Made by a program: the position numbers and the translations under genes. Below, one piece after another: positions 1-44,633 of a stretch of DNA of 44,633 nucleotides. The notes beneath the pieces are model-generated. The model was not told the DNA's origin and did not search any database. It saw only the letters and a program-made list of their open reading frames with translations. The stretch's first letter is position 1. Every line of letters starts with the position of its first letter. Location of the stretch: the NCBI GenBank assembly GCA_030656075.1, contig JAUSOT010000021.1, forward strand, positions 1-44,633, read 5' to 3'. Origin of the DNA: Candidatus Cloacimonadales bacterium. GTDB taxonomy: Bacteria; Cloacimonadota; Cloacimonadia; Cloacimonadales; TCS61.

Positions 1-18
1 ATCTATCCCGAATAGGAG

Positions 19-24
19 TATAAT
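19..24 (+). promoter_or_regulatory. Possible -10 box upstream of malQ
   Basis: A perfect TATAAT lies about 95 bases before the malQ ATG. Any -35 box would fall outside the window, so only half a promoter can be seen. A near-palindrome follows at 42-63 (arms around AAGCATAAAA/TTTTATGTGCTT, one unpaired base) and could be part of the leader or an operator. In AT-rich DNA a lone TATAAT is weak evidence. Confidence 0.2.
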
Positions 25-119
25 CCATTTTTGAAGCATGAAAGCATAAAATTTTATGTGCTTGTAAAGAAAGTAATTACGGTTGTGTTTCATAGGAGTT
101 GAGAACGACAGGATATATT

Positions 120-1586
120 ATGATTGAAAGAGCAGGCAGCACATTATTGCACATCACTTCACTCCCAAACCGCCAGGGAATCGGTACCCTGGGTAAGGAG
201 GCATTTGAGTTTATCGATTTTCTGAAAGAATCCTGTCAAAAAATCTGGCAGATCTGTCCCTTGGGACCCACCGGTTATGGCGATTCACCTTATCAGACTT
301 TTTCCGCTTTTGCCGGCAATCCACTTCTTTTGGATTTGGAAGATTTTGTTGCCAGGGGATTATTGAACCAAGCTGATCTGGAAAATTTGAGGGAATTTCC
401 CCAGGATAAAGTTGATTTCGGAAGTTTGTTTATCACGAAAAATAAGTTTCTACGAAACGCTTATGAGCGATTTCAGAAAGATGCGGAATATGATGACTTC
501 TGCAAAAAAAACGTTTTCTGGCTGCATGAATATGCACTCTTTATGGCGATTAAAAACCATTTTGGCGGAAATTCCTGGAGTGGTTGGCCGGTCGAAATTA
601 AACTAAGAGATCCGCTTCAAATGGAACAATTCAGCATTTCCCTGCTTAATGAAATCGATTTCTACAAATTCCTGCAGTTCATCTTCTGGCAGCAGTGGCA
701 GAAGCTGCATGAATATGCTCAACAAAACGAGATCACCATTTTTGGCGATATTCCGATCTTCGTTGCTTTCGACAGCGCTGATGCCTGGTCGAATCGCCAT
801 CTCTTCCATTTTGATGAAAACGGCAGTCCACTTATCGTAGCGGGAGTACCGCCGGATTATTTCAGTGCCACCGGGCAGTTGTGGGGAAATCCGCTCTATA
901 ACTGGCAGAAAATGAAGGAAAATAATTTTCTGTGGTGGAAGCAGCGTTTTGCGCATTCTATTAAAATGTTCGATCTGATCCGTGTTGATCATTTCCGTGG
1001 TTTTGCCGGTTACTGGGCAGTTCCAGCCGAAGAAAAAACTGCTGTGAAAGGCAGTTGGCAACCAGCTTTGGGAAATGAACTTTTCACAGCAATGAACTCG
1101 ATTTTCGGCGAGATGCCGATCGTGGCGGAAGACCTGGGAGTGATCACCGACGACGTGATCGCCTTGCGGAATAAATTCGGCTTTCCAGGCATGAAGATTT
1201 TACAATTTGCTTTCGATGGGGGAGATGATAATCCCTATCTTCCGCAAAATTACGAAGAAAATTGCGCTGCCTACACCGGTACGCACGACAACGACACAAC
1301 TGTCGGCTGGTTCCAGAAAATCAGCGAAGCAGAAAAGAAACAGGTTTGCGATTATTTATTTTGTTCGGAAATCGATGTCTGCTGGTCGATGATCAAAGCG
1401 ATCTGGAAGAGTAAAGCCAAGATTGCAGCAGCACCCTTGCAGGATTTTCTGGAATTGGGCAGTGAAGCGCGCCTGAACACACCCGGTCAGGCAGCAGGTA
1501 ATTGGCAGTGGCGATTCACGAAAGACCAAATCGATGAGAAACTGGTGCAGAAGATCAAAATGCTGAATAGGGTGAGTGGGAGGTAG
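120..1586 (+). CDS. malQ: 4-alpha-glucanotransferase (amylomaltase, GH77)
   Basis: Cytoplasmic disproportionating enzyme that moves alpha-1,4-glucan segments between maltodextrins and releases glucose. The product is 488 aa, normal for the family. The GH77 signatures are present: LLHITSLP near the N-terminus, the nucleophile Asp290 in IRVDHFRGF, the acid/base Glu337 in VAEDLG and Asp390 in GTHDNDTT. I chose the ATG at 120 because AGGA at 110-113 sits 6 bases before it. An in-frame TTG at 99 would add 7 residues, but its AGGAG abuts the start codon. The gene is on the opposite strand to the rest of the maltodextrin cluster and convergent with it. Together with the MalEFGK genes it is expected to act on imported maltodextrins. 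Confidence 0.96.
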   Translation: MIERAGSTLLHITSLPNRQGIGTLGKEAFEFIDFLKESCQKIWQICPLGPTGYGDSPYQTFSAFAGNPLLLDLEDFVARGLLNQADLENLREFPQDKVDFGSLFITKNKFLRNAYERFQKDAEYDDFCKKNVFWLHEYALFMAIKNHFGGNSWSGWPVEIKLRDPLQMEQFSISLLNEIDFYKFLQFIFWQQWQKLHEYAQQNEITIFGDIPIFVAFDSADAWSNRHLFHFDENGSPLIVAGVPPDYFSATGQLWGNPLYNWQKMKENNFLWWKQRFAHSIKMFDLIRVDHFRGFAGYWAVPAEEKTAVKGSWQPALGNELFTAMNSIFGEMPIVAEDLGVITDDVIALRNKFGFPGMKILQFAFDGGDDNPYLPQNYEENCAAYTGTHDNDTTVGWFQKISEAEKKQVCDYLFCSEIDVCWSMIKAIWKSKAKIAAAPLQDFLELGSEARLNTPGQAAGNWQWRFTKDQIDEKLVQKIKMLNRVSGR

Positions 1587-1813
1587 GCTAAATCACCGAC
1601 AATCTCGGATTTTACAGGTTTCAGAGGGAGTTCAGGTAATCGGATATTTCATTTAAATAGGGAAGAATCGATTGGTATTTTTTCAGGTTTAATTATATCT
1701 GAAATCATATTATATTTTTATCCCTAATTACTCTCTAAATCTAATATGTAGATGATTAGTGAAGAGTAACAATATATGTAGCTTCTTGAACAAATTTCTC
1801 CATTTCTGATATT

Positions 1814-2248
1814 CTATAATATTCCTGATATGATGTCATTTATCATACTCATAATATGATTTGCGCAATAATTCTTAATACTATCAGTAGTAATGGAATC
1901 ATCGCGAACTTGATATGGTGTTGATAAAATAAGACGATAATCGTTTTGCCTTGCGAAATCAGTTATGCATTTTTTGGTTTTTCCGTAGGTTTTGGATGCA
2001 ATAACAATAATAGAACATTTTTCACCAAGAAAGTATTTCAATTCGCCACAAACAAAATCTCCGACATCTCCAGAGGTTTGAATGCCTATAGTCTGATCTT
2101 TGTAAGAAAAAACTGCTCTGTAATCATAGTCGGATATTTTATCCGCTGTTATGCCACCATTTTTTTGTAAAAGTCTTCCAAGTCTTGCAATAGTCATAGA
2201 TTTGCCAATATTGGCAGTTCCTTTAAGTGCAATAATCGTTTCTTCCAT
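1814..2248 (-). CDS. Small P-loop NTPase-like protein, function unknown
   Basis: 144 aa, no signal peptide. Near the N-terminus is a Walker A-type sequence GTANIGKS (residues 10-17), followed by strands and helices typical of a small P-loop fold; IIVIAS near residue 80 could be the Walker B strand. I do not recognise a specific family. The ATG at 2248 has AAGGA 7 bases upstream. The gene is 85 bases downstream of malK on the same strand and could be read from the same transcript, but nothing in the protein links it to sugar transport. Its base composition looks more AT-rich than the neighbouring mal genes. A nucleotide-binding regulator or a recently acquired accessory gene are both possible. 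Confidence 0.7.
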   Translation of the reverse strand: MEETIIALKGTANIGKSMTIARLGRLLQKNGGITADKISDYDYRAVFSYKDQTIGIQTSGDVGDFVCGELKYFLGEKCSIIVIASKTYGKTKKCITDFARQNDYRLILSTPYQVRDDSITTDSIKNYCANHIMSMINDIISGIL

Positions 2249-2333
2249 AGTACTTTCCTTTATAAATTTTATTTACTTTCAGGATGATTTTTTCCCCTTC
2301 CTTCTCCAAGAAACATCTCAGCAAATACCGATA

Positions 2334-3425
2334 CTAATTTAGAGCATAATTTATCGACTTTTCCGTTTCCAGATCAAAGAAATGGGCATACTCCATGGCG
2401 AAGCTGATCGGTACCGTTTCTCCCGGTTTGGTTAAAATTCTTTCTTCGATGCGCAACAGAAATTTGTTATCTCCAATCGCACAATAAAAAATGATCTCAT
2501 TACCCATCGGTTCCACCACTTCCACGAGAGCTTTCATTTTACCCGTTTTTTCAATCTTAATATTTTCGGGGCGAATACCCATCATCACTTCTTTATCGAT
2601 ATGGTTAGCTAATTTCTTATAAAACTGTTTAGGGACGGTTTGCGAAATGCCGGGAGCGGTGAATATAATGCCGTCTTTTTTCTCCAGTTTTCCTTTGATG
2701 AAATTCATGGAAGGACTGCCGATGAAACCGGCTACAAACATATTCTGGGGATGATCATAGAGATTCAGCGGCGTATCCACCTGCTGGATGATTCCCTTAT
2801 GAAGTACAGCAATTCTATCTCCCATTGTCATGGCTTCCACCTGGTCGTGCGTCACGTAAATGATAGTTGTATTCAACCTTTTGTGCAGTTTGCTGATCTC
2901 GGCACGCATCTGAACCCGTAGTTTGGCATCAAGGTTGGAAAGCGGTTCATCGAACAAAAATACTGTGGGATGGCGCACGATGGCTCTTCCCAGGGCAACA
3001 CGTTGTCTTTGTCCGCCGGAAAGCGCTTTCGGTTTACGTTCCAGCAGATCTTCCAAACCCAGAATTTCCGCTGCATTCTGAACCATTTTTTTTATATCTG
3101 CTTTCGGGAATTTTCGCAGTTTCAGTCCATAAGCCATGTTGTTGAAAACCGTCATGTGCGGATAGAGAGCATAATTCTGAAAAACCATGGCAATGCCGCG
3201 ATCTTTGGGCGGAACATCGTTCACGACCTGATCACCGATATAGATCTTGCCGGAAGTGATCTCTTCCAAACCGGCGATCATGCGCAGGGTTGTTGATTTT
3301 CCACAGCCGGACGGACCCACCAGCACCATGAATTCTTTATCATTTATGATTAGGTCATTGTCTATGACGACATGAACTTTGCCATCATAAATTTTATTTA
3401 CTTTTTCCAAAACCACTTTAGCCAT
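2334..3425 (-). CDS. malK: Maltodextrin ABC transporter ATPase (MalK/MsmK/UgpC type)
   Basis: Energises sugar uptake at the cytoplasmic face of the MalFG channel. The 363 aa product has Walker A GPSGCGKST (37-45), a Q-loop at FQNYALYPH, the signature LSGGQ (135-139), Walker B FLFDEP with catalytic Glu160, the switch His in YVTHD, and a C-terminal TOBE-type domain of about 120 residues as in CUT1 ATPases. The ATG at 3425 is preceded by GGAGG with 7-base spacing; an upstream in-frame ATG (5 residues earlier) has no such site. Located downstream of the amylase, separated from it by a repeat-filled 249-base gap. UgpC/MsmK-type ATPases can serve several permeases, so MalK assignment rests on the neighbourhood. 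Confidence 0.93.
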   Translation of the reverse strand: MAKVVLEKVNKIYDGKVHVVIDNDLIINDKEFMVLVGPSGCGKSTTLRMIAGLEEITSGKIYIGDQVVNDVPPKDRGIAMVFQNYALYPHMTVFNNMAYGLKLRKFPKADIKKMVQNAAEILGLEDLLERKPKALSGGQRQRVALGRAIVRHPTVFLFDEPLSNLDAKLRVQMRAEISKLHKRLNTTIIYVTHDQVEAMTMGDRIAVLHKGIIQQVDTPLNLYDHPQNMFVAGFIGSPSMNFIKGKLEKKDGIIFTAPGISQTVPKQFYKKLANHIDKEVMMGIRPENIKIEKTGKMKALVEVVEPMGNEIIFYCAIGDNKFLLRIEERILTKPGETVPISFAMEYAHFFDLETEKSINYALN

Positions 3426-3474
3426 TAATATCCTCCACAATTTTTTCTGTTAGCATAGATATTCTACTATTCGT

Positions 3475-3661
3475 CCCCCTTGAAAGGGGGAATAAAAGGG
3501 GGTTTGCAATAGCCTGTCTAAGAACTAAAAATTTAGCAATTAATTATTAATCAACCAAACCCCTCTTCCATCACCTAAATTTAATTTGGGAAAGTTCCAG
3601 AAATCTACCGAATCCAATTAATCAAATTTAGGTGCTGGATTTCTCCCCTTATAAAGTGGAG
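3475..3661 (-). repeat. Palindromic intergenic repeat element, copy A
   Basis: A non-coding element between malK and the amylase. It opens with a 7-bp-arm palindrome (CCCCCTT/AAGGGGG, 3475-3490), then AAAAGGGGGTT, then a middle that aligns by eye with the wecB-mnmA gap element (shared GTCTaAGA-like and ACCAAACCC blocks), and ends in an imperfect CTCC...GGAG hairpin at 3643-3661. Inside it, CACCTAAATTT (3572-3582) is inverted at 3624-3634. The strand is nominal. It resembles a non-autonomous MITE-like or REP-like family. Confidence 0.65.
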
Positions 3662-3674
3662 CATTACAATCACT

Positions 3675-5270
3675 TTATTTCTTTATAATATAAACTCTTG
3701 TTTCATATTTAGCTATTCCGGATAAATCTAATACAAAACTGCCGCCATCTTTTACTTCCAATTCCATATATACTGTATTGGAATGCTCATCGATCAATCG
3801 ATAAATTCCAACCGGCAAGTTTGTCTGATTCGCTGTTATTTTGATCGCATCATTTGCTTCACCAAAATTATAAACCAGCAAAACAGCATCATCCTCATAA
3901 ACTCGCAAAATCGGTAAAATGTCAGTATTACCGCATCCCAAAAACTGCATTGTTCCACGCCGTAAAGCCGGATGCTGTTCTCTCAGACTAATCAAATTTC
4001 TATAAACCTGCCAGAGAGAATTCTCATCTATTTGTTCGGTTTCTACGTTGAAATCAATGTAGTTATTATTTACTTCATGCCATGGTTCAGCAGAACTGAA
4101 GCCAGCATTTTCCGATTCATCCCACTGCATGGGTGTGCGGATGTCAGGATCGGGTTTACTGCCGGTCATGCCGATTTCTTCTCCATAATAAACGAAAGGA
4201 ATGCCGGGCAGACTCAACAAAATGGAAGCTGCAAATTTAGCTTTCTCAATATCAAAAGCCAGTTGGTTCAGCACACGATTCTGGTCGTGATTCGTGAGAA
4301 AAGTGCCGTATTGATGATAGGGATAAATATCGATAAGTTCCTGCAATTTCTGTTTCAGTTCATCTGCCGAAGCATTGTTCACAGCATAAATTATCGATTC
4401 CGCCAGATCGAATTCGAAGCAGAAATCGAAACGGTGATCCAGATATTTTACCACAATATCCGAGCTGTCCCAGGCTTCACCCACAGCCAGTGCATCAGGA
4501 TTAATGATTTTATAATATTCGTTAAATTCGCGCCACCAGTTAAAAGTTTGCGGTACATTTTCCATAATTTCGTTATCTTCAAAAATATGTTTCGCTGCAT
4601 CGCAGCGGAAGCCGTCCACTTTCATTTTCTGTAGCCAGTATTTGGTCAGATCGAGCATTTCATTCTTCACAGCTTTCGAATCATAATTCAAATCCGGCAT
4701 TCCACCCCAGAACAGTCCAAAATAATATTCACCGTTCGCTTCGTGCCACACCGGTTGTCCCCAGGGTCCCAGAGAGGAAGGTTTTACTTTTTTCCAGCGG
4801 AACCAATTGCGATAATAGGAATCGTTGTTTTTGGATTTGATAAACCAGGGATGCTGATCGGAACAGTGGTTCATCACGAAATCAACGATCACCTTGATGC
4901 CGCGTTTATGGCATTCATCCATCAGTTGTTGGAAATCTTTATTGCTGCCGTAGTCTTCTTCGATCGTTTTATAATCGGTCACATCGTAGCCATGATAGCT
5001 GGGCGACTGGCAGACAGGCATCAGCCAGATTCCCGTAATTCCGAGATCGGTGGTCGTTTCAGAATTTCCGTCATTCAGATAATCTAATTTTCCGATCAAA
5101 CCTTGCAGATCACCAATTCCATCTCCATCACTGTCTGCAAAACTACGCACGAAGATTTCATAGAAAACCGCGTCGTTCCACCAAAAAGTCTCACCCTGTT
5201 GTTGCAAGTTTTCAGAAAAAGTCTGTGTAAAGAAAACTAAAAACAATCCAAAAAATAATAACTTTTTCAT
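3675..5270 (-). CDS. Exported alpha-amylase family glycosidase (GH13)
   Basis: Predicted periplasmic or surface alpha-glucan hydrolase, 531 aa, with a signal peptide (MKKLLFFGLFLVFF, cleavage near residue 19). The GH13 regions are all present: DFVMNH (I), GFRCDAAKH with nucleophile Asp224 (II), AVGEAW with acid/base Glu265 (III) and TNHD with Asp329 (IV). An Asp-rich loop ADSDGDGIGD after the first strand is a likely calcium site. The start is the ATG at 5270. A GTG 27 bases upstream would put the signal peptide behind nine extra residues and lies at the edge of an inverted repeat. The exact specificity (alpha-amylase, cyclomaltodextrinase or neopullulanase-like) cannot be told from the sequence. 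It shares region order and the calcium loop with the amylase at the other end of the locus. Confidence 0.93.
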   Translation of the reverse strand: MKKLLFFGLFLVFFTQTFSENLQQQGETFWWNDAVFYEIFVRSFADSDGDGIGDLQGLIGKLDYLNDGNSETTTDLGITGIWLMPVCQSPSYHGYDVTDYKTIEEDYGSNKDFQQLMDECHKRGIKVIVDFVMNHCSDQHPWFIKSKNNDSYYRNWFRWKKVKPSSLGPWGQPVWHEANGEYYFGLFWGGMPDLNYDSKAVKNEMLDLTKYWLQKMKVDGFRCDAAKHIFEDNEIMENVPQTFNWWREFNEYYKIINPDALAVGEAWDSSDIVVKYLDHRFDFCFEFDLAESIIYAVNNASADELKQKLQELIDIYPYHQYGTFLTNHDQNRVLNQLAFDIEKAKFAASILLSLPGIPFVYYGEEIGMTGSKPDPDIRTPMQWDESENAGFSSAEPWHEVNNNYIDFNVETEQIDENSLWQVYRNLISLREQHPALRRGTMQFLGCGNTDILPILRVYEDDAVLLVYNFGEANDAIKITANQTNLPVGIYRLIDEHSNTVYMELEVKDGGSFVLDLSGIAKYETRVYIIKK

Positions 5271-5288
5271 TCTTTTTTCAACCCTTCT

Positions 5289-5395
5289 GTCCAGCACCTA
5301 AATTTAATTCAGCAAATTTAGGTGCTGGACATCTCCCCTAATTAGGGGAGAACTTATGGAATCAGAGATTCCTCTTTTCCCCCTAAATAGGGGGA
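5289..5395. repeat. Four tandem perfect palindromes
   Basis: Within 107 non-coding bases lie four perfect inverted repeats: 17-bp arms GTCCAGCACCTAAATTT at 5289-5305 and 5314-5330 with an 8-base loop; CTCCCCTAATTAGGGGAG at 5333-5350; GGAATC/GATTCC at 5358-5372; and an 18-bp TCCCCCTA..TAGGGGGA at 5378-5395. No T-run follows on either strand, so they are not classic terminators. The 17-bp arm sequence is shared in part with the element at 3572-3640, so it belongs to a dispersed repeat family. Confidence 0.8.
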
Positions 5396-5452
5396 CACAG
5401 TGGGTTGAATTCATCTAATCATCTTCCTGTGTGTTTATCAAGCATGGTTTTT

Positions 5453-6499
5453 TCATTCTTTCCAAATCGTTACTTTCATACCTTGTTCGATAACATCAGC
5501 ATCATCAGAATTGGTGAAATGAGCCATACAGAGTTCAGGAAAAACATCATCCACTTCCACGATATATTTGGAGTCGATGATCAATTTCGTGCCGGATTCC
5601 ACACCCTGTTTTGCACCCAGATTAATTACAACTTTATCGCTGGAAATTTGTTTGACTTCACCTTTTACCAGGGTGGATTTCATTTTTGTGTTTGTTGGAT
5701 ATACAGCTCCAATTTCTGCTAATTTTTTTTCTTCCACAGAATAATTTTTCAAGATCCTTTTCTGAGATTTGAACTGTGGAATGATCATATCTATTATATT
5801 GGAATTATAGCGATTAACCAATGCTCCATGCCCTCCGCCAAAAGTGAAAAGGGAAGAGGTGGATTTCACTTCCATGGTGAATACATTTTTCTTCACAGAG
5901 GAAGCTACATCATGTCCCAGCATTAAAATCGTGTATCCCCAATCAGGTTGGATTTCGCCTAAAAATTCTTTACTCACCCGCACCGAGATTTCCTTTTTAT
6001 TTTTGGATAAGTAAATTTTGGGTGGAAAATCCACACGATTAAGCAAAGGTGCCTGGAATTGCTCCATGCGTAACTGAAACCGTTTTGGCATGGACGTGAA
6101 AACCACAGCTTTTTCCCAGGCTGATTCTTCGTTTATAGTCGCATTCACGCCCATTATTGTTTCCATTATGCCTGAACCTTGTACGTGATCGGTGTCGATA
6201 TAGATCTGAACCAGGGGAAAAATGAATTCTGCCGGCATATCATAGCGATACTCATATTCATCGAATTTAACATAATCTATCTTTCCTCTGACCCGAACAA
6301 TGAAATTGTAGTAATCTCCCATATCTTCGATGCGGAATTGTGTGATATCAAAAATGCCCGGAGTGAACATGGGATGTTCAGGATAGGTTACATTTCCATC
6401 ACCAAAATCATCCTTTTTATCATCATCCAGTTTCAGAATGATATCACACCACAAGAAAGAATTCAGCATCAAAAACAAGATTAGTATAACTTTAAACAT
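5453..6499 (-). CDS. Exported glucodextranase-C-like protein with C-terminal FlgT-like domain
   Basis: 348 aa with a signal peptide (hydrophobic residues 3-17). Residues about 20-245 match the pattern of the C-terminal glucodextranase-type module (Pfam Glucodextran_C family): a D-D-x-GDGN-x-YP start, IYIDTDHVQGSG, an AWEKAVVF strand and WGYTILML. The same blocks occur in the paralogue at 8481-9308. A further C-terminal segment (about 270-348) has the GxVxxIxxDKVVINLGAKQGV pattern seen in FlgT-C-type beta domains of secreted proteins. No catalytic residues are recognisable, so a carbohydrate-binding or envelope-anchoring role is inferred. AAGGA (about 7 bases before the ATG) directly follows the T-run of the upstream terminator. 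A Cys at 18 follows a poor lipobox, so lipidation is doubtful. Confidence 0.75.
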   Translation of the reverse strand: MFKVILILFLMLNSFLWCDIILKLDDDKKDDFGDGNVTYPEHPMFTPGIFDITQFRIEDMGDYYNFIVRVRGKIDYVKFDEYEYRYDMPAEFIFPLVQIYIDTDHVQGSGIMETIMGVNATINEESAWEKAVVFTSMPKRFQLRMEQFQAPLLNRVDFPPKIYLSKNKKEISVRVSKEFLGEIQPDWGYTILMLGHDVASSVKKNVFTMEVKSTSSLFTFGGGHGALVNRYNSNIIDMIIPQFKSQKRILKNYSVEEKKLAEIGAVYPTNTKMKSTLVKGEVKQISSDKVVINLGAKQGVESGTKLIIDSKYIVEVDDVFPELCMAHFTNSDDADVIEQGMKVTIWKE

Positions 6500-6511
6500 A
6501 CATTTTTCCTT

Positions 6512-6544
6512 AAAAAAATTCGGGTTGCGCCTTGGCGCAACCCG
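6512..6544 (-). terminator. Intrinsic terminator after the porin gene
   Basis: Perfect 10-bp stem CGGGTTGCGC (6521-6530) and GCGCAACCCG (6535-6544) with a 4-base loop. On the minus strand it is followed by AA and seven T (6518-6512). It starts 16 bases after the porin stop codon. The T-run runs straight into the ribosome binding site of the next gene, leaving no room for a promoter between them. Confidence 0.88.
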
Positions 6545-6559
6545 ATATTGTGTAACAAA

Positions 6560-8458
6560 TTAGAATTTCACTTCAAAGGCAGCATGAATGGTTGACCAAG
6601 ATAAATCAAGAGCATCAGGATTTGATCCAGCTGCAAGAGATTGTTCAAAAGTTCTGAAGAAATGTTCTCCTCTTACCCAGAAATCAAAACCGCCGAAATT
6701 ATAGATGAGTTTATAATTAATTACGAAATCACTGGTGGTGTATTCATCTTCATCAGTATATGTGACGGTATGCACCATTTGCTGATAGCGAGGACGAAAT
6801 TCCAATTTGATTGTTTTCGTTAATTGTTTTCCAACCATAGGTTCGAAGACTATGGAAGCAAGTTCAACATCATGCGTGCCGACAACAGCATTTAATGAAT
6901 CATAATCTGCTCTTACGTCAGTCCAGTCACCATATTTCAAATTTAAAGCCAAATCAAAATCACTGATCTTGGTTTTGGCAGAAATATCGCCAACTAAGCC
7001 ACTGAAATCACGAGGTTCCTGATAATACCAGCAATTTGTCACATCGGATCCTTCATAGTTTTCGTCTTCTTCATCAATGCTGCCGTCGTTGTTGTCCGTA
7101 GCTCCCAGATAGTTAATTTGTCCGGCAAGAGTAACCGCATCCAAATCATATATCAAGTCTAGAGTACCGCCCCAATAACCGATGGGTGATTCGTAAAAAT
7201 CTTCTCCCAAACGCATGAAATTGTTGTCGGTCATTGCTTCATTAACTGCAGATTGACCGCCACCATAAAGGAATGTATTCAGGCTTTGATGTTCACGTCC
7301 GCCTTCGGTATCATAATCCTTGTCAGTGTAGCGCAGTGGGTCGATACCACCGTTGATCATCAGCATATCGTATTCACGTCTGCTACCGAAAGGTGAATAG
7401 AAGTTATCATCGATATAAAAGAATTCGGCACTTGGCGTAAACCCTATTCCAAATGGATCGGTAGTCTTTAATGAAGCAATCCCACTCATGGTTGTTATAT
7501 CAGCATAAGGCTCGTTAATTCCCCACCAGGAAGAAGGTGTCTGAGGAGTAACCCAGGCCACATTGTCTGCTATATTGTCATCATTTGCATCAAGATCATC
7601 CGAATACTTTTGTTGAGAGTACAATCCTAATAAGTTAAATGTGATTTCATCAGATACATTTATCTGTGCATCTAAAGTTAATCCCAACTCGTTAAAATCA
7701 TCTTCTCGTTCAATATGAAAATCTACTGTATCAGCCAAAGCAGCATCAGAAAAATACATTGCATCTAAATTCAAAGCAAGCAAATCATCAAACTGATTTG
7801 TCGCGAAATTGAAAGCATAGGTTGCATCTTCGGAACGGAAAGAATTCAAACCGTTCCAACCCGGTCCCATATAACCGGCATTCCACATTCTGGCAATATT
7901 CCATTTGTAGTTGTCACCTAAGTTACCTCTAACCACTATTCCTTTGATGTTATCGCGATCGATGTAACGTCTGTCGGCAACCAGCCATCTGTTGAAGGGT
8001 AATCCCATTGGTGTTCCAAGTGAGATTTTATCGATGATATTAATATTAGGATTCACATCAATCAGAAAACCCCGAAGCTTAAAAAATCCACGGGAATCAT
8101 CCCAGTCATCTGCCCAGGAAGAAGCACTGCTTTCGCCATCGCCATTACTTTCATCGGAATTGAAGATGGTTTTTGTTCTTAAATATGCCTTTACATATTT
8201 GCTTATATTGGCATTTACCTCAAATTCAGCTTCCGTACGCATGAAGTTAGCATACTTCTTATCATAACGACTATATTTGGGCCAATACGGTGTTCCGGCA
8301 GAAAACGAGCCGAAGTCGTTACTCAACCAGTAAACTCCTCCGCTGGCATTAGTCCAGCGATACTGAGTGTAGATTTTACCGCCGAGATCAAAATTAACCA
8401 CGGCAAACATCACGCCAACCATCATTAAACATACAACTACGACTAAAGCTTTTTTCAT
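6560..8458 (-). CDS. Outer-membrane beta-barrel porin, probably for maltodextrin
   Basis: 632 aa with a clear signal peptide (MKKALVVVVCLMMVGVMFA). The mature part is rich in alternating hydrophobic/polar strands, aromatic residues and Asp/Asn-rich loops, and it ends in ...AAFEVKF; a terminal Phe on an amphipathic strand is the usual outer-membrane insertion signal. No TonB box or plug domain is visible and the length is below that of SusC proteins, so a passive porin is more likely. A strong GAGGAG site precedes the ATG. It follows the glucodextranase-C-like gene by 22 bases, and so is co-transcribed with the binding protein and permeases. Its substrate is inferred from position only; I cannot assign a named porin family. 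Confidence 0.82.
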   Translation of the reverse strand: MKKALVVVVCLMMVGVMFAVVNFDLGGKIYTQYRWTNASGGVYWLSNDFGSFSAGTPYWPKYSRYDKKYANFMRTEAEFEVNANISKYVKAYLRTKTIFNSDESNGDGESSASSWADDWDDSRGFFKLRGFLIDVNPNINIIDKISLGTPMGLPFNRWLVADRRYIDRDNIKGIVVRGNLGDNYKWNIARMWNAGYMGPGWNGLNSFRSEDATYAFNFATNQFDDLLALNLDAMYFSDAALADTVDFHIEREDDFNELGLTLDAQINVSDEITFNLLGLYSQQKYSDDLDANDDNIADNVAWVTPQTPSSWWGINEPYADITTMSGIASLKTTDPFGIGFTPSAEFFYIDDNFYSPFGSRREYDMLMINGGIDPLRYTDKDYDTEGGREHQSLNTFLYGGGQSAVNEAMTDNNFMRLGEDFYESPIGYWGGTLDLIYDLDAVTLAGQINYLGATDNNDGSIDEEDENYEGSDVTNCWYYQEPRDFSGLVGDISAKTKISDFDLALNLKYGDWTDVRADYDSLNAVVGTHDVELASIVFEPMVGKQLTKTIKLEFRPRYQQMVHTVTYTDEDEYTTSDFVINYKLIYNFGGFDFWVRGEHFFRTFEQSLAAGSNPDALDLSWSTIHAAFEVKF

Positions 8459-8480
8459 TTTACTCTCCTCTTTTTTTGGT

Positions 8481-9308
8481 TTATTTTGGATATACCAATT
8501 TTATTACGGTTAATTTATCAGCAGATGTGTCAGTCGGGTCAGGACCGCTTTTCCAATCATTCAGCATGTCATATTGAATATCTGCTTCATCATCGGAGCC
8601 ATCGGCATTGTCCACGAACATATCCATCACGTTTGGATCACCAGCTCCGTCGGAACCATTTCCGAAGCGATGCTGTCCTTCATATTCATTCACACGGCGC
8701 ATCAGCACAAGCCAATCTCCCGGAAATCCGGTGGCGCTCAACATCAAAATTCCATATCCCCAGGTGGAGATATCGGCATCCATTGCTACACCCAGATCAG
8801 ATTTTTTCACAGTTGCTTTCAGTGATTTTCCGATTGGTTTGATTTTGGTAGGCAGCACAATATCATTTTTCAGATTTGCTGCTTTTAATCCGATCTCACC
8901 ATTGATCTTAGGCACTGTGTGCGGGTCGATGAAAACCACTTTTTCCCAGGCATCAGCCGCATCTACCAGCACCTGTGTACCGGGAATTGTTTCCGTATGC
9001 CCGGAACCTGCTACATGATCGAAATCAAGATAAACCTGCAACTGCTGAACATCCCAGAAATCACCCCAATTGAAGGTGACGGGTGCGTTGAAAGTGATCT
9101 TGAAATCGATTTCTTCTCCCCTGTCCTCGATCTCGGCTTTGATCAGATCGAATGATCCCGCCACGTAGATCGGATCGGTGGGATAGACATAATTTCCCGG
9201 GCCTTTGTCATCGCCTTTCGGATCTTGGAATTCAAGCTTTGTGCCTGCCAAAAGAACCGAAGAGATGAATAGAAGTGCCAGGAAAACTAAAAACACTTTG
9301 TACTTCAT
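8481..9308 (-). CDS. Exported glucodextranase-C-like binding protein
   Basis: 275 aa with signal peptide (MKYKVFLVFLALLFISSVLLAG). Nearly the whole mature protein is a single Glucodextran_C-type module: FQDPKGDDKGPGNYVYP at the N-terminus, YLDFDHVAGSG in the middle, AWEKVVF, and WGYGILML towards the end. No GH catalytic domain is attached, so it is more likely a carbohydrate-binding or porin-associated periplasmic/surface protein than an enzyme; that is inference. The ATG at 9308 has GGAGGAGG with good spacing; an upstream in-frame start 21 codons earlier would bury the signal peptide. It directly precedes the porin gene, and its paralogue follows the porin. Confidence 0.8.
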   Translation of the reverse strand: MKYKVFLVFLALLFISSVLLAGTKLEFQDPKGDDKGPGNYVYPTDPIYVAGSFDLIKAEIEDRGEEIDFKITFNAPVTFNWGDFWDVQQLQVYLDFDHVAGSGHTETIPGTQVLVDAADAWEKVVFIDPHTVPKINGEIGLKAANLKNDIVLPTKIKPIGKSLKATVKKSDLGVAMDADISTWGYGILMLSATGFPGDWLVLMRRVNEYEGQHRFGNGSDGAGDPNVMDMFVDNADGSDDEADIQYDMLNDWKSGPDPTDTSADKLTVIKLVYPK

Positions 9309-9460
9309 AAATATCCTCCTCCTATGATATTTTATCCTTCTGCAATTTGGATTAGCATTTTTAAAATGCATCCAGATTGCCCGATTTTCACATTATTTAC
9401 CTCATCGCCTCATCCGTCCCGAAGGCTTTCGGGACACCTTCTCCAGAGGAGAAGGAAACC

Positions 9461-9581
9461 TGTCATTCTGAGGAGTCTCTCAGCCTGGCATTTGAAGAAT
9501 CTCTTGGAATGTCTCTCAACTTCACTTCCATTTTTCTGAGATTCTTCCCAGGAGCAACGTGCAAGAAGCGTCAGAATGACA
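9461..9581. mobile_element. MITE-like element with 11-bp terminal inverted repeats
   Basis: TGTCATTCTGA (9461-9471) is perfectly inverted at 9571-9581. A second inverted pair GAAGAATCTC / GAGATTCTTC (9494-9503 and 9538-9547) is nearly concentric, so the whole 121 bp could fold into one long hairpin. No coding capacity and no obvious target-site duplication. The end sequence resembles a known type of dispersed intergenic repeat in several phyla (from memory). Confidence 0.6.
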
Positions 9582-9583
9582 AA

Positions 9584-9619
9584 CACACTCTATTTTTTTA
9601 TCCTTTCACTGCTTTTGCC
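9584..9619. repeat. Duplicated copy of the malG 3' end
   Basis: Matches 9726-9762, which spans the last malG codons, its stop and the following bases, with one inserted base and three substitutions in about 36. The bases between the copies carry palindromic repeat sequence, which suggests a duplication made when a repeat inserted or recombined. Confidence 0.7.
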
Positions 9620-9740
9620 CCATCCGTCTTCGTTTCACTCAGCCACCTTCCCCGCCGGAGAAGGAAAAGCACCGCTAAATTTCCTTTTTTTTACTCCCTC
9701 TCCCTTGGAGAGGGTTGGGGAGAGGCACACTCTATGTTTT

Positions 9741-10577
9741 TTATCCTTTCACTCCTCCTGCCGTAAGTCCGCTCACCAGGAATTTCTGGAAAGCCATGAA
9801 CAAAACTACAACAGGAATTGCGACCAATAATGATGATGCGGCAAAACTGCCCCATTCTGCTCCGAATTCTCCCACCATTTGTCGTAAACCGATGGGAAGC
9901 GTATATTTTGATTCGGCATCCAAAAAGGTGGCTGCCAGAATAAATTCGTTCCAGGCTGTCATAAACGAAAACAAACCCGTAATGGCAATGGACGGTTTGC
10001 TGAGCGGCAGAATTATCTCCCAGAAAATACGCCCTTTGGAAGCGCCGTCGATGGTGGCGGATTCTTCCAGCGAAATCGGGATCGTATCGAAATAACCTTT
10101 CAGCACCCAGATCGAAAAGGGCAGGGCAGTGGTGGAATAAATGATCACCAACCCCCACAATGAACCGTAAAGATGCAGAATTTCCGAGATCAAAATGAAT
10201 TGCGGTATGATCATCAATACACCGGGAAACATCTGTGTCACCAGCAGGGAAAGCATGCCGGTTCGCTGGCCGGGAAATTTGAAACGGGAAAAAGCATAAG
10301 CTGCTGTGGTGGCCAGGAATAGACTGGAAATGACGGTTACAAATGAGACAATAACCGAATTCCGCAGCCAAATCAAAAACGGTTTATCAAAAAAAACAAC
10401 TTTGAAATTATCCAGAGAAATATGTTCGGGAATTAAGCTGAGACTGGTGGAAAGTAATGACTTCCCGCCGAAAGCTACTTTCAGCACCCACAGCACCGGG
10501 TAGATGGTGAAGATCGTGACCAGAATTAAGATGATATAAGTAACAATTGTGCGGGTTTTAGAATTATTGGAAATCAT
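9741..10577 (-). CDS. malG: Maltodextrin ABC transporter permease MalG
   Basis: 278 aa inner-membrane permease with six predicted transmembrane segments, typical of CUT1 MalG-type proteins. The EAA loop that docks on MalK is clear (EESATIDGASKGRIFWEIILP, followed by LSKP; about residues 168-192). Its ATG overlaps the malF stop as ATGA (10574-10577), so translation is coupled, and GAGGGGG lies inside the malF end. The C-terminus (GLTAGGVKG) is the usual MalG type, and in E. coli this tail reaches the MalK dimer. The last codons are part of a duplicated segment found again about 140 bases downstream. Confidence 0.95.
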   Translation of the reverse strand: MISNNSKTRTIVTYIILILVTIFTIYPVLWVLKVAFGGKSLLSTSLSLIPEHISLDNFKVVFFDKPFLIWLRNSVIVSFVTVISSLFLATTAAYAFSRFKFPGQRTGMLSLLVTQMFPGVLMIIPQFILISEILHLYGSLWGLVIIYSTTALPFSIWVLKGYFDTIPISLEESATIDGASKGRIFWEIILPLSKPSIAITGLFSFMTAWNEFILAATFLDAESKYTLPIGLRQMVGEFGAEWGSFAASSLLVAIPVVVLFMAFQKFLVSGLTAGGVKG

Positions 10578-12367
10578 TCATATACCCCCTCGGAAGCTCT
10601 GGAAATCTTGTTCGTCCAAAATCCGTAGAAGAACAACAGCAGGAAGATCACGATGCAATAGGCGGCTGCATAACCGTAGCGATATTGTTCAAAAGCGATT
10701 TTATAAGCATCGGTAATTAAGAGTTCCGTGGCTCCGTCCGGTCCACCACCCGAAACAAGGTAGATCACGTTGAACTGGTTGAACGTCCAGATCGTTCCCA
10801 GAATAATTGCCGGAATCATAGCCGGCTTCAACAGCGGAAATGTTACATTCCAAAAAGACTGCCAGCGGCTGGAACCATCGATCGCACTCGCTTCATAGAG
10901 TTCTTTGGGAATGCTCTGTAAGGCACCCAGAGCAATGATCATCATAAAGGGAAATCCCAGCCAGACATTGGTCGCCAGGTTGGCAATAAATGCCGTATGC
11001 ACCTGAGTGAACCAGCTGATCGGCTGAAAACCGAGCAGTTCCAGAAAGCCGTTCACCGCTCCGAACTGTTTGTGAAACATTCCTCTCCAGATAAGAGCTG
11101 TAATATAATTTGGAATAGCCCAGGGCAAAATGAGAATGACGCGGAAAAAAGTTCTGCCTTTCAGCAATTCATTGCTCAGGAGCAGAGCCAGTCCCACTCC
11201 GATCGACACGTGCAGAGTTACGTTTATCACCGTCCACAGGATCGTGTGGACCAGAGTATAATAAAAATTATGCGGATCGGTGAAATTGATAGTCCTGAGA
11301 ATATCGATGATATTGCCAAACGAATAATTATGCAGATTGGTGAAATACGAGACCAGGTTGCCGCCGAAATCATTCAGACCGTAATTGGTGAAACCGATCA
11401 AAAATCCATACACAAAGGGAAAGAAGACCAACAGGAAAACACCGAACATGGCCGGTACAATGTAGGAATAAGCCATTCGGTAACGAATGATCGAAGCCAG
11501 CATCCGTTCAAACAAACCGGTGAGAATGAAAAGAATCAGCAGACCACCCAGGATGGAAAGAGTTATATTCCAGGTTTGGACGGATTCCGTGATAAGCGGC
11601 TGCCAGGATGGCAATTGCAGTTCCATCAGAGGCAGGGATTGATACAAATGTTCCTGTAAACCCGTTTGGTATTGTTCAATATTCTGCAGCCAGAGTGTGT
11701 AGTTTTTTTCCATCTGGGCAGCAATATTGCCATCGACGATGACCACCAGCAAGACAAACAAAACCAGGCTGAGATAGGCGCTGAAACGCGGAATGATTTT
11801 TTCCAGGACTACAGCCAGGATAAAGAACAAAATTGTTAAGATAAGAAGTAATAAATTATTGCCGGAAACTTCGAACTGCGTTTGCACTTTTGTGTCATAA
11901 ACCACGAAACCGATCAGTTCATTTCCTTCGAAAAAGCCATGATATTGAATTTGGCTGTTGCTGTCTTCTTCGGAGGGTTGCCAGATTATATTTGAATTTT
12001 CAACTGCCGGATCGTAATTTTTGATGATCTCCCGCTGCCGGTCGAAGATCGATTTTGAAATGCTCTCACCGATCATGGCCGGATTGGAGTGAGCTACAAA
12101 ATTCCGCTTTTGCACCACAACCAGCGAGTTGATATCGGGATTGTTTTTCATCAACTGCTTCAAGACTTCCTGCAGATCGGCATAAGAAGATGCATCCTGA
12201 GGCTGGTAGGCAGTTTTGATGACCTGAATATCCGTGTTGGCCAGATCGAGTGTGTAGCGGATATTCTGTTGATGCAGCGAATTGGTGAGCAATTTGCTCA
12301 TCAGCAGGTAAAACAGGAGCAGAATGACAGCCAGAGCTATCAAACGCCAGGTTGTGTGAAGTTTCAT
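10574..12367 (-). CDS. malF: MalF permease with N-terminal sensor-like extracytoplasmic domain
   Basis: 597 aa, longer than E. coli MalF (514 aa). The C-terminal half (from about residue 296) is a CUT1 MalF permease core, with an EAA loop at ELYEASAIDGSSRWQSFW. The N-terminal half differs: TM1 (about 8-25), a 145-residue extracytoplasmic segment (26-170), two more helices (171-189, 196-213), a short outside loop and another helix (266-287). The outside segment has the look of a single Cache/PAS-like sensor fold: a long helix, then SLVVVQKRNFVAHSNP-MIG, then ELIGFVVYDTK. E. coli MalF instead carries its P2 domain between TM3 and TM4. The start ATG has GAGG 4 bases upstream. The domain call is by pattern only. 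Confidence 0.88.
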   Translation of the reverse strand: MKLHTTWRLIALAVILLLFYLLMSKLLTNSLHQQNIRYTLDLANTDIQVIKTAYQPQDASSYADLQEVLKQLMKNNPDINSLVVVQKRNFVAHSNPAMIGESISKSIFDRQREIIKNYDPAVENSNIIWQPSEEDSNSQIQYHGFFEGNELIGFVVYDTKVQTQFEVSGNNLLLLILTILFFILAVVLEKIIPRFSAYLSLVLFVLLVVIVDGNIAAQMEKNYTLWLQNIEQYQTGLQEHLYQSLPLMELQLPSWQPLITESVQTWNITLSILGGLLILFILTGLFERMLASIIRYRMAYSYIVPAMFGVFLLVFFPFVYGFLIGFTNYGLNDFGGNLVSYFTNLHNYSFGNIIDILRTINFTDPHNFYYTLVHTILWTVINVTLHVSIGVGLALLLSNELLKGRTFFRVILILPWAIPNYITALIWRGMFHKQFGAVNGFLELLGFQPISWFTQVHTAFIANLATNVWLGFPFMMIIALGALQSIPKELYEASAIDGSSRWQSFWNVTFPLLKPAMIPAIILGTIWTFNQFNVIYLVSGGGPDGATELLITDAYKIAFEQYRYGYAAAYCIVIFLLLFFYGFWTNKISRASEGVYE

Positions 12368-12454
12368 ATTACCTCACTTCGTTCAAATTACAATTTCCAA
12401 GCATCAAATTACAAATAAATCCCAAATTCAAATTTAAAAATTCAAAACGATTTT

Positions 12455-12823
12455 TCATTTCGATTTCTCCAAAATCGAAGAGAATATCTTTTTCAATTCA
12501 TTAGCTTCCTGGATCAGTTCATTTACAGTTATAACATTTTCAAGATTATTTGATTCCTTGATTAAACGTAACCAGTATTCACTTTCCTTCGCTTCTTTCC
12601 GACAAATCCTGATCCTCATACAAAAATCTTTCTTATTTAGAGATTCATTTGCTTCAATATAGTTTGCACCAACCGAACCGGAAGCTTTTATCACTTGTTT
12701 TCCATCTTCATGATTAGCTATTGTATTGGGTAGAGTCTTCACGAAAAGACGTACATTTTTGGTAAAAAGAAATGTCCTCTCTTCCAAGTCGTAAGTTTTC
12801 TTTTTGTCCGTTTCAGGATTCAT
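12455..12823 (-). CDS. Four-helix bundle protein (23S rRNA intervening-sequence protein family)
   Basis: 122 aa, all-helical, matching the S23/IVP family pattern: a first helix with LFTKNVRLFVKTLP, the signature IKASGSVGANYIEANES, then KKDFCMRIRICRKEAKESEYWLRLI. Proteins of this family are encoded either inside 23S rRNA intervening sequences or as free-standing genes; their function is not settled. Here the gene sits between malE and malF on the same strand, although it has no expected part in transport. AT-rich, mutually inverted flanks around it (12380-12450 and 12865-12930) suggest it was inserted into the operon. A perfect GATCGAT-AA-ATCGATC palindrome lies 24 bases upstream. The ribosome binding site (TGGAAA) is weak. 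Confidence 0.88.
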   Translation of the reverse strand: MNPETDKKKTYDLEERTFLFTKNVRLFVKTLPNTIANHEDGKQVIKASGSVGANYIEANESLNKKDFCMRIRICRKEAKESEYWLRLIKESNNLENVITVNELIQEANELKKIFSSILEKSK

Positions 12824-12846
12824 AATATTTCCAAATCAATATTATT

Positions 12847-12862
12847 GATCGATAAATCGATC
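12847..12862. promoter_or_regulatory. Palindrome upstream of the four-helix bundle gene
   Basis: GATCGAT (12847-12853) and its perfect inverse (12856-12862) flank a 2-base centre, 24 bases before the start codon of the helical-bundle gene. Position suits an operator; no T-run suggests termination of malE. Function is a guess. Confidence 0.3.
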
Positions 12863-12961
12863 TGTTTCGAATTTGAGCTTTTGGTCATTTGGAATTTCAA
12901 AAACCAATTTCCATAAAACCATAATAACATTTGTGATCTCAAAATGCTCAGCTTGTCCAAA

Positions 12962-14152
12962 CTACTTAATATAACCGGCAGCTTTCAAGGTGCTCATCAC
13001 CTTATCCTGAGCTTCGTCGAGCGTTGCCTTGGGATCTTTTCCATTCACAGCCGCATTTATAGCCGTAGAGGCGGGAGACCAGACGGACGTCATCTGCGGG
13101 ATGCTGGGCATCGGTCGGGAATTTTCGATCTGTGCCTTGAATTTTGGCAGATATTTATCGTTCTTCACTTCAGGACGTTCATAAACAGATTTGAGCGCAA
13201 CCGGCTGCTTACCGACCGTGGCAAAAATGAAGGCAGCATCTTCACCCACCAGATATTCCATCACTTTGAAGGCTGCATCTTTGTGTTCCGATTTGGCAGA
13301 CATCAGCACACCTTCCGAACTCATGAACGGAATAGCTGGTTTGTTTATCTCGCTGATAATGGGCAGCAATTCGACTTCGTAGGGCACACCGCTGATCTCG
13401 CCACGGAACCAGGGTCCGTTGATGACCATGGCGGCTTTGCCTTCATTGAAAAGTGTAGTCACGAGAACGTTGGAAACTTCCGGTGGAACGATTTTTTCTT
13501 TCAGGAAGAGATCTTGAGCAAATTGGAAAGAGCGGATATTTTCCGGAGAATTGAGAACGGGAATATCTTTGTTGTCAAAGATCTTACCGCCGAATCCCTG
13601 CAGCCAGCAGGCGTGATAATAGAAGTTGGCAATTTCATAAACCAGTCCGTATTTTCCTTTCGAAGCATCGGTATATTTTTTTGCCATGGAGATCATTTCA
13701 TCTGTGGTTTTGGGCGGTGTCTTGATAATATCCGAATTGTAAAATAGAATGATCGATTTTAAAGACATCGGCAAACCATAGACCGAGCCATCATACAGCA
13801 TCGGATTCCAGGCTCCATCCACAAAATTTCCGCTGATATCTTTTTCGAGATAAAAATCTATCGGCTCAATGATATCAGCTTCCACCCAGCCGCCGATGCG
13901 GTCGTGAGCAAAAATGAAAATATCCGGACCTTTACCGCGTGGAATGGCTGCTGTGATCTTATCGGGAAATGCGTCGTAGGGAATGCCGAGTGCATTTAGT
14001 TTTATGTCTGTATGTGATTTGTTGAAATTATCTACAACCTGCATCAGAGCATCTTTTTCATCTCCCCGATAAGAATGCCACAAAGTCACTTCCGTTTGCG
14101 CAAAAAGCAAAATCGAAATAAAAAGAAAAACCAATAAAATAGTTTGTTTCAT
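12962..14152 (-). CDS. malE: Periplasmic maltodextrin-binding protein MalE
   Basis: 396 aa solute-binding protein of the CUT1 type. Signal peptide MKQTILLVFLFISILLFAQ, then the hallmark N-terminal strand VTLWHSYRGDEKDAL, GPDIFIFAHDRIGGWVEADII, and NGPWFRGEISG in the second lobe. The mature protein starts without a lipobox Cys, so it should be free in the periplasm, in line with a diderm cell. I chose the ATG at 14152, preceded by GAGGGGG with 5-base spacing; a TTG one codon earlier is possible. It directly follows the larger amylase gene (13-base gap), which fits a two-gene start of a maltodextrin operon. Ligand (maltose or maltodextrin) is inferred from the family and neighbours. Confidence 0.94.
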   Translation of the reverse strand: MKQTILLVFLFISILLFAQTEVTLWHSYRGDEKDALMQVVDNFNKSHTDIKLNALGIPYDAFPDKITAAIPRGKGPDIFIFAHDRIGGWVEADIIEPIDFYLEKDISGNFVDGAWNPMLYDGSVYGLPMSLKSIILFYNSDIIKTPPKTTDEMISMAKKYTDASKGKYGLVYEIANFYYHACWLQGFGGKIFDNKDIPVLNSPENIRSFQFAQDLFLKEKIVPPEVSNVLVTTLFNEGKAAMVINGPWFRGEISGVPYEVELLPIISEINKPAIPFMSSEGVLMSAKSEHKDAAFKVMEYLVGEDAAFIFATVGKQPVALKSVYERPEVKNDKYLPKFKAQIENSRPMPSIPQMTSVWSPASTAINAAVNGKDPKATLDEAQDKVMSTLKAAGYIK

Positions 14153-14165
14153 CAATACCCCCTCT

Positions 14166-16370
14166 TTACTTTCTTATACGAACAAAAAATAAAAACATAG
14201 TTTTTTCAATGCAATCTATTTTTAAATATTTTTTATAAAAATTTATTTCGGGTGAATTTAGCAAAGGTTCAAAGGTCACATTTTCCGGGAAAATATTCTC
14301 GATGAAAACGGTTCTATCTTCCCGCAGAGATGAAATTGCCAGGATTGTATCATCATTATTTTTAATGAGATAACACAATGATCTTCTACTGCCGCCGAGT
14401 TCTCCTTCGATTTCTTCGAAAACAGGCAGGATGATAATTTTTCCGGATTCCAGAACCGGATATTGATCCCTCAAACGGATCAGTTTTTTTGTGTAATTCA
14501 AAATGGAATTGGGATCATCATTTTCTTCCAGCACGGAAATTCCATCAACTTCTTCCTTCCAAACCGGATACCAGGAAGTCATTTCAGGACATTTATTTTC
14601 GGCACACCATTCCATCGGGCGGCGGATGCCTTCGTCATAGGGATCTTTCTGTCCCTGCATGCCGATCTCATCGCCGTAATACAACATCGGCATATCGGGA
14701 ATGGTAAGCAGCAGCGCCAACGCTAATTTCGCAGAAGCATCATCCAGCCGCGTGAAAATGCGGTTCATGTCGTGATTGTTGATGAAGCGATTCATCACGG
14801 CATCTTCGGGAAGAATTTCCTGCTGTTCATTCATCAGGTTGATCAAAGGTGAAGCTGTTCCACTGGAGATCACTTCCATCACACTTCCCTGGAAGGGAAA
14901 ATCGAAAGCCATATCGAATTGATCGTTAAAGCTTTCGGAGATCGACTGCATGCCATCCCAGTTTTCAGCCAGCAATAGAACTTCCGGGTTTAAAGATTTC
15001 ACTTCATAACGAAATTTCTGCCAAAATGATGCGGGCGGTCCTTTCACATAATCACAGCGGAAGCCGTCGATGCCATCCGAAAAATCTCCGTCTTTGTTTG
15101 GATCGATCCAGTATTTTGCCGTTTCGAATAAATAATTCTGAACGGCAGGATTGTTCACATTCCAGGCCGGCATGGGCGGATTCAGCATTTCCCGGTCTGA
15201 GGGACGATGCCGGAACTGCCAGTTATGTGCTCTGGTATTGGAAGGATTGGTGAAGAAAAACCAGTCATCATATTGCGAGTGGGGATTGTTGTAGGCATCC
15301 AGATAAAAAGCATTTTGATTTGAACAATGATTCAAAGCCAGATCTGTGATAATGCGGATGCCGCGTCGGTGCGCTTGCTGCAAAAGCTGCTGAAAATCTG
15401 CGTTTGTTCCGTAATCGGGATTGATTTTATAATAATCGCGAACATCATAACCGTGATAACTGGGAGAAGCAAAGATCGGCATCAGCCAGATGAGTTTGAT
15501 GCCAAGATCGGAATCTGTCTGCGGATCTCCGTCATTCAGGTAATCCAGTTTATTGATTATTCCCTGCAGATCACCTATTCCATCAGCATCACTGTCGGCA
15601 AAACTGCGCACGAAAATCTCATACATCACTCCATCTCGAATCCAGTCGGGCGGAGGAAAGGAAGCTGGTGGCTCATATTCGAGAATATCATTTTCGCCGG
15701 AATCGACAACTTGGTTATCAACCATCGCCACTTTTTTGACCTGCCAGTTTTCGGCGAAATTTCCCAACGCCAATTCCAGGAAGCGATCTGCCATCGGATT
15801 GTAATCGGTGAGAGCATAAACGCAATAATCCTGGGTTTGCGGAATGAATCTCAATGCTTCATAATTGGGTGCTGAAACGATCCACAACAGGCGGTTCGGA
15901 TTGGCGGGATTGGGATAGCGATACATGATGCCGACTTCATCACCTTCAAATTTCTGATCGGCAAATGAAATATATGCATCCGTAATTTCAACAGGCAAAT
16001 ATTTAGAAAGTGCGTTCAAAACAGAATTAGAACCGGGCGTTCCCACCAGGATGAGATTGTATTTTTCCAATTGTTCCATTGTTACTTCGCTGTCTTCCAG
16101 GATTTCAACTACATTATCGGGTTGGTTCAGCCAGCGTTTGAGGCGGAAATCTACCACATTGTTGGCGATCATCTCGTTGACATCCAGTTCGTCACTATCT
16201 TCGCTGCTGGCACCCCAGACGATGATGCTTTCATGATCAAAGAAATCGGAATGTGGGATTTGTTTAAAATTTGTATGGGAAGCTTTATCGCTGATATATT
16301 CCTGCAGGCTGGTGAGAGATCGAAGAGATATGGAAAATAAACAGAAAAAAATAATTAATAGCCTACGCAT
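14166..16370 (-). CDS. Exported GH13 glycosidase with N-terminal extra domain
   Basis: 734 aa. A signal peptide (1-20) is followed by a domain of about 200 residues (about 40-225), then a GH13 catalytic barrel from PPPDWIRDGVMYEIFVRSF onward. Catalytic residues are Asp440 (GFRCDYVKG), Glu469 (LLAENWD) and Asp534 (NNHDMNR); DLALNH is region I and ADSDADGIGD is a likely calcium loop. The extra domain contains YNLILVGTPGSNSVLNALSKYLP, a pattern I associate with a non-catalytic domain next to other secreted hydrolases; it is not a recognised starch-binding module. The strong GGGGGTG site is only a few bases before the ATG. It is the first gene of the malE-malF-malG transcript and probably cuts glucans in the periplasm. 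Confidence 0.92.
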   Translation of the reverse strand: MRRLLIIFFCLFSISLRSLTSLQEYISDKASHTNFKQIPHSDFFDHESIIVWGASSEDSDELDVNEMIANNVVDFRLKRWLNQPDNVVEILEDSEVTMEQLEKYNLILVGTPGSNSVLNALSKYLPVEITDAYISFADQKFEGDEVGIMYRYPNPANPNRLLWIVSAPNYEALRFIPQTQDYCVYALTDYNPMADRFLELALGNFAENWQVKKVAMVDNQVVDSGENDILEYEPPASFPPPDWIRDGVMYEIFVRSFADSDADGIGDLQGIINKLDYLNDGDPQTDSDLGIKLIWLMPIFASPSYHGYDVRDYYKINPDYGTNADFQQLLQQAHRRGIRIITDLALNHCSNQNAFYLDAYNNPHSQYDDWFFFTNPSNTRAHNWQFRHRPSDREMLNPPMPAWNVNNPAVQNYLFETAKYWIDPNKDGDFSDGIDGFRCDYVKGPPASFWQKFRYEVKSLNPEVLLLAENWDGMQSISESFNDQFDMAFDFPFQGSVMEVISSGTASPLINLMNEQQEILPEDAVMNRFINNHDMNRIFTRLDDASAKLALALLLTIPDMPMLYYGDEIGMQGQKDPYDEGIRRPMEWCAENKCPEMTSWYPVWKEEVDGISVLEENDDPNSILNYTKKLIRLRDQYPVLESGKIIILPVFEEIEGELGGSRRSLCYLIKNNDDTILAISSLREDRTVFIENIFPENVTFEPLLNSPEINFYKKYLKIDCIEKTMFLFFVRIRK

Positions 16371-16400
16371 TTCACCCCCAACTTTCGATCATTCAACACA

Positions 16401-16406
16401 ATTATA
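16401..16406 (-). promoter_or_regulatory. Putative -10 box of the maltodextrin operon
   Basis: On the minus strand this reads TATAAT, about 30 bases before the start codon of the first amylase. The region where a -35 box should lie (16 to 18 bases upstream) reads roughly ATAAAT/TAAATT, a poor match to TTGACA, so activator-dependent initiation or a different sigma preference is possible. Confidence 0.35.
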
Positions 16407-16447
16407 ATACAACTTCATAAGCAATTTATGCCTATTTAATGTCGAGT

Positions 16448-17737
16448 TTAAATAAAATCTCCATTCAGGATTTCTTCAATTTCTATATCTTCGGCTTCTG
16501 CTTTTTCAGTTTCCCCCAGCAAACGGTAGGCTTTTTCGAGTGTAATATGCGGCCTTAAATAAATCGGATCATACTTGATCGCCTCATTGCAGATTGTCAC
16601 AACTTTCTGATATTCATTTTTCTCCATATAATAATCTGCCAGAATGGTAAGGCTGAGAGCATTGTCTGGTTCCAGTTCAACTGCTTTCCGAATATCTTCA
16701 AAAGCCTGCTGATGTTTGTTCAGCTTTGTGGCAGCTTCGGCGCGGCAAAAATAGGCATAACCGTTGTCGGGATCATATTCCAGGCTATTATCGCAATCCA
16801 GCAGAGCTTTTTCAAATTGTTCCAGTTCCATGTAGTAATTAGAACGAATTGTGTAGTAAAATGCCGGATTATCGGCGAGTGAGATTGCTTCCGATAGGGC
16901 TTGAACTGCTTCATTATAAAGATTCTGTTTTGCCATTATCCTGCCTTTCATATAATAGGCATAATCATCATCAGGATCGATCTGCAGCGCTTTTCCCAGA
17001 TAGAATTTTGCCGAAAGAAATTCTTCCTTTTCGTTCATAACTTCTGCGATGTTCAGGAAGGCATCATTATTATCAGGTTCGATTTTCAGCAATTCAAAAT
17101 TGTATTTCAGAATTTTTTCCGGATCTTCCCATTCATCCGGTCTCTGCTTCCAGCCGCTTTCCGGCAGGAATTTATCCATCGTATCAGCTCCTACAGGAGC
17201 GACAGTTTTTATGTTTCCTTCTTTGGAAAGATAATCATCCAGAAATTCGGTAAAATTTTTATACAAAATTTCCCAATCTGAAATGGGGTCTTCATGAAAA
17301 GCATCGAAAACAGGCGATTCCAATTCCGCATTCAATGGTGCAGCAAAAACTAATAATTCCTGAATTGCCGTGCGGCCGAAGGGAATGATCGGATATACTC
17401 CATCCCATTCCAAGGGCATTTTCCAATTGCGGTCATTCAGGTCGATGTATTCATCATAAAGTTCTTCCAAACTAAAAATAACCAGGCTGTTCCACCTGGC
17501 AGTCTCGATATCATTATCTATTTTAATTTTGGCAGCGAGAAAGTTATTGCAGATGAAACCGCCGTTGAAGTTTTTGAGAAATTCACGATAAGACAAAGGC
17601 AGTTCAATTCCAAGAAGAAATTCCTTCCTGGCGATATCTTCTTCTTTGGCAGGAGGTTCGAAATGGAATTTTTCCGGATTCTCCTGTATTTTAGATTCCA
17701 GTTTTTTTAGAATGTTACTCAGATCGTTTTTTAACAA
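16448..17737 (-). CDS. SUKH (SMI1/KNR4) domain protein with TPR repeats
   Basis: 429 aa, no signal peptide. Residues about 15-170 have the SUKH pattern: PATEEDI-like PPAKEEDIARKEFLLGIELP, LPLSYREFLKNFNGG, and a later IIPFGR strand. After a linker, residues about 205-425 form tandem tetratricopeptide repeats with the regular PDN/PDD turns (KIEPDNNDAFLNIAEV, QIDPDDDYAYYMKGRI and so on). SUKH proteins include immunity proteins of contact-dependent toxins and regulatory proteins; TPRs bind partner proteins. No toxin gene is adjacent. A TTG start at 17737 is supported by AAAGGAG 10 bases upstream and no usable ATG nearby. Function is unknown. Confidence 0.82.
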   Translation of the reverse strand: MLKNDLSNILKKLESKIQENPEKFHFEPPAKEEDIARKEFLLGIELPLSYREFLKNFNGGFICNNFLAAKIKIDNDIETARWNSLVIFSLEELYDEYIDLNDRNWKMPLEWDGVYPIIPFGRTAIQELLVFAAPLNAELESPVFDAFHEDPISDWEILYKNFTEFLDDYLSKEGNIKTVAPVGADTMDKFLPESGWKQRPDEWEDPEKILKYNFELLKIEPDNNDAFLNIAEVMNEKEEFLSAKFYLGKALQIDPDDDYAYYMKGRIMAKQNLYNEAVQALSEAISLADNPAFYYTIRSNYYMELEQFEKALLDCDNSLEYDPDNGYAYFCRAEAATKLNKHQQAFEDIRKAVELEPDNALSLTILADYYMEKNEYQKVVTICNEAIKYDPIYLRPHITLEKAYRLLGETEKAEAEDIEIEEILNGDFI

Positions 17738-17925
17738 TTTCCAAAATCTCCTTTATCTGAATCTGATTCCAATTAGTTCTTCAATCCGATTCGGGCAATA
17801 TTTTTTTACTGTCTCGTGATGATTTTTCCCCAAACGGTAGAATAATTAGATTTAATTCAGCACAGGTATAATTATATCAAACTCCAAGGCTTTTTCCCGG
17901 AAATTTCTTTTCTACCCAAAACTAT

Positions 17926-17953
17926 TTGACATTGTATAATAATCGGTTAATTT
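17926..17953 (+). promoter_or_regulatory. Putative promoter of the glutaredoxin-thioredoxin operon
   Basis: A perfect TTGACA at 17926-17931 is followed after 16 bases by TAATTT (17948-17953), which keeps the key T, A and T of a -10 box. A perfect TATAAT at 17935-17940 lies only 3 bases after the TTGACA and cannot pair with it. The position, 33 bases upstream of the first start codon and in a divergent spacer, is right for a promoter. Confidence 0.35.
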
Positions 17954-17986
17954 TACAAGTATAGAAAAAATTCAGGAGAACGATAG

Positions 17987-18235
17987 ATGAAAAAAGTTAT
18001 TGTCTTCAGCACACCAACCTGCTCCTGGTGCAGGAAAATTAAGAGTTATTTGAATGAAAATAAGATTAGATACACAGACATAGATGTATCTCGTGATGCT
18101 AAAGCAGCACGTGATATGGTTCGCAAAACCGGCCAGCAGGGAGTGCCGCAGATTTGGATAAACAATGTACCGGTGGTGGGATTTGATAAACAAAAGATCG
18201 ACAGACTTCTGAATTTAAACTTGGGGGAGAGATGA
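17987..18235 (+). CDS. Glutaredoxin-like protein
   Basis: 82 aa thiol-disulfide exchange protein, cytoplasmic (no signal peptide). The redox motif is Cys12-Ser-Trp-Cys15 in STPTCSWCRK; the cis-Pro is Pro54 in GVPQIWIN. This CxxC and the size resemble NrdH/YruB-type small glutaredoxins more than classical CPYC ones. AGGAG lies 8 bases before the ATG. The stop overlaps the start of the exported thioredoxin gene (ATGA), so the two are translationally coupled. The target protein is not deducible. Confidence 0.9.
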   Translation: MKKVIVFSTPTCSWCRKIKSYLNENKIRYTDIDVSRDAKAARDMVRKTGQQGVPQIWINNVPVVGFDKQKIDRLLNLNLGER

Positions 18236-18660
18236 AAAAAATATCTTTAATCGCGTTTGTGATGGTCATTTCGTTAGTTTTAACCGCTGCCGGTGAAAAT
18301 AAGGAATTGGAACATTTGAATTTGAATTCGTTCAAAGAGAAGGTTTTCGATTATGAAAATAATGCCGAATGGAAATATCTGGGAGATTTACCCGCTATTA
18401 TAGATTTTTATGCGGATTGGTGCGGACCCTGCAAACAGGTTGCTCCGATCATGGTGGAACTGGCAGAAGAATATGAAGGCAAACTGGTAATATATAAAAT
18501 CAATACAGACGAGCAAAGAGAATTAGCCGGCATGTTTGGAATTCGCAGTATTCCATCAATACTATTCATTCCAGTGGATGGACAACCGCAAATGGCAACC
18601 GGCGCTCTGCCTAAAAGTGAATTTGTGAAAATGATCAACGAAATTTTGAAGGTGGGATAA
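18232..18660 (+). CDS. Exported thioredoxin
   Basis: 142 aa with a signal peptide (MKKISLIAFVMVISLVLTAA) and a thioredoxin domain carrying the active site Trp-Cys64-Gly-Pro-Cys67 and cis-Pro108 (RSIPSILF). WCGPC is the motif of reducing thioredoxins, so the protein likely reduces disulfides in the periplasm, but a partner (DsbD/CcdA type) is needed to supply electrons and none is seen in the window. It overlaps the preceding glutaredoxin gene by four bases. GGGGGAGAG inside that gene serves as ribosome binding site. Confidence 0.9.
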   Translation: MKKISLIAFVMVISLVLTAAGENKELEHLNLNSFKEKVFDYENNAEWKYLGDLPAIIDFYADWCGPCKQVAPIMVELAEEYEGKLVIYKINTDEQRELAGMFGIRSIPSILFIPVDGQPQMATGALPKSEFVKMINEILKVG

Positions 18661-18740
18661 TATGTATTCATCAAATTTTTGCAGAAACATTAAGAAAAAA
18701 TGTTTAATGCTGAAATAGAATAAAAAAACCTGGCAATCAA

Positions 18741-18777
18741 CTCTGTGCTCTCTGTGACTCCGTGTCTCTGTGTTGAA
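18741..18777. repeat. CTCTGTG-rich intergenic repeat
   Basis: A 37-base run of degenerate CTCTGTG/CTCCGTG units lies between the convergent thioredoxin and DUF3857 genes. This wording is familiar as a dispersed intergenic repeat in several bacterial groups. It does not form a strong hairpin and codes for nothing. Confidence 0.5.
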
Positions 18778-18783
18778 AAGAGT

Positions 18784-20658
18784 TCATTCCATAAAAACCA
18801 TATTGTTTATCGGGTTTTGGATTTCTAACACAAACTTTTTGAATTCCTGATATCTTTCGTTAGGAATCACACATTCAGGAATGTAGATATCTTTGGTTAA
18901 AATGATCTTCGTATCTTTCATGTCGGCCGCAAGCTTGGAATATGCCATTTTATCACCGATCTTGAATTCTATGATATCCTGAGCTTTATTCAAGAGCTGC
19001 ATTTTGTCTGCAGTTGCAAGTTGGTCATCCAATTCTATAATAAAATGCTGTTTTATGAATATCTTATTCGAAACCTGATAATCATTATCTCTTTTATCGA
19101 GAGTCACATCCAGACGGAAATCCGGTGAGATGAGTTTGAAATATTCATAAGGTTGCTGTTCAACCAGGAAATCTTCATATTGCAAAGTGTATGAAACTTT
19201 TAAATCTTCATCTATTTTATCATAATTGTGAAATATCGGACCTGCTAACAAAGTTGCCGATTTTTCACCTAAATATCGGATAAACCAAATTTTGCGTTGT
19301 GCTTCTGGCCAATCAAGAAACGAATCGCGCATCTGCTGATTGTATTTTCCTGAGTATAGAATTTCTACATCTACAGCAGCATCATTTTCATTCATATTGT
19401 ATTTGTAGGATTGAATTTTCTGAGCTTGAACCGGAGATTGATAATAAGTAAATTCATATTTATTGTTTCCGATGAGAATATTTGCTTCCTCCGCTCCAGC
19501 ATAAGCAAAAGGCATATAACTATTGCCGGCACAATACAAATTTCCCTGCCAATAAGTGCAGATATTGTCCATGAAATCCGCCACAGCAAATTTTTTCTGG
19601 ATTTTACCGAATCTGTCATTCGGGGAAAGGATTACGGCAGGATAAGCATCATCAATTCCTGCTTCATTCAGCATGGCAATAAACAGTGCTGTAAGTTCTC
19701 TTTCTGAACCGAATTTTTTTTGCCAAACTTCCATCATGGGCTCAGGTGTAAAATCAATTTGAGAAGTGTAAGCTTCTTTTTCATTGAAATTTTCTGCCAT
19801 AAACTTGTATATTTCCACTACTTTTTCGGTTTCATTTTGGCAATTCTCAGTGAGTTTTTTAGCCACTTCCGAAATTTCTGCATTTCCTTCTACATTTCGC
19901 AATTTGGCAAGTTTCTGTTCTGCCAGTTCCTGCCAGTTTTTATAAAAACTAAAGACGATCGGCGTTCCGGCTAACAGTAAAGATGGTGAATTATTCTCTT
20001 CTTTGTAAACCGGCGACTCGCTCACATGCCATGAATATATCCTGAAACTTCCTACTTTGCTTTTAGTGAATTCAACGTGATCATCATCACAGAAACTATT
20101 GAGTTTCAATTTTTTGGGAAACTTGATGCTGAATGTTTTGTGCAGGTAGGGATTGGATTCCCGCAGATGTTCCACACCGCTCACCGGCTCGCATCTATGG
20201 CTTGTTATGGTGTAATCCAGCACCACAAAGTAACCTGGCTCGATCTGGGGAAAATTGATGATCTTCTCTCGATTATTGATGTAATCCGGTGACTGAATCG
20301 ATTCGGTGTCATTCATGTCGTAGATCTGATTGGCGGGAATCTCAATTCGATTTCCTTCCGTATCGATGGTGAAGCAATTTCCTAACTCTATTTTTTCATA
20401 ATCACCATTATAGCTTATCTTTACATCAGAATAACGTCTAGTGCCTTTGTAGTTAAGAATTTTTTTTACGTAGAAAACATGATAATCATAGCTGAAATCT
20501 TCGGCAATATTCAATTCAATTTCGGTGAGTACATTAATGGCTGAAGCATCCGGATATTTGTCGATTCCTGCAATATCTTGAATGATGTCGTCAATACGGT
20601 CGGCAAAAATATTCAGGCAACAAACCAGAAATAGGAATGCAAGTATTCTTTTAATCAT
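18784..20658 (-). CDS. DUF3857/transglutaminase-like protein, predicted inactive
   Basis: 624 aa with signal peptide (MIKRILAFLFLVCCLNIFA). Overall layout matches the adjacent upstream paralogue: an N-terminal DUF3857-type domain (about 30-240), a transglutaminase-like domain (about 250-400) and a C-terminal beta-rich tail. The catalytic triad is absent: where the paralogue has GGVCRDKAALLTAML this protein has KFGSERELTALFIAML (Cys to Glu), the His position reads FMDNIC (Asn366), and the Asp position falls in YCAGNSYM (Ala/Gly). A strong GGAGGGG precedes the ATG at 20658, which overlaps the end of the upstream gene by 8 bases. A structural or regulatory partner of the active copy is likely. 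Exact biological role unknown. Confidence 0.85.
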   Translation of the reverse strand: MIKRILAFLFLVCCLNIFADRIDDIIQDIAGIDKYPDASAINVLTEIELNIAEDFSYDYHVFYVKKILNYKGTRRYSDVKISYNGDYEKIELGNCFTIDTEGNRIEIPANQIYDMNDTESIQSPDYINNREKIINFPQIEPGYFVVLDYTITSHRCEPVSGVEHLRESNPYLHKTFSIKFPKKLKLNSFCDDDHVEFTKSKVGSFRIYSWHVSESPVYKEENNSPSLLLAGTPIVFSFYKNWQELAEQKLAKLRNVEGNAEISEVAKKLTENCQNETEKVVEIYKFMAENFNEKEAYTSQIDFTPEPMMEVWQKKFGSERELTALFIAMLNEAGIDDAYPAVILSPNDRFGKIQKKFAVADFMDNICTYWQGNLYCAGNSYMPFAYAGAEEANILIGNNKYEFTYYQSPVQAQKIQSYKYNMNENDAAVDVEILYSGKYNQQMRDSFLDWPEAQRKIWFIRYLGEKSATLLAGPIFHNYDKIDEDLKVSYTLQYEDFLVEQQPYEYFKLISPDFRLDVTLDKRDNDYQVSNKIFIKQHFIIELDDQLATADKMQLLNKAQDIIEFKIGDKMAYSKLAADMKDTKIILTKDIYIPECVIPNERYQEFKKFVLEIQNPINNMVFME

Positions 20659-22597
20659 TTTCCCCTCCAATTTCAGCAATTATATATAAATTTTCATACT
20701 TCGTCAGATTTGCCAATCTCTGTTTGATCTCTTCAAATTGCTTTTGCTTAAAATGGATATTATTATTTTCAAAGTGGTAATTAAACATCATTTTATTGTC
20801 GTTGTGTTTGATAGATAAAGTGGTCTCAAAGCCTTCAAAATCTAATAATTCCAATTTAGGAATTGATGGATTTTCCAACTTTTCAGAAAATTCTATTTCA
20901 TAATCAATATCAAAACTGAAAGCTCCCATCAGTTGAAAATCATATTTTCTCTCGCTCAGATCAAATGGCATCATCATCCAGTTATAAACCATATTCAGGT
21001 TCAGACGGGAAGGTTCGAATGGAATGAAAATATTTTTGCCAAAAGTTGAGATATAATCATCGATCTTGATCTGGGCTGTGATCTTAAGGTTTTCTTCTTT
21101 ATTGGCAGGATCCACAAAATCGAAGCTGATAAGCTGACAATTGGGATGCAGGCTGCTAATAAATCCGGAGACGGTTTTATCAAATTCATACCGATTCAGT
21201 CTGGAAAGACGAGAGCGGATCACAGTATCCGAGAACCCGGAAAAGAAATATTCGATCGTACCGGTAGCATTATTATTCTCATCTATTCTTAATTGTATTT
21301 TAACGGTTGAATTATTCTTCAGCGGATCGGAAATGGGAATAGTTTTGAGGGTTACACCTTTTTTTGAAGCAATCAAATAGGAGTTATCTTCCTCATATTT
21401 GGGCAGGAAATCTTTGGTGTTCTCATCTGTAGGATCGAAAATAAATTCCGGTTCTCCATTTTCATCATACGAAACTGTGATTGCGTGATTGAACCACAAC
21501 ATCGGTGCTTCAAAATTTAGCCTGGAACCGGATGAGATCAGAATAACGTCAGAACCGATACCGGCTTCACGAAGCATTGCAGTGAGCAGCGCAGCTTTAT
21601 CACGGCACACACCACCACGAGTTTCAAAAGTATAAGTTACATCGTGCGGTTCAAAACCCGGCCGGTTTTTTTCTTTATCCACTCCCAGGTAGCGAACGCT
21701 ATGAGCAGCCCAGTAAAACAGTTTTGCAGCTTTTTCCTGACGGGAAGTAATCCCTTCTGTTAATTCCAAAACTTTGTTTTTGATCGCTTCATTTACTTTC
21801 ATGTGCGGTGCGACGATGTTGTAATACCAGCGGGAAATATCTTCCCAGCTTTCCACTGTGGTCATTTTTATCAGATGTGCATAGAAGTCTGAATTATCCA
21901 TATTCGGCTCATAAATGATCAAAGGATTGTTCTGTGTAGTCCATTTGTACGTGACGACCCCATCTTTTTCTATTCGGGAAAAATCAACCGGAAAATCAGA
22001 TTTATTCAATTCATGAATATACAATTTCTTGCTTGCAGGAATATTAATTTCAAGGTAATCGTTGATGTATTTTGTGTAAGTTTCCACATAAAAAGAGTTA
22101 AAGTAGTTCTCTTCCATAGTAGCTTTTTTTATGATATTTTTTTGTTTGGTAAAAATAATATCACCCACTTCCATATTAGGAATTTCAGCTGTGAGTATTT
22201 TGGAAGATTCAGAATAGATATTGCTCCAGCCCATGTAACTGTTATCCTTTTCCTGCAGGATTTCGTCTGGATTAAAAACGATTATTTCGCCGCTGGCTTT
22301 GATTAGTTCAATTGCTGAAATGTCGATGTCGCCATAATCCATATCATACCAGAAGGTTACGGCATTGTCTTTCTTGGCTCCGTCTGTCAGGATTTTTCTA
22401 TAAGATTCGGTAATCTCATCTCCCCTGCAATGCTCATCCAAAACTACTATTTCATTGGAAATATATACTTCATTGCAATCCGGATAATCGTCTGCTTTGG
22501 CCTGTTGAAGCATTTTGATGGCTTCGGTTTTTTCAACGTACTCTGCCGATAACAGTGATGCTATAAGCAGGAAAAGAAATAACAGATACTTTCTCAT
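20651..22597 (-). CDS. Exported DUF3857/transglutaminase family protein
   Basis: 648 aa, signal peptide (residues 1-18). It has an N-terminal DUF3857-type domain (about 50-240), a transglutaminase-like cysteine protease fold (about 260-400) with complete triad Cys331 (RGGVCRDKAAL), His371 (WFNHAITV) and Asp388 (FIFDPTDE), and a C-terminal tail of about 240 residues. Proteins of this architecture are common in Bacteroidetes-like genomes as periplasmic proteins of unknown substrate; both hydrolysis and crosslinking are possible. AGAGGA lies upstream of the ATG. It overlaps the downstream inactive paralogue and follows wecB by 15 bases, so the three genes may be one transcript. Confidence 0.9.
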   Translation of the reverse strand: MRKYLLFLFLLIASLLSAEYVEKTEAIKMLQQAKADDYPDCNEVYISNEIVVLDEHCRGDEITESYRKILTDGAKKDNAVTFWYDMDYGDIDISAIELIKASGEIIVFNPDEILQEKDNSYMGWSNIYSESSKILTAEIPNMEVGDIIFTKQKNIIKKATMEENYFNSFYVETYTKYINDYLEINIPASKKLYIHELNKSDFPVDFSRIEKDGVVTYKWTTQNNPLIIYEPNMDNSDFYAHLIKMTTVESWEDISRWYYNIVAPHMKVNEAIKNKVLELTEGITSRQEKAAKLFYWAAHSVRYLGVDKEKNRPGFEPHDVTYTFETRGGVCRDKAALLTAMLREAGIGSDVILISSGSRLNFEAPMLWFNHAITVSYDENGEPEFIFDPTDENTKDFLPKYEEDNSYLIASKKGVTLKTIPISDPLKNNSTVKIQLRIDENNNATGTIEYFFSGFSDTVIRSRLSRLNRYEFDKTVSGFISSLHPNCQLISFDFVDPANKEENLKITAQIKIDDYISTFGKNIFIPFEPSRLNLNMVYNWMMMPFDLSERKYDFQLMGAFSFDIDYEIEFSEKLENPSIPKLELLDFEGFETTLSIKHNDNKMMFNYHFENNNIHFKQKQFEEIKQRLANLTKYENLYIIAEIGGEND

Positions 22598-22612
22598 TGT
22601 AATTCCTCTCTT

Positions 22613-23713
22613 TTATTTTATTCTAAATATTTTCACGACTCTTTCCGCCGTCTTGCCGTCCCAATATTTGGGAATTTTACCTTTTTTAATGTTTCCGTCC
22701 AAAATGTTTTTCGCTTCTTTGATGATGTCGTCGGTTTCCAGTTTCACAAGTTTGTTCGTTCCTTCCCAGATGGTGATGGGCCGCTCGGTTTGCGGACGCA
22801 AAGTGAGGCAGGGAATGCCAAAATAGGTCGATTCTTCCTGGATACCACCTGAATCTGTCAGAATGAATTTGGCTTCCATCTGCAATTTCAGGAAGTCATA
22901 ATATCCTACCGGTTCGGTCAAAATCAAATTTGGCATGTTTTTTACTTTTTCTTCTAAACCAAATACAGCGATCTGCTTCCTGGTGCGGGGATGGATGGGG
23001 AAAACCAGTTTGATTTTTTGGGAAATTTCTGCAAAAGCATTCAAAATTATCAGTAAGCCTTTTTCACTGTCCACGTTGGAAGGCCGATGCAAGGTGATGA
23101 GAGCGTAATCTTGATTCTCAATTTTTAATTCTTCCAGGATTTTGGATTGTCTGGCTTTTTCCCGGTATTGCACCAGAGAATCGATCATGATATTTCCCAC
23201 GAAAAAGATCTTTTCTTTGGGAACGCCTTCCTGAAGCAGGTTTTCATCTCCGTCGGGAGAAGGTGTGAGCAGATAATCCGAAATTGCATCGGTGAGAATG
23301 CGGTTGATCTCTTCCGGCATGGTTCGGGCAAAACTGCGCAGACCGGCTTCCAGATGCGCTACCGGAATGTGCAGTTTCACAGCATCGATAGCACAGGCGG
23401 ACGTGCTGTTCACATCGCCGGCTACGATCACCAGATCGGGTTTATCTTTCAGCAGAACTTCTTCATAGCGTTCCATGATGCGGGCTGTCTGTTGTCCGTG
23501 TGAGCCACTGCCAACCTCCAGGTATTCATCCGGAACCGGCATCTGCAAATCATCAAAGAAAAACTTACTCATGCGTTCATCGTAATGCTGTCCGGTGTGG
23601 ATCAGCTTCAATTCGAATTCTTCCGGATATTTGGTGAATTCTTTGTAGAGCGGAGCCATCTTCATAAAATTAGGACGAGCTCCCACGATCAGGTGTATTT
23701 TCTGTTTTTTCAA
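22613..23713 (-). CDS. wecB: UDP-N-acetylglucosamine 2-epimerase (non-hydrolysing)
   Basis: 366 aa cytoplasmic enzyme that interconverts UDP-GlcNAc and UDP-ManNAc, supplying ManNAc for surface polysaccharides. Family hallmarks: GARPNFMKMAP at the N-terminus, VAGDVNST, HLEAGLRSF, ITLHRPSNVD and SDSGG-type TDSGGIQEES towards the C-terminus. Length is typical. The start is a TTG at 23713 with GGAG 8 bases upstream; no ATG lies near. No glycosyltransferase or ManNAc dehydrogenase gene is adjacent, so the product pathway is not shown. Confidence 0.93.
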   Translation of the reverse strand: MKKQKIHLIVGARPNFMKMAPLYKEFTKYPEEFELKLIHTGQHYDERMSKFFFDDLQMPVPDEYLEVGSGSHGQQTARIMERYEEVLLKDKPDLVIVAGDVNSTSACAIDAVKLHIPVAHLEAGLRSFARTMPEEINRILTDAISDYLLTPSPDGDENLLQEGVPKEKIFFVGNIMIDSLVQYREKARQSKILEELKIENQDYALITLHRPSNVDSEKGLLIILNAFAEISQKIKLVFPIHPRTRKQIAVFGLEEKVKNMPNLILTEPVGYYDFLKLQMEAKFILTDSGGIQEESTYFGIPCLTLRPQTERPITIWEGTNKLVKLETDDIIKEAKNILDGNIKKGKIPKYWDGKTAERVVKIFRIK

Positions 23714-23750
23714 AATTTAATCTCCGAATATTTTTTCTTTTCCAATTTCT

Positions 23751-23879
23751 CCCCCTTTGTAAGGGGGAACAAAAGGGGGTTCGCCAAATCCAGTCTTAGA
23801 TTTCACGATTGAGACAATTCTTCATAAATCTGACCAAACCCTACTCCGGCTAAAGCCGTATCTCCCCTTCCAAGGGGAG
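23751..23879. repeat. Palindromic intergenic repeat element, copy C
   Basis: Non-coding element between wecB and mnmA. It opens with CCCCCTT/AAGGGGG (23751-23767), continues with AAAAGGGGGTT, contains CGGCT-AA-AGCCG (23847-23858) and closes with CTCCCCTT/AAGGGGAG (23862-23879). Its opening hairpin and middle blocks match the malK-amylase gap element in order and spacing, so both are copies of one dispersed family. Confidence 0.7.
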
Positions 23880-23893
23880 CCGGTTCAATTTTC

Positions 23894-24940
23894 TCAAACA
23901 ATTACTCCTCCACCCAGAAGCAAGTCTCCTCGATAAAAAACTGCTGACTGACCGGGTGTTACAGCTCGCACAGCATTTTTTAAAATCACTTTTAAACTTT
24001 CTTCGCAATATTCTAATTTTTGCACTGGGACAGGATTGCTATTGTAACGAATTTGAACAGAAATTTTATCTTCTTCGCCCGGAATTTCATCGATCCAATT
24101 TACTTTGTTAAGGTGGAATTCAGATACCAGAAGATCATCAGGATTCTCGGTTACGACCAGTTCATTTTTTTCCACATCCAGCTTTAGCACAAAAAGCGCC
24201 GAACTCCAGGGTGTGTTCAAGCCTTTGCGCTGACCGATAGTATAAAGTTGTAATCCTCGATGCTTTCCAATAATTTTTCCATCGGAAAGCACAATATTTC
24301 CCGGCTTGAATTCCAGGTGTTTTTTCAGGTAATCTTCGTAATGATCTTTGATGAAGCAGATTTCCTGGCTGTCTGTTTTTTCGTGAACCGGCAGATCAAA
24401 TTCAGCGGCAATTCTACGAACTTCCGGTTTAGTGAGATGAGAAATGGGAAAGAGAGTTTTGGAAAGCTGTTTTTGATTTAGCGCCCAGAGATAATAGGAT
24501 TGATCTTTATTGGAATCTGCTGCGGTATAGATTAGGAATTTTCCGTTTTTTTCAATCAACTTCACATAATGCCCGGTTGCCATTTTTTCCACACCAAGCT
24601 TCAGAACCTGATCGTGAAAAACTCCCCATTTGATCGTTGGATTGCAGAGTGTGCAGGGATTAGGAGTGCGGCCGTTTTTATATTCTTCGATGAAGTTTGT
24701 TTCAACTATACGATAGAAATCTTCGGAAGTATTGATAACGTGATGCGGAATACCGAGTTTATCACAGACTTTAGCTGCATCAGTGATCGCCTGCTGAATT
24801 CCTTCATTCTCAGCAAAACCGTAACGGGCATTATCAAAATGCCGCATGGTTACTCCGATCACATCATGACCTTCTTTTTGCAACAGAGCAGCAGCAACTG
24901 AACTGTCCACTCCGCCACTCATGGCGATAGCGATTTTCAT
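23894..24940 (-). CDS. mnmA: tRNA-specific 2-thiouridylase MnmA
   Basis: 348 aa. Makes the 2-thio group of the wobble uridine in Lys, Glu and Gln tRNAs, using ATP and sulfur from a relay. The PP-loop SGGVDSS is at 8-14, catalytic Cys99 is in PNPCTLCNP and the second catalytic Cys195 is in SQEICFI, so the active site is complete. The ATG at 24940 has AAGGA 7 bases upstream, overlapping the end of murA; a GTG one codon earlier is an alternative. Downstream of murA with a 4-base gap. Confidence 0.96.
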   Translation of the reverse strand: MKIAIAMSGGVDSSVAAALLQKEGHDVIGVTMRHFDNARYGFAENEGIQQAITDAAKVCDKLGIPHHVINTSEDFYRIVETNFIEEYKNGRTPNPCTLCNPTIKWGVFHDQVLKLGVEKMATGHYVKLIEKNGKFLIYTAADSNKDQSYYLWALNQKQLSKTLFPISHLTKPEVRRIAAEFDLPVHEKTDSQEICFIKDHYEDYLKKHLEFKPGNIVLSDGKIIGKHRGLQLYTIGQRKGLNTPWSSALFVLKLDVEKNELVVTENPDDLLVSEFHLNKVNWIDEIPGEEDKISVQIRYNSNPVPVQKLEYCEESLKVILKNAVRAVTPGQSAVFYRGDLLLGGGVIV

Positions 24941-24944
24941 CACT

Positions 24945-26198
24945 CTATCCTTTCACTCTTTTAATATCAGCGCCCAGGTTATTCAGTTTTTCTTCGATTC
25001 TTTCGTAGCCGCGATCGATGTGATAAATCCTGGAGATCGTTGTTTGTCCTTGAGCAGCCAATCCTGCCAAAACAAGCGTCGCACTGGCACGTAAATCTGT
25101 GGCCATCACTTCCGCTCCGCTCAGAGATTTCACGCCGTTCACTGTAGCGATATTTTTATTCAACACGATATTTGCATCCAATCTGTTCAGTTCGGATACA
25201 TGCATGAAGCGATCGGGGAAGATGGTTTCTTCGATGATGCTGGTGCCATTTGCCAGAGTCATCAAAGCCAGGAATTGTGCCTGCAGATCGGTGGGGAAGA
25301 GCGGATAGGGCTGAGTTTGGATGTTTACCGGGTTTATGGTTTCAGATGGAATAACTTTAAGGGAATTTTCTCCAATTTCGAAATCGAAACCGGCAACTTT
25401 CATTTTATCAAGCAATATTCCGATATGAGCAGGCTGGCAGTTGGAAACAGTTATTGGGCTGTTAGTTATAGCTCCAGCGATCACAAAGGTTCCTGCTTCG
25501 ATGCGGTCGGGGATCATGGTCATTTCAGCCGGTTTCAGCTTGTTTACTCCGATTATTTTCAAATGTGTTGTATCCTTGCCATCGATCTTAGCTCCCATCA
25601 AATTCAGAAAATCTATCAAACTGCCGATTTCCGGTTCGATGGCAGCGTTAAAAATATTAGTTTCGCCTTTGGTTAGAACTGCCGCCATCAAAGTGTTGGC
25701 GGTAGCTCCCACACTCACTTTTTCAAAGTGAATTTCGCTGCCATGCATTTTTGGAGCATTTGCCAGAATGTAACCATGTTCGATTTCGATATTGGCACCC
25801 AGAGCTTCCATTGCTTTCAAATGCAGATCGACCGGCCTCGTTCCAATTGCACAGCCACCCGGGAAAGAAACTCTGGCAGAACCAAAGCGAGCCAGAAGAG
25901 GTCCCATCACGTAGATAGAAGCGCGCATTTTGCTGACCAGTTCGTAAGGCGCTTCACAGTAGCTGGCATGGGTTGCATCGATTTCCATGGTGTCGCCTTC
26001 GAAATCGATCCTGGCGCCGATCACCCGCATCACGTGCGCCATCATTTTGATGTCGATCAAGTGCGGAACATTATGCAGAACGGATTTACCTTTGGCCAGC
26101 AAAGCAGCCGCCATGATCGGCAGGATGGCATTTTTGGCTCCGCTGATCTCGACGATGCCGCTTAATTTCTTACCGCCGTTAATTATGAATTTGTCCAT
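24945..26198 (-). CDS. murA: UDP-N-acetylglucosamine 1-carboxyvinyltransferase MurA
   Basis: 417 aa, full length. Transfers enolpyruvate from PEP to UDP-GlcNAc, the first committed step of peptidoglycan synthesis, in the cytoplasm. Lys22-Asn23 (SGAKNAILP) and the PEP-binding Cys116 in FPGGCAIGTRPVDLH are present; Cys at this position is the fosfomycin-sensitive form of the family. Followed by mnmA. Upstream on the same strand is the AbiE toxin-antitoxin pair, 9 bases away, so murA could receive transcripts from that pair. Confidence 0.97.
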   Translation of the reverse strand: MDKFIINGGKKLSGIVEISGAKNAILPIMAAALLAKGKSVLHNVPHLIDIKMMAHVMRVIGARIDFEGDTMEIDATHASYCEAPYELVSKMRASIYVMGPLLARFGSARVSFPGGCAIGTRPVDLHLKAMEALGANIEIEHGYILANAPKMHGSEIHFEKVSVGATANTLMAAVLTKGETNIFNAAIEPEIGSLIDFLNLMGAKIDGKDTTHLKIIGVNKLKPAEMTMIPDRIEAGTFVIAGAITNSPITVSNCQPAHIGILLDKMKVAGFDFEIGENSLKVIPSETINPVNIQTQPYPLFPTDLQAQFLALMTLANGTSIIEETIFPDRFMHVSELNRLDANIVLNKNIATVNGVKSLSGAEVMATDLRASATLVLAGLAAQGQTTISRIYHIDRGYERIEEKLNNLGADIKRVKG

Positions 26199-26207
26199 AT
26201 TTTATCC

Positions 26208-27131
26208 TTAAAATTCAACTTTTAAATGTTTGCCTAATTTATCAAGAGCAAGTTTATGTTTTGACCTATCCATTTGAGAAAGATTGTATAATTTCCACTT
26301 TATTGCCGGTAATTCTTTGATGTGATCAAATTCAAACAAATCCCATTCCGGCTTCATTTTCTTAAAAGAAAGAATGAATTTTCTTTCTGATTTAGTTAAT
26401 GAATCGTTAATAATTTTGATCAGTTTTTCTCGGGTATCGTTCAATTCCTGCAATGATATTTCGATCCGCGTCATTCCTTTGAATTCCGTTTCATAAATTT
26501 GAGAAATGTCGATCCTGTTTGGATTCAAAAGCTCAATGATTGGGCGGGAATGACTGAGCAAATAAACGATAAACGCTTTCCGTATCTCATCGGTAAATCC
26601 TTCATTTTGGAAAAGAATCGCAACGTCGAAAAGATCGCGCGGATGCTGACGATCCAAAGCGGCGCAGATTTTCCCCGCGTAAAGATCTGGTGTGGAAAGG
26701 GTTTGGATTTCCACATTCTTTTGGAATAATTTCTGAGCTTCCGCAGACAACATTACCATTTGGGGTGGAAAAACGCATCCTCTCAAGATGAAATTCGTTT
26801 CGATTTTGACATAAAAGTCATTAACAAAAACCGTTAACGTGCTGATATATTGCGTGCCTTTGATTTGTTTACGTGCGATCCTGCATTCCGGTATTTGCTG
26901 CTTGATAAAATCTTCAAAACTCAGAAGCATGGAAGTGATGTTTCTCAGGCTCGAATTTCTATCTTTTATGGGAAGATAGGTAAGATCGATATCAATGGAT
27001 AATCTCTCCAAATTTCGGACAAAAAGATTTATGGCAGATCCGCCTTTCAAGGCAAAATCTTTTTCTCTGTTGAGGAAGGGCACTAATTCCAACAGCAGAT
27101 TTGCCTGATTAAAATACAGGGAGTTCATCAT
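26208..27131 (-). CDS. AbiEii-type nucleotidyltransferase toxin
   Basis: 307 aa. Toxin component of a type IV (AbiE) toxin-antitoxin system. The nucleotidyltransferase motif is KGGSAINLF (Gly30-Gly31-Ser32) with the metal-binding pair Asp47-x-Asp49 in RLSIDIDLTY, followed later by DLYAGKICAALDRQHPRDLFD (about residues 150-170), the second characteristic family motif. In the known AbiE system the toxin acts as an NTP transferase that blocks growth during phage infection and the partner AbiEi represses the operon. Its ATG lies inside the end of the antitoxin gene (23-base overlap). There are two adjacent ATG codons; either is possible. The system has been seen both as defence and as plasmid-stabilising. 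Confidence 0.88.
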   Translation of the reverse strand: MMNSLYFNQANLLLELVPFLNREKDFALKGGSAINLFVRNLERLSIDIDLTYLPIKDRNSSLRNITSMLLSFEDFIKQQIPECRIARKQIKGTQYISTLTVFVNDFYVKIETNFILRGCVFPPQMVMLSAEAQKLFQKNVEIQTLSTPDLYAGKICAALDRQHPRDLFDVAILFQNEGFTDEIRKAFIVYLLSHSRPIIELLNPNRIDISQIYETEFKGMTRIEISLQELNDTREKLIKIINDSLTKSERKFILSFKKMKPEWDLFEFDHIKELPAIKWKLYNLSQMDRSKHKLALDKLGKHLKVEF

Positions 27132-27882
27132 TTTTATCCAGCTTTGGAACCGTTATCAGATACTTTTTATCAAGTTTGCCATTCTTATCTATCACACGTT
27201 TTCCATGTCCAAGATCGATTTTTTTCAGATTTATATTTTTAAACCAAAATTGTTCTGTCTGCTCAGCAAAGAAAAGAAATAACCTCTTCACCTTTATTGA
27301 GTTACAGCTTTCCAACAATATCTGAACCAAATCAGATCGGAGTGTCGTTAGATTCTCAAATATTTTGTATGCTTCGTCGAAACTCTGATTTTGAGGAAGG
27401 TTATGCAGCATCTCGAAAGCAGCCAGTTCGGGAGAAGATATTTTTATTGAGAAGCTTTTATAACTGTACTCTACAAAATATTCATCGGGATATTCTGAAA
27501 AAAGATTGGATGAACGGAAGATGCATTTATCTGCATCCTGCAATTTATTGAACCATAACGGGAGTTTGTCGGTTGTAGAACCATACAGATAAATGTTGTG
27601 AAAACGGAATGGTAGATAATGTGTCTTTCCAAGAAGCTGTAGGGCAGATTTTCCGGCAGGATGAATCTTGGCTTGGTTTTGAGTTTGTAAGGTATAAATG
27701 CCACCCAGCCAATCTACTTCATCTCCTTTTTGTTTGAAGGCACCTCTGCCTACATTTTCTAACCAATTACTTTGTTTATAGCGAAATATCAGATCGCTGC
27801 TGAATCCGATTTTCTGTAAATAAGCAGAAGTATAAACGGTTCCTTTGCGCCAATTCTGTATCAATCGGTTTATTTTTCCCAT
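27109..27882 (-). CDS. AbiEi-type antitoxin / transcriptional repressor
   Basis: 257 aa. Antitoxin of the type IV AbiE system. The N-terminus (about 1-70) has a winged-helix-like pattern (VYTSAYLQKIGFSSDLIFRYKQSNWLENVGRGAF), followed by the larger AbiEi C-terminal domain with ALQLLGKTHYLP and LAAFEMLHNLP. In characterised members the N-terminal domain represses the promoter and the C-terminal domain is needed to neutralise the toxin. A palindrome immediately upstream suits such autorepression. The ribosome binding site is weak (GAGG 15 bases away), so the exact start is less certain than the frame. Confidence 0.87.
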   Translation of the reverse strand: MGKINRLIQNWRKGTVYTSAYLQKIGFSSDLIFRYKQSNWLENVGRGAFKQKGDEVDWLGGIYTLQTQNQAKIHPAGKSALQLLGKTHYLPFRFHNIYLYGSTTDKLPLWFNKLQDADKCIFRSSNLFSEYPDEYFVEYSYKSFSIKISSPELAAFEMLHNLPQNQSFDEAYKIFENLTTLRSDLVQILLESCNSIKVKRLFLFFAEQTEQFWFKNINLKKIDLGHGKRVIDKNGKLDKKYLITVPKLDKNDELPVF

Positions 27883-27907
27883 AGTTAATTTACTATTCCT
27901 CTATTTG

Positions 27908-27949
27908 GGAGCAATATATTAAACCAATATAGGTTTATGTTTTTGCTCC
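27908..27949. promoter_or_regulatory. Concentric palindrome, probable AbiEi operator
   Basis: GGAGCAA (27908-27914) is inverted at 27943-27949, and TAAACC (27920-27925) is inverted at 27932-27937. Both pairs share exactly one centre (27928.5). The 42-bp site lies 26-67 bases upstream of the antitoxin start. AbiEi proteins are known to repress through inverted repeats in their promoter. There is no T-run, so a terminator is unlikely. Confidence 0.55.
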
Positions 27950-28001
27950 AAGCTTTACTAATACTCAATTTTCAGGACAAAAATTAAACCAAACTAATTT
28001 C

Positions 28002-28841
28002 TTAGCAAGAACTTTTTCTTCCAATCTTCACTATCCGCTCGAATCCGTTCAAGTCCTGTAAAACATCGACTTCAGAAAATCCGTTATCCAAAGCTAACTG
28101 CTTCACTCTTTTTGCCTGATCGTGACCTATTTCAAAATATATCTTACCGTTTTCCGTCAAATATTCTTTCGACTGCTGCAGGATATTTTTGTAAAAAAAT
28201 ATTCCATTATCTTCTGCCAGCAGGGCATTTTCCGGCTCGAACTCCTTTATTTCAACAGGAAGATCCTCGTATTCATTTTTGGGAATATAGGGTGGATTGG
28301 AAATAATAATATCGAATTTACCAACAACTTTTTCGAAGATATCTGAAAGAATAAAATCAACATCTACATCATTGATCTTTGCGTTTTGTTCGGCAATTTG
28401 TAAAGCTTTCTCAGAAATATCAGTTGCTGTTATCTGACAGCCTGGAATTAGCTTTTTCAAAGAAATTGCGATACAACCGCTGCCGGTTCCAATATCTAAA
28501 ATCAAAGTGGCAGCTTTATCTTTCTGGAAGATTTTTTCCACCAGTAGTTCGGTTTCCGGGCGGGGAATGAACACGTTTGGATTTACTTTGATGGGGAAGC
28601 CATAGAACTCGGTTTCCCCAAAAATATACTGGAGTGGTTCATGCTGGCTTCTGCGTTCAATGAAATCGCTAATTTGTTGAACTAAATCTGTGGGAAGTGT
28701 AATGTTTAGGGACAGAAACAACTCGCTTCTTTTCATCTGCAAAACATGTGCGATGATCAACTCTACATTCAAAGCAGGATTTTCAATGTCTGCCTGAATC
28801 AAGCAGATCATAGACTTTTTTCGTAATTCCGAAATATTCAT
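28002..28841 (-). CDS. prmC: Release factor glutamine methyltransferase PrmC
   Basis: 279 aa. Methylates the Gln of the GGQ motif in peptide chain release factors using S-adenosylmethionine. An N-terminal helical domain (1-85) is followed by a class I methyltransferase with DIGTGSGCIA (116-125) and the NPPY catalytic motif (182-185), as expected. Length is normal. The usual neighbour prfA is not in the window. The gene follows fusA on the same strand after a terminator, so it likely has its own promoter in the 263-base spacer; none could be defined. Confidence 0.95.
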   Translation of the reverse strand: MNISELRKKSMICLIQADIENPALNVELIIAHVLQMKRSELFLSLNITLPTDLVQQISDFIERRSQHEPLQYIFGETEFYGFPIKVNPNVFIPRPETELLVEKIFQKDKAATLILDIGTGSGCIAISLKKLIPGCQITATDISEKALQIAEQNAKINDVDVDFILSDIFEKVVGKFDIIISNPPYIPKNEYEDLPVEIKEFEPENALLAEDNGIFFYKNILQQSKEYLTENGKIYFEIGHDQAKRVKQLALDNGFSEVDVLQDLNGFERIVKIGRKSSC

Positions 28842-29002
28842 TATTCTTATCTCACTTTACAGAAGCAAAAGAATGAAAGACGATTTAGAGAGCAAGGGAA
28901 AAGAAATTGTGATTCACTTGCCGAGAATCAAAAATATTATTCCCACGAATAAATTCATGGGCTTGATCAAAGGTTTTTCGGAGAAGATCTCTGCAATTAA
29001 GA

Positions 29003-29020
29003 CCACGACTTCAGTCGTGG
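29003..29020. repeat. REP-like hairpin
   Basis: CCACGAC and its perfect inverse GTCGTGG flank a TTCA loop. This style of stem (ACGACTTxAGTCGT) is like REP sequences linked to RAYT/IS200-type transposases. It lies inside a 63-codon plus-strand frame (28873-29064) that has no convincing ribosome binding site and no domain; that frame is probably a relic or chance. Confidence 0.45.
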
Positions 29021-29062
29021 CAATGAATCAACAACACATCATAATGATGAGAATTATAGAAT

Positions 29063-29093
29063 GAAAAACTCCAGAACTTTGCAATCCTGGAGT
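29063..29093 (-). terminator. Intrinsic terminator after fusA
   Basis: Stem ACTCCAG (29068-29074) pairs with CTGGAGT (29087-29093), loop of 12 bases. On the minus strand it is followed by a short T-run at 29067-29064. It lies 12 bases after the fusA stop and closes the rpo/str operon. Confidence 0.7.
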
Positions 29094-29104
29094 AAAAAAA
29101 TTTC

Positions 29105-31267
29105 TTAGTATCCCCGCACTCTCTTCAGGATTTTTTCCTGGATATTTTGCGGAACTTTCTCATGTTTAAAATATTCCATCGTGTAGATCGCCCGACCTTG
29201 GGAGATGGAGCGAAGTTTGGTGGAATACCCAAAAAGCTCACTCATCGGTATTTGAGCTGTGATCTCCTGTTTCATACCCTGCGGCCTGATATGTTCGATC
29301 TTACCACGTTTGGAATTAATATCACCTATGATCTCCCCCACAAAATCGAGTGGTGTGATTACATTCACCAGCATGACCGGTTCCATGATCGTGGCTTTGG
29401 AATGACGGAATCCATTATTAACAGCCATGGATGTGGCAATGCTGAAAGCAATATCGCTGGAATCAACTTCATTGAATTTACCATCGATCAATTCTATTTT
29501 CACACGTTCCACGGGACTGTTCATCAAAGGGCCATCCAAACAGGAATTTAAAGCGCTTTCTTCGATTGCCTGCCAGTAATTCTGAGGTATAACCTCGGCT
29601 GAAACAGAGTTTACAAAAATATTTTTTTTCCCGCCCTTCAGGTCTTCCAATCGTAAAGGAGATAAGCGAAGTTTGACAACGGCGTATTGTCCTTTGCCGT
29701 TCATTTCACGGATAAATTCACCATCGGCAATGATCGGTTCTTCGATAGTTTCTTTGTAGGTAACTTGCGGATTCCCCACATTTGCCTGCACACCAAATTC
29801 CCGTTTCAACCTATCGATGATGATTTCCAGATGCAGTTCGCCCATTCCCGAGATCAGGGTTTGTCCGGTTTCTTTATGCTGATAAACTTTGAAAGTCGGA
29901 TCTTCTTCCATCAGTTTAAGCAGGCTTTCGTCAAGCAGGTCTTTATCGGTTTTTGTTTTCGGTTCGATGGCAACCGCAATCACAGAATCCGGGAAAGTGA
30001 TTTCAGCTAAAAGAAGGTTATAATCGAGTTCGGTGATCGTATCTCCGGTTTGAATATCTTTTGGTCCCACTAAAGCGGCAATATCTCCCGCATGGAGACT
30101 TCCGATATCTTTTTTCTTGTTGGAATGCATCTGTAAAATGCGTGAAACACGTTCGCGTTTGCCTGTTCTTTGATTTTCCACCGTTGCACTGCGTTTAACA
30201 GAACCTGAATAAATCCGGATATAGATAAGTTTTCCTACGTATTTGTCGATCTGGATTTTAAAAGCATAGGCAGAAAATTTTGCTTCGATATCCGGTAGAA
30301 CTTCAAATTCTTCTTTAGTTTTTTTATTCAATCCTATAGGATTAATCACATCCAGCGGTGATGGCAGAAAATCCACTACTGCATCCAGCAGAGTTTGAAC
30401 ACCGGTATTTTTGAGAGAAGAACCGCAGAGTAAAGGCACAAATTGATGAAAACGGGTAGCCTTGCGGATGGCAGTTTTCAATGTCTCAGCATCGACGGGT
30501 TCATCTTCGAGGTATTTTGCCATCAGATGGTCATCAAAATCTGCCACGTGCTCGACCAGTTCATTCCGGTATTCCCTGGCTTTTTCCATCATTTTCTCGG
30601 GAATTTTGTGATAATGATAATTCACACCCATCGTTTCCTGATCGAAATAACAGGCTTTCATGTTGATGAGATCAATAATTCCCTTGAAGTTATCTTCTTT
30701 CCCGACAGGCAGCTGGATTGGTTTGGCATTTTTGGTTAATCTGTCATGGATCATACTCACCACGTGGTCAAAATCCGCTCCCGAACGATCCATTTTATTG
30801 ATGAATGCCAGCCTGGGAACCTTGTATTTGTCTGCTTGATGCCAGACTGTTTCCGATTGGGGTTCCACGCCGCCGACCGCGCAGAAGATTCCGATCGCTC
30901 CATCCAGAACGCGTAAAGAGCGTTCAACTTCTGCTGTGAAATCCACATGCCCGGGTGTGTCTATTATGTTGATCTGCTTTTCTTGCCAGAAACAGGTTGT
31001 CACGGCTGATGTGATCGTGATGCCGCGTTCTTTTTCCTGAGCCATCCAGTCCATCACGGCGTTGCCGTCGTGAACTTCGCCCATTCTATGAATGATGCCG
31101 GTATAGAACAACATCCTTTCGGTGGTAGTTGTCTTACCGGCATCGATATGGGCCATTATGCCTATGTTTCTGATTTTAGAGAGAATGCTCTCATTCCTGG
31201 TCAGTTTAGAAGATGAATCTCCTTTCTTCTGACTGCGAATCGCTGCTGCATCGCTCTCTTTAGACAT
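29105..31267 (-). CDS. fusA: Elongation factor G
   Basis: 720 aa GTPase that drives ribosomal translocation. GTP motifs: P-loop AHIDAGKT (39-46), DTPGH, NKMD and the G5-like CGSSLKN; switch I reads [11 protein letters not shown]. Domains II to V are complete, ending in KILKRVRGY. The N-terminus carries about 22 more residues than E. coli EF-G (Ser/Lys-rich, [10 protein letters not shown]...), with no better start further in. The ribosome binding site is weak (GAG 9 bases before ATG). It is the last gene of the str cluster and is followed by a terminator. The str position supports the housekeeping copy, but I cannot place it among EF-G subfamilies from sequence alone. Confidence 0.95.
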
Positions 31268-31312
31268 AATGAAAATCTCATTTACCTGCTATGAATAAAG
31301 TATTCGTCTTTA

Positions 31313-31783
31313 TCACACTCGGAAGTGTGCAAATGCTTTATTGGCTTCTGCCATTTTGTGAACGTCTTCACGTTTTTTAATGCTGGCTCCATCCTTTTTA
31401 TAAGCTGCCAGCAATTCTCCAGCTAAACGTTCAACCATTGTTTTTTCCGAACGGGCACGAGCATAGCTGATAATCCAGCGGAATGCCATAGCTTGAGCGT
31501 TCTTATGACTCACTTCGGTGGGAACCTGATAGTTCGATCCGCCGATTCGACGGGATACCACTTTAATGAGAGGTCTCACATTGTCGATGGCTTGAGTGAA
31601 AACATCCAATGGTTCTTCTTTTGTTTTTTCACCCAGAATATTCAGGGCGTTATAAACGATTTTTTCAGCCAGGCTTTTTTTGCCTTTCTTCATAACTGTA
31701 TTTATGAATTTACTGAGGATAATACTTTTGTATTTCGGATCAGGAAATATCTCGCGTTCCAGTTGTTTACGTCTTCTTGACAT
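31313..31783 (-). CDS. rpsG: 30S ribosomal protein S7 (uS7)
   Basis: 156 aa, the canonical length. Binds the 3' major domain of 16S rRNA and nucleates the head of the 30S subunit. MSRRRKQLEREIFPDPKYKS, VNTVMKKGKKSLAEKIVY-type start and the middle RRIGGSNYQVPTEV and ARSEKTMVERLAGEL blocks are standard. Lies between rpsL and fusA; 13 bases separate it from rpsL. Feedback regulation of the str operon by S7 is known in E. coli, but the spacer here shows no clear hairpin. Confidence 0.98.
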   Translation of the reverse strand: MSRRRKQLEREIFPDPKYKSIILSKFINTVMKKGKKSLAEKIVYNALNILGEKTKEEPLDVFTQAIDNVRPLIKVVSRRIGGSNYQVPTEVSHKNAQAMAFRWIISYARARSEKTMVERLAGELLAAYKKDGASIKKREDVHKMAEANKAFAHFRV

Positions 31784-31796
31784 TTATCCTATCCTC

Positions 31797-32171
31797 CTAC
31801 TTCTTAGGTCTCTTGGTTCCATATTTAGAACGAGAATTAGTTCGGTTGTCAACTCCTGATGTATCAAGAGCTCCACGCACGATATGATATCTAACACCCG
31901 GCAAGTCTTTTACCCTGCCGCCACGAACTAACACAATGCTGTGCTCCTGAAGATTGTGTCCTTCTCCGGGAATATAAACTGTTACTTCAAAGCCATTGGT
32001 CAAACGAACCCTGGCTACCTTTCTCAAAGCTGAGTTAGGTTTTTTGGGAGTTGTCGTGTACACTCTGGTACAAACTCCACGTCTTTGCGGGCAAGAAGAG
32101 AGAGCTCTGTTTTTCTTTTTTTTCTCAATCTTCTTGCGGCCCTTGCGGACCAACTGATTAATTGTAGGCAC
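31797..32171 (-). CDS. rpsL: 30S ribosomal protein S12 (uS12)
   Basis: 124 aa decoding-centre protein. The streptomycin-related lysines are the wild type: Lys43/Lys44 in TPKKPNSA and Lys88 in [10 protein letters not shown]. The Asp next to Lys88 is the residue methylthiolated in many bacteria. Starts the str block just downstream of rpoC (58-base gap). Confidence 0.98.
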
Positions 32172-32229
32172 CTTTTTCCTCCATTTAGTTTCTTACAAAC
32201 CTAAGGATGTCGCCACCCTTATACTTAGA

Positions 32230-35200
32230 TTAGAAATCCAGGATGTCTTCCAATGCTTCATCCTCTTTTTTGGAATGAGCAAATTCTTGGATGATGTCAC
32301 CAATCGATTTTCCGGAATCGATCGCCTGTTTCACCTGGTTATTGTAGAACTTGGTTCCGGTACCGATCGGAATTCTGTGTCCGATGATGATACTTTCCTT
32401 CAGTCCTTCCAGATTGTCCACGCGACCTTCGATGGAGGCTTGAGTGAGAACTTTAGTCGTTTCCTGGAAGGAAGCGGCTGAAAGCCAGCTATCGGTCAGT
32501 AACGACGCTTTAGTGATTCCCAAAAGAAGTTGCTCAAAGGTAGCTCCTTCGCCACCCTCTTCTTCGATGCGTGTGTTTTCTTTCATCACTTGATTTCTAT
32601 CTACTATTTCACCTTCCAGGAACATTGTGTGTCCCGGATTCATGATTTTGAGTTTTTTGAACATCTGGCGAATGATAACGCCGATGTGTTTGTCGTCGAT
32701 CTTCACGCCCTGCTTGCGGTAAACTTCCTGGATTTCATCCAAGATAAGTTTCTGTGCAGCTTTGATACCTTTGGCACTGAGGATGTCATGAGGATCCAGA
32801 GGTCCATCGGAAAGAGCATCACCGTTGTCCACTTTGTCACCCATGTGCACAATGATTCGTTTTCCCGGCGGAATGATGTATTTCTTTTCAGTTCCGTCTC
32901 CAGCTCGAACGAAGATCACACGTCCGGATTTCATCAAATCTCCGATGGAAACAGTTCCCTTGATTTCGGAAAGAATTGCTTTATCTTTGGGAATACGTGC
33001 TTCGAACAGGTCTTGAACTCGCGGCAAACCACCTGTGATGTCTCCCTGTTTGACGGTTATACGGGAAGATTTTCCCAGGATATCTCCCGGATGAACATAA
33101 ACTCCATTCTGGATTTCCACGCTCAAACCCGTAGGTATGGGAACGAGAACTTCTTTCTTATCGGAAACTATTTTGAACTGAGCCTGCAGTTTTCTGTCTT
33201 TAGATTCGATGATCGTTATCTCTTTCGATCCGGTAAGTTCGTTAAACTCTTCTTTATAAGTTACATCTTTCACAAAGTGCTCGAATTTCAACTCACCTTT
33301 GGCTGTAGCTATCAGCGGATTATTGTAATGGTCCCAACTGAAAAGTTTAGTATTCTTTACAACTTTCTGACCATCATTAACGAAAACGGTAGCAGCATAC
33401 TCAACTTTGTAAGTTTCAGGTTCAGCATCAGAATCTTCAGGGATGATCATTATACTGCCCAGGTGGCTGATCGAAACGAGTTCATTGGCACGATTTGTTA
33501 CCGTGTTCATTTTTTTGAACTTGATGATACCATCGGTATTAGCTATGACTTCTGCCAGGTCAACATCTGTACTGGCGGTTCCGCCAATATGGAAAGTTCT
33601 AAGTGTAAGCTGAGTTCCCGGTTCACCAATACTTTGAGCTGCGATAATGCCGACCGGTTCTCCGATTCTTACCGGTTTGTTTGTACCCAGGTTTCTGCCG
33701 TAACATTTTGCGCAAATACCTTTTTCGGTATCACAAGTCAACACGGTTCGGATTCTCACACTGTTAATTCCATGATTCTGGATTATTCTCGCCATTTCAT
33801 TAGTAATCTCAGTATTTGCTTCCGCGATCACTTTATCGGTAAGCGGGTCGATTATATCTTCGGCAGTTGTTCTGCCCTTAATTCTTTCGGATAGTGGTTC
33901 TACCACTTCCAGTCCTTCTTTCAGGGCAGTTCTTTCCAAACCTTCGATCGTACCGCAATCTTCTTCCACGATCACAGCATTCTGGGCAACATCGACCAAT
34001 CTTCTGGTCAGATACCCGGCATCTGCTGTTTTGAGAGCCGTATCTGCCAGACCTTTTCTGGCGCCGTGAGTAGAGATGAAATATTCCAAAACTGTAAGTC
34101 CTTCTTTAAAGTTAGACTTGATTGGAGTCTCGATAACTTCAGCCAAACCTTCGGAAAGGTTTCGGGAAGGTTTATCCATCAATCCACGCATTGCACCTAA
34201 TTGTTTGATCTGGTCTTTTCCACCGCGAGCTCCGGAAATGTACATCATGTTGATCGAGTTGAATCCACCCTGGTCTGCGTCGAGTTCTTTCATCAGAACA
34301 TCCGTAACCTGTTCTGTGGTCATTTTCCATTTATCTATCACACGATTATAACGTTCGGTTTCCGTGATTTCACCATTCAAATAACTGGTGATTATTTTCT
34401 GAACTTCCTTCTCAGTTTTTTTGATGATCTTATCTTTGTCTTTGGGAGAGATAACATCACTGGCGCTGAAAGTAATTCCTGCTCTGGTAGCAAATTTGAA
34501 GCCGAGATCTTTTATGTCATCCAGAAATTCAGCAGTTCTTCTTTGTCCAACAGCTTCGAAGCATTCCATAGCCAGATCGTTCAGTTTTGCTTTTGTGAAA
34601 GTATCATTTTTAAAGTCAAGTTCGGCAGGTAATATCTGATTAAAGATTACTCTACCAACAGTTGTAGTGATGATTTTGTCGTTGATAAGGCATTTGGCCC
34701 AAGAATGAATAGTCAACGCCGGATCAGCGTGATGATCTCCTTTCCTGTTAGCCTTAGCTTCGGCCAGATCATAAGCCAGCAGCAGTTCATCTGGAGAAGA
34801 AAAGTATCTTATTTTTGATTCATCTTCAGGCAATTTGTTTCTCAGAACTGTTAAATAATAATTTCCCAGCACAATATCCTGGTTTGTGGCCATGGCTAAT
34901 TTTCCACTGGCAGGAAGCAACAAATTCCTGGAAGAAAGCATCAGAATTCTTGCTTCCATTTGAGCTTCATGGGAAAGAGGAACATGCACTGCCATCTGGT
35001 CACCGTCAAAGTCGGCATTGAAGGGAATACAAACCAGCGGATGCAGTTCGATCGCTTTTCCTTCGGTGAGTATCGGCATGAAAGCCTGGATACCATGTTT
35101 ATGCAGAGTCGGAGCACGGTTCAACAGAACCGGATAATCTTTGATAACTTCTTCCAAAATTTTCCAGATTTCCGGGCGCTGCTTTTCGATCAATTTCCTG

Positions 35201-36381
35201 GCTGTTTTGGTTTTTTCAACTTCGCCCAGTTTTTCCAGTTTTTCAATGATGAACGGTTTGAAAAGCTCGATCGCCATTTCTTTGGGAAGTCCGCATTGAT
35301 GAAGTTTCAGGTTTGGCCCGACAATGATAACGGAACGGCCTGAATAATCCACCCGTTTTCCCAAAAGGTTCTGACGGAAACGACCGGTTTTACCTTTTAA
35401 TTGATCTGCCAGAGCTTTCAGAGGTCGATTCCCTCTTCCTTTCACCGGCCTGGTTTTTCTGGAGTTATCTATGAGTGCATCCACAGCTTCCTGCAGCATA
35501 CGTTTTTCATTTCGTAAAATTACTTCAGGTGCATTGATATCTATCAGACCTCGTAATCGGTTGTTTCTGGTGATCACTCTTCGATAAAGTTCATTAAAAT
35601 CTGCTGTGGCAAACCAGCCGCCTTCCAGTTGTACCAGAGGTCGCAAAGTGGGTGGCAGAACCGGCAAAACTTCCATCACCATCCATTCGGGTTGGTTGCC
35701 GGATTTTCTAAAAGCATCAACTACTTTCAAGCGTTTGATGGCTTTTTGTTTTTTCTGGAGAGAAGTTTCCAATTTGATGATAGTTCGCAGATTCATCGCT
35801 TCATCTTCCAGGTTCAGTTCTTCCAAAAGAACTTTAATTGCTTCTGCTCCCATCAAAGCTTTAAAATCTTCACCTACACGATCGCGGATTTCATAATATT
35901 CGTCCACATCGACCAGGTCACCTTTTTCAAAATCGCTGTCACCGGGATCCAGAACGATGAAAGATTCATAATATAGAACTCTTTCCAGTTTAGTAACCGG
36001 CATATCGAGTATGGTCCCGATCACACTCGGCATGCTTTTCACAAACCAGATGTGGGCAATGGGAATTGCCAGTTCGATGTGACCCAGACGGGAGCGTCGT
36101 ACTCTGGAAGTGGTGATCTCTACGCCGCATCTATCACAAACAGTATTCTGGAAACGCTTTTTCTTGTATTTTCCGCAACTGCATTCATAGTCTTTTTCCG
36201 GCCCAAAAATACGTTCACAAAAAAGTCCGCCTTTTTCTGGTTTGAGTGTCCGATAATTGAGTGTATCGGATTTGGTAACTTCACCGTAACTCCATTCGCG
36301 AACAACATCCGGAGAGGCAATTTTGATCCTGACTTTATCGTAATTCTCTATTCTTTTATCTCGTTTAATCTCTCTTATCAC
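32230..36381 (-). CDS. rpoC: RNA polymerase beta' subunit
   Basis: 1383 aa. Largest subunit of RNA polymerase; carries the catalytic magnesium site NADFDGDQ (455-462, Asp457, Asp459, Asp461). Zinc site 1 uses Cys67, Cys69, Cys82 and Cys85 (ECSCGK...VCDRCGVE); zinc site 2 is CDTEKGICAKCYGRNL in the second half. GKRVDYSGRS and the bridge/trigger region with LTLRTFHIGGTA are conserved. Starts 13 bases after the rpoB stop. No large insertion or split. Confidence 0.98.
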   Translation of the reverse strand: MIREIKRDKRIENYDKVRIKIASPDVVREWSYGEVTKSDTLNYRTLKPEKGGLFCERIFGPEKDYECSCGKYKKKRFQNTVCDRCGVEITTSRVRRSRLGHIELAIPIAHIWFVKSMPSVIGTILDMPVTKLERVLYYESFIVLDPGDSDFEKGDLVDVDEYYEIRDRVGEDFKALMGAEAIKVLLEELNLEDEAMNLRTIIKLETSLQKKQKAIKRLKVVDAFRKSGNQPEWMVMEVLPVLPPTLRPLVQLEGGWFATADFNELYRRVITRNNRLRGLIDINAPEVILRNEKRMLQEAVDALIDNSRKTRPVKGRGNRPLKALADQLKGKTGRFRQNLLGKRVDYSGRSVIIVGPNLKLHQCGLPKEMAIELFKPFIIEKLEKLGEVEKTKTARKLIEKQRPEIWKILEEVIKDYPVLLNRAPTLHKHGIQAFMPILTEGKAIELHPLVCIPFNADFDGDQMAVHVPLSHEAQMEARILMLSSRNLLLPASGKLAMATNQDIVLGNYYLTVLRNKLPEDESKIRYFSSPDELLLAYDLAEAKANRKGDHHADPALTIHSWAKCLINDKIITTTVGRVIFNQILPAELDFKNDTFTKAKLNDLAMECFEAVGQRRTAEFLDDIKDLGFKFATRAGITFSASDVISPKDKDKIIKKTEKEVQKIITSYLNGEITETERYNRVIDKWKMTTEQVTDVLMKELDADQGGFNSINMMYISGARGGKDQIKQLGAMRGLMDKPSRNLSEGLAEVIETPIKSNFKEGLTVLEYFISTHGARKGLADTALKTADAGYLTRRLVDVAQNAVIVEEDCGTIEGLERTALKEGLEVVEPLSERIKGRTTAEDIIDPLTDKVIAEANTEITNEMARIIQNHGINSVRIRTVLTCDTEKGICAKCYGRNLGTNKPVRIGEPVGIIAAQSIGEPGTQLTLRTFHIGGTASTDVDLAEVIANTDGIIKFKKMNTVTNRANELVSISHLGSIMIIPEDSDAEPETYKVEYAATVFVNDGQKVVKNTKLFSWDHYNNPLIATAKGELKFEHFVKDVTYKEEFNELTGSKEITIIESKDRKLQAQFKIVSDKKEVLVPIPTGLSVEIQNGVYVHPGDILGKSSRITVKQGDITGGLPRVQDLFEARIPKDKAILSEIKGTVSIGDLMKSGRVIFVRAGDGTEKKYIIPPGKRIIVHMGDKVDNGDALSDGPLDPHDILSAKGIKAAQKLILDEIQEVYRKQGVKIDDKHIGVIIRQMFKKLKIMNPGHTMFLEGEIVDRNQVMKENTRIEEEGGEGATFEQLLLGITKASLLTDSWLSAASFQETTKVLTQASIEGRVDNLEGLKESIIIGHRIPIGTGTKFYNNQVKQAIDSGKSIGDIIQEFAHSKKEDEALEDILDF

Positions 36382-36394
36382 TTTATGACCTCCA

Positions 36395-39300
36395 TCATTC
36401 TTTGACAGCGATGAACTCTATGTCGAAACAGAGAGATTTCAATTCACTGACCAATACGTTGAACGACTCGGGGATTCCGGGTTTAGGCGGATTCTGCCCA
36501 TTCGTTATTGCTTTGAAGGCATTAGTTCTACCGTCAACATCGTCGCTTTTTATTGTAAGCATTTCTTCTAGTAAACGGGAAGCGCCGTAAGCTTCCAGCG
36601 CCCAAACTTCCATTTCTCCCAGTCTTTGTCCGCCATGTTGAGCTTTTCCGCCCAATGGCTGCTGAGTGATGAGAGAATAAGGGCCTGTGGAACGGGAATG
36701 CATCTTGTCTGCAACCAGGTGGTTGAGCTTGAGCATGTACATAATTCCCACAGTCACTCTTTCTTTGAAGGCTTCACCTGTCTTTCCGTCATAAAGTACT
36801 TGTTTGCCATCAACAGGAAGATTGGCTTTTTTCATTTCGGCATAGATATCATCCAGAGTAGCTCCATCGAAAACCGGAGTTTCCACGTGAAATCCCAGAA
36901 TGCTGGCAGCCATACCAAGATGAGTTTCCATGATCTGCCCGATATTCATACGGGAAGGCACGCCCAGCGGATTCAGAATGATGTCCACGGGTTTTCCGTC
37001 TTCCAGGAATGGCATGTCTTCGATCGGTGAAATCCTGGAGATAACCCCTTTGTTTCCATGTCGTCCGGCCATTTTGTCACCCACAGCGATCTTACGTTTT
37101 TTGGCGATAAATACTTTCACCATTTTGCGTACACCGTAAGGAAGTTCATCGCCGTGCTTCAAGCGTTCCTGGGCTTTCTTAAAGATGTTTGTGCTCTGTT
37201 CTTCCGCGATCTTGGCTTTCAGGATTATGTCGTTGTAAATCTCTTGATTTTTCTCGAAATTTTCGATCAGATCATAATCCAAATTCAAGTGGGTAAAGTT
37301 GATCTTTTTCAGATCAGCCTGCGTGATCTTCTTGCAGGATGGAACGAAGAACATATTAGTTTTTTCATCTACGATATTCTTGGCTGTCTGACCCACCAGA
37401 ACTGCTTCCAATTTCTTCTGCAAAAATTCTTCGATACGTTTATTACGCTCGTTCTTTTCCTGTTTAATGCGGTTCAGCTCTTCCTGTTTTCGTTCCTGTT
37501 CTTCGACTTCATCGATGCCTTCCAGACGGGAAAAAACTTTCACGTCGATGACGACGCCTTCCATACCGGGCTTGGCCTTCAGGGAACTGTTGGTAAAATC
37601 ACCGGCCCGATCTCCAAAGAGTGCACGCATCAGGTTTTCTTCCGGGGACGGATCGATATCCACATTCTTGGGAGTGATCTTTCCAACGATAATGTCTCCT
37701 GCTTTCACAACCGAACCTACCCGGATGATACCGGTTTTATCGAGATTGCGCAGCGATTTAATGGGAACGTTCGGAATATCGTAGGCAAGTTCTTCCTTGC
37801 CGTTTTTCATGTTTCGCACCAGGATTTCATGCTCTTCGATATAAACTGAAGTAAGCATATCTTCCCGTGCTACATTTTCACTGAGAATGATCGCATCCTC
37901 ATAATTGTAGCCATACCAGGGCATGAAGGCAACCAGCATGTTCCTACCCAAAGCCAGCCTGCTTTCGGAGATGGCAGGTCCGTCGGAAAGAATATCGCCT
38001 TTTTTGACGATATCACCTTTTTTCACGGTTGGTCTCTGGTTTATGCAGGTGTCCTGGTTGGAACGGGCAAATTTCTTCAGATAGACTCGATTTTGCGAAC
38101 CCAGATCCAGAATGCTGTCGTCAGGATTTTGTCTTTTAATATCGATATATGAACTTGTAACTTTAGTGATCTCACCATCATAGGGTGCGATAGCTACTAC
38201 ACCGCTGTCTTCAGCGATAATATCTTCCATGCCGGTTCCAACAATCGGAACTTCCGGGCTGATGAGTGGAACAGCTTGTCGCTGCATGTTCGAGCCCATC
38301 AAAGCTCGGTTCGCATCATCATGTTCCAGGAAGGGGATCATGGCAGCGGAAACGGAAACGATCTGCTGGGGAGAAACATCCATATACTGCACATCATTAA
38401 CATTTGCCTGTATAAATTCACCTTTGTTGCGAACGAATACAAGCTTGTCGATGATTTTCATTTTTTCATCATAATTTACATTTGCCTGGGCAATTGTACT
38501 GTTTTCTTCCTGGAATGAATCAAGAAATTCCACATCCTTGGTAATCACACCATTTTTAACTTTGATGTATGGTGTTTCCAGGAAACCAAGTTCATTCACT
38601 CGGGAGAACATAGCAGGCGAAGAGATCAATCCGATGTTCGGGCCTTCAGGTGTCTCGATGGGGCAGATTCGTCCATAATGAGAATAATGGACGTCTCGAA
38701 CTTCGAAACCGGCTCTTTCCCTGGTAAGACCACCCGGGCCGAGAGCAGATAATCTTCTCTTATGAGTTACTGCTGTCAGGGGATTGGTCTGTTCCATGAA
38801 TTGAGAGAGCTGCCCTGTCAGGAAGAAAGATTGCACAACTGCGATGAGTGCATTGCTGTTGATCAGGTCGTGAATAGTAACTTCATCGGGGTTGGCAATA
38901 GACATTCTTTCCACGCAGGTTCTGGCAACTCGAGCCAAACCGATGTTGAATTGTTCTTCCAGAAGCTCGCCAACCGTACGCACTCTTCTATTAGCCAGAT
39001 TGTCGATATCATCGATCTGGTCTTCATCCTTATAAAGCGCGATCAGTTTATCGATGATAGCGATAAAGTCTTCTTTGGTTAGAATGTGCAGGTTTGGATC
39101 GACATTCAATCCCAAGCGAGCATTCAATTTATGACGTCCCACTTTGCCCAGATTATATCGGCGCTCATTGAAGAACATTCGGTTGAAAAGCTCCAACGAA
39201 GCTTCAAAACTCGGATTTTCACCGGGACGAATTAAGGTGTAGATTTTCTTTAATGCTTCTTCCTGGTTGGTGGTTTGGTCTTTGGCAATGGTCTGTTCCA

Positions 39301-40183
39301 TGATTTTGCGTGTTATTTCGAATTTTTCTTTGATAATGGTAACATTTTTAAATCCGGCTTCCTGCAGTTTTTCGATCTGTTCTTCACCTATCTCGGTGCC
39401 GGCTTCAAAAACGATTTCACCTGTTTCCTTATCCATCACGTCGCTGGCAAAATATCTTTCTTTGGCATCTTCCAGCTTGATGTCTTCACTTTCATAAAAA
39501 TAATTTCGAAGATCATCGTTTGTGGAAAGCCCTAAAGCGCGCAATAAAATGGTGGCAGGAAGTTTTCTTCTTTTATCTATGAGCACAAACATGGCATCAT
39601 AGCTGTCCATGGTGAATTCCAACCATGAACCGTTATAAGGTATTAATTTTGCTGAATAGAGAGTTTTTCCGCTGGTGTGTTTAGTCTCAGAAAAGAAAAT
39701 GCCGGGAGAGCGGTGAAGCTGGCTGATAATGACCCGCTCAGCTCCGTTGATAATGAAAGTACCCTGATGTGTGACCAATGGCACTTCACCCAGGAACACG
39801 TCTTGTTCGATAGTGCTCTTAACTCTTTTTTCGCCGGTTTCCTTCATGATTTCTTCATCATAGATCGTCAGGCGCATTCTGGCTTTCACCGGTGCCTGAT
39901 ACGACAGATTTCGTTCAATACATTCGTCTGTGGTGTATTTTTCTTTCAGAACAAGATAATCAATGAATTCAAGATGATAGATCTCTTTCTGATCTTCCAA
40001 TGGAAAAATCGAAGTGAGAACAGCCTGCAAACCGAAATTTTCTCGTTTGCGAGGATGCACGTCTTTTTGCAGGAAAGCATTGTAGGAATCTACCTGCATA
40101 GCCAGCAGATTCGGTGCTATCACTTTTGGAAGACCGACTAATTCAGCTTTTTTTTGAATACGGGAATAACTTTTAATTTTCAA
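36395..40183 (-). CDS. rpoB: RNA polymerase beta subunit
   Basis: 1262 aa. The rifampicin pocket is present (LSQFMEQTNPL...HKRRLSALGPGGL, residues 459 onward). The residue matching E. coli Asp516 is Glu464; His, Arg and Ser at the E. coli 526, 529 and 531 positions are unchanged. The conserved VETPEGPNIGLI-type block (PIETPEGPNIGL), GDKMAGRHGNKGV and GGKAQHGGQRLGEMEVWALEAYGA are present. The start is a TTG at 40183, supported by AAGGAG 8 bases upstream; MKIKSYSRIQKKAELVGLP is a sensible N-terminus and no ATG is close. Two hairpins lie between rplL and rpoB. Confidence 0.97.
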   Translation of the reverse strand: MKIKSYSRIQKKAELVGLPKVIAPNLLAMQVDSYNAFLQKDVHPRKRENFGLQAVLTSIFPLEDQKEIYHLEFIDYLVLKEKYTTDECIERNLSYQAPVKARMRLTIYDEEIMKETGEKRVKSTIEQDVFLGEVPLVTHQGTFIINGAERVIISQLHRSPGIFFSETKHTSGKTLYSAKLIPYNGSWLEFTMDSYDAMFVLIDKRRKLPATILLRALGLSTNDDLRNYFYESEDIKLEDAKERYFASDVMDKETGEIVFEAGTEIGEEQIEKLQEAGFKNVTIIKEKFEITRKIMEQTIAKDQTTNQEEALKKIYTLIRPGENPSFEASLELFNRMFFNERRYNLGKVGRHKLNARLGLNVDPNLHILTKEDFIAIIDKLIALYKDEDQIDDIDNLANRRVRTVGELLEEQFNIGLARVARTCVERMSIANPDEVTIHDLINSNALIAVVQSFFLTGQLSQFMEQTNPLTAVTHKRRLSALGPGGLTRERAGFEVRDVHYSHYGRICPIETPEGPNIGLISSPAMFSRVNELGFLETPYIKVKNGVITKDVEFLDSFQEENSTIAQANVNYDEKMKIIDKLVFVRNKGEFIQANVNDVQYMDVSPQQIVSVSAAMIPFLEHDDANRALMGSNMQRQAVPLISPEVPIVGTGMEDIIAEDSGVVAIAPYDGEITKVTSSYIDIKRQNPDDSILDLGSQNRVYLKKFARSNQDTCINQRPTVKKGDIVKKGDILSDGPAISESRLALGRNMLVAFMPWYGYNYEDAIILSENVAREDMLTSVYIEEHEILVRNMKNGKEELAYDIPNVPIKSLRNLDKTGIIRVGSVVKAGDIIVGKITPKNVDIDPSPEENLMRALFGDRAGDFTNSSLKAKPGMEGVVIDVKVFSRLEGIDEVEEQERKQEELNRIKQEKNERNKRIEEFLQKKLEAVLVGQTAKNIVDEKTNMFFVPSCKKITQADLKKINFTHLNLDYDLIENFEKNQEIYNDIILKAKIAEEQSTNIFKKAQERLKHGDELPYGVRKMVKVFIAKKRKIAVGDKMAGRHGNKGVISRISPIEDMPFLEDGKPVDIILNPLGVPSRMNIGQIMETHLGMAASILGFHVETPVFDGATLDDIYAEMKKANLPVDGKQVLYDGKTGEAFKERVTVGIMYMLKLNHLVADKMHSRSTGPYSLITQQPLGGKAQHGGQRLGEMEVWALEAYGASRLLEEMLTIKSDDVDGRTNAFKAITNGQNPPKPGIPESFNVLVSELKSLCFDIEFIAVKE

Positions 40184-40206
40184 AAGCTTTTCTCCTTTTT
40201 CAGGTA

Positions 40207-40224
40207 AAAGCGATTTCTCGCTTT
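40207..40224 (-). other. Hairpin with GAAA loop in the rpoB leader
   Basis: On the minus strand AAAGCGA-GAAA-TCGCTTT is a perfect 7-bp stem with a GNRA tetraloop. It starts about 24 bases before the rpoB start. Followed by only TTTTA-type bases, so weak as a terminator. Confidence 0.6.
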
Positions 40225-40233
40225 ATAAAACAT

Positions 40234-40239
40234 ATTATA
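40234..40239 (-). promoter_or_regulatory. Possible internal -10 box before rpoB
   Basis: Reads TATAAT on the minus strand, about 51 bases upstream of the rpoB start. The best -35 partners (around 40257-40263) are poor. In E. coli the rplL-rpoB spacer also carries regulatory signals, but the AT-richness here makes this call weak. Confidence 0.25.
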
Positions 40240-40252
40240 ATAAATAAACGGA

Positions 40253-40283
40253 ACGGAAGTGTACTTTGAGAGCGCACTTCCGT
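40253..40283 (-). other. Hairpin between rplL and rpoB
   Basis: ACGGAAGTG (40253-40261) and its perfect inverse CACTTCCGT (40275-40283) give a 9-bp stem with a 13-base loop, 16 bases after the rplL stop. The minus-strand sequence after it (TCCGTTTATTTATTAT) is U-rich but interrupted, fitting an attenuator or processing site better than a full terminator. Confidence 0.6.
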
Positions 40284-40298
40284 CGAAAGTAAAACCAA

Positions 40299-40673
40299 TT
40301 ATTTGATTTCTACAGTTGCACCGACTTCTTCAATTTGAGCTTTGATAGCTTCGGCTTCTTCTTTGGAAACTGCTTGAACTATCGGATTTGGGCATCCGTC
40401 AACCAGGTCTTTTGCTTCTTTCAAACCAAGTTTTGTGATCGCACGAACAACTTTGATCACCTGGATTTTCTTGGCTCCGGAACCTGTTAAGATTACATCA
40501 AATTCAGTCTTTTCTTCTGCTACTTCTACGGGAGCTGTTCCAACAACTGCTGCGGCAACCGGAGCTGCTGCAGTTACACCAAACAGAACTTCAAGTTCTT
40601 TCACAAGTTCGGAAAGTTCCATTACGGTCATTTCTTTAATAATATCAATAACTTGTTGTTTTTTATCCGCCAT
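40299..40673 (-). CDS. rplL: 50S ribosomal protein L7/L12 (bL12)
   Basis: 124 aa stalk protein that recruits translation factors. Helical N-terminal dimerisation part ([20 protein letters not shown]), an Ala/Pro/Val-rich hinge ([11 protein letters not shown]), and the globular C-terminal domain with [20 protein letters not shown] and VDGCPNPI. The ATG at 40673 has GGAGG 5 bases upstream; a further in-frame ATG four codons earlier is less well placed. Confidence 0.97.
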
Positions 40674-40701
40674 TTTATCCTCCAAGATATATTTCTTCTT
40701 T

Positions 40702-41229
40702 TTAATTTTCTTTTTTGGTTACGGCATCCACCGTATAAACAAATTTTCTCAGGATTCCCTGAAGTGCTCCAACCAGTCCGCTGATCGGTGCATTAAAGCC
40801 TTGTAGAACCATCGACAAAAGAGCTTCCTTGCTGGGAAGTGTTGCCAATTGTTCAAGTTCATTTATATTCATCAATTTGCCGGAAACGAATCCAACTTTA
40901 AAATTAGGGAACTCTTTGTCCACCATGATGTCTTTTTTGAATTTTGCCAGTTCACGAGCCGGAGCTACTTCATCTTCGGTGGAGATAGCCACGGCAGTAG
41001 GTCCCACCAGTTTAGAGTTCAGTCCTTCGATTCCCAGCTCATTCAGAGCGATCTTGATGAAGGTGTTTTTGGAAATGAAATAATCAACATGCGCATTTCG
41101 CATTCTATTACGAAGTTCATCCACTTCCTCGATATTAATACCCTTGTAATCTACCAGGACGATCGATTTGGCCTTTTCCAGTCTTTCTTTGATTCTTTTT
41201 ACTTCGTCAATTTTATAAGGTTGTGCCAT
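40702..41229 (-). CDS. rplJ: 50S ribosomal protein L10 (uL10)
   Basis: 175 aa. Anchors L7/L12 dimers to 23S rRNA. Standard features: [20 protein letters not shown], the [10 protein letters not shown] helix and [14 protein letters not shown]-type C-terminal helix that binds L12. AGGAG lies upstream. It begins 9 bases after rplA, so there is no separate L10 leader in front of it as found in many bacteria; regulation may act further upstream. Confidence 0.96.
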
Positions 41230-41238
41230 ATCTCACTC

Positions 41239-41940
41239 CTACTGCTTAGATTCTGTTGTAGCAAGAGCTACATCAAGTTTAATGCCAGGACCCATAGTTG
41301 AAGTAACGGCGATACTTTTGATAAACACACCTTTTAGCGCAGCCGGTCTTTCTCTGATGATCGCAGAAATTATTGCCAGAATATTTTCCTTCAGTTTTTC
41401 TACATCAAAACTGAGTTTTCCGGCAATAATATGCAGATTAGAGAATTTATCGACTCGATAGGTAACTTTCCCACCTTTGGAATCACTTACAGCATTAGCT
41501 ACATCCATCGTAACCGTTCCCACTTTGGGATTGGGCATAAGTCCGCGTGGTCCCAGGACACGTCCCAAACGTCCGATTTTTCCCATCAGGTTTGGTGTGG
41601 CAATTGCCACATCAAATTCCATCCAGCCGGATTGGATTTTTTCAACGAATTCATCCACTCCAACATAATCGGCACCAGCGGTTTTTGCTTCTTCAGCTTT
41701 ATCGCCTTCGGCAAACACCAGTACGCGCATTGATTTTCCACTGCCGTGCGGTAAAACTAGAGAGTTCCTAATTTGTTGATCTGCCTTACGAGGATCGACC
41801 CCAAGGTTCATATGAACTTCCACAGTTTCATCAAACTTGGTTTTAGGAAAGCTTTTCAAAAAATTCAGCGCTTCCCCGAGTTCATATCGTTTTGTTTTGT
41901 CGATCATCGCTTGAGCTTCACGGTACCTTTTACTAGCCAT
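41239..41940 (-). CDS. rplA: 50S ribosomal protein L1 (uL1)
   Basis: 233 aa. Builds the mobile L1 stalk that handles deacylated tRNA. Recognisable by [11 protein letters not shown] at the N-terminus, [24 protein letters not shown], and [21 protein letters not shown]. In other bacteria L1 can repress its own mRNA. Confidence 0.97.
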
Positions 41941-41996
41941 TTACACTCCTTTTCGATAATCTCCTGCTTTGGATACAAAAGCGTGGTCAGAAAAAA

Positions 41997-42428
41997 TTAT
42001 TCTACGACCTCGACTCCCATATTTCTTGCAGTGCCTTCTATCATACTCATAGCGCCTTTCAGGTTGTATGAGTTCAAATCTACCATCTTGATCTCTGCTA
42101 TTTTCTTCACTTGGGCTTTAGTTATCTTACCCACTTTTTCACGATTCGGTACTCCTGAGCCTTTAGCAAGTCCTGCTTCTTTTTTGATGAGAACGGCTGC
42201 TGGCGGAGTTTTGATTTCGAAGGTATAAGATTTGTTTTTCTTAACGTAAACTACCACCGGAAAGATCATTCCGGGTGCATCTTTTGTTTTATCGTTGAAA
42301 GCTTTACAGAATTCACCAATATTTATTCCTGCCTGACCAAGTGCCGGGCCCACAGGAGGAGCCGGAGTTGCTTTACCGGCAGGTAATTGAAGTTTTACTA
42401 CATGTATTACATCTTTAGGTTTTGCCAT
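41997..42428 (-). CDS. rplK: 50S ribosomal protein L11 (uL11)
   Basis: 143 aa. Part of the GTPase-associated centre with the thiostrepton-binding region; N-terminal [19 protein letters not shown] and C-terminal KIKMVDLN-type ([20 protein letters not shown]) blocks are standard. 56 bases separate it from rplA. Confidence 0.97.
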
Positions 42429-42443
42429 TTTCTCGCCTCTTTA

Positions 42444-42965
42444 CTACAAAATTTCTATCTGATCTGTGGGAATTTCAACAGGTGTTACTCTTCCGAAAAC
42501 GGTTACCTTAACTGTGAGCTTAGTTTTATCTTCACTCACTTTGTCAACCACGCCGTCGAAATCATTGAATGGACCAGAGATGATCTTCACCATATCGCCG
42601 GGAAGGAAATCATACTGTTCACTATCAGATTTGTCTCTTTCACCAATTCCTAATAGTCTGTGAATTTCTGCTTCGGATAGAGGAAGAGGTTTCTTCCCAT
42701 TACCCAGGAAATGAGTTACTCCGGGTAATCCGACAATATATGAAATCACTTCAAGAGTCATATCTGCTTCAATTATTATGTAGCTGTTGAATAATTTCTT
42801 TTCACGTTCTACTTTTTTCCCTTCACGAATATGGAAGGTTTTCTGGGTAGGAATCAGGATTTGCCCGATATTTCCTTCCAAAGCAGTTCCTTGAGTGCCT
42901 TTTTCGATTGCTTCCTTTATTTTGTATTCGTGGGAAGCATAAGTATGAACGACATACCATTTCAT
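42444..42965 (-). CDS. nusG: Transcription antitermination factor NusG
   Basis: 173 aa. An NGN domain starting MKWYVVHTYASHEYKI and containing GLPGVTHFLG, then a C-terminal KOW domain (FLPGDMVKIISGPFNDFDGVV) that contacts S10 or Rho. Sits between secE and rplK as in most bacteria. Confidence 0.97.
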   Translation of the reverse strand: MKWYVVHTYASHEYKIKEAIEKGTQGTALEGNIGQILIPTQKTFHIREGKKVEREKKLFNSYIIIEADMTLEVISYIVGLPGVTHFLGNGKKPLPLSEAEIHRLLGIGERDKSDSEQYDFLPGDMVKIISGPFNDFDGVVDKVSEDKTKLTVKVTVFGRVTPVEIPTDQIEIL

Positions 42966-42977
42966 CAGAATTGCCTT

Positions 42978-43169
42978 TTACCCTTTCAATAAAAGGTTTC
43001 GGATGAAAAATCCAAATCCGGCATCAACTAAAGCAAGGAAGATAGCGACGATAGTGGACATAATGATCACAACAGTCGTTCCTTCTTTAATGTCAGCTTT
43101 GGTTGGCCAAGTAACATATTTCAATTCGGACATAACGCTTTTTATAAAATCTCGAATTTTTTTAAACAT
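42978..43169 (-). CDS. secE: Preprotein translocase subunit SecE
   Basis: 63 aa, short single-span form found in most bacteria. Amphipathic N-terminal helix with SVMSELKYVTWPTKADI and one transmembrane helix (about 30-55). Stabilises SecY in the inner-membrane channel. Confidence 0.95.
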   Translation of the reverse strand: MFKKIRDFIKSVMSELKYVTWPTKADIKEGTTVVIIMSTIVAIFLALVDAGFGFFIRNLLLKG

Positions 43170-43194
43170 AATTTATCTCACTTTAAGTGAACAA

Positions 43195-43270
43195 TGGCAG
43201 GCCCGGCAGGACTTGAACCCGCAACCCCTGGTTTTGGAGACCAGTGCTCTACCAATTGAGCTACAAGCCT
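43195..43270 (-). tRNA. tRNA-Trp (anticodon CCA)
   Basis: A full cloverleaf on the minus strand. The acceptor stem is AGGCTTG with CGGGCCT (two wobble pairs), the D-arm is AGCTCAATTGGTAGAGC, the anticodon stem CTGGT/ACCAG holds loop CTCCAAA with anticodon CCA at 43235-43237, and the T-arm is GCGGGTTCAAGTCCTGC. The 3' CCA is encoded (43195-43197). It lies between rpmG and secE, a common place for tRNA-Trp. Confidence 0.97.
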
Positions 43271-43279
43271 GCAAAATTT

Positions 43280-43429
43280 CTATCTTGTTTGTTTATGCTC
43301 AGTATGCTTTCTACATTTAGGACAGAATTTTTTGAACACAACTCTTTCGGGATGGGTTCTTCTGTTCTTCTTGGTAGAATAATTTCTATTCTTGCATTCT
43401 TCGCATGCTAATATGATAATTTCTCTCAT
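43280..43429 (-). CDS. rpmG: 50S ribosomal protein L33 (bL33), zinc-binding form
   Basis: 49 aa, beginning [19 protein letters not shown] and ending KHTEHKQTR. Four cysteines in two CxxC pairs (CEEC and CPKC) make this the zinc-containing C+ version. AGGA precedes the ATG. Only 9 bases separate it from the tRNA-Trp gene and 8 from tuf. Easily missed because of its length. Confidence 0.95.
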
Positions 43430-43437
43430 GGATGTTC

Positions 43438-44622
43438 CTATTCGGAAATATTTCCAACCACGCCGGCGCCGATTGTGCGTCCGCCTTCACGGATAGCATA
43501 TCGAAGTCCTAACTCCATGGCGATCGGGGTGATCAGTTCGGCGCTGATGTTTACTTTATCACCCGGCATTACCATTTCCACGCCTTCGGGAAGGGTCAAG
43601 GTTCCGGTCACGTCGGTTGTGCGGAAATAGAATTGAGGACGATAACCGTTGAAGAACGGCTTATGACGGCCGCCTTCGTCTTTGGTCAGAATGTAGGTCT
43701 CCCCGCTGAATTTGGTGTGAGGCTTGATCGATTTCGGCTTGGCTAATACCATGCCGCGTTCGATCTCATTTTTGGCGATACTGCGCAGAAGAATTCCCAC
43801 GTTGTCGCCGGCTTCGCCCTGATCCAACAGCTTGCGGAACATCTCGACTCCGGTGCAGGTAGTTTCGACTGTTTCCCGAATTCCTACTCGTTCTACTTTC
43901 TCGCCTACTTTGATGATACCACGCTCGATTCGGCCTGTGGCTACAGTGCCTCGTCCGGAAATGGAAAATACGTCTTCCACAGGCATCAGGAAAGGTTTGT
44001 CTTTATCGCGTTCCGGCAGCGGAATGTAAGAATCTACCGCATCCATCAATTCTTGAATGGTAGCTTCTCCTTCCGGTTCGGCATTCAAAGCTTTTAAAGC
44101 TGAACCTATGATAATTGGAATCTCGTCACCTGGAAAGTCGTATTCATCCAGAAGCTCACGAACTTCCATCTCTACCAGTTCAAGCAGTTCAGGGTCATCT
44201 ACCAGGTCGGATTTGTTCAAAAATACGACCATGGCCGGTACTCCTACCTGACGGGCAAGCAGGATGTGCTCGCGGGTCTGAGGCATCGGGCCGTCGGCGG
44301 CACTCACCACCAGGATTGCTCCGTCCATCTGGGCGGCTCCCGTGATCATGTTTTTGATATAGTCGGCATGACCGGGACAATCCACGTGTGCGTAGTGGCG
44401 CTTGTCGGTTTCATATTCCACATGTGCTGTGGCGATCGTGATACCACGCTCTTTTTCCTCAGGGGCATTATCAATCGCATCGAAGCTCATGAATTTTGCG
44501 CCGCCTTTTTTGCTGAGGTAAAGCGTAATAGCTGCTGTAAGAGTTGTCTTGCCATGATCCACGTGACCGATTGTGCCTATATTCACATGGGGCTTGTTTC
44601 TTACAAATTTCTGCTTAGCCAT
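43438..44622 (-). CDS. tuf: Elongation factor Tu
   Basis: 394 aa GTPase delivering aminoacyl-tRNA to the ribosome. P-loop GHVDHGKT (19-26), DCPGH (81-85), NKSD (136-139, where E. coli has NKCD), and domains II and III complete, ending with [10 protein letters not shown]. An AGGAGGG ribosome binding site lies at the window edge. It is first in the visible part of the operon; the promoter is outside the window. Confidence 0.98.
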
Positions 44623-44633
44623 TTCTCCCTCCT

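Follow-up and report, generated by a model that had tools for sequence, protein, structure and literature searches.

Two overlapping genes from a Candidatus Cloacimonadales bacterium encode a transglutaminase-like protein with an intact Cys-His-Asp triad (A) and a distant relative with the same two domains that has lost all three catalytic residues (B). A and B are probably an ancient, obligate unit of an enzyme and a pseudoenzyme that works outside the cytoplasm, in the cell envelope, most likely a 1:1 heterodimer with B positioning the substrate or activating A. The genes lie in a window of 44,633 nucleotides (assembly GCA_030656075.1, contig JAUSOT010000021.1, positions 1 to 44,633), and they are the only DUF3857 genes found in the source genome. 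The locus is organized as follows.

20651–22597, minus strand: gene A, DUF3857 plus transglutaminase-like, triad intact, 648 amino acids (ORF, Pfam).
18784–20658, minus strand: gene B, DUF3857 plus transglutaminase-like pseudoenzyme, 624 amino acids (ORF, Pfam, alignment, AlphaFold2).
20651–20658, minus strand: 8-base overlap of the A stop and the B start, ATGATTAA (sequence).
20662–20668, minus strand: ribosome-binding-like GGAGGGG of gene B, within gene A (by inspection).

The length of B is counted from the ATG, and the ORF finder gives 631 amino acids from an upstream TTG. The GGAGGGG sits just upstream of this ATG, and the 8-base overlap described in a first-pass annotation of the window is present as listed. 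The N termini of A and B, judged by eye from the ORFs, are signal-peptide-like (MRKYLLFLFLLIASLLSA-EY and MIKRILAFLFLVCCLNIFA-DR, respectively), which suggests that both proteins are exported. A and B share about 21% identity (E = 5e-8).

Both proteins align to DUF3857 (PF12969) and Transglut_core (PF01841) above the Pfam gathering cut-offs of 24.6 and 23 bits, respectively. The domains and catalytic residues of A are located as follows.

21926–22417, minus strand: DUF3857 domain of A, residues 61–224 (PF12969, E = 3.1e-11).
21434–21766, minus strand: transglutaminase core of A, residues 278–388, to the catalytic Asp (PF01841 and alignment).
21605–21607, minus strand: codon of the catalytic Cys331, in GGVCRDKAALL (alignment).
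21485–21487, minus strand: codon of the catalytic His371, in FNHA (alignment).
21434–21436, minus strand: codon of the catalytic Asp388, in FDPT (alignment).

The A scores are 44.0 bits for PF12969 and 41.7 bits for PF01841; the latter match covers residues 278–348 (E = 1.6e-10), and the His and Asp were placed by alignment. All three residues that had been assigned to the triad of A are present, and the triad is kept in 112/112 aligned A modules. The corresponding features of B are given below.

20011–20499, minus strand: DUF3857 domain of B, residues 54–216 (PF12969, E = 2.4e-23).
19651–19869, minus strand: degenerate transglutaminase core of B, residues 264–336 (PF01841, E = 3.2e-6).
19702–19704, minus strand: codon of Glu319, at the site of the nucleophile Cys of A (alignment).
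19564–19566, minus strand: codon of Asn365, at the His position (alignment).
19531–19533, minus strand: codon of Cys376, at the Asp position (alignment).

The B scores are 83.5 bits for PF12969 and 27.8 bits for PF01841. The first-pass annotation read the three aligned residues as Glu, Asn, and Ala/Gly; the first two are right, but the third is one residue off, as Cys376 occupies the site and is followed by Ala-Gly. The His site holds Asn365 or the adjoining Asp364, depending on gap placement. The triad is present in 0/112 aligned B modules, and the Cys position is occupied by 13 other amino acids, chiefly Ser, Pro, Thr, Asn, and Glu. A substitute triad that included Cys376 at the Asp site was considered and rejected because this residue is not conserved; relatives have Ile, Ser, Tyr, Arg, Val, or Leu there. 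A conserved Cys, His, or Ser was sought among the 112 distinct B modules and none was found; conservation is mainly at Gly, Pro, Tyr, Glu, and Arg. The alternative intact triad that the annotation had allowed for was thus not seen in B. B could catalyse a reaction at a site that has moved elsewhere, as it keeps the helix that bears the nucleophile in A, and some B proteins (L131, L134, and L140) retain the His and Asp with the Cys gone. The lack of a conserved Cys, His, or Ser, together with the high variability of the Cys position, makes such a site very improbable.

The B gene is intact and is under purifying selection; it is not a decaying copy. Its frame is open in seven close relatives, and its relatives in other genomes are 60–66% identical. 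Among close relatives, dN/dS is about 0.09–0.15 for B and 0.08–0.13 for A where dS is unsaturated. The AlphaFold2 model of B is a complete, confident fold (pLDDT 87.2, pTM 0.81), which agrees with the earlier remark that B keeps the framework and overall length of A (624 versus 648 amino acids). The description of B as a decayed paralogue suggests a recent local event, but the divergence of A and B seems to predate the phyla in which they occur. Recent duplication followed by decay was rejected on the basis of the 21% identity, the old split, and the purifying selection. The absence of all three catalytic residues would also be seen if B were a pseudogene in decay or an error of sequencing or assembly. 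The chance of either is close to nil given the 624-residue open frame, the 60–66% identity of the relatives, a dN/dS of about 0.1, the recurrence in 81/81 unselected units, and the solved homologue, the last two of which are described below.

The pairing of an active and a dead module recurs across bacteria. An unselected set was assembled from units found by DUF3857 matches or homology without regard to catalytic residues. A full-triad first member and a Cys-less second member were found in 81/81 complete A-first units, counting three WOR-3 second modules in which the motif is unalignable and no Cys is at that place. The 81 units comprise 19 pairs from Cloacimonadota, 43 tandem pairs from WOR-3/Calditrichota, and 19 fusion proteins from Verrucomicrobiota; two further loci of this survey lie outside the set, one with reversed order (L290) and one cut by a contig end (L294). 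A second, motif-selected set came from a scan of named genomes with a pattern that demands the Cys motif in the first module. The scan gave 80 loci: 31 complete tandem pairs, 47 fusions, and 2 loci at a contig edge. The tandem pairs are from Cloacimonadota, WOR-3, TA06, Calditrichota, KSB1, Eisenbacteria, Effluviviacota, and Holophagaceae. The genomes behind the scanned loci are metagenome-assembled and carry the taxon names under which they were deposited, and a few may be misbinned (e.g., L141). The Cys is absent from the second module at 75/77 informative loci in this set; the second modules of L132 and L145 retain it but have Trp in place of His.

DUF3857 was detected in 23/125 genomes of the class to which the source genome belongs, and nearly all of the positive genomes have one A-B pair with A first and on the same strand. 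The absence of DUF3857 from most of these genomes indicates that the unit is dispensable in the class. The dead module comes first at four loci (L218–L220 and L290), and therefore the gene order itself is not mechanistic. In the WOR-3 genomes G243 and G256, a GVCRDK-type A and a dead module are both present but unlinked (L285/L286 and L282/L281, respectively). A few dead modules with no visible active neighbour were also found (L287–L289). The recurrence of the active and dead pair, adjacent or fused, across phyla implies a function for the dead partner alongside the enzyme.

A and B form one ORF at the 47 fused loci of the motif scan, which are from Kiritimatiellota, Lentisphaerota, Verrucomicrobiota, Planctomycetota, and FCPU426. 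The fused proteins are ~1,270 amino acids long, with the active half N-terminal and the dead half after it. Among the sampled genomes of the Verrucomicrobiota phylum, fusion is how DUF3857 normally occurs: by a visual count, about 39/51 DUF3857-bearing genomes of a 96-genome sample have an ORF with two such domains. The model of one fused protein (L175) has a mean pLDDT of 87.7 and a pTM of 0.71, and the sole stretch with pLDDT <50 is residues 600–611, between the halves. The first-pass annotation had put forward a heterodimer or a regulatory or substrate-binding pseudoenzyme, a reading that the data support in outline; among these options, the fusions favour the view that A and B are a physical 1:1 unit. 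An alternative is that B is an independent envelope binding or structural protein that shares an operon with A and makes no contact with it. Triad-less transglutaminase-fold proteins have become stand-alone binders elsewhere (Rad4/XPC, EPB42; PMC10318531), and A and B are unlinked in two genomes. We consider an independent B quite improbable because, unless the two have a task in common, there is little to account for the covalent fusion in PVC bacteria or for the co-presence of A and B at separate sites in one genome.

The fixed 1:1 supply and the fusion are equally compatible with B as an inhibitor or zymogen-like guard that fills the active site of A until a signal or substrate frees it, and secreted cysteine peptidases are often kept inactive by partner domains. 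Inhibitory modules can usually be removed or differ from the enzyme that they block, whereas B keeps the enzyme's complete fold and length, and in the PVC fusion model the linker between the halves is short, at about 12 residues, and of low confidence. Inhibition by a permanently fused module is possible but less natural, and an inhibitory B is unlikely.

The dead modules form a lineage that is conserved and that accompanies an active partner. The sporadic, degraded inactive copies that would have spoken against the reading of the first-pass annotation did not appear, as shown by the conserved lineage, the purifying selection, and the PVC fusions. The phylogeny that the annotation had called for was built without the catalytic columns, and it is a quick tree with some long branches. 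The A modules are grouped with an SH-aLRT of 96, the fused A halves with 99, and the fused B halves with 99. All B modules and the dead members of other pairs fall on one side of a branch with an SH-aLRT of 94. The tree, which gives no date, supports an old A/B split and a later single fusion. The A-A and B-B distances of the tandem pairs have a correlation of 0.97, a value expected for any co-inherited genes and no proof by itself.

A homologue of B has a solved structure. The best PDB match of the B model by Foldseek is 3kd4 (E = 1.4e-32), and the profile comparison with 3kd4 gives 1.5e-33 for B and 1.9e-5 for A. This entry is BDI_1141 from Parabacteroides distasonis, which was deposited as a 'putative protease', and it is the only DUF3857 structure found in the PDB. 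A tblastn search against plasmids was useful for P. distasonis only. In a record of this species, a B gene lies 13 bases behind one of A type, and its product and 3kd4 have the same sequence over 505 residues. The A gene of this pair retains GVCKD, FNHC, and DPT, and the aligned positions in 3kd4 are Pro, Thr, and Ser in place of Cys, His, and Asp. Because 3kd4 lacks the triad and is encoded behind an intact A gene, the single PDB structure recovered for DUF3857 is that of a pseudoenzyme. The pair thus exists in Bacteroidota too, on one example. The window B and 3kd4 are alike in the DUF3857 and transglutaminase-like core and in fold, but 3kd4 has a DUF3858 (PF12970) tail that scores 143 bits in the P. 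distasonis B protein, whereas the window B is below the gathering cut-off of 27 bits (14.6 bits, E = 0.036). In the open-access literature on 3kd4, no paper was found on the missing triad or the neighbouring gene.

The coupled supply of A and B, the full fold of B, the one-sided loss of catalysis, and the co-presence of unlinked modules fit a heterodimeric enzyme with a non-catalytic subunit. We propose that A is a transglutaminase-fold cysteine enzyme, which could be a peptidase, an amidase, or a transamidase, and that B is its dedicated non-catalytic partner. The two proteins would be made from the overlapping genes, exported separately, and folded against each other, most likely as a 1:1 heterodimer; in PVC bacteria, both modules belong to a single polypeptide. 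The physical contact between A and B, catalysis by A, and the role of B are inferred from these features. On the precedent of prozyme pairs, B may keep A in an active state, or it may equally bind and position the substrate through its intact DUF3857 domain and empty transglutaminase cleft. An envelope location is suggested by the N termini and by a DUF6263 lipoprotein neighbour. This lipoprotein is the sole recurring neighbour among the tandem loci up to L142, where it accompanies one Cloacimonadota family and WOR-3; its gene adjoins the pair at 12 related loci, and some of these are the same genome reached twice. A DUF6263 search of the source genome gave no match. Conserved operon context was rejected as a functional clue since these tandem loci have no neighbour common to all. 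NCBIfam returned nothing.

Dead-paralogue partners are already known as a principle. In trypanosomes, the AdoMetDC-prozyme pair and deoxyhypusine synthase need a dead paralogue for full activity (PMC5201418, PMC3663545). Like A and B, these are pairs of an active enzyme and a dead paralogue of the same fold, but they have unrelated folds and are from trypanosomatids, and activation was measured there and is proposed here. Inactive transglutaminase-fold proteins are also known in eukaryotes, where Rad4/XPC and EPB42 (band 4.2) are used for binding (PMC10318531). As in B, the transglutaminase fold is kept and the triad is lost. To our knowledge, neither has an active sister as a genetic partner or as a fused module. 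DUF3857 proteins are spread over many bacterial phyla and have hardly been studied, with one passing mention in 5.4 million open-access papers; no description of the bacterial A-B pair, the PVC fusions, or 3kd4 as a pseudoenzyme was found there.

These data give DUF3857 proteins an anatomy of an active and a dead module, and the orphan PDB entry 3kd4 is re-read as a pseudoenzyme rather than a protease. Experiments that assay or knock out just the catalytic gene may overlook what the proteins do. The chances are about even that the pairs and PVC fusions represent a hitherto overlooked class of bacterial envelope enzymes with two subunits, deeply conserved and spread over many phyla, in which the catalytic subunit needs its dead sister. 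If so, a structure of the dead subunit has carried a protease label in the PDB since 2009. The PVC fusions are a natural single-chain form for crystallisation or assay, and a pseudoenzyme partner retained across such wide distances, with a variously replaced catalytic Cys, is a clean natural case for the roles of dead enzymes. Solo DUF3857 transglutaminase-like proteins, with a GDCKD motif, have the same two domains and triad as A; all 17/17 sampled from the Verrucomicrobiota phylum have a full triad and no second module in the fetched region. GVC rather than GDC before the nucleophile was considered as the mark of a partnered A and was discarded; it held in Verrucomicrobiota and Cloacimonadota but is broken by WOR-3 pairs with GDCTDK and GDCKDM.

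The order of the two modules is reversed in surveyed loci L218 (2419-8518), L219, L220 and L290, where the dead module comes first and an active module of the GDCKD type second; L218 is a triple, arranged dead-active-dead. These loci possibly represent independent recruitments of a dead partner. The triad is lost by a different route in the second modules L132:9855-11849 and L145:1589-3583, which retain the Cys (GDCRDKN) and carry Trp in place of the catalytic His. One Cloacimonadota genome has a second, very different DUF3857 pair (L117, G096:C111), with Cys-His-Glu in the first module and Ser-Asn-Asp in the second, and this pair is perhaps a foreign contig within the bin. A dead DUF3857 module was found with no second module within the fetched stretches of L287, L288 and L289. 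By analogy with WOR-3 genomes G243 and G256, where the two modules are encoded at separate places, the partners may lie elsewhere in these genomes.

A lipoprotein-like protein of about 270 residues (DUF6263, PF19777) adjoins or lies near the pair in the loci listed below. It is directly or closely upstream of A, the active module, in one Cloacimonadota family and in WOR-3, and is a possible third component beside A and B, the dead module.

DUF6263 lipoprotein-like proteins in surveyed loci.
L113:7599-8438
L118:6224-7078, PF19777 score above cut-off
L121:1523-2386
L123:6260-7093
L124:7148-7987, PF19777 score above cut-off
L125:7148-7996
L126:7181-7996
L129:7126-7914
L138:6394-7224, downstream of B

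The modelled fold of window B (18784-20658) best matches 3kd4, the structure of a dead B-type partner from Parabacteroides distasonis. Ribophorin I/OST1 and M1 aminopeptidases come next, and the DUF3857 beta-sandwich probably accounts for these further matches. Two other genes lie near the pair in the window, and the first has a domain combination that resembles immunity proteins.

16448-17737, minus strand, protein combining TPR repeats with an SMI1/KNR4 (SUKH-1) domain, near the A/B pair
18232-18660, plus strand, thioredoxin with a signal-peptide-like N terminus, adjoining gene B on the opposite strand
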